Shown one piece after another: positions 1-64,000 of a stretch of DNA of 64,000 nt. Each line of letters starts with the position of its first letter. Position 1 is the first letter of the stretch. This stretch comes from Veillonellales bacterium (GTDB taxonomy: Bacteria > Bacillota > Negativicutes > JAAYSF01). The position numbers were made by a program, and so were the translations under genes. The stretch lies in NCBI GenBank assembly GCA_039680175.1, contig JBDKTO010000065.1, positions 1-64,000 of the forward strand. Direction: 5' to 3'. A model generated the notes under the pieces. The model saw nothing but the letters and a program-made list of their open reading frames with translations. It was not told the origin of the DNA and searched no databases.

Positions 1-44
1 TACTGATTAAGAGTCAGTTGCTCTGCCAGTTGAGCTAGTGAGTC
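1..44 (-). tRNA. tRNA-Lys (CTT), 5' part only
   Basis: Read on the minus strand, this is the 5' part of a tRNA: acceptor strand GACTCAC, a normal D arm, and an anticodon stem ACTGA/TCAGT around loop CTCTTAA. The anticodon is CTT, for lysine AAG codons. The variable loop, T arm and 3' acceptor strand lie off the left edge. It starts 7 bp downstream of tRNA-Gln and is probably co-transcribed with it. Confidence 0.85.
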
Positions 45-51
45 AAAAAAA

Positions 52-127
52 TGGCTGGGGCGGCTGGACTCGAACCAACGCATGCGGGAGTCAGAGACCC
101 GTGCCTTACCAACTTGGCGACGCCCCA
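52..127 (-). tRNA. tRNA-Gln (CTG)
   Basis: A complete 76-nt tRNA with encoded CCA. The acceptor stem TGGGGCG/CGCCCCA and the T arm GTTGG-TTCGAGT-CCAGC pair well. The anticodon loop CTCTGAC gives anticodon CTG (glutamine, CAG codons). The innermost anticodon-stem pair (positions 31-39) reads T-T instead of a Watson-Crick pair. It is the first gene of a two-tRNA unit with tRNA-Lys. Confidence 0.92.
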
Positions 128-164
128 ATGTATGATGCTCGGCTTCTCAGCCGGAACATGATTT

Positions 165-193
165 ATTATAGCAGAAGTTTTAGTATTATGCAA
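165..193 (-). promoter_or_regulatory. sigma-A promoter of the tRNA unit
   Basis: On the minus strand, -35 TTGCAT and -10 TATAAT are separated by exactly 17 nt. The -10 box lies about 38 nt upstream of tRNA-Gln. Confidence 0.7.
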
Positions 194-242
194 ACCTATA
201 GTAAAAAATTTTTATAGAAATTATAGACATTTGGAGTTTCTT

Positions 243-1088
243 TTATTGAATCCTATCTGCCAACCCCGCTAGCCGCAATTGACCAAAATAAATTTCCGGC
301 TGCCCTAAATGACGCTCCGCTACAAAGTCACCATGACAGTCGGAGCCGCCGGTAATCAGCAAATGATATCGATTACACCAGTCTACCGCCTGCCGGGTCA
401 CTACCGTATCATGCCCGGGATGAAAACATTCCACGCCGTCAATGGTTTCACCGGCAAAAAAGTCAAGAGTCTCCTCCAAACAGGAACCGTGAAAGCCACT
501 GCCGGGATGAGCCAGAACGGCCTTTCCCCCTGCCTTTTTAATGACTTGTATTACAGTTGACGGAGACGGGAAAGCCGGCCAAACAATATTTCGCTCTGCC
601 GTAAACAGATTGGTAAAAAAGTCATGGATATCCCGACAAAATCCCTTATCAATCAAAAAGCTTAACGATTTCCAGCCTCCCCGAGCCGGTTCATGCTGAT
701 AACGGCAGTATTCATCGTAATCAATGAGGAAGCCGTCATCAATCAATTTTTTAATGCTGTCCCGGTCGGTTTCTTCCATGAGAACCGTATTATGCTCCGC
801 CAGTTTTCGCAAAGGCTCGGATAAAGGATCGATTCCATAGCCGAGAATATGAAAGGACTGATCCCGAATCGTTGATGTCAATTCGACTCCCGCTAAAAAG
901 GCTAAGCCAGCCGCGGCTGCAGCCTGCTGTGCTGCAGCCGTGTTGGCAACCGTATCATGATCGGTAACGGAAAATAAATCAATACCTGCCTTCTTAACTT
1001 CTTCCGTCAGCTTTTCCGCACTCCAGGTTCCGTCGGAAGCGGTCGTATGAATGTGCAAATCTACTTTACCAATTGGGGTTCGTCTCAA
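243..1088 (-). CDS. PHP-domain metal-dependent phosphoesterase (YciV/RNase AM-like)
   Basis: This 281-residue protein has the polymerase-and-histidinol-phosphatase fold. Visible metal ligands are DLHIHT (His12, His14), TDHDT (His44), Glu69 in GVELTS, the HPG motif near residue 194 and the C-terminal GSDCHG. Length and motif order fit the stand-alone PHP family that removes phosphates from nucleotides or trims RNA 5' ends; the substrate cannot be read from sequence. It starts with TTG, preceded by AAAGGTGAG. The gene ends 115 bp before the tRNA unit, with the tRNA promoter in the gap. Confidence 0.85.
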   Translation of the reverse strand: MRRTPIGKVDLHIHTTASDGTWSAEKLTEEVKKAGIDLFSVTDHDTVANTAAAQQAAAAAGLAFLAGVELTSTIRDQSFHILGYGIDPLSEPLRKLAEHNTVLMEETDRDSIKKLIDDGFLIDYDEYCRYQHEPARGGWKSLSFLIDKGFCRDIHDFFTNLFTAERNIVWPAFPSPSTVIQVIKKAGGKAVLAHPGSGFHGSCLEETLDFFAGETIDGVECFHPGHDTVVTRQAVDWCNRYHLLITGGSDCHGDFVAERHLGQPEIYFGQLRLAGLADRIQ

Positions 1089-1135
1089 GTTCTCACCTTT
1101 TCCTGCTCAAATCAGTAATAACAATGATGGCTGTT

Positions 1136-1711
1136 TTATTTATAGTTTATAACGATATCCTCCAGCTTGCGTTTTGGCACATGATGCACCCGCTGTTCAT
1201 CCCGCCAGTATTTAATGTCGCCGTTTGCTTCGATTTCTTCAATAACCACTGATTCTCTCGGCTTGCCTAGCGCCACCACCAGCAGAATTTCATATTTTGG
1301 AGGAATATCCAATGCCTCCTGCAACCTTTTCCGCTGTACGCTGGCAACAATGCAGCCGCCAAAGCCTGCTTCCACCGCTCCCAGCAATATGCTTTGCACG
1401 GCGATTCCCGAATCAGCGGGAGTCCCGCATTTGAAGTTTTCATCCTGGAGTAGGATGATATAGCCGGCAGGCCGCTCTCCCGGCTCCGGTCCTTTCCAGT
1501 CGCTCAAATAACCAGCCCAGGCCAGGGTAGAAAATATCTTCTCGTTTGTTTTCCCGTCACAAGAGATAAAATACCGCAGTGCCTGCTTGTTGGCGCCGCT
1601 GGCCGAAAGCCGGGCATTATCTACCAGAGACAGCAAGGTTTCCCGGGAAATTTTTTCCGTTTCATAAAAACGGCGATAGCTTCTGTTTTTGGTAACCAGC
1701 TCTTTTAACAT
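1136..1711 (-). CDS. Nitroreductase-family FMN oxidoreductase
   Basis: This 191-residue protein begins with the family's phosphate-binding stretch (KNRSYRRF, residues 8-15) and has the SASGANKQ loop near residue 36 that contacts FMN. The central GIAVQS and GFGGC segments match the dimer-forming core. Such enzymes move electrons from NAD(P)H to nitroaromatics, quinones or flavins in the cytosol; the substrate is unknown. It stands alone, 48 bp upstream of the PHP gene on the same strand, and is separated by 66 bp from the efflux operon above it. Confidence 0.85.
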   Translation of the reverse strand: MLKELVTKNRSYRRFYETEKISRETLLSLVDNARLSASGANKQALRYFISCDGKTNEKIFSTLAWAGYLSDWKGPEPGERPAGYIILLQDENFKCGTPADSGIAVQSILLGAVEAGFGGCIVASVQRKRLQEALDIPPKYEILLVVALGKPRESVVIEEIEANGDIKYWRDEQRVHHVPKRKLEDIVINYK

Positions 1712-1777
1712 CCATCGCTTCCCCCTTTAATCCTATTATTTATACTATTTCTACAAGAATACGGTTACCCCTATTTT

Positions 1778-2902
1778 TTACGCAATTTTTTTCTGAAATT
1801 TCATGATACTGACTGCCAGCGTGGCCAAAATAAAAGCAATCAGCGCCAATACCTGAGTCCAAAGAAAATGAATGCCAATGCCTTTTAACACAATTCCCCG
1901 CATAATTTCCAGATAAAAGGTCAACGGTATTACGTCGCCCATAACATAAAACAGAGTTGGCATCGCCTCCCGGGGAAACATGAACCCGGACAGTAAAATA
2001 CTTGGCAAAAATACAAAGAAGGACAGCTGCATCGCCTGCATCTGAGTCCTGGCTACGGTGGAAATCAAGACTCCTAAAGACAGGGAGGCGACAATAAACA
2101 GCGAAGTCAAGCCATACAGCAGCGGCAGGCTGCCGCGAACCGGCAAATCAAATACCAGGATTCCCACCGCCAAAGCCAAAGTCACCTGCATGTAACCAAC
2201 AAAAATATAGGGAATAATCTTACCCAGCATTAATTCATGGGTCTTTAACGGCGTAACAATCAATTGCTCCAGCGTGCCCCGTTCCCGCTCCCGGACAATG
2301 GCCATTGATGTGATCATGACCATTGTCATTGTCAGCACCACTCCAAGAATGCCCGGCACCATGTAAAAAGCGGAGACAAAATCGGAATTGTACCAAGGGC
2401 GGATACGAATATCATAAGGCATGGACACGGACTTACCGGTAATGCCCTCCAGTTTTTGAAACAGAATCTCCTGAGATTTTAACTGGCCGATAATCTGCGC
2501 CGTACTGATGGCGGAAGACGCCGCCATTGAATCGGAAGCATCGACAATAACCTGAACTGCGGCACTGCGGCCGTGCTTTACATTTTCACTGAAATCCGGC
2601 GGAATAATAATCCCCACCTTGGCCTTGCCTGATTCAATGGAATCGTTTACCGCCTGATAACTGCCGGCAACATACTTTATGTCAAAATAGCCGCTGGCTT
2701 CAAAAGAAGATAAAAGATCCCGCCCCTCCTGCTGCAGCGACTGGTCAAAAACAATAGTAGGCAAATGCTTGACATCGGTATTGATGGCAAAGCCAAAAAC
2801 AATCAACTGAACAATCGGCAAAGCGACCATCATGGCGAATGTGAGCCGGTCCCGCTTCATCTGAATGAACTCTTTGACCAGCAAAGCCCATAAACGAATC
2901 AT
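1778..2902 (-). CDS. ABC-2 type permease of a YbhGFSR-like exporter
   Basis: This 374-residue inner-membrane protein has one N-terminal helix, a large extracytoplasmic domain (about residues 45-170) and five C-terminal helices with the ABC2-family stretch RERERGTLEQLIVTPL near residue 205. That layout matches YbhS/YbhR, the permeases paired with HlyD-type adaptors. It is the last gene of the TetR operon and overlaps the upstream ATPase by ATGA (4 nt). E. coli has two such permeases; only one is present here, so it probably works as a homodimer (inference). Confidence 0.88.
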   Translation of the reverse strand: MIRLWALLVKEFIQMKRDRLTFAMMVALPIVQLIVFGFAINTDVKHLPTIVFDQSLQQEGRDLLSSFEASGYFDIKYVAGSYQAVNDSIESGKAKVGIIIPPDFSENVKHGRSAAVQVIVDASDSMAASSAISTAQIIGQLKSQEILFQKLEGITGKSVSMPYDIRIRPWYNSDFVSAFYMVPGILGVVLTMTMVMITSMAIVRERERGTLEQLIVTPLKTHELMLGKIIPYIFVGYMQVTLALAVGILVFDLPVRGSLPLLYGLTSLFIVASLSLGVLISTVARTQMQAMQLSFFVFLPSILLSGFMFPREAMPTLFYVMGDVIPLTFYLEIMRGIVLKGIGIHFLWTQVLALIAFILATLAVSIMKFQKKIA

Positions 2903-3807
2903 AGCACCATCTCCTTGCCGCAGGATTTCACATAGTACACAAACACATCTTCCAGCGAGGGCGTAACTACCTCGTATTTATAAGCAGAAAAGGCAGCTAT
3001 CCGCTCCGGCTTCGCCAGCACGTGAACATTTGTGCCGTAGGGGTATAGATCCAGATAGTCTCCCTGTCGGCTTGTAAATTCTTCCATGGCGCCAATGGGG
3101 TCCGCCGCCGGTATCTCCAGGAGCACGCCGGGAATTGCCTGTTTTAAATTTGCCGGCCGATCATCGGCAATCAGCCGCCCCTCATAGATGAAGCCGATTT
3201 TATCGCAATGCTCCGCTTCGTCCATAAAATGGGTAGTCACCATGATCGTCGTCCCCCCTAACGCCAAATCGTAGATGATATCCCAAAATAAGCGCCTGGA
3301 TTTGGGATCCACCCCGCCGGTCGGTTCATCTAAAAATAGGATCAGCGGCTGGTGAATGATAGAGCATCCCAGCGCCAGACGCTGTTTAAAGCCGCCGGAT
3401 AAATTGGCTGTCAGTTCCTGTCGCCGTTCCTTCAGGCCGGCCATCTCCAGCATCTGATCAATTCTTTCCCGCTTCGCTCCCCGGGAAAGGCTGTACATCC
3501 CGGCGTAAAAATTCAGATTCTCTACCACCGTCAAATCATCATAGAGACTGAATTTCTGGGACATATAGCCGATTTTTGTTTTAATTGCTTCACCCTTCTG
3601 CCCTAAATCCAGCCCCAAAATGCTGCCGCCGCCGGAAGTAGGCGCTAAAATACCGCAGAGCATGCGAATGGTGGTGGACTTGCCGGAGCCGTTCGGACCG
3701 AGAAAGCCGTAAATGCTGCCGGCTTCAATGGTCAGACTGACATCATTCACCGCAACAAAGCTGCCAAACTTTCGGGTAAGATGAGAAATTTCCACTGCAG
3801 CCGTCAT
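2899..3807 (-). CDS. ABC transporter ATPase, second half of a split YbhF
   Basis: This 302-residue nucleotide-binding protein has a Walker A (GPNGSGKST, near residue 40), signature LSGGFKQR, Walker B LILFLDEPTGGVDP and an intact switch histidine (VTTHFMDEAE). It closely resembles the C-terminal half of the fused ATPase YbhF. It begins directly after the stop codon of the preceding ATPase and overlaps the permease start, so the operon is translationally coupled. It should power export from the cytoplasmic face of the permease. Confidence 0.9.
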   Translation of the reverse strand: MTAAVEISHLTRKFGSFVAVNDVSLTIEAGSIYGFLGPNGSGKSTTIRMLCGILAPTSGGGSILGLDLGQKGEAIKTKIGYMSQKFSLYDDLTVVENLNFYAGMYSLSRGAKRERIDQMLEMAGLKERRQELTANLSGGFKQRLALGCSIIHQPLILFLDEPTGGVDPKSRRLFWDIIYDLALGGTTIMVTTHFMDEAEHCDKIGFIYEGRLIADDRPANLKQAIPGVLLEIPAADPIGAMEEFTSRQGDYLDLYPYGTNVHVLAKPERIAAFSAYKYEVVTPSLEDVFVYYVKSCGKEMVL

Positions 3808-4707
3808 TTACTCCACCTCCCCGGCTAACGCGACAAATACATCTTCCAATGTCGGCAAAATAATTTTTAACCCCTGAACCACCGTGCCAGCAGTGGCTAA
3901 CCGCTGCTGAACTTGTTGAGCCGCTGCCCCTCCATCATCGACAATTAAGTGATATTTCTCGCCAAAAGCATTGATATCGCGAATTGGCAGTCCTTTAAGC
4001 TGACGTTTGATATCCTTGCTGACAGCATGAAGTTCCAGTACTTGATACGGATAATCCTGTTTTAATTGCCGGGGCGAATCGCAACAAACAATTGTACCGT
4101 TATGCATAAAAGCCACCCGATGGCACAGTTCGGCTTCATCCATATAGGGCGTTGAAACAAAGATAGTCATACCTTCCTTATTGAGGCGGTAAAGCATCTG
4201 CCAAAATTCCCGTCTGGACACGGGATCGACTCCGGTAGTCGGTTCATCCAGAAAAAGAAGCTTCGGTCTATGCATCAGTCCGGCGGCCAGAGCCAGCTTC
4301 TGCTTCATTCCGCCGGATAAATTGTCAGCCAGCCGATCTTTAAACGGCAGCAGCCGGGTAAAGGACAAAATTTCCGTCGCCTTCTGTTTCACCTGCCGGC
4401 TGTCGGCACCGTACAGCGCCCCCATAATCCGGATATTCTCCATAACCGTCAAATCCCCGTATAAGCTGAACCGCTGAGGAACGTAGCCAATATGCCCTTT
4501 TACCGCTTCCCGATCCGAGCTGCCTAACACAAGAATCTCGCCGGCAGAGGCATTCATCACTCCGGTAAGCAGACGAATCGTCGTTGTCTTGCCCGCACCG
4601 TCGGGCCCTACCAGACCGAAAATCTCACCTTTTTCCACCTGCAATGAGATGGCCTTCACTGCCTTGATGCTGCCGAATTCCTTACTTACGCCGTTCAAGC
4701 AAATCAT
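3808..4707 (-). CDS. ABC transporter ATPase, first half of a split YbhF
   Basis: This 299-residue ATPase carries Walker A GPDGAGKTT, signature LSGGMKQK and Walker B LLFLDEPTTGVDP. Where the switch histidine is expected it has proline (VSTPYMDEAE), so its ATP site is probably weakened. That pattern, one degenerate and one canonical nucleotide-binding domain, fits a heterodimer with the next gene. It overlaps the HlyD gene by ATGA. In E. coli YbhF the two halves are fused; here they are separate genes. Confidence 0.9.
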   Translation of the reverse strand: MICLNGVSKEFGSIKAVKAISLQVEKGEIFGLVGPDGAGKTTTIRLLTGVMNASAGEILVLGSSDREAVKGHIGYVPQRFSLYGDLTVMENIRIMGALYGADSRQVKQKATEILSFTRLLPFKDRLADNLSGGMKQKLALAAGLMHRPKLLFLDEPTTGVDPVSRREFWQMLYRLNKEGMTIFVSTPYMDEAELCHRVAFMHNGTIVCCDSPRQLKQDYPYQVLELHAVSKDIKRQLKGLPIRDINAFGEKYHLIVDDGGAAAQQVQQRLATAGTVVQGLKIILPTLEDVFVALAGEVE

Positions 4708-5678
4708 TGCAGCACCACATCAGCCGGCATACCGGGCTTAAGCAGCCCCGCACCGTTGTCAATTTTTACCTTTACGGCAAATACCTGATTGGCCCGTTCC
4801 CGCTGAGTAATGCTCTGCCGGGGAGTAAACTCCGCAGTCTGGCTGATTTCTTTGATCACCCCGGAAAATATCCGGTCAGGATAGGAATCCACCTTCACGT
4901 CAGCCGCCTGCCCGACTTGGAGCAATCCAATCTGAGGCGACGGCACATAGATTTTTACCCAGCAGTCATTCATATCCCCCACAGTAGCGATAGGGATACC
5001 GGGATTTATATATTCATTGTTTTCGAAGTTTTTCGTCAGCACCAGACCGTCCAACGGTGATGGTACAATGGTATCTTCCGCCAGCACCTGACTGGCAGCC
5101 ACTACCGCCTGGCTGCGCTCTACCTCCAGCCGCTGGGCTTCGATAACCTCCGGCCGGCTGCCTTCCTCCAGCAAGCTCAATTGCTGTTCCGCCGCCACCG
5201 TATTATTGTATGCCACTTCCATGGCCGAACGGGCCGCATCCAGCTGCTGAGTGGAAATACCGCCTTCCTGGTAGAGCCGTTGATACCGGGAATAATCAGT
5301 CTGGGCTTTTTCCAGCACAGACCGGTTTGCCGTCACATTGGCGGCCTGAGCTTGCCGCTCCTGCTCCCGGGTTCCTTGCTCCAGATCCCGCAGTTGGGAT
5401 TCGGCTTTGTCCAGGGCCAGCCGATCCCGCAGCAGTTGCGCGTCCAGATCCTTTCGGCTTATGTGGGCAATGATCTGCCCGGCACTGACCGTATCCCCCT
5501 GCTGAAGAGTAAACCCGGTCATATAGCCGCCGACCTTGGCCGTAATATCCGCCCGGGTCACTTCGATGGTTCCGGTAGCCGCAATCCCTTTTTCAGCCGG
5601 CCGAAACAGCTTGTAGCCGGCCGCTCCGACCAGTAAGCTGAAGACAACGATTCCGGCAATCACCCGCTTGTCAACCAT
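4704..5678 (-). CDS. HlyD/EmrA-type membrane fusion protein (YbhG-like)
   Basis: This 324-residue adaptor has one N-terminal membrane helix (about residues 7-27), a split biotinyl-lipoyl-like domain (AKVGGYMTGF and, near 210, PLDGLV), a coiled-coil hairpin rich in Gln, Glu and Arg (about 80-195) and a beta-barrel region. It would link the inner-membrane ABC pump to an outer-membrane channel, which implies a diderm envelope. Its start overlaps the end of the TetR gene by 8 nt, with GGGGTGAA as ribosome-binding site. No outer-membrane channel gene lies in the operon. Confidence 0.9.
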   Translation of the reverse strand: MVDKRVIAGIVVFSLLVGAAGYKLFRPAEKGIAATGTIEVTRADITAKVGGYMTGFTLQQGDTVSAGQIIAHISRKDLDAQLLRDRLALDKAESQLRDLEQGTREQERQAQAANVTANRSVLEKAQTDYSRYQRLYQEGGISTQQLDAARSAMEVAYNNTVAAEQQLSLLEEGSRPEVIEAQRLEVERSQAVVAASQVLAEDTIVPSPLDGLVLTKNFENNEYINPGIPIATVGDMNDCWVKIYVPSPQIGLLQVGQAADVKVDSYPDRIFSGVIKEISQTAEFTPRQSITQRERANQVFAVKVKIDNGAGLLKPGMPADVVLQ

Positions 5679-6285
5679 TCGGCTTCACCCCGCTTAAAAA
5701 AATTTTCAACGCCTGCTCAATAAAATTTTCTTCCTGGGCTACTGTCGGCGGCAGCATTTTACTGGCCAATGGTTTAATGATGAAGTAAAAATTCATAATT
5801 CCGGCCAGAGAAACAGCCATAAAAGCCGGATTCAGTTCCGAACGGAACTGCCCCTGTTCAATGCCCCCCTGAAAAATCCGGCATAAATGGTCATAAAGAA
5901 CCGGGATAAACTTGCGGATTACCGTATCAAAACAAGCCGTAGGATTGGTCAGCTCGCTGTGCACAAAGGAAAGCAAATAAGGAAACCGGTTGTGAATCCT
6001 GCCGATGCACCGGCCATAACACTGAATTCTCTCTTCCGGCGTAAGTTCTTTGGTCCAAACCGCTTCAACAATTTTCAGTGCCTGAAAAAATTGCTGCTCC
6101 AGCACCTCTTTATACAAATTTTCCTTGCTGCCGAAATGATAGGAAATCATGGCGCTGTTTACACCGGCTGCTTCCGCCAATTGTCTTATAGATACTGCAG
6201 CAAATCCTCGTTTTGCAAACAATGGAGTCGCCGCTTCGATCAACTTCAACCGGGAATCTTTTTCGGTATCTTTTCCCTGTTTCAA
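5671..6285 (-). CDS. TetR-family repressor of the efflux operon (CecR-like)
   Basis: An N-terminal TetR helix-turn-helix (AKRGFAAVSIRQLAEAAGV ... ISYHFGSKENLY, about residues 20-60) is followed by a helical ligand domain. I place the start at the TTG at 6285, because AGGGGG lies 6 nt upstream; the in-frame TTG at 6303 has no such site. The protein is then 204 residues. It is the first gene of the operon and sits directly downstream of a perfect palindrome that overlaps the -10 box, so it very likely represses itself and the exporter. The inducer is unknown. Confidence 0.9.
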   Translation of the reverse strand: MKQGKDTEKDSRLKLIEAATPLFAKRGFAAVSIRQLAEAAGVNSAMISYHFGSKENLYKEVLEQQFFQALKIVEAVWTKELTPEERIQCYGRCIGRIHNRFPYLLSFVHSELTNPTACFDTVIRKFIPVLYDHLCRIFQGGIEQGQFRSELNPAFMAVSLAGIMNFYFIIKPLASKMLPPTVAQEENFIEQALKIFLSGVKPNG

Positions 6286-6303
6286 TTCAATCCCCCTAAT
6301 CAA

Positions 6304-6333
6304 ATGATTTAATCAATCGATTGATTAAATCAT
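6304..6333. promoter_or_regulatory. 30-bp perfect palindrome, TetR operator
   Basis: Both strands read ATGATTTAATCAATC then GATTGATTAAATCAT, a palindrome with no mismatch, centred between 6318 and 6319. It overlaps the -10 box of the operon promoter and ends 18 bp before the chosen TetR start, the usual place for an autorepressor site. Confidence 0.8.
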
Positions 6334-6357
6334 AGCAGATTCTATTGTTATTGTCTA
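6329..6357 (-). promoter_or_regulatory. Promoter of the TetR-HlyD-ABC operon
   Basis: On the minus strand, -35 TAGACA (6352-6357) and -10 TATGAT (6329-6334) have 17-nt spacing. The -10 box lies inside the upstream arm of the palindrome, so bound repressor would block RNA polymerase. Confidence 0.7.
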
Positions 6358-6368
6358 CCATCAAATTT

Positions 6369-8348
6369 TCAATCGTCAACCGTCTGCTTGCCATGCTGAA
6401 CCCGCCACCAGGACACCGCCCGGATGGCTTCAATGTCCTGCATTCTCTGTACTTCATCCGGCGGCACTTCCCCCGGCTCAACTCCCGGCAGCACTTCAAC
6501 TGCCGGAGCATCATTTTTCCCGATAAAGCCGGCGGTAATCCAAAATGCATAATTGAAGCCAAAATCATTGCCCCGGGTCAGACTGGGAGCGGTGGAGTAA
6601 TAGGTAAAGCCTGGCGGCGCAATCAATTCAATGAGTGTCGGCGTAATATTGATCTGACTGCCGGCAACCCGGGGCGGCAGGCTGTGCTTGTCAATACCCC
6701 TGCCGTATATAACCAGCGGAATACCGTAGCGGGTATACAAATCCGGATTCGTTTCAATATTCAGCCGGTCGGCATGATCGCCGGTGATTAAAAACAAGCT
6801 GTCCGGATACCGCTGCCGCATATTCCTGACAAATCCGCTCATCACTTTGTCGGCATACCAAAAATGTCCCAGCTTTTTGATTAGTTCCTCATCGGACCGC
6901 TGTTTTTCCGGCAAGCCGTCCCGAATATTATCGGCGTCAAACCCTTCCTGGGCCAAATCCACAGTAAAAGGAGCATGGTTAGACACGGTTAAAATCACAT
7001 CGAAGGTTGACTCCTCGTCGGTAAAAGCTGCGGAAATTCGATTGAATAAATATTTATCATCACTGCCCCAGACATTGCCGGCCTCACTGTTAAGATCACT
7101 GCGGTCATAGAACTCGTCAAAGCCCTGCGCCAATACAAAATCTTTGACTCTCTCCCAGGAACTGGGTCCGGCATACCAAAACCGGGTTTTATAACCCAGT
7201 CTTTTCATCTGAGGTGCCAAAGCCGTAGCATAAGGTTCCTTATAGGATTCCTGCTGGTAGTTGATATACAGATTGACTTCCGGCAAACCGCTGACGATGC
7301 CGTTGACTCCGGCAATGGTTGCCATGCCGTTGGGTAAAAAAGCCGGAACATAAACGGCATCTTCCTGGGCAATAATGCTTTTCAGGCCATTGGCAATATT
7401 AAGATCCTTGTATTTCGGCAGCAGCGGCCAGTTGGCGTAGCTTTCGCCGATAATCAAAAAAACATGCCGGGGCTTGTCCATGCCGGAGCCCAAAGCTGTC
7501 TTGCGAAAGAAGTCATCCACCTGACCGGCGTCGAGCTTTTTCCCGGCAATATAGTTCCCATATTCCCCAAGGCGATCGGTGTCCACTGTCAAACCGTTGG
7601 AAGCGGCCAGCCGTTCGTGTAAGATATACGCCCGGTATAACGCCTGGACATCATCCAATATGGCCTCATTCAATAAATCGTCTTTGGTCGCGGCAGAATT
7701 TTCCCAGGTAATATCGTAGGCATAGGTTAAACTGCCGCCAAACCAGGCAAAGGTGCCAAATAGAATTAAAACAGCGCACAAGAAAGCACGAAAAGCCAGA
7801 GTTTGCCGCCGTTTGGAAAACTGCGGCAATGGCAAAGTCGACGTATTAAGCCAGCGCTGCAGCAATTTAAACAAAATAAAGGATGTCGCCGCTACCCATA
7901 GCAACCGAAAAAATAAATTATACTGCTGCACCAAGGTGTAAAATAACGCCCCCACATCATCCCGCAAGGTAGTAAACAGCAGTTGATTAAACGCCATGTG
8001 AAACTGCTCGTAATAGGGAATGCGAACATAGAAAAATAACGTCAACAAGGCTATATACGCGCTCCCCAGAGCCAGCCGGATTTTTCTGCCGTAGTTTTTC
8101 CCGGTGAGCAAATTGACGCCTGTAGCCAAAACAAATACCAGCAGCGTTACCCCAACCGTGCTTTTCAAACTAATCCGCAGTCCATAATAAAGGGAGAGCA
8201 AAATATCTTTTACAGTCGAAGCATCACTTAAATACGAATGCAGCGTAATGATGAAGCCAATGCGAAATAGACAAAATACGCCGAGAATAAATACAAACAG
8301 CTTTAAATCCTGCTGAATATCGCGAAAGAAATTTTCCCACCTGGACAT
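6369..8348 (-). CDS. LTA-synthase-like sulfatase-fold membrane phosphotransferase
   Basis: This 659-residue protein has about five N-terminal membrane helices (residues 17-185) followed by an extracytoplasmic sulfatase/alkaline-phosphatase-fold domain. Metal-site motifs are visible: LIIGESY near 300, a PNGMAT segment near 340 that probably supplies the nucleophile threonine, TVSNHAPF near 460 and ITGDHAD near 525. Relatives are lipoteichoic acid synthase and the phosphoglycerol transferase MdoB. In a diderm host it more likely moves phosphoglycerol or phosphoethanolamine onto an envelope glycan or lipid than builds true lipoteichoic acid (inference). It is upstream of and co-oriented with the TetR operon, which has its own promoter. 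Confidence 0.82.
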   Translation of the reverse strand: MSRWENFFRDIQQDLKLFVFILGVFCLFRIGFIITLHSYLSDASTVKDILLSLYYGLRISLKSTVGVTLLVFVLATGVNLLTGKNYGRKIRLALGSAYIALLTLFFYVRIPYYEQFHMAFNQLLFTTLRDDVGALFYTLVQQYNLFFRLLWVAATSFILFKLLQRWLNTSTLPLPQFSKRRQTLAFRAFLCAVLILFGTFAWFGGSLTYAYDITWENSAATKDDLLNEAILDDVQALYRAYILHERLAASNGLTVDTDRLGEYGNYIAGKKLDAGQVDDFFRKTALGSGMDKPRHVFLIIGESYANWPLLPKYKDLNIANGLKSIIAQEDAVYVPAFLPNGMATIAGVNGIVSGLPEVNLYINYQQESYKEPYATALAPQMKRLGYKTRFWYAGPSSWERVKDFVLAQGFDEFYDRSDLNSEAGNVWGSDDKYLFNRISAAFTDEESTFDVILTVSNHAPFTVDLAQEGFDADNIRDGLPEKQRSDEELIKKLGHFWYADKVMSGFVRNMRQRYPDSLFLITGDHADRLNIETNPDLYTRYGIPLVIYGRGIDKHSLPPRVAGSQINITPTLIELIAPPGFTYYSTAPSLTRGNDFGFNYAFWITAGFIGKNDAPAVEVLPGVEPGEVPPDEVQRMQDIEAIRAVSWWRVQHGKQTVDD

Positions 8349-8480
8349 TGCCGTTAAACATCCTTTCTCCCAATTGCTTTGCCTTTATCAGCTAAAATCA
8401 GCTAAATTACAACAAATATCTTATTACTTTCCCTATAATATTACAATCCTTTATGTTAAAAAAATTTTGCACACAGTAAA

Positions 8481-8522
8481 AAGCCCGTAAAACTCGGCAT
8501 CAACCGATGATTTACGGGCTTT
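8481..8522 (-). terminator. Intrinsic terminator after the spore-protein gene
   Basis: The stem AAGCCCGTAAA/TTTACGGGCTT is followed on the minus strand by a run of T. It lies 56 bp past the stop codon of the SspH-like gene. Confidence 0.75.
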
Positions 8523-8577
8523 CTACTGCATACTTTTTTGCCTTGCTATGGCCTGCTGCCACTTGGCGTCCTGCCGT

Positions 8578-8784
8578 CTAGGTCATGGGTGAAACATAGT
8601 TTACCGGACCTTTCTCTTCCAATTGGGTAATAGATACCTCGACGGTATTCCCCTTTTCCAGATAAGTTACATTGGCAGCATTGCGGCCTTTGTCAACTGT
8701 TTCAATCCATACCGGATTATTGCGGTAATGGACTTCAACAGCAGCGGCTGATTTCATGATCTCTTCGGCGCGAGTTGCTTTCAT
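8578..8784 (-). CDS. sspH: H-type small acid-soluble spore protein
   Basis: This 68-residue protein matches the SspH family over its whole length: an N-terminal RAEEIMKS stretch, the VEVHYRNNPVWIE core (about residues 16-28) and the closing VSITQLEE. Proteins of this family are packed in the endospore core, are made late in the forespore, and are distinct from the DNA-coating alpha/beta type. Its presence argues that the host sporulates. The ribosome-binding site AAGGAG is rather far (14 nt) from the ATG. A candidate sigma-G promoter lies just upstream. Confidence 0.85.
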   Translation of the reverse strand: MKATRAEEIMKSAAAVEVHYRNNPVWIETVDKGRNAANVTYLEKGNTVEVSITQLEEKGPVNYVSPMT

Positions 8785-8811
8785 AGGCCGGACTTCAGCT
8801 CCTTTTTCCTC

Positions 8812-8841
8812 TAGTATTTGAAGTACCGCATTTTCTATACG
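8812..8841 (-). promoter_or_regulatory. Candidate sigma-G promoter of sspH
   Basis: On the minus strand, CGTATA and AATACTA are spaced by 17 nt. Each differs by one base from the sigma-G consensus (TGhATA and CATnhTA). The position, about 21 nt from start site to ATG, suits a short sporulation transcript. This is a visual match only. Confidence 0.4.
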
Positions 8842-8890
8842 AAGCAGATGATCTTCTATGACCGGCGTTAGAAAAAATATGGCAGCTGCG

Positions 8891-9316
8891 TTACACGTTC
8901 TCGCTGAATTCCCGGATAGCCTTTTGAATCAAGACAGCCAGTTCATCCCAGCCCATATCGGCCGCCTTTTTCTTTAAACGAAACAGCTTTTCCTGCTTTG
9001 GCAGCGCATCACTCATCCCCACTTGCTTTTCCACAAACCGTGCTCCCCGCCGGGTTAACAAAACATTTTCAGTGGAAATACTGGCAGGGTGTTCATCATC
9101 ATCCCCGATTTTAATAGCCACCCCGCTGATAAATCCCCGGGTATACAGGGAATTAACGGCGCTGTTAAAAAACTGCTCCGTCATACCCAGCATACGACCG
9201 TTTACAGTTCCCAGATGAGGCACAACCCGGTTTACTTCTGTATACATGGCAAACAGTAACTTCTTCGTTTCCTCCCGCACGTCTCTCACTCCCTGCCTTT
9301 TGCTCTTTTTCGCCAT
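8891..9316 (-). CDS. Small winged-helix-like protein, YjcQ-like
   Basis: This 141-residue, highly charged protein has a basic N-terminus (AKKSKRQG) and no membrane segment. The stretch from about 45 to 95 (NSLYTRGFISGVAI ... LLTRRGARFVEKQ) has the helix-hairpin pattern of the YjcQ family, which folds as a winged helix. Function is unknown; DNA or RNA binding would be a guess. It lies upstream of sspH on the same strand, but sspH seems to have its own forespore promoter. Confidence 0.55.
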   Translation of the reverse strand: MAKKSKRQGVRDVREETKKLLFAMYTEVNRVVPHLGTVNGRMLGMTEQFFNSAVNSLYTRGFISGVAIKIGDDDEHPASISTENVLLTRRGARFVEKQVGMSDALPKQEKLFRLKKKAADMGWDELAVLIQKAIREFSENV

Positions 9317-9407
9317 AGTCCTTCTCTCTATCCTATGCGCCGGTCTGTCAGCGGTTACAAACGGAGCACTGCACTCTCTAACCGGGTGTCCCGCTTTATC
9401 CCTTTGA

Positions 9408-9446
9408 ATGTATACATATTTGCATGGCAGGTATACTAATGTACCT
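9408..9446. promoter_or_regulatory. Palindromic elements upstream of the SLC13 transporter
   Basis: A perfect 10-bp palindrome ATGTATACAT (9408-9417) is followed by an imperfect one, AGGTA...TACCT (9429-9446). The TGTATACA core resembles operators of GntR/FadR-type regulators. They sit 40-80 bp before the transporter start. No such regulator is encoded nearby, so the link is inference. Confidence 0.3.
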
Positions 9447-9487
9447 CAGAGAATTACATGTAGCATTATTTTATTTGGGAGGCAATT

Positions 9488-11065
9488 ATGGCAACTGAAA
9501 AAAACGACAACCAGGAAATTGTCAAATTTGCGGACTTTAGTCAAATGCGTTCGCGGCTTACGCCGCAAGAAGAAAAATTTGAGATACGGCGCAGAACGAT
9601 CGGTTTCATTTTGGGGCCATCATTGGCATTAGCGGTATATTTTACACCTTTTGACGGTCTACAATTCGAAGCGCATGTTCTGTTATCCATTATGACACTG
9701 GTAGCAGCCTGGTGGATGACCGAGCCGCTGCCCATTCCCGTCACTTCCACACTGGGGCCGGTGCTGGCGGTAATGGCCGGTATTGTATCGCCAAAAGAAG
9801 CATTTGCTCCCTTTGCCGATCCTTTGATCTTTTTATTCATGGGCAGCTTTCTCCTGGCCCAGGCTATGATGGTTCACGGCCTGGATAAACGATTTGCTTA
9901 CAGCATTTTAAGTATGAAGTGGGTCGGTTCCAGCCCAAAACGGATCCTGCTTGCCTTGGGGCTGGTAACTTGCTTTCTGTCCGGCTGGGTGAGTAATACG
10001 GCTACAACTGCAATGATGTTTCCTATTGCCATGGGCTTGCTCTATGCAATCAAAGATATGCATGAAGCTGCCGGCAAAAAGATCGACCTGGCAACCTATA
10101 AGTATGCTACCGGCATCATGCTGATGGCGGCCTATGCAGCCTCCGTCGGCGGAGTCCTTACCCCTATAGGAACTCCCCCGAATCTTATCGTCGTCGGCCT
10201 GCTGGATAAATTAGCCGGCGTAAAAATCAGCTTTTTCCAGTGGATGAGCTGGGGGATTTTTGCTACTGTTTTCTATTTCGGTCTGGTCTATATTGTACTC
10301 AACCGTATGTTCCCGGCTGATGTCAGCAACATTGAAGGGGCCGATAAATTCATCAAAGCCAGGCGGGATTCTTTGGGGCCCTGGAAGCAGGGGGAACGGA
10401 ATGCCATTATCGCTTTTTCAGTGGCGATTATTCTCTGGCTGGCACCGGGAATTATTTCTATTCTATACGGTACCGATGCTCCGCTACTCAAAATATTTGA
10501 AAAACATTTTTCTGAGGCTACTGCGGCAATGTTTGCCGGGCTTTTATTATTTATTCTGCCTGTTGATTGGAAAAACCGTAAATTCACCCTCTCCTGGAAA
10601 GATGCCAATGAGGGAATTGACTGGGGCACTCTCCTGCTGTTCGGCGGCGGTCTTTCCTTAGGCGTACTGATGTATAAAACCGGATTATCCCTGTACATCG
10701 GCAATGTAATTGTCGCCGCTACCGGGGCGAATTCCCTGGTAGTTATGGTTGCGGTATTCGCCATTCTCGCTTTGGTCATGTCGGAATTAACGTCCCATAC
10801 TGCGGCCACCAACATGCTGGCGCCATTAGGAATCACCACCGCCTTATCGGCCGGCATCGATCCGGTGCCGGTTGCCGTGGCAGTAGCTTTATCATCCTCT
10901 CTAGGATTTATGCTGCCCGTCTCCACTCCGCCAAATGCCATTGTTTACGGCAGCGGCCTCATCCCCATTACCAAAATGATCCGGACCGGTGTGATTATTG
11001 ACGTCATTGGCATCCTGGCTTTCACCATTCCACTCGTTATCTTTATCGTAAGATGGCTGATTTAA
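9488..11065 (+). CDS. SLC13/DASS-family sodium:dicarboxylate (anion) symporter
   Basis: This 525-residue transporter has about 12 membrane helices and both family signature loops: SNTATTAM (about residue 171) with GTPPNLIVVG (about 230) in the first half, and SHTAATNMLAP (about 435) with STPPNAIVYG (about 480) in the second. These SNT/PPN repeats form the sodium and carboxylate site in VcINDY-type proteins. It should import a di- or tricarboxylate such as succinate, malate or citrate. A basic, soluble N-terminal extension of about 40 residues precedes the first helix. The ribosome-binding site is GGGAGG. It is monocistronic and ends in a strong terminator. Confidence 0.88.
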   Translation: MATEKNDNQEIVKFADFSQMRSRLTPQEEKFEIRRRTIGFILGPSLALAVYFTPFDGLQFEAHVLLSIMTLVAAWWMTEPLPIPVTSTLGPVLAVMAGIVSPKEAFAPFADPLIFLFMGSFLLAQAMMVHGLDKRFAYSILSMKWVGSSPKRILLALGLVTCFLSGWVSNTATTAMMFPIAMGLLYAIKDMHEAAGKKIDLATYKYATGIMLMAAYAASVGGVLTPIGTPPNLIVVGLLDKLAGVKISFFQWMSWGIFATVFYFGLVYIVLNRMFPADVSNIEGADKFIKARRDSLGPWKQGERNAIIAFSVAIILWLAPGIISILYGTDAPLLKIFEKHFSEATAAMFAGLLLFILPVDWKNRKFTLSWKDANEGIDWGTLLLFGGGLSLGVLMYKTGLSLYIGNVIVAATGANSLVVMVAVFAILALVMSELTSHTAATNMLAPLGITTALSAGIDPVPVAVAVALSSSLGFMLPVSTPPNAIVYGSGLIPITKMIRTGVIIDVIGILAFTIPLVIFIVRWLI

Positions 11066-11070
11066 TAATC

Positions 11071-12832
<1,762 letters not shown>

Positions 12833-12850
12833 TGCTGCGGGAGATTATGA

Positions 12851-14200
12851 CTATTCCAAAATTCCCGCTGTGCGGATTGCTTCCCAAAAAGGTTTGCCGT
12901 TTTTACGGGGAAGGGTCAAATCACTGACAATAACCCGCATAACAGCAACCGGCTCGATTCCTCCCGCTGAGGGTTCCCCATAGCCTGACAAGGCGTGAAG
13001 AATATAGAACTTTCCCCCTTCTTCCCCGATATATAGCATCACGTGCCCGTTCATATACAGCGGATATCCCGGAAGCAGCTTGCTTAAAGTCTGCTGCGGC
13101 ATTACACCGTCCCGGCTGAACCGGATATTCCGGGAAAAAGAATTTTCCTGCTCATCGGCATTACGGGCCAGTTTAAAGCCGAAAGTCCGGTAAACGTCCA
13201 AAATCAAGCTGGAACAATCAACGCCTTCAGCCAAGCCGCCCCAGCCGTAACGCTGTCCGTATAATTTAAAAGCCTGCCGGAGAATATTGGCCCGGGTATA
13301 AGCCAGGCAGCCGGGAACTACATCGGCATCGGCAGCTAGAACTGCCGTCCGGAATTCCAGCCCGCCGGCAGCGTTTCGCACCGGCAGTTTCACTTGGTAA
13401 TCCCGGCCGGCTGCCGTCCTGGCAGCTAAAGGCAGCCTGGCCCCCATTTCGAATACCGGATTCACGGCAGATCCATCGGCACCAACCAGGGACAGCCGCA
13501 GCTTATTTCCCGTTACTGTCAAAAAGTCTGATTCATCCATATAATCCAGCCATACCTCCCGATCGGGAGCAGCAGCAACCTGACTGGCCATCACCCAACC
13601 GCGGTAGTTATACGCTTGGATGAAATACCAGTTGTTGTCATCACTTTGCCATAATATGACTACCGGTTCAGCCGGATCAAGAATTGTTTCCTGAAACAAA
13701 TCAAAATCCCGGTCTCCCGGACTATCAAAAACACCATCAGCAGTGGGAAAAGTGCGAATACTGGTGCGGTTCACCGTGAAGCCGTAACGGACAGCATTGT
13801 TCTCCTGTATTGCCGCCAGATTCAGTTTTGCGGTAAGACGATTGCAGTAGTCGGCAGTAACCGGCGCATCATTCCGGTACATCGTTTCCTGAGGAATCCG
13901 GCTGCTCTGGAGATAGCCCGTCAGTACCTGTTTACTGATGGCAGCCGGATATTGATGCAAATCAAACAAAGTGTCCGGCAATGCCTGAATAAACTGCCGG
14001 TTAAATTGCCTGATCCCGGCCTGGTCCAGCAGTTGCCGGTCAGGCTGATTCAGCTTGTCAGCCCAAAAATCCGCCCTCGTCATATCGGCGGTAACATTCG
14101 GTATGCCAACTGAAGCAGCAGACCCGGCAATCGGCAAAGCAGCCAAAAACATGCCGCACAATAATGCCCTCCGCCAATAGTGCCAATTCCATCGACTCAT
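12851..14200 (-). CDS. Secreted NlpC/P60 peptidoglycan hydrolase with SH3 domains
   Basis: A signal peptide (about 30 residues, ending GSAAS) is followed by an N-terminal stabilising domain, SH3-like regions (about 140-280) and a C-terminal NlpC/P60 domain. The catalytic Cys is in GVDCSSL, the His in MNGHVMLYIG and the third polar residue is probably in ILHALSGY. Such enzymes cut gamma-D-glutamyl-diaminopimelate bonds of wall peptides. I start at the ATG at 14200, which has AAGGAAG upstream; the longer frame from 14239 lacks a site. The length is 449 residues. It is transcribed away from the BASS transporter. Confidence 0.88.
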   Translation of the reverse strand: MSRWNWHYWRRALLCGMFLAALPIAGSAASVGIPNVTADMTRADFWADKLNQPDRQLLDQAGIRQFNRQFIQALPDTLFDLHQYPAAISKQVLTGYLQSSRIPQETMYRNDAPVTADYCNRLTAKLNLAAIQENNAVRYGFTVNRTSIRTFPTADGVFDSPGDRDFDLFQETILDPAEPVVILWQSDDNNWYFIQAYNYRGWVMASQVAAAPDREVWLDYMDESDFLTVTGNKLRLSLVGADGSAVNPVFEMGARLPLAARTAAGRDYQVKLPVRNAAGGLEFRTAVLAADADVVPGCLAYTRANILRQAFKLYGQRYGWGGLAEGVDCSSLILDVYRTFGFKLARNADEQENSFSRNIRFSRDGVMPQQTLSKLLPGYPLYMNGHVMLYIGEEGGKFYILHALSGYGEPSAGGIEPVAVMRVIVSDLTLPRKNGKPFWEAIRTAGILE

Positions 14201-14393
14201 ATTTTCTTCCTTTCTTACCTCAGAGCACTCTTGACCCATTCTCCTTTGACTGCTCCAAACAATGAATTTATTCTCTGTTGTTATTACACATGCTTTATCT
14301 GCTTTTATTTTACCTCTATAAAAGCATCATTTAAAGTGTTAGAATATTATGTGATAATGATCGATTGTAAAATATTCCCCCAGGAGGCTCCCT

Positions 14394-15344
14394 ATGATTG
14401 ATTTTTTTACTAAATGGAATGCCCGTTTAGGCAAAAACATGTTCCTCATTGTCCTCTCCGCCCTGTTTTTAGGCTTTTGCTACGGAATTCCTGATTCCCA
14501 TCTTTTACGGAAAATCGTAATCGTCTTATTTGCCTATATGACATTCACGACAGCATTAGGCACCAGTCTGAAGCAATTTATCCAGGTATTGCGGCATCCC
14601 TGGATTCCTTTGTGGGTGCTAGCCCTGGTTCATATTGCAGCTCCGTTCATCGCCTGGATAGTCGGTATGATCTTTTACCCGGACGACCCCTATATCCGGC
14701 TGGGGTATCTAATCGGAGCGTCGATCCCCATCGGTGTAACCTCCATCATTTGGACTTCACTGTTGGATGGCAACATGGCCCTCTCTCTCGTTGCCGTAAC
14801 GCTGGATACTTTTCTCGTTCCGCTGGTGCTACCGCTGTTTTTTCATATCGTTGCCGGACAGAATGTCGCGATCGACTACCTGCAAATGCTGAAAGGGCTC
14901 ATGCTGATGGTAACCATTCCCAGCGTCATTGGAATGCTGCTCCACGATTGGACCGGCGGAAAGGTAAATGCCTTTGCCAACAGCATCGGCGGCGCTACTT
15001 CCAAGTTGGCAATGTTCCTGGTTATCTTTATTAATGCTGCAATCGTTATGCCGCATATTCACTGGGATCTGACCATTGTCAAAACTATATTGGTTACCCT
15101 GCTAATCGTCACAACCGGCTTTTGTGTCGGTTATGCCGGCTCCTTTGTCCTAAAAAAGCGCCCCAAAGATGTTGTTGTTGCCATGATTTATAATGTAGGT
15201 ATTCGCAACAACGCCTGCGGCCTGGTCATAGCCCTGAGTTACTTCCCCCAAAAAGTTGCTATTCCTATGACACTGTCCATCTTGTTTCAGCAGCCGTTGG
15301 CGACGATTATATTCCGGATCTTTAAACGGGTTGAAAAACAGTAG
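14394..15344 (+). CDS. Bile acid:sodium symporter (BASS/SBF) family transporter
   Basis: This 316-residue membrane protein has about nine or ten helices. The helix-breaking GASIPIGVTS segment (about residue 105) and the NVGIRNNACG segment (about residue 270) correspond to the crossed-helix sodium/substrate site of BASS proteins. The natural substrate is not known; bacterial members carry organic anions such as pantoate or sulfonates. The ribosome-binding site AGGAGG lies 9 nt before ATG. It is a single gene convergent with the cysteine-desulfurase-like gene, with only 19 bp between stop codons and no strong terminator there. Confidence 0.8.
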   Translation: MIDFFTKWNARLGKNMFLIVLSALFLGFCYGIPDSHLLRKIVIVLFAYMTFTTALGTSLKQFIQVLRHPWIPLWVLALVHIAAPFIAWIVGMIFYPDDPYIRLGYLIGASIPIGVTSIIWTSLLDGNMALSLVAVTLDTFLVPLVLPLFFHIVAGQNVAIDYLQMLKGLMLMVTIPSVIGMLLHDWTGGKVNAFANSIGGATSKLAMFLVIFINAAIVMPHIHWDLTIVKTILVTLLIVTTGFCVGYAGSFVLKKRPKDVVVAMIYNVGIRNNACGLVIALSYFPQKVAIPMTLSILFQQPLATIIFRIFKRVEKQ

Positions 15345-15363
15345 CAAGCTCCCGACACCTTGC

Positions 15364-16722
15364 TTACGGCCGATCGGCTGCCGCATACCGAATCAAACTG
15401 CGATATTTTTTTTGGTATTTAGTCGGATCTCTGACTATCTGCTCCAGCAATTCCAAAAAGCGATCCACTTCCCGGTAGTTATTGTATAAACCGAGACTCA
15501 TCCTTACCATCCCCGGCAGCAGGGAATCAAGATGCTGGCGGCAGTACTCCACCTCTGCCGCAGTCAGCTTGAGCAATTTTTGCGCATAGGGATGCGCACA
15601 AAACAGCCCGCTGCGCACGGCGATTCCCCCTTCGCCGGAAAGTATCGCCGCAACGGCCTTGTGATGTATTCCTTCTATATTGAAGGACAACAGACTGACC
15701 CGCTCATCCCCCGGTTCACCGCAGCCATACAAGGTAAGGGCGGAAATTCGCTTTAGACCTGCCAGCGCATAACAAATTAAATTTTCCTCATATTGATGAA
15801 TCGCTTTCATGCCAATATTCTGCAAAGTTTGAATGGCTGTTATCAGCGCTGCCACTCCCATAACGTTGGGCGTTCCCGCTTCGTGCCGCGCCGGCGGATC
15901 AGCCCACTCCACAAATTGGCGGGATACCAGCTTGACATCTCCGCCGCCTTGATAGACAGGAACTGCCTGTTCAAAAGTCGCCTGCGGCCCAATGAGGACG
16001 CCCACACCGAAGGGCGCATACATTTTATGAGCCGAAAATACCAAATAATCAATATGTTCCGGCGAATCATGAGGCCTCATATCAACCGGACAGTGAGGCA
16101 CTAATTGAGCGCCGTCCACCAGCAGTTTCGCCCCATGACGATGGACCAGCCTGGCAATTGGGTCAATCGGATTGAGAATCCCCGATACGTTAGAGGCTCC
16201 CGTTACCGTCACCAGCTTTACCTTTCCCTGGTAGTGCTGCAGCTTTTTCGCTAAATCCGCCAGCGACAACTTGCCGGCTTCATTTATACTCACATAGTCC
16301 ACCGCAAATTTATCCCGCCACGGCAGATCGTTAGCCAAATGCTCCATATCGGTTGCTAAAATGATTTGCTTTTCATCGGCGTCAAACAAAATATATGACA
16401 ACATATTGATGGATTCCGTAGTATTTTTCGTATAGATAATAACGTCCCGGGACAAATCTGCCTTAACAAACCCGGCAATCACCTTCCGGCCTTCTTCATA
16501 GAGTTCAGATGACAGCACCGACTTATATCCCTTGCCGCGGTGAATGGATGAATACCATGGCGCAAACCGGTTGATTTCCCGCATAACCGCACAAAAAGGC
16601 GGCGTAGTTGCCGCATTATCAAAATTAATAGTTGTCACATATTCGCCGTTGGCCAAGGGTATTTGTGTATTGGCGCCGACAACCGTATTGCGTAAATGAA
16701 AACCCAGTTCCAAATTATCCAT
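15364..16722 (-). CDS. Class V aminotransferase, cysteine-desulfurase-like
   Basis: This 452-residue PLP enzyme has the fold-type I pattern: NFDNAATTPP at the N-terminus, DGAQLVPH holding the PLP-binding Asp, and SAHKMYAPFG with the Schiff-base lysine (about residue 250). A cysteine in RSGLFCAHP (about residue 375) is where SufS-type enzymes carry the sulfur-accepting Cys. It may release sulfur from cysteine or act on a related substrate. No suf or isc partner genes are near, so a housekeeping Fe-S role is not supported here. The C-terminal extension of about 40 residues is basic. Confidence 0.8.
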   Translation of the reverse strand: MDNLELGFHLRNTVVGANTQIPLANGEYVTTINFDNAATTPPFCAVMREINRFAPWYSSIHRGKGYKSVLSSELYEEGRKVIAGFVKADLSRDVIIYTKNTTESINMLSYILFDADEKQIILATDMEHLANDLPWRDKFAVDYVSINEAGKLSLADLAKKLQHYQGKVKLVTVTGASNVSGILNPIDPIARLVHRHGAKLLVDGAQLVPHCPVDMRPHDSPEHIDYLVFSAHKMYAPFGVGVLIGPQATFEQAVPVYQGGGDVKLVSRQFVEWADPPARHEAGTPNVMGVAALITAIQTLQNIGMKAIHQYEENLICYALAGLKRISALTLYGCGEPGDERVSLLSFNIEGIHHKAVAAILSGEGGIAVRSGLFCAHPYAQKLLKLTAAEVEYCRQHLDSLLPGMVRMSLGLYNNYREVDRFLELLEQIVRDPTKYQKKYRSLIRYAAADRP

Positions 16723-16827
16723 ACCGATCCCCCCTGCCCACCTTAAAGCAGGCCATCAACAAATCTTCCCCTATAGTATATTAGGAGAAGCTATAAAATG
16801 TGACAAAAACAACGAGGAGAAACTGTC

Positions 16828-17715
16828 ATGAAACAAAGGCTCAAGGATTTTTGCGCCTCCATCCAAATCGACTGCGCAGGGATTGCCCCGGCAGGTCCTT
16901 ATTGGGATCTGGCGAAAAAGCTGGAAAAGCAAAAAAAGCTCGGCCATTACAGTGAATTTGCCGAGCAAAATCTACTAAAGCGAATCGATCCCCGCCAGAC
17001 AATGCCGGACGTGCAATCCATTATTGTCTGCTTATTTCCTTATTATATCGGCGAAAAAACAGGAGCAAATCTAGCAAAATATTGCTATGCTTTAGATTAC
17101 CATATCCTTGTCAGAAAAAAGCTGGAACAAATTGGCTGCTATCTGCAGAAAAAAATTGTGAATTTTTCTTATCGGGCCTATACTGATACCGGCCCCTTAG
17201 CAGACCGCTATCTGGCATACCTGGCCGGATTGGGATTTTATGGCATCAACAGCCAGCTCATCCATCAAACCTATGGTTCTTATGTCTGTATCGGGTACAT
17301 GTTAACCAACTATCCCTTTGAACCGGATAAACCTTTAACGCTTACCTGCAGCCAATGCGGCCGCTGCATCCGCTCTTGTCCCGGCAAAGCCATTCTCGGC
17401 GATTTCTCCATTGTGCCCCACCGCTGCCGTTCCTATCTGACGCAGAAAAAAGGCGGCTTAACGGAAAATGAGAAGAGCATTATCCGGACATCCGGCCTTA
17501 TTTTCGGCTGCGATGTCTGCCAGAATGTCTGCCCCCATAACCAAAATATTTCCTGCACCCCCATAACCGAATTTCAGAAATTTCTTCTGCCCCGTATCGA
17601 TTGTCAAAGCCTGCCCGCCCTGTCCAACAAAGAATTTAACCGCCGTTATGGCAATCGCGCCTTTAGTTGGCGGGGGAAAAAACCGTTAGTAAGGAACTTT
17701 TCTTGTTTAGATTAA
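16828..17715 (+). CDS. queG: Epoxyqueuosine reductase QueG-like, short form
   Basis: This 295-residue iron-sulfur protein shows the QueG pattern: TDTGPLADRYLA (with the family's catalytic Asp), LGFYGINSQLI, and two [4Fe-4S] cysteine sets, CSQCGRCIRSCP (about 170) and CDVCQNVCPHN (about 230). QueG uses cobalamin to reduce epoxyqueuosine to queuosine in tRNA. It is shorter than many members because the C-terminal HEAT-like repeats are absent, as in some Firmicutes. The ribosome-binding site is GAGGAG. No other queuosine genes are in the window. Confidence 0.82.
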   Translation: MKQRLKDFCASIQIDCAGIAPAGPYWDLAKKLEKQKKLGHYSEFAEQNLLKRIDPRQTMPDVQSIIVCLFPYYIGEKTGANLAKYCYALDYHILVRKKLEQIGCYLQKKIVNFSYRAYTDTGPLADRYLAYLAGLGFYGINSQLIHQTYGSYVCIGYMLTNYPFEPDKPLTLTCSQCGRCIRSCPGKAILGDFSIVPHRCRSYLTQKKGGLTENEKSIIRTSGLIFGCDVCQNVCPHNQNISCTPITEFQKFLLPRIDCQSLPALSNKEFNRRYGNRAFSWRGKKPLVRNFSCLD

Positions 17716-17754
17716 TTCTTTGTGAACTTTTTTTATTTTTTTACAGCTTACCCC

Positions 17755-17783
17755 TTGCATTTTTCAGTAAAATTTTATATACT
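17755..17783 (+). promoter_or_regulatory. Promoter of the rubrerythrin gene
   Basis: -35 TTGCAT (17755-17760) and -10 TATACT (17778-17783) are separated by 17 nt in an AT-rich stretch, giving a leader of about 47 nt before a GGGAGG ribosome-binding site. Confidence 0.7.
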
Positions 17784-17836
17784 TTACTTGCGGATAAAAA
17801 TTATCAATTAGAAATAATTATTGGGAGGAATTTTAA

Positions 17837-18385
17837 ATGAAAAAATTTGTTTGTACCATTTGTGGTTATGTTTACGAAGGAGATGCTGCCCCGGCAGCCT
17901 GCCCTCAGTGCGGCGCTCCGGCAGCAAAATTTGAGGAGCAGTCTGCCGGTGAAGTACAGTGGCCGGATCAGCATCGCATTGGTGTCGCTGCCGGCGTTGA
18001 CGCTGAAATTCTAGAAGGCTTAAAACTAAATTTCACCGGGGAATGCACTGAAGTCGGCATGTATTTAGCCATGAGCCGTCAGGCCGACAGAGAAGGGTTC
18101 CCGGAAGCAGCGGAAGCTTATAAAAGAATTGCCTGGGAAGAAGCCGAGCATGCCGCCAAATTTGCTGAACTATTAGGTGAAGTCGTGACTCCTTCCACCA
18201 AAAAGAATCTGGAAATGCGGGTAGAAGCTGAGTACGGTGCCTGCAAAGGTAAGCTGGCAATCGCCAAACGGGCCAAAGAACTAGGCCTGGATGCCATTCA
18301 CGATACCGTACATGAAATGTGTAAAGACGAAGCCCGCCACGGCTCCGCGTTCAAGGGTCTGCTGGAAAGATATTTCAATAAATAA
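17837..18385 (+). CDS. Reverse rubrerythrin (N-terminal rubredoxin, C-terminal ferritin-like)
   Basis: Residues 1-30 form a rubredoxin-like iron site with two CxxC pairs (Cys6/9 and Cys22/25). Residues 50-182 form a four-helix di-iron domain with ligand motifs EEAEHAAKF and DEARHGSAF. This is the reverse order of classical rubrerythrin. Reverse rubrerythrins of clostridia reduce hydrogen peroxide and oxygen using NADH-derived electrons and protect anaerobes. The gene is monocistronic with a clear promoter and terminator. High local codon quality and a strong ribosome-binding site suggest high expression (inference). Confidence 0.9.
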
Positions 18386-18395
18386 TAAAAGGGCT

Positions 18396-18442
18396 AAAAG
18401 GAACCTATCGCCGTTATAATTGGGCGATAGGTTCCTTTTTTT
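18396..18442 (+). terminator. Terminator after the rubrerythrin gene
   Basis: The stem AAAAGGAACCTATCGCC/GGCGATAGGTTCCTTTT is followed by a T-run. Confidence 0.9.
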
Positions 18443-18443
18443 G

Positions 18444-18471
18444 GCTCATAGCTCATAGCTCATAGCTCATA
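18444..18471. repeat. Heptamer tandem repeat (GCTCATA x4)
   Basis: Four exact tandem copies of GCTCATA fill the gap between the rubrerythrin terminator and the HD hydrolase gene. A degenerate relative (GCGCATA, GCTCATA and similar) lies at 35996-36040. Confidence 0.9.
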
Positions 18472-18479
18472 GCAAAAGT

Positions 18480-19073
18480 TTATTTTGCCAGGTATCCTTT
18501 TTCAATCGCGCTTTCAATCATTTCCTGTACCAGATCGCCCAGCTCCGTTGATATCTCCCTGGTGCGCTTGTTTCTTTCATAAACCTTGCTGCTGGTAATG
18601 CCATGCTGTTTCCAAGCTTTTCCGGCGGTAAGCTGGTGCAGCAGCAGCGGCTGCAGCCGGTCAAGGGCAGCGGCGAAACAGGCTTCCGCCGTCTGCTGCC
18701 GCTCAAACTCTTCCCAGAGGCCGTTATATTCCGCAGCCTGATCTTCCGGCAGCAGCCGGAACAGGCGCTTCGCCGCCCGCTGCTCCCGTTCCGCCTTGTC
18801 CAGCCCGGCCCTCTCGTCAAAACAGTAGGTATCACCTGCGTCAATTTCCACGATATCATGGATCAAAACCATCTTCAGGACCTGCAGAATATTCACGGAC
18901 CGGTCCTTGACATATTCGCCCAGCAGTATAGCCATCATCGCCATGTGCCAGGAATGTTCCGCATCCGTTTCATTCCGCTGGCCGCCGGTAATAAAATTCT
19001 GCCGGTAGATCTGTTTCAGCTTGTCGATCTCAGCCAAAAAATTCATCTGTTTGGTTAACCGTTCACTGCTCAT
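18480..19073 (-). CDS. HD-domain phosphohydrolase (YfbR-like)
   Basis: The metal-binding HD pattern is present: AEHSWHMAMMA (about residue 38) and LIHDIVEIDAGDTY (about residue 70), followed by a helical body. The closest recognised families are HD hydrolases of the YfbR/YGK1 type, which dephosphorylate deoxynucleoside 5'-monophosphates. I choose the ATG at 19073 (MSSERLTK), which has a G-rich ribosome-binding site upstream; the frame stays open to 19163 but has no site there. The length is 197 residues. A single gene, divergent from glnB. Confidence 0.8.
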   Translation of the reverse strand: MSSERLTKQMNFLAEIDKLKQIYRQNFITGGQRNETDAEHSWHMAMMAILLGEYVKDRSVNILQVLKMVLIHDIVEIDAGDTYCFDERAGLDKAEREQRAAKRLFRLLPEDQAAEYNGLWEEFERQQTAEACFAAALDRLQPLLLHQLTAGKAWKQHGITSSKVYERNKRTREISTELGDLVQEMIESAIEKGYLAK

Positions 19074-19311
19074 TTCGTGCTGTCCCCCCCAATTTGAAAT
19101 TGCCTGACGCCAATCTTCCAGATTATAAAATAAATTATTGCCGATTGCAGCAAAAAATTCCATTGTTTTATTTTACTGCATTTCTCAATATATTTACAGG
19201 CCTAAGGCTCTTTCAGACTGAATTTTTGATTGTCATAAACCTTTATTGGAGTTAAACTGGAAGAAAGAAATTCCCTGTCTAATAATCTGAACTATTATGG
19301 GAGGATGTATC

Positions 19312-19680
19312 ATGCGCAAAATGACCAAAATTGAAATCATTACCCGGCCCAACAAACTGGAGGAATTGAAAGAAGCTTTAAACGATATCGGGGTTACCGG
19401 CATGACTGTCAGTCAGGTGTACGGCTGCGGCCTGACAAAAGGCCATACGGAAATATACCGGGGCAGAGAGTACACTATTAACCTGCTGCCAAAAATAAAA
19501 GTGGAAACCGTCGTTTGCGAAATTCCGGTGGAGAAGGTACTGGCAACAGCCAAAACAGTTCTTCGGACCGGTCAGTTAGGGGATGGAAAAATTTTTGTCT
19601 ATCCCATTGAAAATGCAATCCGCATTCGCACCGGTGAGGAAGGCGATATCGCCATTATGGATCCGGCGGAAATAAAGTAA
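19312..19680 (+). CDS. glnB: Nitrogen regulatory protein P-II (GlnB/GlnK)
   Basis: This 122-residue protein begins KMTKIEIITRP and has the T-loop GHTEIYRGREYTI, including the tyrosine position uridylylated in enteric P-II (about residue 51), and the C-terminal signature TGQLGDGKIFV. P-II senses 2-oxoglutarate and ATP/ADP and binds the ammonium channel. The start is the ATG at 19312, with GGAGG 8 nt upstream. It lies 215 bp before amt in the usual glnK-amt order, but amt has its own promoter-like and terminator-like leader, so the two can be uncoupled. Confidence 0.93.
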   Translation: MRKMTKIEIITRPNKLEELKEALNDIGVTGMTVSQVYGCGLTKGHTEIYRGREYTINLLPKIKVETVVCEIPVEKVLATAKTVLRTGQLGDGKIFVYPIENAIRIRTGEEGDIAIMDPAEIK

Positions 19681-19733
19681 GTATCCTGCATTTTGTATAC
19701 ATATTAAAAATACTGGTATTTTATGATTCTTCA

Positions 19734-19742
19734 TGCTATAAT
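19734..19742 (+). promoter_or_regulatory. Extended -10 promoter in the glnB-amt gap
   Basis: TGCTATAAT is an extended -10 element with no good -35 box. It gives an amt leader of about 148 nt that contains the hairpin at 19793-19857. Confidence 0.5.
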
Positions 19743-19792
19743 ACGAAAATATAAATTTGCTTTATAAAAAAGAAAATGTTTTTGTGGCAATG

Positions 19793-19857
19793 AAGCCAAT
19801 TGAATAAGTTAGCGTGTGTTTTGGCGCTGACTTTATTTAGTTGGCTTTATTTTTTGT
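19793..19857 (+). terminator. Terminator-like hairpin in the amt leader (possible attenuator)
   Basis: The outer stem AAGCCAA/TTGGCTT and an inner stem AATAAGTTAGCG with CGCTGACTTTATT are followed by ATTTTTTG. It lies between the predicted promoter and the amt ribosome-binding site, so it would either end glnB transcripts or attenuate amt. Confidence 0.6.
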
Positions 19858-19895
19858 TTCTCTGCCAAATACAACGCACAATGGGAGGTATACTC

Positions 19896-21212
19896 ATGGA
19901 AATCACAATCAGCGCACTGGCTGCCGGACTGAATACTATCTGGGTCCTGCTGTGTGCCGCACTGGTATTTTTAATGGAAGCGGGCTTTGCGGCTCTGGAA
20001 GCAGGCTTCATTCACAGCCGCAATTCCTTAAACATCATTATGAAAGTGCTGATGGATTGTACGGTTGGCATGCTGGGCTATTTTATCTGCGGCTTTGCGC
20101 TGATGTACGGCATGGATAAAGCAGGTATCATTGGAATGTCCGGGTTCCTGGTCCAAGGGGATTTCACTTACCTGGGACTTAAAATACCTGTCTATGCCTT
20201 TTGGCTGTTTCAAGCCGCCTTTGCCATCGCCATGGCGACCATTGTATCCGGCGCCGTCGCCGAACGCATGAAATTTGCCCCTTACATTGTTTTTTCTTTA
20301 TTGGCTACCGTAATCATTTACCCGCTGGCCGGCCACTGGGTCTGGAGCAGCGACGGCTGGTTGAATAAGCTGGGCATGCTGGATTTCGCCGGTTCGGCGG
20401 CAGTACATTCCCTGGGGGGGTGGTCCGCTCTGGCAGCTGTATTGGTGCTGGGACCTCGTACCGGTAAATTCAATAAAAACGGCTCGGTCAACGTTATGCC
20501 CGGTCATAATTTACCGTTAGCCGCCCTAGGTGCATTTATTCTCTGGTTTGGCTGGTTCGGATTTAATCCGGGCAGTACCTTGTCCGGTCTGGATTTGAAC
20601 ATTGCCCGGATTGCCGTAAATACCAACTTATCGGCAGCTGCCGGGGGAACGGCTGCCGCACTGTTTACTTTGTTTCGCTATGGCAAGGCCGATCCCAGCA
20701 TGGGCATCAACGGCGCTTTAGGCGGCCTTGTAGCCATAACCGCCGGCTGCGCTTATGTGGAACCAGTCAGTTCACTTTTCATCGGAATCATTGCCGGTAT
20801 ATTGGTAGTGCTGGCCGTACCGCTGTTTGATCTTTTCCATGCCGACGACCCGGTGGGAGCCATTGCCGTACACGGTGTCTGCGGTACTTTCGGCACAGTT
20901 GCGGTCGGTATTTTCGCCGAAAAAGGCGGCCTGCTGTACGGCGGCGGCTTCCAGCTGCTGGCCATCCAGACCTTTGGCGTTATCATCGTTTCTTTATGGG
21001 GCTTCGCTGCAACCTATGCCCTGTTCCGTGCCTTAAAGGCTATCGTCGGCATTCGAGTATCAATAGAAGATGAAAATGAAGGTCTGGACTTCAGCGAACA
21101 TGGCGTAGCCGCCTATAATGATCTGGAGTATTCCCCCTTTGGCACACTGCAAAATCTGAGTCCAAAGGAAGCATCCCTGCCGCTGGCCAAAGAAGCTGTG
21201 CGAACGAACTAA
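19896..21212 (+). CDS. amt: Ammonium transporter Amt
   Basis: This 438-residue channel has about 11 membrane helices and the Amt signatures GFALMYG, GAVAERMKFAPY, AGHWVW, DFAGSAAVHSLGG (the first pore His) and AVHGVCGTFG (the second pore His). It conducts ammonium and is blocked by P-II binding. The start is the ATG at 19896 with GGGAGG upstream; the frame extends to 19800 but through the leader hairpin. The C-terminal tail of about 60 residues is acidic then polar. It lies downstream of glnB. Confidence 0.93.
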   Translation: MEITISALAAGLNTIWVLLCAALVFLMEAGFAALEAGFIHSRNSLNIIMKVLMDCTVGMLGYFICGFALMYGMDKAGIIGMSGFLVQGDFTYLGLKIPVYAFWLFQAAFAIAMATIVSGAVAERMKFAPYIVFSLLATVIIYPLAGHWVWSSDGWLNKLGMLDFAGSAAVHSLGGWSALAAVLVLGPRTGKFNKNGSVNVMPGHNLPLAALGAFILWFGWFGFNPGSTLSGLDLNIARIAVNTNLSAAAGGTAAALFTLFRYGKADPSMGINGALGGLVAITAGCAYVEPVSSLFIGIIAGILVVLAVPLFDLFHADDPVGAIAVHGVCGTFGTVAVGIFAEKGGLLYGGGFQLLAIQTFGVIIVSLWGFAATYALFRALKAIVGIRVSIEDENEGLDFSEHGVAAYNDLEYSPFGTLQNLSPKEASLPLAKEAVRTN

Positions 21213-21267
21213 AAAAAAGCCGCCGGCGCTAGGGAATCAGCTCTAAAGTCATCTGCTGAACATAATG

Positions 21268-21307
21268 TCCTACAATATTTGATATAAATATCGTAGGATC
21301 TTTTTTT
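21268..21307 (+). terminator. Terminator after amt
   Basis: TCCTAC...ATATT pairs with AATAT...GTAGGA, followed by TCTTTTTTT. Confidence 0.8.
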
Positions 21308-21435
21308 GCAAAACTGTTTCCCGCTCCCCCTTCCTATGCGCCGCTATTGTGATTTAAAACAGAAACAAATATAATATATAGTAAGAAATAAGGAGGTGAG
21401 CCTATTCTCTCCGCTTGATGAGAGATGGGAATTGA

Positions 21436-22773
21436 TTGGACCCTGCGTCTATCGCATTCAATTTAATATTTGTAATTTTTCTGGTTTTATTAAATGGTTT
21501 TTTCGTTGCCGCTGAATTTGCCATGGTAAAAGTGCGAAGCACCCGAATTGATACCTTGCTGCAGGAAGGAAACACAAGAGCCAGATCTGCCAAAAAGCTG
21601 GTCGACCATTTGGATGCGTATTTGTCAGGCTGCCAGTTAGGAATTACACTTGCATCCCTTGGTTTGGGCTGGATCGGTGAACCGGCTGTGGCCGAAATCA
21701 TTAAACCGGTGCTTGCGGCTTTTGGCCTTTCACCCCAGGTAATTCACACCATTGCCTTTGCGATCGCCTTTTCTATTATTACCGCTTTGCACATCATCTT
21801 AGGCGAATTGGCTCCAAAATCATTAGCCATACAAAAAGCTGACAGCGTGACCCTATGGACATCAGTGCCGTTAATTGGCTTTTGCAAGCTGATGTATCCG
21901 TTCATCTGGGTTTTAAATACAACTGCCAACCGGCTGCTGCATACAGTCGGCATCCAAACCGCCAATGAACATGAAGCCGCCCATACGGAAGAAGAGATCC
22001 GGATTTTAATGGAAGAAAGCCAAAAGCAAGGTTACATTAACAAAACAGAGCTTACTTTTGTTGACAATATTTTTGATTTTGCCGAAAGAAATGCCCGTGA
22101 AGTCATGATTCCCCGTACCGACATGGTTTGCCTGTATGCGGAAGATTCTTTTGCGGAAAATCTTGATAAAGCGCTGACGGAGCAGCTAACCCGCTATCCT
22201 GTATGTGATCCTGATAAAGACAGCATTATTGGCTTTGTTCATATTAAAGATTTGCTGAATGCAGTTGCCAAAGGGCAGCGTCCCGACATTCGTAAAATAG
22301 CCCGTGAAATCATTGCAATTCCGGAATCTATGCCTATCAGCGATTTACTCAGACTGCTGCAGAAGAACCGCTCTCAAATTGCCATTGTAGTGGACGAGTA
22401 TGGCGGGACAGCCGGGTTGGTAACAGTAGAAGATATTCTGGAGGAAATCGTCGGCGAAATTCAGGATGAATTTGATGAAGAAGAGCCTTTAGTGGAACCC
22501 GCCGAAGATAATGGATATTGGGTAGATGGGCGCCTGCCCATTCATGAGGCAAACGAAATATTCGGATTGAAGCTTGATTCGGACGATTTTGATACAATTG
22601 GCGGCTGGATGTACTCTCAAGTGGAGATGCCGCCTAAAATTGATCAAAAAATTGAGTATGAAGATTGTGAATTTATCATCAAAGAAGTGAATAACGTACG
22701 GATTCACCGAATTTTTCTACGCAAGCGTGAAAAAAACGAAGTATCGCCAAGCAGTGAATCCATTCCTTCCTAG
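21436..22773 (+). CDS. CNNM-CBS-CorC_HlyC family membrane protein (TlyC/YfjD-like)
   Basis: This 445-residue protein has an N-terminal CNNM (DUF21) membrane domain with three or four helices (residues 7-165), two CBS domains (about 205-335, including IVVDEYGGTAGLVTVEDILEE) and a C-terminal CorC/HlyC FAD-like domain (about 350-430, GYWVDGRLPI). Such proteins handle magnesium or cobalt and were once called haemolysins. The start is TTG at 21436, directly after an in-frame TGA; the perfect AAGGAGGTGA site lies about 37 nt upstream, too far for normal use. It is probably monocistronic. Confidence 0.88.
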   Translation: MDPASIAFNLIFVIFLVLLNGFFVAAEFAMVKVRSTRIDTLLQEGNTRARSAKKLVDHLDAYLSGCQLGITLASLGLGWIGEPAVAEIIKPVLAAFGLSPQVIHTIAFAIAFSIITALHIILGELAPKSLAIQKADSVTLWTSVPLIGFCKLMYPFIWVLNTTANRLLHTVGIQTANEHEAAHTEEEIRILMEESQKQGYINKTELTFVDNIFDFAERNAREVMIPRTDMVCLYAEDSFAENLDKALTEQLTRYPVCDPDKDSIIGFVHIKDLLNAVAKGQRPDIRKIAREIIAIPESMPISDLLRLLQKNRSQIAIVVDEYGGTAGLVTVEDILEEIVGEIQDEFDEEEPLVEPAEDNGYWVDGRLPIHEANEIFGLKLDSDDFDTIGGWMYSQVEMPPKIDQKIEYEDCEFIIKEVNNVRIHRIFLRKREKNEVSPSSESIPS

Positions 22774-22778
22774 TAAGA

Positions 22779-22822
22779 AAGCTCCTACAGCCATAGCAGG
22801 CTGCAGGAGCTTATTGTTTTTT
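22779..22822. terminator. Bidirectional terminator between CNNM and CDF genes
   Basis: AAGCTCCTACAGCC pairs with GGCTGCAGGAGCTT (one mismatch), with T-rich sequence on the plus side. The two genes converge here. Confidence 0.8.
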
Positions 22823-24006
22823 TATCGTCCGGTATAATCCCGGTCTACTGTAATGACCGCTTTATACCCCGGATGTTCCCGTTGAATGGCAGCATTAATA
22901 TCCACTGTAAGCTTTTCCTCCTCTGTTTCAGTGATTTTTTTATCAAAGCCGATGACAATATCAAAAATCAAATTCTTCTTTTCGCCTTTTCCCACAACCC
23001 TAAAATCATGAAAGGATTTGATCGGCGGAAATTGCTTCACTACCTGCTCCACTAGGTCATGGGCGTCGGCAATTTCCTCCGAATCAAAACAGATGGGGTC
23101 CATGTGAATAACCAGGAACAGATTCAATTTTTGCGAAAGCTCCTTTTCCGCCTGATCAATGACTTCGTGAATTTTCACAATGGATATATTATAAGGAACC
23201 TCGGCATGAATGGAAGCCATCGTTCTGCCGGGGCCGTAATTATGAATGATCAGATCGTGTACTCCCATAATATGCTCATAGCCAAGCACCAATGTTTTAA
23301 TCTCTTTGACTAATTGGGGGTCAGGCGGCTGCCCCAAAAGGGGATTGATTGTCTCTTTGACCAGGGATATTCCTGATAAAAAGATAAATATCGCCACAAC
23401 GATCCCCACATAGCCGTCAATATTGACTCCAAACAGATAAGACACTGCTAAGGAGAGAATAACGCCGCTTAATATTGCCACATCATTTAAAGCATCCGCT
23501 CCGGTCGCTTCCAATGTGGCGGAACGGATCATTTTCCCCAAAGATTTATTAAAATAACTCAGCCATAACTTTAACGGGATCGTAAGAATAATGATACCGA
23601 AAGTCAGCAGATTAAAACTTACTTCCTGCGGCTGCAGAATCCTCTCGAACGAGGTTTTAATAAACTGAAGTCCAACCACCAGGATGAGAAACGAGACAAC
23701 AAGTGCCGCAATATATTCCATTCTGCCATGACCAAAGGGATGGCCTTTATCTGCCGGTTTATTGGAAAGTCGGAACCCAAAGAGAGTCACTATGGAAGCG
23801 GTGACATCGGCCAGATTATGAAATGCATCGGCAATGATGGCAATACTGTTGGTTGCCAGTCCGAGAATAATCTCGACGGTAAACAGGATGAAATTAATCA
23901 CTATCCCCAAAATGCCGCTTGCAATGCCGTATTTTTCTCTTACCCCGGTATCATTGATATCCTGATAATTTTTTATAAATCGTGATATTACAAATTGTGC
24001 TGTCAT
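22822..24006 (-). CDS. Cation diffusion facilitator (MMT1-like)
   Basis: Six membrane helices (about residues 25-225) carry the CDF metal-site motifs IADAFHNLAD in helix 2 and TGADALNDVA in helix 5, with the HPFGHGRMEY loop between. A long cytoplasmic C-terminal domain (about 235-394) holds metal-binding regulatory folds, including an extra segment from about 310 that resembles a second half-domain. It should export divalent metals (Zn, Fe, Mn or Co) by proton antiport; the metal cannot be named. I start at the ATG at 24006, which has GGAG 8 nt upstream. Confidence 0.87.
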   Translation of the reverse strand: MTAQFVISRFIKNYQDINDTGVREKYGIASGILGIVINFILFTVEIILGLATNSIAIIADAFHNLADVTASIVTLFGFRLSNKPADKGHPFGHGRMEYIAALVVSFLILVVGLQFIKTSFERILQPQEVSFNLLTFGIIILTIPLKLWLSYFNKSLGKMIRSATLEATGADALNDVAILSGVILSLAVSYLFGVNIDGYVGIVVAIFIFLSGISLVKETINPLLGQPPDPQLVKEIKTLVLGYEHIMGVHDLIIHNYGPGRTMASIHAEVPYNISIVKIHEVIDQAEKELSQKLNLFLVIHMDPICFDSEEIADAHDLVEQVVKQFPPIKSFHDFRVVGKGEKKNLIFDIVIGFDKKITETEEEKLTVDINAAIQREHPGYKAVITVDRDYTGR

Positions 24007-24057
24007 ATGCATCACTCCACTACAAAATCCGTTAATCCATACTTTTCCTTCGTCTGA

Positions 24058-24996
24058 CTAAAACAGTGACAACTGCGGCTTTTTCAGCGTTTTCGTCTCT
24101 CTGTCGGTTACAAGATCAGCCGGATTCGGTTCACCGATTAAAATAGCTGATTGAGGGTTATGACGCTGCCAATTGTTCAGCGCAGCGGTCCGGCTCATTG
24201 TGGCGTAACAATAAACACAGCCGTGGAGGCAGCAATCATAGCTTCCGATATCCACACTTTCGCTGCAGCCGCAAGCCCCACGCTGATTCAAGTCCTTTCT
24301 CACCTGTATGGGGCAGCCAATGATTCTTTCCACCATCTCTTTATCAATACAGGCTGCACGGGCAATACCGTATCGGCTCAAATCAATTTTTTCGGAGCAG
24401 GCAGACAGCATCATCCCCTGCTCTTTGGCAATTTGGGAAAACCCTGCGGCGATACGGTTCATATCCCATTCATTGACTTCCTCATCAACAATTCCCTTTG
24501 CCCTTCCCCGGCTCTTTGCATAACGATCAACAAAGCTGAAAATGCACCTGTCGGTATAACCGCCCAGCGTATCCGCCATTTTCTGATACGAATCCAGATG
24601 ATATTGTACAGTAAACTCCCGATTCACAATGACCGGATCGTAGCGCCAGACAATCCGCCGGGAGCCGATTGCCTCACTAAGCTGTTTAAAGGTTTCCACG
24701 ATCTCCGTTTTCGGCGGCAGTCCCGGTTCCACCCGCTCATCATAGGGGTTCAGGGTAAACTGGAAGTAAAAGGGGTAACCCATTTTTTCGATATCACCCA
24801 GCCTGCTTAGCAGTGGCCGGGGATTTTTCGTCCAAAACACAATGCAGTCAACTGCCGCCGGCGTTAAACGCACCCGGCTGCAGCGATTCGGATTTCTTGG
24901 GTTTTTAACCAGGACAAACCCTTCCCTCAGCCGGTTCATAAACCACTGGGAATAAAAAGCCGGTATATCCGTCCGCCGGCTGGCGCTAAGAATCAT
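24058..24996 (-). CDS. DUF1848 protein with a C-terminal radical-SAM-like cysteine motif
   Basis: This 312-residue protein starts with the DUF1848 signature ILSASRRTDIPAFY and continues with FWTKNPRPLL and RYDPVIV, which look like strands of a TIM-type barrel. Near the C-terminus is a cysteine cluster CGC...CCLHGCVYCYA; its CxxxCxxC spacing and trailing aromatic match radical SAM enzymes, although their motif is normally N-terminal. No function is established that I know of. It lies directly upstream of, but opposite in order to, the AlkD/endonuclease IV pair on the same strand, a DNA repair setting. Confidence 0.8.
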   Translation of the reverse strand: MILSASRRTDIPAFYSQWFMNRLREGFVLVKNPRNPNRCSRVRLTPAAVDCIVFWTKNPRPLLSRLGDIEKMGYPFYFQFTLNPYDERVEPGLPPKTEIVETFKQLSEAIGSRRIVWRYDPVIVNREFTVQYHLDSYQKMADTLGGYTDRCIFSFVDRYAKSRGRAKGIVDEEVNEWDMNRIAAGFSQIAKEQGMMLSACSEKIDLSRYGIARAACIDKEMVERIIGCPIQVRKDLNQRGACGCSESVDIGSYDCCLHGCVYCYATMSRTAALNNWQRHNPQSAILIGEPNPADLVTDRETKTLKKPQLSLF

Positions 24997-25030
24997 TTTC
25001 CATCACCCGGATTTTTTCTATTCTGTCAGC

Positions 25031-25711
25031 TTATCGTTTCATTCTGCGAATTATTTCTTTTGCTTGTTGATCCACGCGATAAGATTCCGTAATTTTCTGA
25101 AGAGCTTTGTTGTATGTAAAATCGTCCAGTGTATTATTTTTTAAATAAGCCATTACCGGTTCAGGCAGCTTTATATAACAGACGGACAGCGCCCAGGCAA
25201 CGGCCATTTTGGCATAATAGCCGTCATTTTTGACACGATCCAGTGATTGCAAAACACGGCCGATATATTCCTCGTCAATATAAAAATGCAGCAGCATGAC
25301 CACGCCGAAACGCACTTCATATTCTTTTGCCGACGCCAGGTAGGGTTGTAAAAAACTCCAAACCTGCTGCCGGTACTTCCCGGTAAACTTCAGGCCGCTG
25401 CAGAAACTGTCACACACCGACCAGTTATCGATCCTGGGTATAAACTGAACAACATAGGGTAGAATTTCTTCGATATCTGCTTTTGCATAACCGATCACCA
25501 TGCCCTGCAGCATGATTTCTTCAAAATATTTGCTTGGTGCGCCAGCTAAATAACTGCGCCAATCCGTTTGGGCGATTTTCCTCGCCAGCCGTCGCAGCAC
25601 CGGCAGCCTAACACCCAGGACATTGCCGGTGCCGGGCAGAAGCGTTGACGAGAATTTTTGATATTCCCCGTCGACCGAGGCAAACAATTGATCCCTGATT
25701 GTTTTCTCCAC
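25031..25711 (-). CDS. AlkD-like DNA alkylation repair glycosylase
   Basis: This 226-residue all-helical HEAT-like protein has the family core VLGVRLPVLRRLA, EEIMLQGMVIGY and NWSVCDSF (the Asp of the last motif corresponds to the key Asp of AlkD). AlkD enzymes excise bulky or positively charged alkyl-purines. I start at the GTG at 25711, because AAGGAG lies 7 nt upstream and this removes an overlap with the endonuclease IV gene; the frame is open to 25759. It sits 4 bp after nfo, so lesion excision and abasic-site cutting are co-expressed. Confidence 0.85.
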   Translation of the reverse strand: MEKTIRDQLFASVDGEYQKFSSTLLPGTGNVLGVRLPVLRRLARKIAQTDWRSYLAGAPSKYFEEIMLQGMVIGYAKADIEEILPYVVQFIPRIDNWSVCDSFCSGLKFTGKYRQQVWSFLQPYLASAKEYEVRFGVVMLLHFYIDEEYIGRVLQSLDRVKNDGYYAKMAVAWALSVCYIKLPEPVMAYLKNNTLDDFTYNKALQKITESYRVDQQAKEIIRRMKR

Positions 25712-25715
25712 TATG

Positions 25716-26549
25716 TTACTCCTTATATACCCCTCGCAGCAAGCTGATTTCTTCGGCATAACCAGGCAATTCGTTGGGAGTTTCGAGAAAAAAGGGTAGC
25801 TGGCGCAGCTTGGGATGATTAATAATACGGGTAATGGCCGCCAGCCCGATGGAGCCTTTGCCGATTTTAGCGTGGCGGTCTTTATGACTGCCCAGCGGGT
25901 TCATGCTGTCGTTTAAATGGATCGCATACAGTCGATCCAGACCGATAATAGCATCAAACTCGTCCAGCACCCCGTCAAGATCATTTACAATATCATAACC
26001 GCCGTCATAAATATGACAAGTATCAAGACAAACCCCCATCTTCTGTTTAAGTGCTACACCGTCTAAAATCTGCCGCAGTTCTTCAAAGGTACGGCCAACC
26101 TCAGAGCCTTTGCCTGCCATTGTTTCCAGCAGGACAATGGTAGTCTGTTCCGGTTTTAAGATGGCGTTGAGCATTGTGATAATCTGCTCAATACCGATCT
26201 GCGCTCCCTGCCCTACATGGCTGCCGGGGTGAAAGTTATACAGGTTGTTGGGCAGATATTCCATGCGAGCCAAATCATCGGCCATCGTTTTCCCGGTAAA
26301 CGTTCTTATTTTCTCATCGGCGGAACAGGCATTGAGGGTATAAGGCGCATGGCCCAAAATGGCGGCAAACCGGTTTTCTTTTGCCAACTCCAATAGTGCC
26401 GCTACATCTTGGGGATCAATCTCTTTGGCCTTGCTGCCTCTCGGATTGCGAGTAAAGAACTGAAAGGTGTTAGCGTTTATTTGAAGAGCATCCTTTCCCA
26501 TCGCTTTAAAGCCTTTTGCTGCGGACAAATGACAGCCGATATCCAACAT
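25716..26549 (-). CDS. nfo: Endonuclease IV (AP endonuclease)
   Basis: This 277-residue TIM-barrel enzyme has the three-zinc site motifs: [37 protein letters not shown] and [20 protein letters not shown]. Endonuclease IV cleaves the DNA backbone 5' of abasic sites. It is followed after 4 bp by the AlkD-like glycosylase gene, forming a compact base-excision pair. A ribosome-binding site GAAGGAA precedes the ATG, and a palindromic hairpin lies just upstream. Confidence 0.92.
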
Positions 26550-26565
26550 AACGATTCCTTCTTTC

Positions 26566-26616
26566 GGGGGGCAGTGCCGGACTTGAATTCATTATTCACT
26601 TCTGGCACTGTCCCGC
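26566..26616. repeat. Palindromic hairpin upstream of nfo
   Basis: GGGCAGTGCCGGA and TCTGGCACTGTCCC form an imperfect inverted repeat around an 18-20 nt loop. No T-run follows on either strand, so a terminator is unlikely; it looks like a REP-type element or an RNA leader structure. Confidence 0.5.
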
Positions 26617-26627
26617 TTCATTTCCCT

Positions 26628-26963
26628 TTACCTTGCCTGCCACCAAAAATAGAGTACGGTAATTCCTCCGTATACCACGGTAAGAGTACGATATTCATCA
26701 ACCGTCTTAAACGTTACCGACACATAGATCAGGCCGGAAAGCAGCAGCAAAGCTGTCAGCCGGCAGATAAATTTCTTAAACTTCTTCTTTCCCGGCCGGT
26801 TTGCCGGAATAGCGGAATCTACCGGTGAATATTTTTTTACTGCCGTGTCATCGAGCAGAGGCAATGGCTGGGTATCTTCCAGCGGATTGCTCAATTGCCT
26901 GCCGCAGCAGCGGCAATAGACGGCACGAAATGAATTTTTTTCTCCGCAAAAGCTGCAATACAT
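26628..26963 (-). CDS. Small zinc-ribbon membrane protein
   Basis: This 111-residue protein begins with a zinc ribbon (CSFCGEKN...YCRCCGRQL, residues 3-25) joined by a Pro/Asp-rich linker to two hydrophobic segments near residues 68-85 and 92-108. The start is the ATG at 26963 with GAGGT upstream; the frame is open further but without a site. Proteins of this layout are common in Firmicutes and have no assigned role. It lies 78 bp upstream of nfo on the same strand. Confidence 0.65.
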   Translation of the reverse strand: MYCSFCGEKNSFRAVYCRCCGRQLSNPLEDTQPLPLLDDTAVKKYSPVDSAIPANRPGKKKFKKFICRLTALLLLSGLIYVSVTFKTVDEYRTLTVVYGGITVLYFWWQAR

Positions 26964-27025
26964 AACAACCTCACCCATACAAATTTCTGTCAATAACAGT
27001 ATTCCCAAATTCCTTTATTTGTCGA

Positions 27026-28354
27026 TCATTGAGCTAAACTCCCCGCCGGCCTGGACTCTAACTCCTTGCAGTGGGTTTCTTTGATCAAAAGAGCACACAA
27101 TAAACCAGCCACTAAGACCCCGGCACAAAACAAAAAAGCACTTTGATAGGCAGCCACCGGATAAAGCCTGACTCCCTGTTCCACGCTTCCCTGCCAATAT
27201 TGATCAAGAATCCAGCCAAAAGGCGCCTGCAGCAGCGCTCCGCCGACAAAGGCACCGGAATTTGCTATACCGGCGGCCATCCCCGTTAAATGTCTGGGGT
27301 TTACTTCCTTGACGCACGCCACCGTAAGCGATACCCCGGATACTCCCAGGCCCAGTGCCAGACAAATGGGATACAGCATCCATTCCGGCGGCTGCGCGCC
27401 ATGCCAGATAGTTACCAGCCATGCCGCCAATATTCCTGCGGCAGAGCCAACATAAGGCCAGCGTCTGAACCCCAGCCGGTCAGACAAAAATCCCAGCAGC
27501 GGCGCTCCCACCATATTACCGATAACCATGAACAGCATATGGTTGGCAGCGGCCACCCGGGGCATACCATACACCTGCATTAAATAAGGGATTCCCCATA
27601 CCCCGATAATAGACATATAAACTCCGTACATGGCAACAGAAGCTAAAAACGGCGGCCAGGTAAAGGGGTTTTTAAATACCACTTTCATCCTGGCAAGCAC
27701 ACTTTCCTTGCCCTTTTCTACCGGCGCACATATTTTCCCTTCCCGCTTTTCGATTTCTATTATTGAGGGAAGCCCAATATCTCCCGGCCGGTCCCGCACC
27801 ATCAGCCAGCAAATCAGCGCCATCACCAGGGAATATGCCGCAATAAGATAAAAGGAAGAGCGCCAGCCGACAGCGTCAACAATAAAGGCCAGCGGCGTTG
27901 CTGCCAACAGAGAACCGGAATTGCCGACAAAAGTTAAGAGCCCCGACATTGTGGCAAATTCCCGCACCCGGAACCATTCTGCCTGAATCTTAGCGATATT
28001 CACGTAAATCAAGGCCACTCCCAGGCTGGAAAAAAAGCGTCCGGCATATAAACCGCCGATGCTGTCGGTCCAGCCAAAAAAAGCGGCGCCACAGGCCGAT
28101 ATTACTAAGGATAAGCTGACGACCCGCCTGGGCCCGTAATAATCCGCTAAAATCCCTGCCGGTACTTGCAGTATGGCATAGGTATAAAAATAAATTGACG
28201 ACAAGATTCCCAAATCCGCCGCCCGCTCAATAACGAATTCACTCATAAGGCTGTCGGCTACTACCCCGGTTACCGTACGATGAAAGTAAGACGCTAAAAA
28301 AGCGAACGCCAGCGGCGTCCAAATGAACCAGCGGCGAATTTTAAGCCGTTGCAT
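27026..28354 (-). CDS. Major facilitator superfamily transporter
   Basis: This 442-residue protein has about 12 membrane helices and MFS loop motifs: DYYGPRRV between helices 2 and 3 and DRLGFRRW in the second half. The HRTVTGVVADSLMSEF opening resembles the organophosphate/anion:cation-symporter branch. The substrate is unknown. I start at the ATG at 28354 (MQRLKIRRW), which puts the positive patch just before helix 1. It is 62 bp upstream of the zinc-ribbon gene. Confidence 0.82.
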   Translation of the reverse strand: MQRLKIRRWFIWTPLAFAFLASYFHRTVTGVVADSLMSEFVIERAADLGILSSIYFYTYAILQVPAGILADYYGPRRVVSLSLVISACGAAFFGWTDSIGGLYAGRFFSSLGVALIYVNIAKIQAEWFRVREFATMSGLLTFVGNSGSLLAATPLAFIVDAVGWRSSFYLIAAYSLVMALICWLMVRDRPGDIGLPSIIEIEKREGKICAPVEKGKESVLARMKVVFKNPFTWPPFLASVAMYGVYMSIIGVWGIPYLMQVYGMPRVAAANHMLFMVIGNMVGAPLLGFLSDRLGFRRWPYVGSAAGILAAWLVTIWHGAQPPEWMLYPICLALGLGVSGVSLTVACVKEVNPRHLTGMAAGIANSGAFVGGALLQAPFGWILDQYWQGSVEQGVRLYPVAAYQSAFLFCAGVLVAGLLCALLIKETHCKELESRPAGSLAQ

Positions 28355-28452
28355 TTTTTGCTGATCCTGCAATACATCCAACCTCCATAAAACATAAAAT
28401 ACATACCAACAGCCTGATCCACTCATTCATCACGAGGGCTCAGGCTGCTTGC

Positions 28453-29031
28453 CTACCGCTTCCAGGTATAAGGGACTTTGCCCATCAAATCCTCCATAAT
28501 CTGCTTTGCCAGGTAATCGGGATTTCCCATTACCGACCAATCGCCATCATAATCCCGGCTGTCGTGAATATCCAAAAATTGATTTTTTCCAACGTCATAA
28601 CCAACAATCCGTATGGTCAAATCGGTTCGCTGAAACAAATCACCATCGCGGTTGCTAAAAGTAACTGCGGTGAAATTCGTAATTTGCGCCCCAATCACGA
28701 TATCCGCTTGCAAGCTTGTCCCAATCTTCTGCAGCACCGCAGCATTGATTTTCCCCGGTTTATTCCGATTCTGCAATTCGGGGGGCAAGGCCAGCTGAAC
28801 CTCCTTGGCCGGGATCACGTCATAAATAGTAATCACCTTAGCCAATGGCATATGAAACTTAGCTTGCAGCGCGTCAGCAATGACTTGTTCCGTATCCTGA
28901 TCATGGGTATCGCTGCTGTTAAAAACAGGCAGCACGGCAATTCGCTGAGGTTCATAAGCCAGACACGAAGCAGGCAGCGTACCAGCAGCCAGAAAAAAAG
29001 TCATAAACAGAAGCGCCAGAACTTTCTTCAT
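28453..29031 (-). CDS. Exported protein with a TolB/CsgG-like N-terminal fold
   Basis: A signal peptide (KKVLALLFMTFFLAAGTL) precedes a mature domain that starts RIAVLPVFNSSD, the opening strand typical of CsgG/TolB-N-like periplasmic proteins, and contains ADIVIGAQITNF. No clear lipobox is present although a Cys follows the signal region. The role is unknown. AGGAGG lies 7 nt before the third of three tandem ATGs, so I start at 29031 (192 residues). It is followed by the MFS gene and preceded closely by the VOC gene. Confidence 0.7.
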   Translation of the reverse strand: MKKVLALLFMTFFLAAGTLPASCLAYEPQRIAVLPVFNSSDTHDQDTEQVIADALQAKFHMPLAKVITIYDVIPAKEVQLALPPELQNRNKPGKINAAVLQKIGTSLQADIVIGAQITNFTAVTFSNRDGDLFQRTDLTIRIVGYDVGKNQFLDIHDSRDYDGDWSVMGNPDYLAKQIMEDLMGKVPYTWKR

Positions 29032-29045
29032 CATCATTCCTCCTG

Positions 29046-29462
29046 CTATTTCGTCTGCTGTTGGAAGGAATCATAAATTTTCTTGTATTCAAGCGTAGGC
29101 GGTATCGTTTGATACAAATAAAGATGAACACCGTTGGGATCATCCACCACAAAACCGCGTTCGCCCCAGGGCTTATCCTGCATTTCCTGCTGAATGCACA
29201 ATCCGGCCTGTTTTAGTCTGGCATATTCCGCAGCCGCATTTTCCACCTCAAAAGATATAATCAATCCCCGACCGTCAAAAAACTCGCTTTCTTCCCGCTC
29301 AGCCAAAGCAAAGCTGATGCCGCCATTGATATCCGGCGACAGCAGTTCCACATACCAGTCGCTTTCATAAACAAGCCGAAAGCCAAAATACTTCTGATAA
29401 AAATTTTTTGATTCCTGCAATTTTTCCGTACTAATAGTAGCATCCATCCGCTTTATTTTCAT
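29046..29462 (-). CDS. Glyoxalase/VOC-family protein
   Basis: This 138-residue protein has the paired beta-alpha-beta-beta-beta units of the vicinal oxygen chelate fold: DATISTEKLQESKNFYQKYFGF at the start of unit 1 and FVVDDPNGVHLYLYQ at the end of unit 2. The final metal ligand position is not glutamate-clear, so it may be a binding protein as well as an enzyme. The start is the ATG at 29462 with GGAGACGG upstream. It lies 14 bp before the exported-protein gene. Confidence 0.8.
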   Translation of the reverse strand: MKIKRMDATISTEKLQESKNFYQKYFGFRLVYESDWYVELLSPDINGGISFALAEREESEFFDGRGLIISFEVENAAAEYARLKQAGLCIQQEMQDKPWGERGFVVDDPNGVHLYLYQTIPPTLEYKKIYDSFQQQTK

Positions 29463-29568
29463 AATACCGTCTCCATACAAACAATTTATTTACTGGTTCC
29501 TTTCGCCATCCATGCTGCAAACACCTGCCGCTTCCTGCCTGCTTCTCTTATTTCGCTTCATTCCGCCG

Positions 29569-31758
29569 CTATTTTTGTTTCAGCTTCGCCAGCGCATCCG
29601 CTAACGCAGTATTAACCGGTCCTGACTGCCGCTTGTTTTGTTCTCTTAGATACTGGGCAACGTCCTGTTTGGAAGCCTTGTCGCTCTCTTTTTGCTTGCG
29701 CTGGGTAAAAGCGGAAAGCTTCTCCCGGTAGCCGCAGCCGCAGACAAAAATCTGTCCTTCCCCTTCGCCCCGCAGTTCCAGCTTTTTGTGGCAATTGGGA
29801 CATCTGGCATTGGTAATCCGGGCAATGCCCTTGCGATAACCGCATTCCCGATCCTGACAGACAAGCATTTTCCCTTTCTTACCGTTTACCTCCAGCAAAT
29901 ACTTGCCGCACTGCGGGCACTTCGTCCGGGTCATGTTATCATGATGGAACTGTGCCTGACTGTTTTTAATATCTCTTACAACTACATTGGCATATTGCCG
30001 CATTTCATTTACAAAAGCTGTTTTCGGTAAAGAACCCTTGGCAATGGAAGCCAGCTTTTGTTCCCATTGTGCCGTCAGTGTCGGTGATCTTAAGTCTTCC
30101 GGCACCAAAGATAGCAATTGCCGGCCCTTGGCGGTAATCCAGAGATCTTTGCCTTTCTTCTCGATTAAAAAGCTGTTAAACAGCTTCTCGATAATATCGG
30201 CCCGGGTCGCCACGGTTCCCAATCCGCCGGTCTCGCCGATAGTCTTTTTCAGCGCTTCACTCTCCCGGCTCATATACTTGACCGGATTCTCCATGGCGGA
30301 AAGCAAGCTGGCCTCGTTAAACGGTGCCGGCGGTTTTGTTTGTCCGCTGGTCAGGGTAATGGCGGTTATCGGCAATACCTCCCCCTGATGAATACTGGGC
30401 AGCAGCTGCTCGGCAATGTCCCCTTTCGTCTCTTCTTCCTCGAAATGGTTGCCGTAAACCTCTTTCCAGCCGGGCGCAATTACGGTTTTCCCCCGGGCGG
30501 TAAACAATTCCCCGCCGATTTTTGCCGTAACGGTAATTTGTTCATACTCAAAAGGTGGATATAATACGGCTAAGAACCGTTTGACCACTAAATCGTAGAT
30601 TTTCCGTTCCTGATCATTGAAGGCGCTTAAGTTAACAAATTGCTCCGTAGGAATAATGGCGTGATGGTCGGATACCTTGCTGTCGTCGACAAAATGCTTG
30701 CCGGCCTTCAGCGGCCCTTTCGCCGCCTTAAAAGCCGGTTTTGCATAGGGACCAATACCGCAGGCACTTAGACGGTCTTTCATTGTATCCATAATGTCGG
30801 CGGAAAGATAGCGGGAATCCGTTCGCGGATAGGTCAGAACTTTATGATTCTCATACAGCCGCTGCATAATCGACAGTGTCTCTTTGGCCGAATAGCTGAA
30901 AATTTTATTGGCGTCCCGCTGCAGTTCCGTCAAATCATACAGCTGGGGAGAAAAGGTCTTCTTATGCACCTTATTTACTGCCACAACCTGAGCATTCTTT
31001 CCGGTCAGAGACCGTTGGATCTGTTCACACCGTTCTTTAGCGAAGCTCCTGCTGTCTTTCGTTTTGCCGTCCTGCCAGGTTAGCTTTAGCGAATGAGCGG
31101 CAGCCGTTATCCCATAAAATGTCTGCGGCTGGAAATTCTGAATCTCCTGCTCCCGGTTTGCAATAATGGCGAGAGTCGGCGTCTGAACCCTGCCGCAGGA
31201 AAGCTGGGCATTGTACTTGCAGGTTAAGGCCCGGGTGGCGTTGATGCCCACCAGCCAGTCAGCCTCAGCCCTGGCGACTGCCGATGCAAAGAGATTCTCA
31301 TATTCCCTGCCGGGTCTTAATTTGCTGAATCCGGCTTGAATCGCCTTGTCGGTAACCGAGGAAATCCATAACCGTTTTACCGGTTTATGAATATGAGCCT
31401 TCTCCAGTATCCATCTGGCAACCAGCTCCCCCTCCCGCCCGGCATCGGTGGCGATAACAACTTCACCCACATCTTTCCGGTTCAGCTGCTCTTTCACTGT
31501 ATTAAACTGTCTGCCGCTTTGCTTGATAACAACCAGTTTCAATTGCTGGGGCAGCATCGGCAGATCCTCCAGCCGCCAGGCTTTGTATTTTTCATCATAG
31601 GCTTCCGGATCGGCCAAAGTGACTAAATGCCCCAGAGCCCAGGTAACAATATGTTTTTCACCTTCAAAATAACCGTTTCCCTGTTTTTGACAATGGAGCA
31701 CCCGGGCCAAATCCCGCCCGACAGAAGGCTTTTCCGCTAATACTAGTGCTTTACTCAT
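29569..31758 (-). CDS. topB: DNA topoisomerase III (first paralogue)
   Basis: This 729-residue type IA topoisomerase has the Toprim start LVLAEKPSVGRDLA, acidic motif DAGREGE, the active-site tyrosine in TYPRTDSRYL (about residue 315) and GTVATRADIIEKL. Two C-terminal zinc ribbons (CPQCGKYLL..., CPNCHKKLEL...) bind single-stranded DNA. Topoisomerase III decatenates replication and recombination intermediates, often with RecQ, which is also encoded at 41-43 kb. The start is the ATG at 31758 with GGGAGAGG upstream. Confidence 0.93.
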   Translation of the reverse strand: MSKALVLAEKPSVGRDLARVLHCQKQGNGYFEGEKHIVTWALGHLVTLADPEAYDEKYKAWRLEDLPMLPQQLKLVVIKQSGRQFNTVKEQLNRKDVGEVVIATDAGREGELVARWILEKAHIHKPVKRLWISSVTDKAIQAGFSKLRPGREYENLFASAVARAEADWLVGINATRALTCKYNAQLSCGRVQTPTLAIIANREQEIQNFQPQTFYGITAAAHSLKLTWQDGKTKDSRSFAKERCEQIQRSLTGKNAQVVAVNKVHKKTFSPQLYDLTELQRDANKIFSYSAKETLSIMQRLYENHKVLTYPRTDSRYLSADIMDTMKDRLSACGIGPYAKPAFKAAKGPLKAGKHFVDDSKVSDHHAIIPTEQFVNLSAFNDQERKIYDLVVKRFLAVLYPPFEYEQITVTAKIGGELFTARGKTVIAPGWKEVYGNHFEEEETKGDIAEQLLPSIHQGEVLPITAITLTSGQTKPPAPFNEASLLSAMENPVKYMSRESEALKKTIGETGGLGTVATRADIIEKLFNSFLIEKKGKDLWITAKGRQLLSLVPEDLRSPTLTAQWEQKLASIAKGSLPKTAFVNEMRQYANVVVRDIKNSQAQFHHDNMTRTKCPQCGKYLLEVNGKKGKMLVCQDRECGYRKGIARITNARCPNCHKKLELRGEGEGQIFVCGCGYREKLSAFTQRKQKESDKASKQDVAQYLREQNKRQSGPVNTALADALAKLKQK

Positions 31759-31861
31759 CGTAAAATCCTCTCCCAATAAATTATACCTAAATCGTACCAC
31801 AAATATAAAGATATTTTAGCACGAACTTGATCCTCTGGAATAAAAATCAAATGAAGAAACC

Positions 31862-31884
31862 CTAATGCCCCGCCGCGGCATTAG
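31862..31884 (-). terminator. Possible terminator after the metallophosphoesterase gene
   Basis: CTAATGCC/GGCATTAG with a 7-nt loop, followed on the minus strand by a moderately T-rich stretch. Confidence 0.45.
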
Positions 31885-31901
31885 AGTACTTTTGTGCGGC
31901 A

Positions 31902-33086
31902 TCATGAATTTTTCAACGTAAAAATGCTGATTTCCGGCGGACAGCCCAAGCGGAAAGGGAACCACTGGCCGGCACCGATATTCACGTAGCCATATGTTTC
32001 GTTTTCCTGATACAGCCCGCCCATGAAATCATAATGCACCGGCAGCAAAGAGTGTCCGAAAATCCTGACCTGTCCGCCATGAGTATGTCCGGCAAGAGTC
32101 AGGGGAATCCGCCTGTTAAATCCGTCAAACAGAAAATCCGGGTGGTGAGCCAGCAGGATTTGGAAAGCTCCCGCCGGCACATCCGCCACGGCACTTTCCA
32201 TAAACTTATGCCGCAGCATCTCTCGTTCTGTCGCTGAATTGGTCCGGGGATAATCGACTCCCAAAAGATACAGTGATTCGCCGCCTGACTGAAGCTGCAC
32301 ACTGGTATTCTCCAGGATGGCAACCGGGCTTTTCACCAGTTCCCGGCGTATCCGGTTCACATCGCGAAAATATTCATGATTGCCCCAGCAAAAAAACATA
32401 CCGAAAGGTATTGTCGCAGCCAGTTCAGTCAGTTTATCCACACTCGCAGTAAGCAAATCCAAATCATCAATTAAATCCCCGGTAATCACCACCAGATCCG
32501 GTTTTTCTTTTTTCACCAGCCGCAGCACGTAGTCCAGCCTGCCTAAATTAAAATAGGGACCTAAATGAGCATCACTGATTTGAGCGATTTTCAAGCCGTT
32601 AAAAGCGGCAGGAAGTTCCTGCCAGCTTAAATTCAGACGACGAACCGTCATGGTTGCCTCGGCGGAGCATACGCCAAAAGTGCTGGGAACAAAAGCCAAA
32701 ACGGGAACCGCATACAGCGTATTCTGCAAAAAGGCGCGGCGCGTGACTGTCAGTCCCTCTCTTGGCTCAGTCTCTGGCTCACTGCAAATGCCGCGAACCA
32801 GGCGCCGGACTACAAACAGCAGGGGAAAACACACCAGCAGAACAATCTCGCCGGTCACCCAGATAAAGCCCGGATAAGCCATGGGCGACAACCATTGGTA
32901 AAGGGGCAGATTAAACCGGGTCAGCCAGCTATAGCTGATGGAGGAGCAGGCGGCCAGCGTAATCAGCCAGTAGCCGCAGCGAACCCAGGACGGATAGGGC
33001 CGGGGATACCATTTGACCAGCAGCCGCCAATTCACCCAGCAAATCAGAAAAATAAGCGCAATGAGCACTGGATAAAACAAACGCAT
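31902..33086 (-). CDS. Membrane metallophosphoesterase with internal Tat-like segment
   Basis: Four N-terminal hydrophobic helices (about residues 3-105) are followed by a twin-arginine-like segment TRRAFLQNTLYAVPVLAF (about 118) and a calcineurin-like phosphoesterase domain: QISDAHLG, VITGDLIDD, GNHEYF, LAHHPD and LAGHTHGGQ. The catalytic domain matches YkuE/YaeI, extracytoplasmic enzymes that act on lipid or wall substrates. The helices plus Tat-like helix should place it outside the inner membrane. The start at 33086 has GGGAGGAG upstream; the protein is 394 residues. It is 18 bp downstream of a DEAD-box gene. Confidence 0.85.
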   Translation of the reverse strand: MRLFYPVLIALIFLICWVNWRLLVKWYPRPYPSWVRCGYWLITLAACSSISYSWLTRFNLPLYQWLSPMAYPGFIWVTGEIVLLVCFPLLFVVRRLVRGICSEPETEPREGLTVTRRAFLQNTLYAVPVLAFVPSTFGVCSAEATMTVRRLNLSWQELPAAFNGLKIAQISDAHLGPYFNLGRLDYVLRLVKKEKPDLVVITGDLIDDLDLLTASVDKLTELAATIPFGMFFCWGNHEYFRDVNRIRRELVKSPVAILENTSVQLQSGGESLYLLGVDYPRTNSATEREMLRHKFMESAVADVPAGAFQILLAHHPDFLFDGFNRRIPLTLAGHTHGGQVRIFGHSLLPVHYDFMGGLYQENETYGYVNIGAGQWFPFRLGCPPEISIFTLKNS

Positions 33087-33104
33087 GGATTCTCCTCCCA
33101 ATCG

Positions 33105-34283
33105 TTACTCGGCCGAGCGCCTGTCTGATGCGGGGTTCGCCTGATGAATGTTCACAATCCGGCCTCTTGTCACTTGCTTGGCCGCAATCTCTATTTTCAG
33201 CGTTTTTTCATATTTCCCCAGAAAAGCCAGTTCCTTGCGATCGGCAAGGGAAATGGCAGTACCCTTTTTGCCGGCGCGGCCCGTCCGCCCTACCCGGTGA
33301 AGATACACTCTGGGATCTTCCGGCAAGTTCAGATTAAATACATATTCAATACCCGGTATATCCAACCCGCGGGCTGCCACATCGGAAGCAACCAGCAGCT
33401 GGATCTTCCCGCTGCGAAAACCGTCCAAGGCCATTTTGCGGTCAGTCTTCACTGAACCGCCGTGAATGCCGGCGGTTTTCAACCCAATGTAATTCAGCTT
33501 ATCTACCAGCCGATCAATATTGTCGCCGCTGTTAACAAAAACCAACGCCTGCTCAACCGGTATCCCTCTGACCAGCTTCCGCAGCGTCTCCAGTTTATCC
33601 CGCTGTGCCGTAAGAAAATACATATGCTCAATCCGCGGGGAAACTGCCTCCGGTTCGGTTACCCGAATTACTTCCGGTTCCCGCAGCAGCGGTTTCGCTT
33701 TTTCCATCGCAACAGGGGTAATCGTAGCGGAAAACAACAGCATTTGCCGGTCTCTCAGCGTCGTCTTGATAACCGCTTTTACCCCGTCCAGATTTTGGTC
33801 GTCCAGAAGACGGTCGGCTTCATCCAAAATGATTGTTTTGATGGTTTGCGACGTAATCTTCTTTTTTTGAATCAGTTCCAGAATCCGTCCGCCGGAACCC
33901 ACGATGATATGAGGCTTCTCTCTCAGTTTTTCGATCTGGCGGGTAATATTCACATTGCCGATAACCGGTGATGACGTAACCGGCAGTCCTGAGTTTTCCG
34001 CCAGCAGTTCAATCTGACGCTGTATTTGAATAGCCAGTTCATGGGTCGGCGTAAGAATGATGGCCTGCATTTCCCGTTTCGTAAGATCCAGTTTTTGAAA
34101 CAAAGGCAGCAAATAAGCCAGCGTCTTGCCGGTCCCGGTTGCCGACTGCCCAATAACGTCTTTTCCCTGCAGGACCGGGGGAATCACCCGCTGCTGCACT
34201 CCCGTCGGAGCGGTAATACCGGCTTGCTTCAATCCTGCCACCAGCGACGCCGTGATTCCCAATTGTTCAAAAGATTGATTCAT
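33105..34283 (-). CDS. DEAD-box ATP-dependent RNA helicase (first)
   Basis: This 392-residue protein has the full set of DEAD-box motifs: Q motif (GVQQRVIP), motif I ATGTGKT, Ia PTHELA, motif II LDEADRLL, motif III SATI, and in the second RecA domain SDVAARGLDIPG and HRVGRTGRAG. The tail is short and basic. Motif Ib reads GSGGRILE rather than the usual GTPGR. It probably unwinds short RNA duplexes in ribosome assembly or mRNA decay. It is upstream of and co-oriented with the metallophosphoesterase, and divergent from the second DEAD-box gene. Confidence 0.92.
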   Translation of the reverse strand: MNQSFEQLGITASLVAGLKQAGITAPTGVQQRVIPPVLQGKDVIGQSATGTGKTLAYLLPLFQKLDLTKREMQAIILTPTHELAIQIQRQIELLAENSGLPVTSSPVIGNVNITRQIEKLREKPHIIVGSGGRILELIQKKKITSQTIKTIILDEADRLLDDQNLDGVKAVIKTTLRDRQMLLFSATITPVAMEKAKPLLREPEVIRVTEPEAVSPRIEHMYFLTAQRDKLETLRKLVRGIPVEQALVFVNSGDNIDRLVDKLNYIGLKTAGIHGGSVKTDRKMALDGFRSGKIQLLVASDVAARGLDIPGIEYVFNLNLPEDPRVYLHRVGRTGRAGKKGTAISLADRKELAFLGKYEKTLKIEIAAKQVTRGRIVNIHQANPASDRRSAE

Positions 34284-34380
34284 AGTCCTTCTCCCTCAAA
34301 ATAGATTCAATATTTCTTTATTCTAAAGCAGCCTCTTTCATTATACCCTATTTTGTGCCGTTCATAACGAAAACTGCATT

Positions 34381-34538
34381 TTCCCGTGTCCTTTGTGTCT
34401 TCGCGGTTATCGTTCCCCAGGCGGGGATGCAGGGCTTTGAAACCACGAAGGCGCAAAGAGCGCAAAGGGGTTATGGTTTTTATTCTATTTTCCCTTCTTT
34501 TTCCGTGTCCTTTGTGCCTTCGCGGTTATCGTTCCCCA
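34381..34538. repeat. Intergenic repeat element with two direct copies and an inverted relative
   Basis: Two near-identical 38-39 bp copies (34381-34419 and 34501-34538, containing GTGTCCTTTGTG and CTTCGCGGTTATCGTTCCCCA) flank an inverted, diverged version (34443-34468, CGAAGGCGCAAAGAGCGCAAAGG). It fills most of the 359-bp gap between the two divergent helicase genes. I see no gene in this gap. Confidence 0.75.
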
Positions 34539-34642
34539 TTTTGTTCTGCTTGCGGTACGATAGCGGCATAGCCTATCTTATATTAGCGCAAACTGATATA
34601 ATGATGGGTACTATCCGATAATGAAAAGAAGAGGTGTATTCA

Positions 34643-35977
34643 ATGTCGTCAGACTTCACCGCGCTGGGTATCCGGCGTGAAATAAATGACTCCTTACGGG
34701 ACAGCGGCATCACCAGCCCTACCCCCGTCCAGCTTCAGGCCATTCCGCTGCTGATGGCAGGAAAAGATCTGATTGCCCAGTCCCAAACCGGTACCGGAAA
34801 AACCCTTGCCTTTCTGCTGCCTATTTTGGAAAAAATCAAAATAAGCGCTCCTTACGTCCAAGCATTAATTGTAACACCGACTAGGGAACTGGCTCGGCAA
34901 ATAACAAAAGAAACAACGAAACTGGCCCAACCCATGGGCATCAATGTTCTCTCCGCCTACGGCGGTGAGGCGGTTGAGCAGCAAATCAGAAAACTAAAAG
35001 GCAATCCCCACATTGTAATCGGCACACCGGGCCGGCTGCTGGATCATGCCCGGCGCAAAACCCTGCAGCTGTCCGGCGTGTCAACACTGGTCATTGACGA
35101 AGCCGATCAAATGCTGCATATGGGTTTTTTAGAAGACATGGAAGAAATCATCGCCCAAACCTCCGGCAAACGGCAAACAATGTTGTTCTCAGCCACCATG
35201 CCTGCCAAAATCCGGGCCCTCGCCTCTCAATATATGAAGCAGCCGGTCAACATCAGCATCGAAAGTTCGCATGTGACATTGGACGAAATCAAGCAAATCA
35301 CCGTGGAGCTTGCCGAAGCCGACAAACTTGACAAGCTTTGCGGCATGATTGATCGCTATCAGCCCTATTTAGCCATTGTATTCTGTCATACCCGCGAACG
35401 GGTCATCTCCGTCAATACTGCTCTCAGCCAACGGGGATATGCTTCCGATGAACTCCACGGCGAGCTGACTCAGGCCAAGCGGACACAAGTCATGCGGCGC
35501 TTCAGCAGCGCCAAGCTGCAGATATTGGTAGCCACCGATATCGCCGCCCGGGGACTGGATATTGAAGGCGTCACCCATGTATTTAATTATGACATTCCCC
35601 ATGATGCCGAAAGCTATATCCACCGCATCGGTCGAACCGGTCGGGCCGGAGAAACCGGCACGGCGGTTACCTTTGTTACCCCGGCGGAACATCTTTATCT
35701 GCGGCTGATCGAGCAGGCTATCCGCGCGCCCATTGAAAAGCAGAAAGCAAACGGACAAACGGTTATTAAGAAAGCGAGCACGGCCTACAAACGCAAGGCT
35801 GGCGATACTGTAAGGCCGGATAAAAAAAATGATTTCACACCTACCGGTAAAAAGCCGCCAAAAAAAACCGTCAGCCACAGCGGCAGCAATCTGCGAAGCC
35901 GCCGCAAGCTCAAGACGGCTGGAGAAAATGTCGCTAAAAAGTCCTATGGTGCTAAAAGAAAGGCAGCCCGGCATTAA
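34643..35977 (+). CDS. DEAD-box ATP-dependent RNA helicase (second)
   Basis: This 444-residue helicase has motif I SQTGTGKT, PTRELA, TPGRLL, IDEADQML, SATMP, ARGLDIEG and HRIGRTGRAG, all canonical. A C-terminal tail of about 75 residues is very basic (repeated Lys/Arg), as in CshA/DeaD-type helicases, and should bind RNA. I start at the ATG at 34643, with AGAAGAGGTG upstream; the GTG at 34634 lies within that site. It is divergent from the first helicase gene. Confidence 0.93.
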   Translation: MSSDFTALGIRREINDSLRDSGITSPTPVQLQAIPLLMAGKDLIAQSQTGTGKTLAFLLPILEKIKISAPYVQALIVTPTRELARQITKETTKLAQPMGINVLSAYGGEAVEQQIRKLKGNPHIVIGTPGRLLDHARRKTLQLSGVSTLVIDEADQMLHMGFLEDMEEIIAQTSGKRQTMLFSATMPAKIRALASQYMKQPVNISIESSHVTLDEIKQITVELAEADKLDKLCGMIDRYQPYLAIVFCHTRERVISVNTALSQRGYASDELHGELTQAKRTQVMRRFSSAKLQILVATDIAARGLDIEGVTHVFNYDIPHDAESYIHRIGRTGRAGETGTAVTFVTPAEHLYLRLIEQAIRAPIEKQKANGQTVIKKASTAYKRKAGDTVRPDKKNDFTPTGKKPPKKTVSHSGSNLRSRRKLKTAGENVAKKSYGAKRKAARH

Positions 35978-35995
35978 GGCTGCGGAGTTGATTTG

Positions 35996-36064
35996 GCGCA
36001 TAGCGCATGGCCCATGGCGCATAGCTCATAGCACTTGGCAATTGGAACTTGGAACTTGGAATTG
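35996..36064. repeat. Degenerate short tandem repeats (GCGCATA and TTGGAAC types)
   Basis: A run of GCGCATA/GCCCATG/GCTCATA-like heptamers is followed by TTGGCAA/TTGGAAC heptamer-like units. The first half is related to the GCTCATA repeat at 18444-18471. Confidence 0.7.
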
Positions 36065-36127
36065 AGAAAAAAATCTGAAGGACTGCAAGCCTTGGGCCGA
36101 GAATTAGCCATAAGCGGAGGTTAAGCG

Positions 36128-36193
36128 ATGGCGGCGGAGCGTTGGTTAATCCCCGGATCAGGGCGGTGCCGCTTTCTAGATGCTTACATTTAA
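36128..36193 (+). CDS. Possible 21-residue microprotein
   Basis: A short frame begins with ATG, has GGAGG 7 nt upstream, encodes 21 residues (ending RFLDAYI) and stops 18 bp before a terminator. No family is recognised. The good ribosome-binding site and following terminator are the only support; it could be chance. Confidence 0.25.
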   Translation: MAAERWLIPGSGRCRFLDAYI

Positions 36194-36211
36194 CACATAG
36201 CTCACCATATC

Positions 36212-36254
36212 AAAAGGCTCACAAGCTTCTGTATCAGAGACTTGTGAACCTTTT
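36212..36254. terminator. Bidirectional terminator
   Basis: AAAAGG...TCACAAG pairs with CTTGTGA..CCTTTT, with A/T-rich flanks on both sides. It lies just past the stop codon of the leftward topoisomerase gene and downstream of the rightward helicase region. Confidence 0.7.
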
Positions 36255-36255
36255 A

Positions 36256-38391
36256 TTATTGGGCTGCCGGCTGCGGGGGGATGGCCGGCTTTCCCTGATT
36301 ATCGTTATAGGTTGCCCTGCAGGCCGGATATTTCGTGCAGCCCCAAAACGCGCCGTTGATGCCTTTTCTCAGTTTTAAAGCTCCCTTGCGGCACTTGGGA
36401 CAAACATATTCCGGCTGCTGGGGCTTGCCATTCATATCATTATAGGCCGCTCTGCATTCCGGATAGCCGGAGCAGCCCCAGAACTTGCCGTTTTTGCCGT
36501 TTCGCAGCTGGAGCACTCCTTTACCGCACTGGGGACAAGGATACTCTCCTTTCAGGGGAATACTTGCCTGCTTCGCCTTAGCGCACAAATCGACGGTAAA
36601 ATCGACCTGCTGTCTAAGAAAAGCTTCCAGGCTCTCACTGCCGTCAACCATACGGTGCAGAATGTCTTCCCACAGAGCTGTAAAATCCGGATAAGTCATT
36701 TCATCCGGCAGAGCGTCAATTAATAAATATGCCCAATCGGTCGGCACAAGATATTTCTTCTTCTTTTCCTCTTTTAAAAAGCCTCTCTGAATCAGTTCCT
36801 TGATAATCGTCGCCCGGGTCGCTTCCGTGCCAATACCGGACACATCCTTCAACTGCTTTTTAAGTTCCGGATTTTTTACATATTTATGAATCTCTTTCAT
36901 CGCGGCCAGCAGGGTGGACGCCGTGAACCGGGTTGGCGGCCTGGTCGCCTTTTTGTCAGCCGAAACGCGAGTACAGTCTGCTTCATCACCCTGTTCCATC
37001 GCCGGCAGCGTTCCGCTGTCTTCCTCTTTTTTCTCGTCGTCTTCCATGCCGTACACGGTCTTCCAGCCGGATTCGATGATGATTCGCCCGCTGGCCGCAA
37101 AAATCTCCCCGGCGTGTTCTACTTCCACCTTCGTCTGATTATAGACATGCACCGGATAAAATTGGGCAATATAGGCCTGAGCAATCAAACAGTAAACCTT
37201 TTTTTCCACCTCCTGCAAGGCGGAAAAATTGCATTTTCCCGTTGTAGGAATGATGGCATGATGGGCGGTAATCTTCTTATCATTCCAGGCCCGGCTTTTG
37301 ATTTTAGGATCGGCTCCCTTTGACCACTCTGCCAGCTGAGGCTGGCTGCTGCCGGACAAATTCTCCAGAATTGCGGTACCGTCATCATGCTGTGACTCCG
37401 GCAGAAAATCGCAATCCGACCGGGGATAGGTAGTCAGCTTTTTCTCATACAGCTTTTGCGCCGTATCCAAAATCGTCTGGGGATCATAGCCGAATTTTTT
37501 TCCGGCCATGACCTGCAGTACGGACAATGACAGCGGCAGCCGCTGGGTTTCTTTCTTCTCCGTTGTTACACAAAGGGTGATCTTCGCCTTTTCCTTCGTT
37601 GTCTCAATTTTCTCCAGCAAAGACTGAGCAACCGCCTGATCCACCAGACGCCCTTCGTTGTCCCGGCCCGGCTGCTCCGCCTGCGGTTTCCAGTGGGCGG
37701 TAAACAAACCGTTCTCATGCTGAAAATCGGCTTTAAGCGTGAAATAATCAAGCGGAACAAAATTTTCCAGTTCCCGCTCCCGCCGCACCACCAAAGCCAA
37801 AGTCGGCGTCTTCACCCGCCCTACGGGAAGCGTCGTCCGGTGGCCGGCCCTCTGGGCGGCCAAAGTATACGCCCGGGACAAGTTCATACCAATCAGCCAG
37901 TCGGCTCTGGCTCGGGCAAGGGCCGACTGCTGCAGCGGATAAAAGTCCTGATTATCCCGCAGATTGGCAATGGCCTGCTTGATGCTTTTTTCATCCAGGG
38001 CGTTTAGCAGAATGCGGCGAACCGGCTTTTCATTGTGGACATATTCTAAAATTTCATCAATCAATAACTGTCCTTCCCGGTCCGGGTCGCCGGCATGAAC
38101 AATCTCCGCCGCCTCGCCTATCAGCTTTTGAATAATGCTAAATTGTTTTTTACAGGAATCGGCTACCAGAAGCTTCCACGTTTCCGGAATAATCGGCAAG
38201 TCTTCCATGCGCCATTTTTCATATTTCTCATCATATTCACGAGGCTCGGCCTGCCGGAGAACATGACCGAATCCCCAGGTAATTACGTCGCCGCCGGCCA
38301 CAATATATCCGTCTTTACGGCTTACCGTTCCAGGCAGGCACTTGGCAATTTCAGCCGCCATGCTGGGTTTTTCAGCAATATACAGTCGCAC
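36256..38391 (-). CDS. topB: DNA topoisomerase III (second paralogue)
   Basis: This 711-residue type IA topoisomerase opens RLYIAEKPSMAAEIA, has the acidic motif DPDREGQ, the active-site tyrosine in TTYPRSDCDFLP and the GIGTEATRATII motif. Two near-identical tandem zinc ribbons (CPQCGKGVLQLR..., CPKCRKGALKLR...) end the protein. It is closer in pattern to E. coli TopB than the first paralogue at 29.6 kb. I start at the GTG at 38391, with AAGGAG 7 nt upstream. The two paralogues may divide chromosome and plasmid or recombination work (inference). Confidence 0.92.
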   Translation of the reverse strand: MRLYIAEKPSMAAEIAKCLPGTVSRKDGYIVAGGDVITWGFGHVLRQAEPREYDEKYEKWRMEDLPIIPETWKLLVADSCKKQFSIIQKLIGEAAEIVHAGDPDREGQLLIDEILEYVHNEKPVRRILLNALDEKSIKQAIANLRDNQDFYPLQQSALARARADWLIGMNLSRAYTLAAQRAGHRTTLPVGRVKTPTLALVVRRERELENFVPLDYFTLKADFQHENGLFTAHWKPQAEQPGRDNEGRLVDQAVAQSLLEKIETTKEKAKITLCVTTEKKETQRLPLSLSVLQVMAGKKFGYDPQTILDTAQKLYEKKLTTYPRSDCDFLPESQHDDGTAILENLSGSSQPQLAEWSKGADPKIKSRAWNDKKITAHHAIIPTTGKCNFSALQEVEKKVYCLIAQAYIAQFYPVHVYNQTKVEVEHAGEIFAASGRIIIESGWKTVYGMEDDEKKEEDSGTLPAMEQGDEADCTRVSADKKATRPPTRFTASTLLAAMKEIHKYVKNPELKKQLKDVSGIGTEATRATIIKELIQRGFLKEEKKKKYLVPTDWAYLLIDALPDEMTYPDFTALWEDILHRMVDGSESLEAFLRQQVDFTVDLCAKAKQASIPLKGEYPCPQCGKGVLQLRNGKNGKFWGCSGYPECRAAYNDMNGKPQQPEYVCPKCRKGALKLRKGINGAFWGCTKYPACRATYNDNQGKPAIPPQPAAQ

Positions 38392-38432
38392 GTTCGCACT
38401 CCTTAAAAAAATTAAAATTCCAGTATAGCCAC

Positions 38433-39386
38433 TCAATACTCAATCGTAGCTTGATCGATAAACTTCACACCCGGGACTTGCCGCAAATCGGCTAACAGCT
38501 GAAACATTGCCTTGTCTTTTTGTTTGGCTTCTATCATCACATCAAAATCGGCGCCAAATGGCTTAGCCTTATGTAAAAAAGCAACAAATTCTTCCGCATG
38601 AATATAGTCCGCATGGCTGCGGAAACTGCCGGCACTTTTGGAACTTGAGACATGAATTTTAGGCATCATATCCCGCCAAGTAGCAAAAATCTCCGGCAAC
38701 ATTTCTTCAAGAGTTTCCCCTGTATTATAACAGGAATGATGATGCACATCCAGCACCATCGGCCTGCCAAGCTGTCGGCAAAGTCCAAGGACATCGGCGG
38801 CCGAATAGGATTTATCATCGTTTTCCAGCATTAAACGATTTTGCATTTCCGGGGACAATCCACTGAAACTTTCTTTGAATCTTTCCAAAGCCAGCTCTTT
38901 GTTTTGATATACTCCGCCGACATGGATCACCAGTTTCGCCTCAGCCCCTAACCCCATGGCATCAAATATTCCGGCGTGATATGCCAAATCGCCTTTTGCT
39001 GCCTCAACCACTTTAGGCTCAGGACTATTCAGCACCGTAAAATGGTCGGGATGAGAGCTGACCCGCATGCCATGCTCACGGACGAACTCACCGATCTCCG
39101 CCAATTCTGTTTGAAATTCTTCCCGGTAATTCCAGCCGCTGACACTGGGATGGGTAGCCAGAGGAATCAGCTTCGAAGTAAACCGGAATACATGAATATC
39201 ATGAGCCGCATTATAACGAAGAACCCTCATCTGAGTGGTTAAATTTTCACGAACAATGCGGCGTAAACGAGTAAGCCGGTCTTGCTGTTCCGATATTTTA
39301 CTAAGGCCAGCTACCGTCATCGTCTTGTTCGGTGAACCCTGAAGTATGTTAAGAGCCATGGCGACATAGCCAAAGCGAATCATCAT
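38433..39386 (-). CDS. uvsE: UV damage endonuclease UvsE
   Basis: This TIM-barrel nuclease of about 317 residues opens MIRFGYVAM and has the UVDE metal-site motifs SSHPDHF, LVIHVGG, LMLENDDKSY, LDVHHHSCYN and PKIHVSSSK. UvsE nicks DNA 5' of UV photoproducts and abasic sites and is common in spore formers. GGTGGTG precedes two tandem ATGs (39386 and 39383). It is divergent from a small unknown gene and lies 41 bp upstream of the second topB, on the same strand. Confidence 0.92.
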   Translation of the reverse strand: MMIRFGYVAMALNILQGSPNKTMTVAGLSKISEQQDRLTRLRRIVRENLTTQMRVLRYNAAHDIHVFRFTSKLIPLATHPSVSGWNYREEFQTELAEIGEFVREHGMRVSSHPDHFTVLNSPEPKVVEAAKGDLAYHAGIFDAMGLGAEAKLVIHVGGVYQNKELALERFKESFSGLSPEMQNRLMLENDDKSYSAADVLGLCRQLGRPMVLDVHHHSCYNTGETLEEMLPEIFATWRDMMPKIHVSSSKSAGSFRSHADYIHAEEFVAFLHKAKPFGADFDVMIEAKQKDKAMFQLLADLRQVPGVKFIDQATIEY

Positions 39387-39438
39387 TGTTGACACCACCC
39401 TGTTTGCCAAAAACGTTTCGGTTCAAATCGTTCTTTTA

Positions 39439-39467
39439 TTGTAAGTGTCGTCAATTTACGCTACAAT
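39439..39467 (+). promoter_or_regulatory. Promoter of the small gene divergent from uvsE
   Basis: TTGTAA (39439-39444) and TACAAT (39462-39467) are separated by exactly 17 nt. Confidence 0.55.
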
Positions 39468-39495
39468 AACAGTATTAGATCATCTGGGAAAGGTT

Positions 39496-39834
39496 GTGAT
39501 TCCTCTGACTGATGAAAATATCCGGAAATTTTACCAAGCTCTGGGTTTTGAAGAAACCGAGCAAGAGGATGGCTCTGCCGAACTGTTCTTCGTATTCAGC
39601 GAAGCGGGAAATTATGCCCTGATTACGGATGAAGCCGGAAACATGCCGGAAAACTTACAGCAGACGATTATTTTTGCCTGCTATACACCGGACAACGCCT
39701 TCTTATGGAGCACCGGCTTTAAAAATTCCCTGCAGTTCCAGGAGGTCTGGTCTTCCGGTCAAACCTTGACGGAAAAACACGATGCAGTATTAAAACATCG
39801 GGACAGCAGCGGTTATTATAACCCATCAGTTTGA
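39496..39834 (+). CDS. Small protein of unknown function
   Basis: A soluble, acidic protein of about 112 residues with aromatic-rich C-terminal half (FACYTPDNAFLWSTGF). I recognise no family; the layout TDENIRKFYQALGFEE resembles the first unit of VOC proteins, but no second unit or metal site is visible. The frame is open from 39445, yet that region holds the promoter, so I place the start at GTG 39496, preceded by GGGAAAGG. It is divergent from uvsE and convergent with the MATE gene. Confidence 0.5.
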   Translation: MIPLTDENIRKFYQALGFEETEQEDGSAELFFVFSEAGNYALITDEAGNMPENLQQTIIFACYTPDNAFLWSTGFKNSLQFQEVWSSGQTLTEKHDAVLKHRDSSGYYNPSV

Positions 39835-39853
39835 GACAACAAAGGGACAGCAG

Positions 39854-39888
39854 CAATCATGACTGTGAAACACAGTCATGATTGTTTT
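39854..39888. terminator. Bidirectional terminator
   Basis: CAATCATGACTGTG pairs perfectly with CACAGTCATGATTG around AAA, with T-rich sequence after it. It overlaps the stop codon of the MATE gene. Confidence 0.85.
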
Positions 39889-41228
39889 ACTTCCGCCGGT
39901 TTTAACTGCCTGATTTGATTCCATACCAGGATTCCGGTAAGAATAGCCGCACCTAAATCGGCAAGGGGAGATGCCAGCCAGATCCCCGTCACACCCCAAA
40001 AGCGGGGCAGAATCAATACCAGCGGAATTAATAAAATGACTTGCCGGGACATACTTAACAGCAATGAATGATACGGCTTGCCGATAGCCTGAAACAGCAC
40101 GGAGCCCACGATCTGAAACCCAACCACCGGCAGCATGCATAGCGATAGTCTCAGTCCCTTGGCCCCAATAACAATCAGTTCCGGCTCATTATTAAACAGC
40201 CGCACGATATACGTGTCAAAAAGTTCAACAAGGAGAAAGCCGGATACCGAGATCACCGTGGCAGCCATCATTCCCTTGTTCAGCGTTTCAATGACCCGGC
40301 TGTAATTTCTTGCTCCATAATTATAACCAATAATAGGCTGAACCCCCTGGTTAATGCCGAAAATCGGCATTAACATCAGCAAGGATATCCGGTTGACAAT
40401 TCCCATAGCCGCAACCGCCAGCTGTCCGCCGTAAATCTGCAGAGAAAAATTCAGTAACCCGGTTACCACACTGGCGGCAAGCTGCATGCAAAAAACCGAA
40501 GAACCCATAGCCAGAATTTTAGGAATAATGAGTTTACTTAATCTTATATTGCATAGCCGCAGCTTGAGAAAACTATTTTCCCCCCGAAAATGCCGCAGCA
40601 CCAACAGCGCGGACACAGCCTGGGAAATCACCGTTGCCAGCGCCGAGCCTTTAATTCCCAGCCCCAGAATAAAAATAAACAGCGGGTTTAACAGTGTATT
40701 AAGCACAGCCGAAATAATCATCGTCTGCATGGCAATTCGGGGATGTCCCTCGGCTCGTATGACATTATTCAGTCCGAAACCCAGGAACATAAAAATGTTC
40801 CCCAGCAAAATAACATGGGTAAAATCCCGGGCGTAAGGCAGGACCGCCGCTTCGGCGCCCAGATTAGCCAGAATCGGCTCTAAAAACAACTCAAATCCCG
40901 TGGTCAGCACAAGGGACGAAACCATCCCCAGCAGCAAGGCAGTCCCCAGAATCTTCTCCGCTTCCTGAATTTTATGCTCCCCCATGCGAATTGAAATGAG
41001 AGTCGTTGCCCCAACGCCTATCAGCATGCTGAAAGCCATTAAAATAATCATAACCGGAAAGGCGACGGTCACGGCGGCCAGTCCGATGGCGCCGACGCCG
41101 TGACCGACGAAGATACTGTCCACGATATTATACAGTCCGTTAACCATCATGCCGGTAATTGCCGGTAAGGAAAAATCCCAAAGCAGCCGGCCTATCTTTT
41201 TTTCGCCCATCTCATGCGGATTATGCAA
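39876..41228 (-). CDS. MATE-family efflux transporter (MepA/NorM-like)
   Basis: This 450-residue protein has 12 membrane helices and MATE hallmarks: SLPAITGMMVNGLYNIVDSIF in helix 1, GVGATTLISIRMGE, and the start of the second half GINQGVQPIIGYNYGA. MATE pumps use sodium or proton gradients to expel cationic drugs or metabolites. The substrate is unknown. It is a single gene on the minus strand, 72 bp after recQ, with a terminator at its end. Confidence 0.9.
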   Translation of the reverse strand: MHNPHEMGEKKIGRLLWDFSLPAITGMMVNGLYNIVDSIFVGHGVGAIGLAAVTVAFPVMIILMAFSMLIGVGATTLISIRMGEHKIQEAEKILGTALLLGMVSSLVLTTGFELFLEPILANLGAEAAVLPYARDFTHVILLGNIFMFLGFGLNNVIRAEGHPRIAMQTMIISAVLNTLLNPLFIFILGLGIKGSALATVISQAVSALLVLRHFRGENSFLKLRLCNIRLSKLIIPKILAMGSSVFCMQLAASVVTGLLNFSLQIYGGQLAVAAMGIVNRISLLMLMPIFGINQGVQPIIGYNYGARNYSRVIETLNKGMMAATVISVSGFLLVELFDTYIVRLFNNEPELIVIGAKGLRLSLCMLPVVGFQIVGSVLFQAIGKPYHSLLLSMSRQVILLIPLVLILPRFWGVTGIWLASPLADLGAAILTGILVWNQIRQLKPAEVKQS

Positions 41229-41300
41229 AATGATTCTCCTATCTCACGCTATGATTCTCCTTATTAGATTGGCTGATTCGGCTGACAGCTATACAAAACC

Positions 41301-43424
41301 CTACTGACAATACTTGCAAATGACCGCTTTTATGGCGCCGTAATCAACTTCTTCCGGCAGCGCCTCCTTTAGCGGCTTTAATTTTGCCGCCCCCAGCTCC
41401 CTGATCTTGGCAAGGATCAGTTTTTCATACTGCTGGGGGATCAGCGGCGACCAATCAATGGCCAACCCTTCCTGATGGCAGCGCAGCAAATGTTCTTGGA
41501 TCGTCAACGGCTTCAGCTTGCGCTGAGCGGCAATTTCCGCTAACGATCGGCCTTCCTGATACAGGCGGTAAGTAACCAGATGGCTGGGAGTTTTCTCTTC
41601 CGGCGGGACTGATGACGCGGCTGCGGCCGGTGAAGCAGACAGCTGAACCTGATGAGCGGCCGCATACTGTCGAATCACCGTCAGAAAGGCAGCGCCATAA
41701 CGCTCCAGCTTCATTTCACCGACACCCCTGACGAGCCGCAATGCCTGCTCGTCTGCCGGATAACACTGGCTCATCTCTTTTAGGGTGCTGTCGGCAAACA
41801 CCATATAAGGCGGTACCTTGTCCCGGTCGGCAATCTCCTTGCGCAGCACCCGCAGCAGTTCAAATAAAGAATTGTCGGCGGCTGACTGCTGGGGCCGTTT
41901 CGCTACCTTCTGCCATACCCTGGCATTGCCTTTCAGCACCGTGATTCCCGTTCCCGTCATTTTGACGACCGGATATTCACTGTCCGTAAGGCGCAGATAA
42001 TCAGTGGCAACCAGCCGGTTGATCAAATCTTTGATTTCCTGCAGGGAATAACTATTTAACCGGCCATAGTCTGGCAGCAAATCAAATTTCTGCTGCAGCA
42101 CCTTCTTGTTCTTTGATCCCTTCAGCACCTCGGCAATCAAAGAAATGCCGAAGCGCTGATTCATCTGCAAGACACAGGAAAATACCTGCCGGGCCGCCTG
42201 GGTAATATCGGTGACTTCCCCGTCATCCTTGCAGTTGCCGCAGTTGCCGCATTGGTCGTAGGCGGTTTTTTCGCCAAAATAATTCAGTATATAGCAGCGC
42301 AGACAATTGGGTGTATGGCAGTAATCCACCATGGCCTGAAGTTTATTAAACTCGTTGGCCTTTCGTTCACTGTCCTGCACGGTTTGCTCAATAAAAAATT
42401 TCTGCAGCATCACATCCTGGGAGCCAAACAGCAAAATGCATTCACTGGGTTCCCCATCCCGTCCGGCCCTGCCGGCCTCCTGATAATAAGACTCCATGTT
42501 TTTCGGCATATTGTGGTGAATGACATAACGGACATCAGATTTATCAATCCCCATACCAAAAGCATTGGTAGCCACCATAATCGCCACGTCGTCCCGGATA
42601 AAAGCTTCCTGGCTTTGCCGCCGCTCATTTTCGCCTAGTCCGGCATGATATTTTCCTACAGCGTAGCCTCTTTTTTGCAGCAGAGTGTAAAGCTGATCCA
42701 CCTCTTTGCGGGTAGCGGCATAAATTATGCCTGAACGGTTTTTATTGGCGGCGGCGAACTTCAAAATAAATTCCTGTTTATTCTCGCCGCGAATCACGGT
42801 AAAGGACAAGTTTGGCCGGTCCAGGCCGGTAAAATAGGCTGCCGGCCGGTCCAATGTCAAGAGTTCAATAATATCCTGCTTGACATTTTCCGTCGCCGTG
42901 GCCGTAAAAGCGCCAATGACCGGCCGGTTTGGCAAACTGGCGATAAACGGGGCAATGGCGCGATAGCTGGGACGAAAATCATGACCCCACTGAGAGACGC
43001 AATGAGCTTCATCAATGGCCAGCAGCGATATTTTCAAGCTTTGAACCGCCGTTTGAAAATTACCGGATCCAAGCCGCTCCGGTGCGATATACAGCAGTTT
43101 ATAGCGGTTATTCCGGGCGTGATAAATCCGTTCATTCACTTCCGCCGCCGTAAGGGAACTGTTAATAAACGCTGCCGGAATTCCCAGACTGCGAAGGGAA
43201 TCCACCTGATCCTTCATCAGTGAAATCAGCGGTGAAATCACCAGTGTCACTCCCGGCAGCAGCAAAGCCGGTATTTGAAAACACAGCGACTTGCCGGCGC
43301 CGGTAGGCATAACGGCCACCGTATCCCTGCCCCCTAGCAGGCTATTGATAATTTCGGCTTGTCCGGGACGAAAATCCCGATAACCATAATATTTTTGTAA
43401 TATCTCCCTGGCCTTTTGCAGCAT
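41301..43424 (-). CDS. recQ: ATP-dependent DNA helicase RecQ
   Basis: This 707-residue protein has motif I MPTGAGKSLC, motif II AIDEAHCVSQWGHDFRP, motif VI YYQEAGRAGRDG, the RecQ zinc site (CLRCYILNYFGE...CGNCGNC), a winged-helix RQC region, an HRDC domain (about 510-590) and a C-terminal helix-turn-helix-like segment (about 630-690). RecQ partners with topoisomerase III to resolve recombination intermediates; two topB genes are within 12 kb. The start is the ATG at 43424 with GGGGGAG upstream. It follows the esterase gene by 37 bp. Confidence 0.94.
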   Translation of the reverse strand: MLQKAREILQKYYGYRDFRPGQAEIINSLLGGRDTVAVMPTGAGKSLCFQIPALLLPGVTLVISPLISLMKDQVDSLRSLGIPAAFINSSLTAAEVNERIYHARNNRYKLLYIAPERLGSGNFQTAVQSLKISLLAIDEAHCVSQWGHDFRPSYRAIAPFIASLPNRPVIGAFTATATENVKQDIIELLTLDRPAAYFTGLDRPNLSFTVIRGENKQEFILKFAAANKNRSGIIYAATRKEVDQLYTLLQKRGYAVGKYHAGLGENERRQSQEAFIRDDVAIMVATNAFGMGIDKSDVRYVIHHNMPKNMESYYQEAGRAGRDGEPSECILLFGSQDVMLQKFFIEQTVQDSERKANEFNKLQAMVDYCHTPNCLRCYILNYFGEKTAYDQCGNCGNCKDDGEVTDITQAARQVFSCVLQMNQRFGISLIAEVLKGSKNKKVLQQKFDLLPDYGRLNSYSLQEIKDLINRLVATDYLRLTDSEYPVVKMTGTGITVLKGNARVWQKVAKRPQQSAADNSLFELLRVLRKEIADRDKVPPYMVFADSTLKEMSQCYPADEQALRLVRGVGEMKLERYGAAFLTVIRQYAAAHQVQLSASPAAAASSVPPEEKTPSHLVTYRLYQEGRSLAEIAAQRKLKPLTIQEHLLRCHQEGLAIDWSPLIPQQYEKLILAKIRELGAAKLKPLKEALPEEVDYGAIKAVICKYCQ

Positions 43425-43461
43425 TCTATACTCCCCCAAGCGATATTGATCCCTCTGTTCT

Positions 43462-44385
43462 TTACCGGTCAAATACCTGACGAAGTTGCTCACAAACAAA
43501 TTCCTGCGCCTGCTTCGCTTCTTCCAGCAGCCCGGTCATATTAATGAAACCATGCATCACTCCGTCATAATGCCGATGGCAGACAGCAACTCCCGCCGCC
43601 CGAAGGCGCCGAACATACAATTCGTCCTCAGCCCGCAGCGGATCATTTTCAGCGGTAATCATGCAAACTGACGGCAGTCCGGACAGGTCGGGAGCCAGGA
43701 CCGGCGATGCCAGCGGATTGACCGCATCGCTGCTGTCTTTTAAATAACAGTCATTAAACCATTTCAGCGTTCCCGGATCAATGACGCAATCCCCGTTAGC
43801 TTCCACTTTGCCTGCCGGATCGGAAGCCAGATCCAGTCCCGGATAAATCAGCATTTGATACAGCAGGGAAAGTTCGCCCCGTTCCCTGGCCAGCAGGCAT
43901 ATCGCCGCGCTTAAATTACCGCCGGAACTTTCTCCGCCAACAGCCAGCCTGCCGGATTGGATATGCAGTGCCCCGGCATGATCCTGTACCCATTTCGCCA
44001 CTTCATAGCATTCTTCTACCGGTTCCGGAAACTTATGCTCCGGTGCCAGGCCATAATCTACCGAAAACACCATACAGTTTACATCATGGGTTATCTTTTT
44101 GCAAAACCCGTCATAATGCTCCACACTGCCGACAACAAACCCGCCGCCGTGCAAAAAAATAAAAGCGGGATACGGTCCTTCTCCCGCCGGACTGTAAATA
44201 CGAACCGGCGTATCCCGGCCTGCCGTTTTCACAGTACAATTCCGGACCGATCCTATAGGAATATCCACTTTTTTTATCGTAGCCGCCAATTGATAAAAAG
44301 TCTGTCGCGCCTTTTCTACCCCCATAAGCTGAAACAGCGGCATACTGATTTTAAACCGCCGGTTATGCTTCAAACTTGTTGTCAT
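43462..44385 (-). CDS. Alpha/beta-hydrolase esterase of the HSL/Aes family
   Basis: This 307-residue enzyme has the oxyanion motif HGGGFVVGS (about residue 78), nucleophile GESSGG (about 153), catalytic Asp in ENDPLRAED (about 245) and His in DGVMHGF (about 275). HSL-family esterases hydrolyse short acyl esters. No signal peptide is seen, so it acts in the cytosol. It lies 37 bp upstream of recQ on the same strand and may share its transcript; the functional link is unclear. Confidence 0.9.
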   Translation of the reverse strand: MTTSLKHNRRFKISMPLFQLMGVEKARQTFYQLAATIKKVDIPIGSVRNCTVKTAGRDTPVRIYSPAGEGPYPAFIFLHGGGFVVGSVEHYDGFCKKITHDVNCMVFSVDYGLAPEHKFPEPVEECYEVAKWVQDHAGALHIQSGRLAVGGESSGGNLSAAICLLARERGELSLLYQMLIYPGLDLASDPAGKVEANGDCVIDPGTLKWFNDCYLKDSSDAVNPLASPVLAPDLSGLPSVCMITAENDPLRAEDELYVRRLRAAGVAVCHRHYDGVMHGFINMTGLLEEAKQAQEFVCEQLRQVFDR

Positions 44386-44472
44386 CTTCCCGCCTCCAGT
44401 CAGCCAAAAACTAAGTTCTTACAAACTTCCCCACGTTTCTCCGATATCCTGCCATATCCTTTTGGCAAAAAT

Positions 44473-44510
44473 AAAACCGGTCCCCTTTTAAATAAGGCAG
44501 GCCGGTTTCT
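44473..44510 (-). terminator. Terminator of the uronate/reductase cluster
   Basis: AAACCGG/CCGGTTT stem, followed on the minus strand by TTTATTTTTG. It lies 6 bp after the stop codon of the reductase gene. Confidence 0.7.
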
Positions 44511-44515
44511 CCGAT

Positions 44516-45397
44516 TTAACAGTCGTAGTATTTAAACAACGCCTGGGTGCCGCTGTTTTCCTCCCCCTGAGCGGCCAGCTGGCGATAAAGCTTCATCGCC
44601 AGATCCAATGCCGGAGTTTTCAATCCCATTTCCTGAGCTGCCTCAATGGCAATTCCCATATCCTTAATGAAATGCTTAATATAGAATCCCGGTTCAAAGT
44701 TTCCGGCCAGCATCCGGGGCGCCAGATTGCTCAGGGACCAGCTGCCGGCAGCGCCGGTTTCAATCGTTTTCAGCACATTGGCAGGATCAAGACCGGATTT
44801 CTTGGCATAGGCGATGGCTTCGCACACGCCCATCATATTGCCGGCAATAGCAATTTGATTCGACATTTTAGTATGCTGCCCGGCACCGGCATCTCCCTGC
44901 AGAACGATATTCTGCCCCATCAGCTGCAAAATAGGCAGTACAGCCGCAAAATCGGTCTGATCGCCCCCCACCATAATGGCCAGCTTGCCTTCCCTGGCGC
45001 CGACATCACCGCCGGAAACCGGAGCGTCAAGGGCATGGAGTTTTTTCCCTGTTGCAGCCTGATAAATCTTCACCGCCAGCTTGGGCGATGAAGTCGTCAT
45101 ATCCAGAAGATAGCTGTCCTCCCGGGCATTGTCCAAAACTCCGTTCTTGCCAAAATAGATTTCCTCCACATCCCGGGGATAGCCCACCATGCTGATAATC
45201 ACATTGGCCCTGGCAGCCAAATCCGCTACCTTTTCCGCCCACTCAGCCCCCTGGCTGAGCAGACTTTCCGCCTTGGCTTTCGTCCGGTTGTAAACAACTA
45301 CTTTATACCCGGCCTTCAGCAAATGCTCGGCCATACTTTTGCCCATGACACCGATACCGATAAATCCTATGACCGTGTTTTCCGTTGTTATTTTCAA
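44516..45397 (-). CDS. 3-hydroxyisobutyrate-dehydrogenase-family reductase
   Basis: This 293-residue NAD(P)-dependent enzyme has the Rossmann motif GFIGIGVMGKSMAEHL, the substrate signature DAPVSGGDVGAREG (about residue 120) and the catalytic lysine in GAGQHTKMSNQ (about residue 171). Members reduce tartronate semialdehyde, succinate semialdehyde or related acids. Given its place at the end of a uronate catabolic cluster, a tartronate-semialdehyde-type reductase is likely, but this is inference. It follows the lipoate-ligase/DUF116 fusion by 35 bp and ends at a terminator. Confidence 0.88.
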   Translation of the reverse strand: MKITTENTVIGFIGIGVMGKSMAEHLLKAGYKVVVYNRTKAKAESLLSQGAEWAEKVADLAARANVIISMVGYPRDVEEIYFGKNGVLDNAREDSYLLDMTTSSPKLAVKIYQAATGKKLHALDAPVSGGDVGAREGKLAIMVGGDQTDFAAVLPILQLMGQNIVLQGDAGAGQHTKMSNQIAIAGNMMGVCEAIAYAKKSGLDPANVLKTIETGAAGSWSLSNLAPRMLAGNFEPGFYIKHFIKDMGIAIEAAQEMGLKTPALDLAMKLYRQLAAQGEENSGTQALFKYYDC

Positions 45398-45432
45398 TTT
45401 ATTCCCCCGCTTTCTATTTGTCTAATTTGCCT

Positions 45433-46980
45433 TTAGGCGGAACATTTTATAATCCGTTTGATAAGATCCATTTTTAATTTCGTCTGCTTTTCAAATGTTC
45501 CCTGATGGGCCTCCGCGTCTTTTCCCAATTCATAGCACGTGGAATTATTCACGCCTACCAGCAGCCCCGGCAAACCGATTTTCTTAAAATCCTGATAATG
45601 TTTGTCAATAAATTCCTCGCAGCAAGTGCCAAAAAAAATACGTTTTCCGGCTGCCTTCATCGCCCGCAGAGCATCCTCCAGCATTTCATAGTTCTGAATT
45701 GTCAGCGGCTGCAGCCGGTTCTGTTCGGCCAGCCGGTATCCGTCCCCCACATCACAACGGCCGCAGCAGCCGCAGCCCTCGATAAAGCGAAACTTGCAAT
45801 CCGGCTGTTTGGCACAATAGGGCAGTAAAAAAGTAAGCGGCCTTGTTTGCAAAAGCTCCGGTAAGGTGTTTGGCTTCAGCCCGCCCACGCAATACAGATC
45901 ACTGACCTCCTGAGGGCTGGCGCCAATACCAGTAAACTTTTTTTTGCTCAAAGCTTCTCTGATCGTATCCCTGAAATTTTCCACAGTAAAACCTGTAATA
46001 CGAACAAAAGCTAACTCAGCGGCGACAACCGGATCAACCGATTCTTCATTGGCCGGTAAACCGGCCAATTTTTTTGTCAGTCGGGTGACGGCGGAACCGG
46101 GATACAGGTAAAAATCGCCGGTTATCCGGGCAGACTCAATACGCTGCCCGGTATCATCCAAAACCAGCGCGGCCGTCAGCTCTCTGCCTTGGCACCGCAA
46201 GCGGGAACATAGCCTGTACTTGCTACTATCCCGGTCGCAAACCGGATTTTCCCCGCACCAGTCGAACGGAGACAAATATGCCGGTTCTTCTCTCTGCCTG
46301 CACCGGTAAAAGGAAACGCCAAACCTCTTGGTTACAGCCTCCGCCAGAACTTGTCTGACCTGGTGAGCCGAAACGATTCCTTTATACTCCCGTGCCAGGG
46401 ATGTATGTCTGGTTTTGAAGGCTTCTTCTGCCTTCTGCGTTAGTTTTTCCGTCGGAATCCGCAGCACCCGCAGCAAAACACCCGCATCCAGTTCCAGGGG
46501 AATATACCCTTCCCACAGCATACTGCCGGCAGTCTCCAAGCAGTGAATGCGACAAAGCAGCCTGCCGGCAAGCCGTATTTCACCCGGCTCATGATAGCTT
46601 GCAGCAAGTCCCAGTTTCCGGAGTCCTTCTGCTGCGGCATCGCCGGCCATACGGGTAAGTTCTTCAGACGGATAGGCCGGTAAATCATTTTTTGCCGCTA
46701 TGATTTCCCAGGCCAGTGTATTCCGGTCCACATAAGCAACGCCGCCGCCAGTGAGCCGGCGTACTACCTGAATACCCTGCTCCCGGCAATAATTGCCTCT
46801 TACTTCTCGCTCCACGTCCTGATATTGTCCCACTAAAACATAACTGGAATCGAAACGGAAGAAACGCAGTGAGCCCCCAGTATGTTCTAGCGCCGAAGTA
46901 TTCAGTATCGTCTTTGCCAAAGCGCTGTTCTCAGCCGCCGAGCGGCAGCCGCTATTGATTAACCGCCAATCCACCTGCAA
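45433..46980 (-). CDS. Lipoate-protein-ligase-like domain fused to DUF116
   Basis: This 515-residue protein has three parts: an LplA-type cofactor ligase domain (about 1-240, with RRLTGGGVAYVD), a ligase accessory domain (about 255-350, ITGDFYLYPG) and a DUF116 domain (about 375-515) with a cysteine-rich GCGCCGRCDVGDG and FGTCCEEF. Where LplA carries a catalytic lysine (K-I-x-G) this protein reads R-L-A-G, so the usual lysine seems to be arginine. It may bind or transfer a lipoyl-like cofactor with an iron-sulfur DUF116 partner (inference). It sits between the IclR regulator and the reductase on the same strand. Confidence 0.8.
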   Translation of the reverse strand: MQVDWRLINSGCRSAAENSALAKTILNTSALEHTGGSLRFFRFDSSYVLVGQYQDVEREVRGNYCREQGIQVVRRLTGGGVAYVDRNTLAWEIIAAKNDLPAYPSEELTRMAGDAAAEGLRKLGLAASYHEPGEIRLAGRLLCRIHCLETAGSMLWEGYIPLELDAGVLLRVLRIPTEKLTQKAEEAFKTRHTSLAREYKGIVSAHQVRQVLAEAVTKRFGVSFYRCRQREEPAYLSPFDWCGENPVCDRDSSKYRLCSRLRCQGRELTAALVLDDTGQRIESARITGDFYLYPGSAVTRLTKKLAGLPANEESVDPVVAAELAFVRITGFTVENFRDTIREALSKKKFTGIGASPQEVSDLYCVGGLKPNTLPELLQTRPLTFLLPYCAKQPDCKFRFIEGCGCCGRCDVGDGYRLAEQNRLQPLTIQNYEMLEDALRAMKAAGKRIFFGTCCEEFIDKHYQDFKKIGLPGLLVGVNNSTCYELGKDAEAHQGTFEKQTKLKMDLIKRIIKCSA

Positions 46981-47061
46981 TAACCCCTTTCACCGCGACA
47001 TCCAGCTTTTACTAGCATATATATTCCTGCTTCCTGCCAAGCAAGCGAAAAAGTCTCCCTT

Positions 47062-47832
47062 TTATAGTCCGGAATAGCCTAGCGACCGGGATATTTCCCG
47101 GGTGCTGTCCAACAGCGGGCCGGCGACCTCGTTTTCAATATACTCCCGGGAGAAGCGGGAAGCCAAACCGGAAACACTGATTGCTGCCACAACCTGCCCG
47201 GCGTTGTCATATATCGGCGCTCCCACACAGCGGCCGTCAATTTCACTTTCACATTCATCCAGAGCATAGCCGCATTTACGGACATGAGCCATTTCCCGGA
47301 CAAACTCATCCGGAGTAAGCAATGTCTGCTCCGTCCTTTTCTCCATATCCTGACCGGCAAGAATCTCCCGGATTTTACTATCTTTATGCTGAATCAAAAG
47401 CGCTTTCCCCAGCGCCGTACAGTGCACCGAATTCGTAGTACCCAGTTTGGCCGCCAGCCGCAGAGCATGCGGGCTTTCCACCGTATCTACATAAAGTACC
47501 CGGTTTTTCTCCAAAATCGCCAGATGCACCGTTTCCCTGGTAACTTGATTGAGAGCCGTCAAATATTTTCGGGCCAAATGCTTAATCTCAAAATTTTGTT
47601 CGGCTCGCTGGCTCATCATCAGCAATTGGAGCCCAAGACGATAATTCCCATTACTGTCACAGCGAACGTAATCTCTATTTTCCAAATTATTAAGCAGCCG
47701 GTAAACAGTGGATTTCGGTAAGCCGGTTATGTTCGTAATCGTTTTCAAACTGATCGGCGCAACGCTATTCCCGATTACCTCCAAAATATCAAAAGTTCTC
47801 TGCAGGGACTGCACTGCCAAGCTTTGAGTCAA
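47062..47832 (-). CDS. IclR-family regulator (KdgR-like)
   Basis: An N-terminal winged helix-turn-helix (ISLKTITNITGLPKSTVYRLL, about residues 28-48) is joined to the IclR ligand-binding domain (about 80-250, with TALGKALL and CVGAPIYD). GGAGG abuts the first in-frame ATG at 47841 too closely; the TTG at 47832 has a 9-nt spacing and I prefer it. The protein is 256 residues. Neighbouring kdu/kdg genes suggest that it senses 2-keto-3-deoxygluconate as KdgR does, but the ligand is inference. Confidence 0.88.
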   Translation of the reverse strand: MTQSLAVQSLQRTFDILEVIGNSVAPISLKTITNITGLPKSTVYRLLNNLENRDYVRCDSNGNYRLGLQLLMMSQRAEQNFEIKHLARKYLTALNQVTRETVHLAILEKNRVLYVDTVESPHALRLAAKLGTTNSVHCTALGKALLIQHKDSKIREILAGQDMEKRTEQTLLTPDEFVREMAHVRKCGYALDECESEIDGRCVGAPIYDNAGQVVAAISVSGLASRFSREYIENEVAGPLLDSTREISRSLGYSGL

Positions 47833-47884
47833 CTGAATCATCCTCCACTAACTATCCCTTTATTGATAACTTCTGTCGAGCGAT

Positions 47885-48844
47885 TCAAATATCCTTTCGA
47901 GTCTGCAAATATTCTTCCAGCTGCTTCTTGGTAGGGTAGCCCTCCACATCTCCCCGGACTTTTACGGCCAGAGACCCTATCGCATTTCCCCGGATAACCG
48001 CTTCCTTGAGTGATATATTCTCTAATAAACCGGAAAGAACGCCAACGGCAAACCCGTCGCCCGCCCCGACAGTATCCACTACCCGTTTGACCGGAAAACC
48101 TTTCTCATAGCCCCTGGCGCTGTTCCCATTATCGCCGGCACAAGAATAATGCGCTCCCCGCGAACCGTCCTTCATAACGACGTATTGTACACCCAGCTTA
48201 TGAAAAATATCGGCAACAGACTCAAACGCTGTGGTTCCCGCCATAATTTCCGCTTCGATACTGCCCGGCAATATTAAATCGGACAGAGCCGCTATTTGCA
48301 TCAGTGTTTCTCTGGCCTGTTCCCTTGTCCATAACTGCAATCGTATATTAGGATCAAAGGACACCATCAGCCCCTTCCGCTTGGCCAGTTTGATCGCCTG
48401 CAAAACCGTTTCCAGGCAGTTGGGGCTTAAGGCCGGAAAAATTCCCGTGATGTGCAGCAGCTTTGCCTGAAAAAAATAATTTTCATTCAGGATATCCGGC
48501 TTAATATGACTGGCGGCCGATCCTTTCCGGTAATAGTATACTTTGGGATCGCCGATTTCATTTAATTCTTTCACCAACAAACCTGTTGGATACTCGGCGG
48601 AGAAGGCCACCTGGCTCGTATCCACGCCTTCGCCTCTGATCGTGTTGCGGATGTAAGTACCAAAAGGATCGTCACCCAGAGCGCTGATCCAGCCCGCTTC
48701 ATGCCCCAATCGGGCCAGCCCGATGGCTACATTGGAATCGGCTCCGGCAATTTTGCGGGTATAGCTGGTCACAAACTGCAGCGAATCGCTCTGATCCGCT
48801 ACCATCATCACCATACTTTCACCAATCGTTATTACTTCCGGCAT
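47885..48844 (-). CDS. kdgK: 2-keto-3-deoxygluconate kinase
   Basis: This 319-residue PfkB-family sugar kinase opens VITIGESMVMM, has GGxxN-type substrate segment AGADSNVAIGLARLG and the C-terminal anion-hole motif DTVGAGDGFAVG with catalytic Asp. It phosphorylates 2-keto-3-deoxygluconate to KDPG. KDPG aldolase is not in the window. The start is the ATG at 48844 with GGTGGGAG upstream. It follows kduD by 118 bp; that gap holds only a weak hairpin. Confidence 0.88.
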   Translation of the reverse strand: MPEVITIGESMVMMVADQSDSLQFVTSYTRKIAGADSNVAIGLARLGHEAGWISALGDDPFGTYIRNTIRGEGVDTSQVAFSAEYPTGLLVKELNEIGDPKVYYYRKGSAASHIKPDILNENYFFQAKLLHITGIFPALSPNCLETVLQAIKLAKRKGLMVSFDPNIRLQLWTREQARETLMQIAALSDLILPGSIEAEIMAGTTAFESVADIFHKLGVQYVVMKDGSRGAHYSCAGDNGNSARGYEKGFPVKRVVDTVGAGDGFAVGVLSGLLENISLKEAVIRGNAIGSLAVKVRGDVEGYPTKKQLEEYLQTRKDI

Positions 48845-48962
48845 ATAGCTCCCACCTCTCACACTGACTTTGCCAGCATTACATCGCCTATTCTTACCCG
48901 GCTTATGCGAACTGCGCCTCCTATCCCAAATAGAAGACGCAGCCTTTTCCCCTTGCTAGAGC

Positions 48963-49712
48963 TTATCGTGCCAGCCAGCCGCCGTCCACCGCCAGCGTAT
49001 AGCCGTTTACATAGTCGGAAGCCTGAGAGGCAAGAAAGACTACCGGGCCGCCCAAATCTTCCGGTGTTCCCCAGCGTCCGGCCGGTATTCTTTCCAAAAT
49101 TTCCGCGCTGCGGACAGCATCGGCTCTGAGGGGCGCGGTATTGTCGGTTGCCATATAGCCGGGCGCAATGCCGTTTACATTGATATTGTACTTCGCCCAT
49201 TCATTGGCCAGTAACCGGGTAACTCCCATAACGCCGCTCTTGCTGGCCGTATAGGAAGGCACTCGTATGCCACCCTGAAAGGATAACATAGAAGCGATAT
49301 TAATTATTTTACCGCCCTTGCCTTGTTTGATAAATTGCCTGGCAGCTGCCTGACTGAAGAAAAAGACGGTCTTAATATTGATGTTCATGACATCATCCCA
49401 GTCTTTTTCCGAAAACTCAACAGCGTCCTGCCGCCGGATGATTCCGGCGTTATTCACCAATATGTCAACATGACCGAATTCAGCAACTGTCCGGCTAACG
49501 ATTCCCTGAATCGGTTCAATGCTCAACAAATCAGCTTCAATTCCCAAAAACCTGCGTCCGGTTTCCAGTACCTTATTTTTCGTTTCTGCTGACGTTCTTC
49601 TCCCGACGCCCACGATATCGGCGCCGGCTGTCGCCAGAGCGACTGCCATTCCCTGTCCGAGACCGGCAGTCGCCCCGGTCACAATTGCCACTTTCCCCGT
49701 TAAGTCAAACAT
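48963..49712 (-). CDS. kduD: 2-keto-3-deoxygluconate (5-keto) dehydrogenase KduD
   Basis: This 249-residue short-chain dehydrogenase has TGATAGLGQGMAV, LVNNAGIIRR, the active-site YTASKSG and PGYMATDNTAPLR, which is characteristic of KduD. It reduces 2,5-diketo-3-deoxygluconate to 2-keto-3-deoxygluconate. It lies 46 bp after kduI and before kdgK, the order of the pathway. Confidence 0.92.
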   Translation of the reverse strand: MFDLTGKVAIVTGATAGLGQGMAVALATAGADIVGVGRRTSAETKNKVLETGRRFLGIEADLLSIEPIQGIVSRTVAEFGHVDILVNNAGIIRRQDAVEFSEKDWDDVMNINIKTVFFFSQAAARQFIKQGKGGKIINIASMLSFQGGIRVPSYTASKSGVMGVTRLLANEWAKYNINVNGIAPGYMATDNTAPLRADAVRSAEILERIPAGRWGTPEDLGGPVVFLASQASDYVNGYTLAVDGGWLAR

Positions 49713-49758
49713 CGCGTTCTCCCCCGTCTTTTTAAATCGTTATTTAAAATGATCCCTA

Positions 49759-50586
49759 TTATTTTAAATCCTGCATAGCCACCTGATCCATATCGTCAAA
49801 GGTCTGATTTTCCCCCGCCATACCCCAAATAAAGGTATAGTTATGCGTTCCGCCGCCGGCATGAATCGACCAACTGGGAGAAATAACCGCTTCTTCATTC
49901 CGCATCACAATATGCCGGGTCTCCTCCGGTTCCCCCATATAGTGGAAAACAACGGCATCTTTGGGGACATTAAAATATAAATAAACTTCCATGCGGCGAT
50001 CATGAGTATGACAAGGCATGGTATTCCACATATTTCCCGGCTCCAGTACCGTCATGCCCATAACCAACTGGCAGCTTTCCACTTTGCCGGGAACAATATA
50101 TTGATAGATATTCCGTTCATTAGATTCGGTAATGGAGCCCAGATGTCGCGGCGTAATCCGGCTGCGTTCAATCTTCACCGTCAAATAGGAAGCGTGAGCC
50201 GGTGAACTATTAAAATAAAATTTTGCCGGTGCAGCGGCGTTACTGCTGGAAAATAGAATTTCTTTCGCTCCCATGCCCACGTATAATCCGTCGGTAGGGT
50301 TAAGAGCATACGCCCTGCCGTCTACCATAACTGTACCGGCGCCGCCGATATTGATAATACCCAGTTCTCTGCGCTCCAGAAAGTAATCCACTCCCATTCC
50401 CTGTTCCACTTCCAGAGCCAGCGGTTTCACCGGACAGGCACTGCCGGTAATCATCCGGTCTACATGACTGTATACCAGTTTCACTTCATCGGGAGCAAAC
50501 AGTCCCTGAATCAGAAACCTTTCTCTCAGTTCCTCTGTCGTATACCGCTTTACGTCCTGCGGATGAACCGTATGTCTGACTTCCAT
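49759..50586 (-). CDS. kduI: 4-deoxy-L-threo-5-hexosulose-uronate ketol-isomerase
   Basis: This 275-residue cupin-fold isomerase starts EVRHTVHPQDVKRYTTEELR and contains NTMPCHTHDRRMEVY (zinc-binding His and Glu residues) and SWSIHAGGGTHNY. It converts the unsaturated uronate product DKI to 2,5-diketo-3-deoxygluconate, the first step after pectin or polygalacturonate lyase cleavage. The start is the ATG at 50586 with GGGGGG upstream; the open frame to 50649 lacks a site. It heads the leftward kdu-kdg cluster. Confidence 0.93.
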   Translation of the reverse strand: MEVRHTVHPQDVKRYTTEELRERFLIQGLFAPDEVKLVYSHVDRMITGSACPVKPLALEVEQGMGVDYFLERRELGIINIGGAGTVMVDGRAYALNPTDGLYVGMGAKEILFSSSNAAAPAKFYFNSSPAHASYLTVKIERSRITPRHLGSITESNERNIYQYIVPGKVESCQLVMGMTVLEPGNMWNTMPCHTHDRRMEVYLYFNVPKDAVVFHYMGEPEETRHIVMRNEEAVISPSWSIHAGGGTHNYTFIWGMAGENQTFDDMDQVAMQDLK

Positions 50587-50604
50587 GAAAATCCCCCCTT
50601 TTTT

Positions 50605-50628
50605 GAAATAAAATACTAGAAATAAAAT
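50605..50628. repeat. 10-bp direct repeat upstream of kduI
   Basis: Two exact copies of GAAATAAAAT with a 14-bp period lie 19-42 bp upstream of the kduI start, a plausible regulator site. The rest of the 267-bp stretch to the riboswitch promoter shows no gene. Confidence 0.4.
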
Positions 50629-50792
50629 TAAAATCCTTCCCCCTGCCACCGTTCCCGTTACGATAATTCACCATGCGGCACTAAATTCCAAAAATTTGTT
50701 TTCGCATATCCCGCTCATTCTTTCCTGCCCCGGAACCCCTTTTCCTGGCTGCCGCAAGCGCACTCCTGCCATAATCTGAGACAAAAGTCCCA

Positions 50793-50821
50793 TTGGCATA
50801 GTTTGCAAATTCGGTTATAAT
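50793..50821 (+). promoter_or_regulatory. Promoter of the tandem-riboswitch transcript
   Basis: -35 TTGGCA (50793-50798) and consensus -10 TATAAT (50816-50821) have 17-nt spacing. Transcription would start near 50828, 26 nt before the first riboswitch. Confidence 0.75.
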
Positions 50822-50853
50822 AAATATAAAGAATTCAGCAATTAGAAATGATT

Positions 50854-50927
50854 GGCAAACTTATCGAAAGATAAGGACGCAAAGCCTTGGGTCTACGGAG
50901 TTTTTACTCTATGATTGCCAGGTTGCC
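50854..50927 (+). ncRNA. Cyclic-di-GMP-I (GEMM) riboswitch, first copy
   Basis: The conserved core is present: GGCAAAC at the 5' end, a GAAA tetraloop, the GGACGCAAAGCC segment with its tetraloop receptor, GGGTCTACGG and the closing AGGTTGCC. The 5' GGCAA pairs with the 3' TTGCC. By my alignment the ligand-facing 5' position is G, as expected for c-di-GMP rather than cGAMP. A terminator follows 20 nt later. Confidence 0.93.
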
Positions 50928-50946
50928 GCGCTAACAGTGTGTTTGC

Positions 50947-50976
50947 AACCGGACAATCTCGTCCGGTTTTTGTTTT
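50947..50976 (+). terminator. Terminator of riboswitch copy 1
   Basis: AACCGGAC/GTCCGGTT hairpin followed by TTTTGTTTT. GCAACC at its 5' foot (50945-50950) can pair instead with GGTTGC (50921-50926) of the riboswitch closing stem, so ligand binding should favour termination (off switch). Confidence 0.85.
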
Positions 50977-51024
50977 CCCGGTTTATTTCCCGGCAGATTG
51001 AAAAAAAGCACCAAGTAAATATGG

Positions 51025-51098
51025 GGCAAACTTATTGAAAGATAGGGACGCAAAGCCATGGGTCTACGGAGTTTTTACTCTATGATTGCCAGGTTGCC
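51025..51098 (+). ncRNA. Cyclic-di-GMP-I (GEMM) riboswitch, second copy
   Basis: This is nearly identical to the first copy, offset by 171 bp: GGCAAAC, GAAA loop, GGACGCAAAGCC, GGGTCTACGG and AGGTTGCC are all kept. Differences fall mainly in the P1b arm, with compensating changes (ATTGAAAGAT in place of ATCGAAAGAT). Confidence 0.93.
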
Positions 51099-51120
51099 GC
51101 GCTAACAACAGTGTGTTTGC

Positions 51121-51150
51121 AACCGGACAATCGTCCGGCTTTTCGTTTTT
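51121..51150 (+). terminator. Terminator of riboswitch copy 2
   Basis: CCGGAC/GTCCGG hairpin followed by CTTTTCGTTTTT, with the same GCAACC foot that can pair with the riboswitch 3' strand. It ends 45 bp before the start of the exported-protein gene. Confidence 0.85.
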
Positions 51151-51194
51151 CCGGTTTATTCCCCCGGCAGAATGAGCAAAAGGAGTTGTTGGTG

Positions 51195-51551
51195 ATGAAA
51201 AAAATATATGAGTTAACATTATTAGTGGTTATGGCTGCTCTACTCTTCGCGTTTACCGGTTCAGCCGCAGCAAGTCCGGCAAACGCCAATGCAGTCGATA
51301 AAGTCAGCATTGATGTTTGCGGTGATGGACTTGTCCATGCTATTATTGATAAAACAAACCTGGCGGCACAGTCAAATCACAAAGATATTGTATTCTCAAG
51401 CCATAAGGCTATTATGAATGAGGTTTCCGCCGCTGCAATAAGTCCGGTTCTTAATACCAACGGGATTGTCCGGGCACAGAGTGTAACGTCTATGGACGGT
51501 ATCACCTTCTTGGGTTCTAATTCCGTTGCCGCTGAAAATCCACAACCTTAA
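51195..51551 (+). CDS. Small exported protein under c-di-GMP control
   Basis: This 118-residue protein has a clear signal peptide (KKIYELTLLVVMAALLFAF, cleaved near SAAAS or ANA) and a mature part of about 90 residues with one cysteine and no recognisable domain. The start is the ATG at 51195 with AAGGAG 9 nt upstream, directly behind two riboswitch/terminator cassettes. It should be periplasmic or secreted, and its transcription should respond to c-di-GMP, the biofilm/motility signal. It converges on the giant adhesin gene. It could be an adhesin accessory, a matrix part or a regulator; no function can be assigned. Confidence 0.8.
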   Translation: MKKIYELTLLVVMAALLFAFTGSAAASPANANAVDKVSIDVCGDGLVHAIIDKTNLAAQSNHKDIVFSSHKAIMNEVSAAAISPVLNTNGIVRAQSVTSMDGITFLGSNSVAAENPQP

Positions 51552-51567
51552 TAAGAGTAAAATAAAA

Positions 51568-51608
51568 ACAGGGGACACAGTACAAACTGCGTTCCCTGTT
51601 TTTTATTT
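51568..51608. terminator. Bidirectional terminator between exported protein and adhesin
   Basis: ACAGGGGA/TTCCCTGT stem, with A-rich sequence before and T-run after, lies between the convergent stop codons. Confidence 0.75.
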
Positions 51609-51622
51609 TACCAACTGCAGGC

Positions 51623-54600
51623 CTAGCGGTCATTCATAATAAAAACTGCCAAAACCTGATCCGGTACTACCCCCAATTCGTTGACCGCGCTCAGTATCCC
51701 ATTTGCCAGGATTAATTTATTCGCCGCTTTGTCCCCGCTTTGGATAATTTGTTTTGACGCATCCCCCAAGGGAGTAATGCGGAGCACACCGTTTAGCGCC
51801 TGAACACTAAACGAACTGGTAGTATTTCCTACCTTCATATCGAAAATAGCAGCAGGGCCGGCATCACCCTCCAACGCTGGCGGCGGGGGAGCGTTCTGCC
51901 CGCTGGGTATTACCGTCAGACTGGATTGATTGTAGCTGACATCATATAATCCTTCCGCATTGACTCCGCTGCTGTTCCTGGTAAACACCGGAATACTGAT
52001 CCCCTCTTTACGCGGCGTCAAATCGCCAAAATCATCTGTCTGTTTATTGCCGTCGGCACCGACGCTCCCAAAGTTCACAGTCACAGAACCGCTGCTACCC
52101 GGCCCAAAGTTGATGGATGGACCCGTATTGCTGCTATTTCCTTGACCGGGTGAGGTGCCACCCTGATTGCCGGGGGTGGGTGATTTTCCTCCTTGGTTAC
52201 CGGGGTTTGAAGCATTACCGGTGGCATCCTTTGCCGGCTGGGGCAGACCCGTTATGGACAGCGCCGTTGCATTGCCGGGATCCTGCTGAAAAACATAGTT
52301 GCCAAAATTAGCTGATAAACCGCTGCCATCAATGGCGTACTTGCCGATACTGCTAGTCGCTGTAGCCGGACTGTCGAAGCTTAGGCTTCCGCCGGTAGCG
52401 CTGCTTACGGTTTCCCCGTTTTTGAATCCTGTTACCGTACCGGTAAAACCGGGATTGGGAAGCCCTATATTCCGGGTTGCGGCATCGGCTACGTAAGTCA
52501 AAGTAGCCGGAGTAATGGTTAAAGCGCCATTCTGGTAACTTAAAGCATAGTTAGCTGCCGTTGCTCCCCCCGGAACAATGTCATAAGTTCCCACATTGCT
52601 GGCAGACCCGGCTGCGGTTCCGGCCGTCAGACCGCTCAGCACACTGGCTCCCTCTTTATTTTTAAACCCGCTGTAACTGAACGTCCAGTCCGGATTGGCA
52701 TCGCCGTAAAGCCGGGTTTTGCTGTCGGCTGTAATGGTCAGCGGTGCTTTGTCGATAGTAAAAGGATTTTCGATATAAGTAATGGCGTAATTCGGATTGT
52801 TCAGTGTTCCCTGGTTAATGCCATAACTGCCGGCGTTCTCGCCGCTGACTCTCGTCAGTGCTCCGCTGAAGCTGTCGCTGTTGACCAGATTCGTCGCCGT
52901 ATAGGTATACGCCGCCGGATCGCTTTCTCCGTAGGTCTTGTGCTGTCCGGCATCAACGGTTACTGTGGTCGGCCGCTGAGTAACAGTCAAATCGCCGGGA
53001 ACATAGCTGATGGTATAGTTGCTGGCTGCAGCCCCGGAGCCGCTGATCGCGTACGAACCAACATTGCTGGTGGCCGTCGCCGGAGTTGCCAGGCTGAGAC
53101 CGGATATTACACTATTGGAATCACTGTATTGGAATCCGTTATAGCTGGCTGTCAGCGCCGGATTGGCATCGCCGTAAATCCGGCTCTTGCTATCGGCCGT
53201 GATGGTCAGCGCCGCTTTATCGATGGTAAACGTATTTCCCACATACGTAATAGCGTAGTTCGGATTGTCCAGCGTTCCCCGGTTGATCGCGTAATGGTCG
53301 GCGTTTTCGCCGCTGTCTCTCGTCAGTGCTCCGCTGAAGCTATCGCTGTTGACCAGGTTCGTCGCCGTGTAGGTATAGGCCGTTGGATCGCTTTGCCCGT
53401 AGGTCTTGTGTTGATTGGGATCTGCCGTTATCGTGGTGGGACGCTGATCTACTGTCAATGTGCCTGAAGCATAGCTGATGAGATAGTTGCCGCTGCTGCC
53501 GCTGCTGAAGGTTTGTCCTGACGGGGTCAGTGCAGCAGTAGAGCCTGCCCCACTATGGGTATCGAGCACTTGGCTGGCGTTTACGGTCACACTGCCAACG
53601 GTATCCCCATTGACCAGCCCTAAACCTGATCCCGCTGTCCCGGTCGATGCTGCTGCCGTAAAGGCCGGATTGGTATCACCGTAATGACGGGTGATGTTGT
53701 CTGCCGTGATTACCAACGGGCGCTGACTTACGGTCAAGGTTCCGTCTACATAGCTGATGGTATAGTTGCTGGCTGCAGCCCCCGAGCCGCTGATCGCGTA
53801 TGGACCCACATTGCTGGTAACCGTCGCCGGAGTTGCCAGGCTGAGACCGGTGACTACGCTGGCGGAATCCCCATTTGTCAAACCGCTGTAGCTGGCTGTC
53901 AGCGCCGGATTGGCATCGCCGTAAATCCGGGTTTTGCTGTCGGCCGTGATCGTCAGCGCCGCTTTATCGATGATAAACGGATTTCCCACATAAGTGATAG
54001 CGTAGTTCGGATTGTCCAGCGTTCCCCGGTTGATCGCGTAACTGCTGACGTTTTCGCCGCTGTCTCGCGTCAGTGCTCCGCTGAAGCTATCGCTGTTGAC
54101 CAGGTTCGTCGCCGTGTAGGTATAGGCCGTCGGATCGCTTTGCCCGTAGGTCTTGTGTTGATTGGGATCCGCCGTTATCGTGGTGGGACGCTGATCCACT
54201 GTCAATGTGCCTGGAGCATAGCTGATGGTATAGTTGCCGCTGCTGCCGTTGCTGAAGGTTTGTCCTGACGGGGTCAGTACAGCGGTAGAGCCTGCCCCAC
54301 TATGGGTATCGAGCACTTGGCTGGCGTTTACGGTCACACTGCCAACGGTATCCCCATTGACCAGTCCTGAACCTGATCCCGCTGTCCCGGTCAATGCTGT
54401 AGCCGTAAATGTCGGATTGGTATCGCCGTAGTGACGGGTGATATTGTCTGCTGTAATGGTCAGCGGACGCTGATTTATGGTCAAGGTTCCGTCTACATAG
54501 CTGATGGTATAGTTGTCAATTGTACCGCTGCTAAAGTGGGCTGCTGACGGAGTAATACTTGCCGTTCCCACTCCCGTGTTCAGCGCAGCGTTGACCGTAT

Positions 54601-57600
54601 CCGTTACACTGGTTACGCTATCACCGTTAACTAAGCCGCTGCCGGAACCGACTGCTCCGGTTGCTGCCGTAAAGGCAGTAACCGTCGGGTTATTATCACC
54701 GTACAGGCGGCTGGCACCACCGGCTGTAATTGTCAGCGGACGCTTATCGACACTCAGCGTCCCATTAGTATAAGTGATGTCGTAGTTTCCAATGCTGCCG
54801 CTGCCAAACACAGCGGCTGAAGGAGTTAAACTCGTGCTTGAACCAGCTGAGGTACTCGTATCAAAGCTTGCCCCAGGGGTAATCGTTACACCTGTTACCG
54901 TATTGCCGTTCACTAGACCTCGGCTGGTTCCTGTGCCATCCAGCGCTACAGTGTACCCAAAACTGTCATTGGGATCGCCATAGTGGCGGGTTTGGCTATA
55001 TGCCGTTATTGTCAACGGACGTTGATTAATTGTAAAGGGTCCGTCCACGTAGTTAATCGTATAGTTACTGGCAATCCCGCCACTGCCAAAGGTTGCTGCC
55101 GAAGATGTAACCTTGTAGGTTGAGCCGACATCTGTAGTCTTATCAACAGCTGCAGTATGGCTTGCGTCTGTCCAAATTGAATTTGTTACGCCGATTACTT
55201 TCTCGCTGCCGGCCAGCCCTGTGCCAACTCCCGGGGCTGTTACTGTAAAACCGGTTATTGTGGGGTTGGAATCTCCGTAAACCTTGCTGGAATCTGCCGC
55301 CGTAATCGTCAGCGGCCGGGCGGTAATGCTGCCGGGAGCCGTTATATAGGTGATATTATAGTTGCTGTTGCCTGAGCTGATCGCTATCAGCGGATTCATT
55401 GTCGTGGCGGTAAGAACGTCTTTGCTGTTATAGGTTTCACTATAAGTAGCGGTATCAACAACTCTCTTACTTGCCAGTGAGCCGCTGGTGATGGTCGGGA
55501 CTTCGCCTTTTGTCGCAGCATTGGTTCCGTCATATACCTTGGACGCTGTGCTGGCGGTAACGGTAATGGGGCGCTTGGTGATCGCAAAATTAGCCACTGT
55601 CGAAGTGATGGTATAGTTAGCTGTGGTATCCACAAGGCTAACCGAATCCCTTACTTTAATGTTAGCCACGGAAAAAGCATAATTGTTCACCGTTTCTCCG
55701 GCAACACGACTCATAGTTCCAGTTACTTCTTCACCGGTTGCTGTATTTAGAGAAACGTAACTCAATCCGGGATCAAATTCTCCGTATACCTTTGTCGCAT
55801 TGTCGGGAGTTACCGTCAACGCCCGCTTATTGATAACAAAGGCTCCGTCAGCATAGGTGATCACATAATTGCCGCTGCTGCCGCTGCTGAAGCTAGCGGC
55901 GGAAGGCGTAACGAGGTATGTCCCTATTCCGGTCTTCTCGACAATCGAATTATCCGTTGTCCCGCCGGTATGCAGTGTATTTGTCACACTGCTGATGTTG
56001 TCCGTACCTGCCATACCGCGGCTTGTTCCAACGCCATTAGCGGCAACAGTAAAGCCGCTGACAGTCGGGTTAGAGTCCCCGTAGGTTTTGCTGCTGCTGG
56101 CGGCGGTGATGGTGATCGGCCTGAGGTTTATTGCCAAAGTGCCGTCCAGATAATGGATCTCGTAGTTGCCGGCAATTCCGCCATTAGCAAAGACCGGCGC
56201 CGTGGACGCCACTGTATAGCTGCCATGATCGGTTGTATCCGTCACTTGGCTGCTATGAGTCGCTCCATCGGTATAAAAGGTATTGGTCACATCGCTGATT
56301 TTTTCTCCCCCGGCCATACTCATCATCGATTTACCGTCTACTGTCTGACCGACAGCTACCTGGCTGAACTTCCCGCTGCTGTCATAAGTCACGGTGCTGT
56401 TCGCATCGCCGTAAGTCTTGCTGCCGCTGCCGGCTTGTATCCCAATGGGCCGCGGCGTAATATCAGCGGTTGTGGTATAGGTATTGGCATTGCTGAGGCT
56501 GTAGTTGCCGGCAGCGCTTCCCCCAAGTGTCAGGCCCTGAATATAAACGGTCTTGCCGACTGCTGCATTTTTATCCACGAAGACGCCCTGGCTTGGCAAA
56601 GCAACAGTGACATTGGCTGAATCTGAGGGAACCACTCCGGTTAGCGTAGCTCCGCCGCCATAAATCACTGCCGCCGTCGTTGCGTCATACACCTTACTGG
56701 CCGCGGTAATGGTGCCGCTGGTCACGGTGATCGGCCTTTTGTAGATGGTATAGGTTCCCGGATCGACGGTGACAATGTAATTGGTACCGCCGCTTAATGT
56801 TCCATTGCCAATCCCGCTGGTATACGTACCCGCATTCGTGTATGTACCCTGGAAGGCAAGCTGCCCGGTAATGATACTGGCTGCAGTATCCGTGTTATAG
56901 AAGCTGCCGCTGGTCACTGTATAGTCCGTTCCTGCATGCCAATTTGTCGGCGCAGTTGATGTTCCGTCATATACTTTGGCGGCATCGTCGGCTTTGACAG
57001 TAATTGGCCGCTGTTTAATCGTCAAAGGAACCGTGGTACTGCCCTTGATAATATAACCCATTGGCGTAACCGTTTGATCTGTCGTCTTAACCTGATAAAG
57101 AGTATTATTATCGGCATAAGTTCCTGCATTCGTATTAATATCCGCACTGGTCTGGATGTTTTGTGTTTGTGTGATTCCCAAACTGGCCGAAGTATCACTG
57201 TCAATATATCCCGCAAAGGTAAACTGAATTGTAGGATTATCGTAGCCATAGGTACGGGTAGCAGCTGTTGGCGTCAAAAACGGCGCATAGGCATAGAGAA
57301 AGGCACGCTTTGATCCGGCCGGTGCAATCGGCAGCGGAGCAACGGAAGCCGGTGCATCGGCATTAAAGGTATAACCGTAATATTTATAATCCCGCGTCAA
57401 GTTTCCAATTACATCGGTAGCGCTTGACTGGGCGCTGTCAATACTTTTGTCGTCAATCGGGCTGTAGGAATAGACCAGCCAGCGGCCGCTGCCGGGATTT
57501 AGTGCCGGATTTTGGGCAGTTCGCCCGCTGTTATTGTAAAAATGCTTGTACAAGCCTTCCGCCGACAAATAAATGTCCGCTGCCCCGCCGGTTGTAATCT

Positions 57601-60600
57601 GAGCGCCGCTGGCAAGGGTAAGATCACCGCTGGTGCGAATAAGCACCGGCTGAGCGGCTGACGTATTATCATTGGCGGTATTGTCGCTGATTTGACCGTT
57701 AACCGTCAAGCATCCGGCCGCGCCAATCGTAATCCCGGTGTAAGCGGAGGATGTTCCCAAAGTATGAATCGTATTGTAAAAGGTCGTAACCTTGGACACC
57801 GAATCCGTAGTGCTATGGCTAAAGTCAATGGCACTTTGGGTGGATACGGCGGTTAAAGTTCCCACACCCGTCAAGGTTCCCGTCGAACCGTCAATCTTAC
57901 CAAAGGAAGTGATATCGAGATCCTTGCCGCCCATGGTCAGAGTGCCGCTTACCGTCACGGAACCGCCGGACAGCGGACTCTCGAGAATCAGCTTGTCCGG
58001 AGAGGTAAAGGTATTCACGACAATAGGATTGGACCCGTCACTGCGGCCCACGGTAATATTGTTGAAAGTAGTGGACACCACATTGTTAAAGGTCGGCGAA
58101 TCAATCTGCAGCCCGCCGCTGCCGCCGGTTCCCAGGGCAATTCGGGTGGTGGTATCCTGCGCCTGCAGGTTTAACGTTCCGGTGCCGGTAATGCTGCCGC
58201 CGTTACTGAAGTCCATAGCACTTCCGGCTAAAGTCACCGCTCCGCTGCCGCCACTAACCAAGGAGTTAGCCTTCGTCGTAATTGTGCCGGCATTGATCGT
58301 AATCGGCTGGCTGGTGACAGAATTGTCAATTCCGCCGGTTGTGCCATTGCCAATGACGACCGTTCCGCCGCTGGGTGACTGGATGGTAACCGGGTCGGTA
58401 AAGGTCACGGCATTGTCCACCGTCACTGTACCGGTACCGCTGCCATGGCCGAGATTCAGCATCGTGAAGCCGTCAGCAAAAGTCTGGGCCCCGCCGGAGA
58501 ACAAGCTTCCCGGCAATTCAAGGGAATTTCCTCCGCCCCCGCCGATGCCAACCCCAGTTGCAGGTCTAAGCGGACGAACATTGAGAACGCCGCTGCCCTT
58601 CACCCGGGAAGCGGAATCCAGGCTCATTACATCCGCCGTCAGAGTAATATTGCCTGACGGGGTAGCACCGGTCATCGAAATCACGGCAGAAGAACCGGTA
58701 GTCCTTAAGGTCCCTCCGGCCTGCAGGCTGATGGCGGTGCTCACGCCATTAGTCAGATTATTGGCTCCGTTAACCGATGTAACCGGCTGGGCTACAGTCA
58801 GTGAACCGTCGCTTGCGACCACAATATCGCCGCTAGACTGAACCGCACCCGATCCGGTCTGGGCATACGTCGCGGTGATGCCTTGCGTTCCATTGACGGT
58901 GCCAACAGTTAAGTCCGCACCATTATGGAAGTTCAGCGAACCGACATTCGCTGCCAAGACACCCACAGCATTGCTGGCGGTGCCAAAATTATAGTTTACT
59001 TGCTTATTGGCCGAGCTTCCACCCAATAAGTCCAGATTAGCTGCGGTAATAACACCTTCCGCTGTCTGGTCAGCCCCGCCGGAGGCGTTCATCGTGATGG
59101 TCTGGCCGGCATCGGACAAGGAAGCATTCACATGAATCTTGCCGCCGGTGGAATTGGACGAGGTCAAGACATCCAAATCGGTATGCAGGATGAGCCCTGT
59201 ATTGGTAACCGTAATATTGCCGCTGCCATCGCTGCGGCCGATGGTGACCTTGGCAAATCCTCCGGTATCCGTATTTAAAGCGCCTGTTTTATTGGTTGTC
59301 CCATCATAAAACAGGTTTTGCGGCAGATTCAAATCATAGCCGCTGTCTGTTCCCACGCCGATGGATTCCCCGGAATCAAAGGGCTGCAGGAATAAGCCAT
59401 GGGTACCGGTAATGCTCTTGCCGCCGCTGTTTAAGGCAAAGGTATGCCCTGACAAGGTGATATCGCCGTTGCTGCTGCTGAGCTGGGCGCCGCTTTCGGT
59501 AGTAATCGTGCCGCCCCAGACATTGATGTTCTGGTTCGCTGCAATGGTTCCCTTGATATCCACGTTGCCGCTGGAAATAGCGGCAATAGTGATATTATCG
59601 GTGCTGGGAAATAGGGCATTATTCATGGTTACACTTTGAGCCGAATACGTCGAGCCAAAGGTGATCGAGTTGGTATAGCTGCCGGTGAATACCCGGGCGG
59701 TGCCGCTGAAGCCGGTTGTTCCTTCCGGCCGGTCCGTGCTGTTGCCGTCAAAATAGCCGTTGGGAATGAGCAAATTGGTCGCGGCGCTAGCGCCACTGAT
59801 ATCCCCCACCACCATGCCGGTGCTGCTGCTATAGGGATGAAGCTGCAGCGAACCGGTGCCGGTAACATGGGCCAGTGAGCCAAAATTCATGGTATTGGCC
59901 TGCAGTCGTACACTGCCGCTAGGATCTATGGTCGAGTTGGCGGCCGCATCCAAGGAAATGCCTTCCAGTGCCAAGCCACCGGCAAAATGGGCGGTATTGG
60001 TCACGGTAATATCCTGGGTACTGTTGCCGCCGATAGTATAGCCGCCGAAACCGCTGAATACCTTCTCGGCTCCGTTAAACATCTTGTCGCCAAACTGCAG
60101 GTGGTTGGCTGTTCCGGCGGTAAAGTCGGTGCCTAAATCCACCACAGTGCTGCTGGCAAAGGGACGCAGGTACAGCGTATTTCCTGTTCCTTGTATATTG
60201 GCACTGCCGGGGTTTGTGTCGCCATCCCCCAGGGTCATGACATCGGCGGTCAGCTGAACATCGCCGGAGGCTGTAATGGCGGCGCGATTCGCCGTGTCAC
60301 TGGTATCAGCCGAAATCGTTCCGGCGGTTAAAGACAGAGAACTGCCGCCGGTTGTAATTATATGAGCCGTTTTGGCCAGCTGAATGGTTCCGGGAGTTGT
60401 GTTATTGGGACTCTGAATGGTGGTGGAATCGACAAACGTCACTGTGCCGTCCAAAGTAATGCTGCCGAAGCTGGCTGGTCCCGGCGTATTGCCTCGGCCA
60501 ATCGTCACGGAATTAAATCCGTCTTTGACAATATTCCCGCCAAAGATAGCGCTCGCCAGTTGCAAATGAGCCGGATTCGCCGTAAAGCTGCCGATATCGA

Positions 60601-63600
60601 TAGGCGTAGCCGCGTTAAGCGGTTGAATCGTAAGATTCCCCGTCCCTCGAACTACCGGTGTCCCGGTGGAAAAGTCCATCTTATCAGCCGTCAGGGTAAT
60701 CATTCCGCCGCCGGTGCTGCTGATGGTCTGAGCCACTGTCAATGTACCGCCGGATTCTAAATTCACCGCATCAACGGAAATCGTGTTCCCGTTTGCATCA
60801 TACAGCCGGTTTGCCTTTACTCCCGATGTACTGTTGACTGTTCCCGCCGTTAAACTGGTAGCGTTGGTCACTAATACCTGATTGACCGTAGCAGCTGCAA
60901 TCGTGCCAATCTGATTCGCCGCGCCGGTAAAATCGTAGATGGTTTTCGGCCCATAACCGGTATCCCGGCCCAAAAGCTCCATTCCGGCTGCCGTAATCAC
61001 GCCGGCAGAATTTTGAGAAGCATTGTCTCCAAGGTTCATGGTTAGGTAGTTGCTACCAGTAGCCAGTGGGCCGTTGATGAAAAGGCTGCCGCCGGCTAAA
61101 GGCGACTGGAGCAATGTTTTATCCGTAAAGGTGATTCCCGCCGCACCTACGGACAGGGAACCGCTGCCGTCACTTCGCCCGACAATAATTTGCGAAAATC
61201 CGTCTTGAAATACCCGGCTGGCGCCGCTACCGCTAAAAGCAGCCGTCGGCAGAATCAGCCCGCCGGTTCCTGATCCTAAGGCAATGGAATCCCCCGCATT
61301 TTGCGGATGAATCTCTATGGTTCCGGTGCCCCGGACGCTGCCGCCGGGTACATTGAGGGCACCGGCCTCAATGACGATCCCACCGCTGCCGGCATCCATC
61401 CCACCACCGCTGACAGTTTGGAAAGTACCGGCTTTCACCGTAATATTCTGATCGGTGGCAGCATTATTGAGATTGGCAGTCGTCGCTAAAGCAACCGTAC
61501 CGCCGCTGGGCGACTGTAGCACAACCGGATCGTGAAAAGTCACAGTGCCGTCTACTGTAACGATGCCGCTGCCGGCATCTTGTCCGATGGTAATGGAGCT
61601 AAAGCCATCCTGGAACACCGGACTGCCATCAAATAAGCTGCCTGCCAGGTTCAAGCCGCTGCCGGTGGCTCCACCCACATTTACAGCTTTGCTAACAGTC
61701 AGCGGCTGCACTTGCAGCGTCCCTGTGCCGCTGACCGTCGTACCGCCGGGACTGCCGCTAAAGGCCATGCTGTCTCCGGTTAGGGTAATAGCGCCGCTGC
61801 CGGCTGCCAAGCTACTGACCCCTGTAGTCCTAAGAATTGCACCCCTCAGACCTAAAGCACCGTTGTTTGTCGAAATATGAGCCCCATTGACTGTAAGACT
61901 GCCTGCAGCCGACAAGGCCAAAGGCGCTGAAGCGACCGTCGTTTGAACCCCTTGATTAACAGTCAGACTGCCGCTGGATAAATTCACCGTTCCCCCGGCA
62001 GAGCTGCTCAAGGTAATGCCGCTGGTAGAGCCTACCGTATCAATAGCCGTCGGACCGCTGCCGCTGTAGATCAACTGTCCGGTGTTGGCCGCAAGCTTTC
62101 CTACGGAATTGGTTCCTTGCGACAAGTCGAATAATGCAGTATGATTCGGGTCGATTACTTCCAATCCACCGGTCGTGGTGATCCCGCCTGAACTGCTTGT
62201 TACCGCTCCCTGCACGGCGTTTAATGTAATATTTTTACTGCTGCTGACCTGTCCGCTGATCACAATGCTGCCGGTGGTTGCCGGAGATGAGCTGACCCCT
62301 GGCGCCTGCAAGGTAAGGTCATTCGTTAAGCTAATTGTGCCAACGGTAATGGTTCCGGCCGTGCCATCGGTTAACCCGGTGGAGTTGGAACCGCCGATAA
62401 CAACGCCGATCCCCGGTTGAATCACGCTGCTAAATACGCTGCTGGCTATGTTCAAAGCCCCACTTACATTCGTCCCCACGCCGATAGACATGGACGAAGT
62501 CAATGGACGAATATTCAGGATTCCGCTGTCGCCGACGGTACCAAATTTCCCATTCAACCCCATCGTATCAGCGGTAAGAGTAATCGTCCCCGCCCCGGCG
62601 ATAATCTTGGCGCCGGAGTCGGTAATCGCGATCGCTTCCTGACTGGCTGCATGGCCATGCCCCAAAGCGGTAATACTAATATTTCCACCGCCGGACTGAA
62701 TGATGTTGCCGGTGCCGGTTAGGGCCACACCACGATAATATCCATTTGTAGTCTCTGTACCGTCGCCGCTGTTGCTGCCACGAAGGTTAATATAACCGCC
62801 GGTGCCTCCGGCAACACTGGTGTTTAATACAGCCCCCTGCAGTTCTAGGCCGGGAGTCTGCGGCTGAATACTGCCTGCATAGCCACCGGTCTTGCCGCTG
62901 TTGCCGCCATACAAATCAATATTTCCGCCGTTCGTCAAAATCTGACTGTCCGACTGCAGCTGAATAGTGCCGCCCCACACATTATCCGAATCAGCGTTAA
63001 AATCAACATTGAGATTGTTGCTGGTTGACGTAATCTTCACACCGCTGTTCACGATGATATTCGAGGCCGCACTTAAGCTAAGAGTTGCATCCCCTCCAGT
63101 AGCTTTTGTAATATTATCGGCAATCGTAATATTTCCTGTCTGAGTACCGCTGGTACCGGTATTGACACTGACATTGGTGCCGCCGTTCAAAGCCAGATTG
63201 ATGCTCTCTGTGGTAACAACCGCACTGTCGCTCACAGCGACAAAACTGGGTTCCCCCGCAGTCCCGCTGGCAGAAGCCTTGCTCTCGGTCTCAATGATCA
63301 CATCTCTGGGATCCAACAGCCACTTACCGGCCTTCCCTTTAGGCGCTGCTGCATTTACCGTACCCTGAGCGTCAAGATACTCCTTGCCCGAGGTTTCCAC
63401 TAAACCGCCATTTCCACCCTGGGAACCGCCCTTGGCGGAAATACCGCCATAAAAATTGGTTGCTTCATTGGACCAGACGATGGCTTTACCGCCATCGCCT
63501 TTGTCGATAGCATCGGCTTTGATGGTGGTATCTTTGCCGATATACGCAGCTGTAGCGTTTGCTTCCGGCCCCTTGCCCTGGTAGTTGCCGCCCACAAGAG

Positions 63601-64000
63601 CCGTACCGCCGCCCTGGCTGCCGGATACGTCAATCTGAGCCTGACCGGACAGAGCTACTTTTTCACCCAATACCTTGACCGTACCGCCGGTTTGACCCGC
63701 TTCTTTGCCTGACGCATCCAGGGTACCGCTTGTCTCTACGACACCGGAAGTACCGCCGTCTAATATAATGGTGCCGTTTTGCTGCCGAATACTGTGAGCT
63801 TCAATCCTGCCGCTGTTATTAATAACCGAAGACAGCAGCGAACTGCTGGCCTGCCCGGTAAGGATCGCCTGACCGCCATTGGCCTGAACCGTGCCGCTGT
63901 TATTGACGGCGGCGTTGACCGCCCCTTGGTTCACCACAAGACTGACCGTCCCGTCGCCGGGAACATCCAGAAAAACCTGTCCGCCGGCAGCCATGGCTGC
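51623..64000 (-). CDS. Giant filamentous-haemagglutinin-type adhesin, 3' part
   Basis: At least 4,123 residues are encoded; the frame is still open at the right edge, so the signal peptide and most of the secretion (TPS) domain are off-window. The visible N-terminal part has haemagglutinin-type repeats and the GKWLLDPRDV motif (about 215). Next come about nine beta-helix-like repeats (roughly 460-2010), then about 19 YDG/MBG-type modules (about 2235-3850, with KVYDGT or RxYGDxNP cores), a Gly/Pro/Asn linker and a C-terminal domain ending FIMNDR. I see only one cysteine. It should be exported by a two-partner (TpsB) outer-membrane transporter, not seen here, and form a long surface fibre. No C-terminal anchor motif is obvious. 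Confidence 0.9.
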   Translation of the reverse strand, partial: AAMAAGGQVFLDVPGDGTVSLVVNQGAVNAAVNNSGTVQANGGQAILTGQASSSLLSSVINNSGRIEAHSIRQQNGTIILDGGTSGVVETSGTLDASGKEAGQTGGTVKVLGEKVALSGQAQIDVSGSQGGGTALVGGNYQGKGPEANATAAYIGKDTTIKADAIDKGDGGKAIVWSNEATNFYGGISAKGGSQGGNGGLVETSGKEYLDAQGTVNAAAPKGKAGKWLLDPRDVIIETESKASASGTAGEPSFVAVSDSAVVTTESINLALNGGTNVSVNTGTSGTQTGNITIADNITKATGGDATLSLSAASNIIVNSGVKITSTSNNLNVDFNADSDNVWGGTIQLQSDSQILTNGGNIDLYGGNSGKTGGYAGSIQPQTPGLELQGAVLNTSVAGGTGGYINLRGSNSGDGTETTNGYYRGVALTGTGNIIQSGGGNISITALGHGHAASQEAIAITDSGAKIIAGAGTITLTADTMGLNGKFGTVGDSGILNIRPLTSSMSIGVGTNVSGALNIASSVFSSVIQPGIGVVIGGSNSTGLTDGTAGTITVGTISLTNDLTLQAPGVSSSPATTGSIVISGQVSSSKNITLNAVQGAVTSSSGGITTTGGLEVIDPNHTALFDLSQGTNSVGKLAANTGQLIYSGSGPTAIDTVGSTSGITLSSSAGGTVNLSSGSLTVNQGVQTTVASAPLALSAAGSLTVNGAHISTNNGALGLRGAILRTTGVSSLAAGSGAITLTGDSMAFSGSPGGTTVSGTGTLQVQPLTVSKAVNVGGATGSGLNLAGSLFDGSPVFQDGFSSITIGQDAGSGIVTVDGTVTFHDPVVLQSPSGGTVALATTANLNNAATDQNITVKAGTFQTVSGGGMDAGSGGIVIEAGALNVPGGSVRGTGTIEIHPQNAGDSIALGSGTGGLILPTAAFSGSGASRVFQDGFSQIIVGRSDGSGSLSVGAAGITFTDKTLLQSPLAGGSLFINGPLATGSNYLTMNLGDNASQNSAGVITAAGMELLGRDTGYGPKTIYDFTGAANQIGTIAAATVNQVLVTNATSLTAGTVNSTSGVKANRLYDANGNTISVDAVNLESGGTLTVAQTISSTGGGMITLTADKMDFSTGTPVVRGTGNLTIQPLNAATPIDIGSFTANPAHLQLASAIFGGNIVKDGFNSVTIGRGNTPGPASFGSITLDGTVTFVDSTTIQSPNNTTPGTIQLAKTAHIITTGGSSLSLTAGTISADTSDTANRAAITASGDVQLTADVMTLGDGDTNPGSANIQGTGNTLYLRPFASSTVVDLGTDFTAGTANHLQFGDKMFNGAEKVFSGFGGYTIGGNSTQDITVTNTAHFAGGLALEGISLDAAANSTIDPSGSVRLQANTMNFGSLAHVTGTGSLQLHPYSSSTGMVVGDISGASAATNLLIPNGYFDGNSTDRPEGTTGFSGTARVFTGSYTNSITFGSTYSAQSVTMNNALFPSTDNITIAAISSGNVDIKGTIAANQNINVWGGTITTESGAQLSSSNGDITLSGHTFALNSGGKSITGTHGLFLQPFDSGESIGVGTDSGYDLNLPQNLFYDGTTNKTGALNTDTGGFAKVTIGRSDGSGNITVTNTGLILHTDLDVLTSSNSTGGKIHVNASLSDAGQTITMNASGGADQTAEGVITAANLDLLGGSSANKQVNYNFGTASNAVGVLAANVGSLNFHNGADLTVGTVNGTQGITATYAQTGSGAVQSSGDIVVASDGSLTVAQPVTSVNGANNLTNGVSTAISLQAGGTLRTTGSSAVISMTGATPSGNITLTADVMSLDSASRVKGSGVLNVRPLRPATGVGIGGGGGNSLELPGSLFSGGAQTFADGFTMLNLGHGSGTGTVTVDNAVTFTDPVTIQSPSGGTVVIGNGTTGGIDNSVTSQPITINAGTITTKANSLVSGGSGAVTLAGSAMDFSNGGSITGTGTLNLQAQDTTTRIALGTGGSGGLQIDSPTFNNVVSTTFNNITVGRSDGSNPIVVNTFTSPDKLILESPLSGGSVTVSGTLTMGGKDLDITSFGKIDGSTGTLTGVGTLTAVSTQSAIDFSHSTTDSVSKVTTFYNTIHTLGTSSAYTGITIGAAGCLTVNGQISDNTANDNTSAAQPVLIRTSGDLTLASGAQITTGGAADIYLSAEGLYKHFYNNSGRTAQNPALNPGSGRWLVYSYSPIDDKSIDSAQSSATDVIGNLTRDYKYYGYTFNADAPASVAPLPIAPAGSKRAFLYAYAPFLTPTAATRTYGYDNPTIQFTFAGYIDSDTSASLGITQTQNIQTSADINTNAGTYADNNTLYQVKTTDQTVTPMGYIIKGSTTVPLTIKQRPITVKADDAAKVYDGTSTAPTNWHAGTDYTVTSGSFYNTDTAASIITGQLAFQGTYTNAGTYTSGIGNGTLSGGTNYIVTVDPGTYTIYKRPITVTSGTITAASKVYDATTAAVIYGGGATLTGVVPSDSANVTVALPSQGVFVDKNAAVGKTVYIQGLTLGGSAAGNYSLSNANTYTTTADITPRPIGIQAGSGSKTYGDANSTVTYDSSGKFSQVAVGQTVDGKSMMSMAGGEKISDVTNTFYTDGATHSSQVTDTTDHGSYTVASTAPVFANGGIAGNYEIHYLDGTLAINLRPITITAASSSKTYGDSNPTVSGFTVAANGVGTSRGMAGTDNISSVTNTLHTGGTTDNSIVEKTGIGTYLVTPSAASFSSGSSGNYVITYADGAFVINKRALTVTPDNATKVYGEFDPGLSYVSLNTATGEEVTGTMSRVAGETVNNYAFSVANIKVRDSVSLVDTTANYTITSTVANFAITKRPITVTASTASKVYDGTNAATKGEVPTITSGSLASKRVVDTATYSETYNSKDVLTATTMNPLIAISSGNSNYNITYITAPGSITARPLTITAADSSKVYGDSNPTITGFTVTAPGVGTGLAGSEKVIGVTNSIWTDASHTAAVDKTTDVGSTYKVTSSAATFGSGGIASNYTINYVDGPFTINQRPLTITAYSQTRHYGDPNDSFGYTVALDGTGTSRGLVNGNTVTGVTITPGASFDTSTSAGSSTSLTPSAAVFGSGSIGNYDITYTNGTLSVDKRPLTITAGGASRLYGDNNPTVTAFTAATGAVGSGSGLVNGDSVTSVTDTVNAALNTGVGTASITPSAAHFSSGTIDNYTISYVDGTLTINQRPLTITADNITRHYGDTNPTFTATALTGTAGSGSGLVNGDTVGSVTVNASQVLDTHSGAGSTAVLTPSGQTFSNGSSGNYTISYAPGTLTVDQRPTTITADPNQHKTYGQSDPTAYTYTATNLVNSDSFSGALTRDSGENVSSYAINRGTLDNPNYAITYVGNPFIIDKAALTITADSKTRIYGDANPALTASYSGLTNGDSASVVTGLSLATPATVTSNVGPYAISGSGAAASNYTISYVDGTLTVSQRPLVITADNITRHYGDTNPAFTAAASTGTAGSGLGLVNGDTVGSVTVNASQVLDTHSGAGSTAALTPSGQTFSSGSSGNYLISYASGTLTVDQRPTTITADPNQHKTYGQSDPTAYTYTATNLVNSDSFSGALTRDSGENADHYAINRGTLDNPNYAITYVGNTFTIDKAALTITADSKSRIYGDANPALTASYNGFQYSDSNSVISGLSLATPATATSNVGSYAISGSGAAASNYTISYVPGDLTVTQRPTTVTVDAGQHKTYGESDPAAYTYTATNLVNSDSFSGALTRVSGENAGSYGINQGTLNNPNYAITYIENPFTIDKAPLTITADSKTRLYGDANPDWTFSYSGFKNKEGASVLSGLTAGTAAGSASNVGTYDIVPGGATAANYALSYQNGALTITPATLTYVADAATRNIGLPNPGFTGTVTGFKNGETVSSATGGSLSFDSPATATSSIGKYAIDGSGLSANFGNYVFQQDPGNATALSITGLPQPAKDATGNASNPGNQGGKSPTPGNQGGTSPGQGNSSNTGPSINFGPGSSGSVTVNFGSVGADGNKQTDDFGDLTPRKEGISIPVFTRNSSGVNAEGLYDVSYNQSSLTVIPSGQNAPPPPALEGDAGPAAIFDMKVGNTTSSFSVQALNGVLRITPLGDASKQIIQSGDKAANKLILANGILSAVNELGVVPDQVLAVFIMNDR
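52440..57290 (-). repeat. YDG/MBG module array inside the adhesin
   Basis: About 19 successive modules of roughly 75-95 residues start with R-P-[LIT]-T-[IV]-T and contain KVYDGT (three modules, YDG type) or [RK]xYGDxNP (the rest, MBG type). Modules near the C-terminal end are the most alike, and the outer ones are diverged. Such modules form stalk-like beta domains in other adhesins. Confidence 0.85.
52981..54522 (-). repeat. 747-bp near-identical tandem duplication in the adhesin gene
   Basis: The sequence at 52981-53775 recurs at 53728-54522 with a fixed offset of 747 bp (249 codons, three modules); anchors at 53081/53828 and 53554/54301 confirm the offset. Only scattered base differences are seen. 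A third, shorter and more diverged copy lies at about 52700-52980. Confidence 0.85.
57950..62620 (-). repeat. Beta-helix-like repeat array inside the adhesin
   Basis: About nine diverged repeats share the order: ITLTADxM..., V.GTGxLxLxP, a short polar stretch, LxLPxxxFxG, FxDGFxxIxIGRxDGSG, and F.DPVxLQSPSGG. Each repeat with its spacer spans roughly 150-200 residues. The pattern suggests a right-handed beta-helix shaft. Confidence 0.75.

Follow-up and report, generated by a model that had tools for sequence, protein, structure and literature searches.

A tandem c-di-GMP-I riboswitch predicted to act as two OFF switches in series before the gene for a small protein in a Veillonellales bacterium

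Two complete c-di-GMP-I (GEMM-I) riboswitches follow one another in front of a gene for a 118-aa protein in a Veillonellales bacterium, and they probably form a pseudo-cooperative tandem riboswitch in which two complete OFF switches act one after the other. They lie in the window analysed here, the whole stretch of 64,000 nucleotides at positions 1 to 64,000 of contig JBDKTO010000065.1 (assembly GCA_039680175.1). The doublet is real and well-formed; the serial design is already established, and this example of it is sound but ordinary. Its value is that of a clean, locally duplicated case of two serial c-di-GMP-I gates with OFF behaviour predicted for both. What is added here is the predicted OFF/OFF polarity, the history of the duplication together with an argument that both units have been maintained, and a neighbouring adhesin operon that seems to be wired in the opposite way.

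The original prediction of two complete GEMM-I aptamers was borne out when both copies were run with cmscan against Rfam 15. RF01051 matched copy 1 at 50844-50930 on the + strand (82.6 bits, E 9.2e-15) and copy 2 at 51015-51101 on the same strand (78.6 bits, E 8.9e-14), both far above the gathering score of 35. Both alignments span model positions 1-87, that is the full length, with no non-standard pairs marked, and in both copies they show the GAAA tetraloop hairpin and the conserved ACGCAAAGC core. Model position 11 is G and position 83 is C, which we take to be the ligand contacts that mark a pocket of the c-di-GMP rather than the cGAMP type. The two copies are the top-scoring c-di-GMP-I aptamers of the genome, and we infer that they bind c-di-GMP.

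A sigma-A/sigma-70-type promoter, TTGGCA-17-TATAAT, lies at 50793-50821 (+) with 11 of 12 consensus matches, and transcription would be expected to start near 50828. Between the copies the best promoter-like match reaches only 8/12 and none is credible, nor is there any + strand ORF of at least 60 aa. Each aptamer is followed by an intrinsic terminator on the + strand. Terminator 1 (50947-50975) consists of AACCGGAC-aatctc-GTCCGGTT with a T tract after it and forms a hairpin of 8 pairs at 50947-50968, and terminator 2 (51123-51149) consists of CCGGAC-aatc-GTCCGG followed by CTTTTCGTTTTT, with a hairpin of 6 pairs at 51123-51138. The leader thus holds two aptamers of the same class, 171 nt apart behind one promoter and with no intervening gene, and each has its own expression platform, in which the terminator is mutually exclusive with an antiterminator linked to the aptamer. 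The coordinates and anatomy first proposed for the doublet, with a single sigma-A promoter, a terminator for each aptamer and two gates in series, hold, and two complete aptamer-plus-terminator units behind one promoter mean that transcription must pass two gates. A cooperative dual aptamer of the glycine type with one shared platform is ruled out by the terminator that sits between the aptamers. The ribosome-binding site of the downstream gene (AAAGGAG, 51180-51187, +) was read directly from the sequence, and comparison of the repeats shows that the equivalent site behind copy 1 is divergent.

The polarity of the gates, on which the original prediction was silent, was added from folding. In copy 1 the switching region covers 50913-50960 (+), where pairing is possible between GATTGCCAGGTTGC, the aptamer 3' half, and GCAACCGGACAATC, an antiterminator arm to which the terminator left arm belongs, as seen in ensemble folding both free and with the aptamer enforced. 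Ensemble folding gives the same arrangement for copy 2 at 51084-51134 (+), with an antiterminator hairpin loop 3 nt longer. The 3' half GAUUGCCaGGUUGC of either copy can form 13 pairs, all standard, with GCAACCGGaCAAUC, which holds the terminator left arm and part of the terminator loop; in a shuffle control, 4-5% of the shuffles match the strength of this complementarity, which by itself is thus less than compelling. Enforcing the Rfam aptamer structure brings the terminator stem to a probability of about 1.0 in each copy. In the free ensemble the antiterminator reaches 0.99 in copy 2 and about 0.5-0.8, near balance, in copy 1. Misfolding between the copies is small, with about 4 expected pairs between them versus about 36 and 35 within each. 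Because the aptamer 3' half is able to pair with the terminator left arm, a folded aptamer would free the terminator, so a bound aptamer should favour termination, and both gates are predicted to be OFF switches in which c-di-GMP stops transcription. Under this mechanism, when the ligand is absent, GAUUGCCaGGUUGC of each aptamer would pair with GCAACCGGaCAAUC and occupy the terminator left arm, and the polymerase would read through; when c-di-GMP is bound, the aptamer would retain its own 3' half, the terminator would fold and transcription would stop. Since a transcript would have to escape both gates, expression should be roughly the product of the two readthrough probabilities, and the small exported protein would be made only at low c-di-GMP, with little leak at high c-di-GMP.

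The two units are closely similar over their functional parts. The copies share 96% identity over 83 nt of the aptamer, and they are identical over 26 more nt, which take in the antiterminator arm and the left arm of the terminator. They start 171 nt apart, and the distance becomes 174 nt past a 3-nt insertion in copy 2 that maps to the antiterminator hairpin loop. Moreover, the repeat continues beyond the terminator for 36 nt at 75% identity, reaching the region of the ribosome-binding site after copy 2, from which we conclude that an entire unit was duplicated locally. Since the copies differ at many positions in the flanks, they are unlikely to be an assembly artefact. About 3 of about 105 positions have changed between the copies in the aptamer and platform, versus 9 of 36 in the homologous spacer (Fisher p between 0.0002 and 0.001, according to the length taken into account), and this low divergence relative to the spacer argues that both copies have been maintained. 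It also bears on the reading that only one gate is useful and that the other copy is a recent duplicate, acting as a near-constant terminator or drifting. When more of the 5' leader is included, the terminator is already present in the ligand-free minimum-energy fold of copy 1, so that gate 1 may leak or be partly constitutive and terminate to some extent in the absence of c-di-GMP; the free-state balances are unequal between the copies, and a degraded partner is known from a doublet in another genome of the class, where one aptamer scores only 44 bits. Against this, both aptamers are the best-scoring ones in the genome, and neither copy shows more than slight change in its aptamer and switching arms, in contrast to the diverged spacer, which makes a single useful gate unlikely in our view.

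The other c-di-GMP-I riboswitches of the genome give a second view of the polarity. There are 15 over-threshold c-di-GMP-I aptamers, about half of ON type, with the left arm of the terminator inside the aptamer, and about half of OFF type, with the terminator downstream of the aptamer. The ON type comprises seven (L003, L004, L006, L008, L009, L014 and L015), and the OFF type comprises L005, L007 and L010-L013, plus both copies of the doublet, which were classed by their fold with the aptamer enforced, as their local fold is the antiterminator and not the terminator. The weakest OFF-type case is L005, which has only a weak hairpin before its first T tract. As read from the translations, aptamers of this genome precede genes resembling chemotaxis receptors, HD-GYP proteins and a response regulator. 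An ON/ON device in which c-di-GMP prevents both terminators and both aptamers must be bound, in an AND-like manner as in the triplet of Bacillus thuringiensis, would agree with the ON type of that characterised triplet (PMC4759541) and of about half of the c-di-GMP-I riboswitches of this genome, including that of the neighbouring adhesin operon, but it is very unlikely, as the terminators of the doublet lie wholly downstream of the aptamers and form when the aptamer is enforced, and every ON-type leader in the genome has its terminator left arm within the aptamer.

The gene controlled by the doublet (51195-51551, +), with AAAGGAG upstream, encodes a 118-aa protein that likely carries a signal peptide and is likely exported. 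No Pfam or NCBIfam family was found for it. Over 73 aa it aligns at 29% identity with its neighbour TpsA, at residues 192-264 and inside the PF05860 match, and it appears to be distantly related to TPS domains in their C-terminal part. Across 150 genomes of the class (Negativicutes), every relative of the protein lies in a longer open frame, the shortest listed being 378 aa and most exceeding 1,000 aa; among these genomes the short stand-alone form has so far been seen only here. In a search of the genome_contigs set, no relatives of the 118-aa protein or of TpsB were found. TpsA is a giant two-partner-secretion adhesin of about 4,300 aa, encoded on the - strand at 51623-64000 and beyond the window edge, convergent (tail-to-tail) with the 118-aa gene, and it is preceded on its strand by the gene for TpsB, which has ShlB and POTRA_2 domains. 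Before the TpsB-TpsA operon, outside the window on the - strand of the same contig (C65:66483-66568), lies the single c-di-GMP-I riboswitch L009, an ON-type leader with the terminator left arm in the aptamer. With L009 of ON type and the doublet of OFF type, the two convergent units are predicted to respond to c-di-GMP in opposite ways: c-di-GMP would turn the adhesin operon on and the small protein off, a reciprocal wiring of neighbours. Together, the doublet and L009 would permit a direct comparison of ON and OFF control of surface proteins by c-di-GMP in one organism. A search of titles and abstracts for c-di-GMP riboswitches on two-partner secretion operons or in Negativicutes returned nothing on point. 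Any functional link between the small protein and the adhesin is a guess. It could be imagined as a reciprocal surface switch, with an ON riboswitch for the TPS adhesin and two OFF gates for a small protein that acts as its antagonist at low c-di-GMP, for example as a decoy, by blocking TpsB or capping the adhesin, and we regard this as improbable.

What a second gate would contribute was estimated with a model of two independent and alike gates with assumed termination of 90% and 10%, in which readthrough is the square of that of a single gate. In this model the 10-90% range narrows from 81-fold with one gate to 40-fold with two, the effective Hill number of the two gates is 1.19, the half-point of the OFF pair falls to 0.41 of the single-gate value, and the on/off ratio rises from 9-fold to 81-fold. 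The main effects of two gates would thus be a lower leak and a wider on/off range, with only modest steepening. The near-digital response that had been suggested for the doublet was overstated, since in the model independent serial gates raise the effective Hill number no further than about 1.2.

The tandem TPP riboswitches of Bacillus anthracis are of OFF polarity. As far as they are described in the paper on the B. thuringiensis triplet that cites them (PMC4759541), they resemble the present locus in having two complete serial units for one ligand, with a response steeper than that of one, and differ in aptamer and ligand. The triple-tandem Bc3-Bc5 of B. thuringiensis also consists of serial complete c-di-GMP-I riboswitches with their own terminators, placed before a surface-protein operon, and control becomes tighter with more copies, added units lowering the background and raising the fold change, in line with the model above (PMC4759541); the difference is that Bc3-5 are three ON switches, whereas the present locus has two switches, both predicted to be OFF, and its target is the gene for a small exported protein. 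The idea that most tandem riboswitches share one platform, with which the doublet had been contrasted, is wrong for this class. In a genome-wide survey, 805 of the 1,442 stretches between aptamers carried a terminator, a layout in which c-di-GMP is one of the enriched families (PMC12452182). Another publication counts 347 c-di-GMP-I doublets and 12 triplets and places the class among those with 'multiple expression platforms' (PMC9481103). The pseudo-cooperative c-di-GMP-I doublets published there share class, ligand, serial layout and multiple expression platforms with the present locus, which may or may not be among them, and no difference in kind was found (PMC9481103).

Within the class, a strict DNA pattern of the doublet searched in 380 genomes pointed only to this genome, with no leader from a second species for covariation; two other matches to the pattern were not riboswitch-like and were taken as chance. 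The doublet is not unique in the class, as the full aptamer lists of 28 genomes contain three further c-di-GMP-I doublets, with copies 217-353 nt apart and a terminator for each copy. All three differ from the present locus in their target genes. The doublet L041 of genome G017 (C16:64993-65302) has near-identical copies 217 nt apart, both of the downstream-terminator (OFF) type, and precedes a gene for an RTX-like repeat protein. The doublet L043 of genome G011 (C9:116688-117034), with 262 nt between its copies, is unlike the present locus in being ON/ON with one decayed aptamer: its first aptamer has fallen to 44 bits and lost the conserved ACGCAAAGC core, and the terminator hairpin is retained. 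The doublet L042 of genome G009 (C23:297003-297447), 353 nt apart, differs again in pairing an OFF-type unit, which comes first, with an ON-type unit, and may work as a band-pass-like device or else represent two leaders, each with a promoter of its own.
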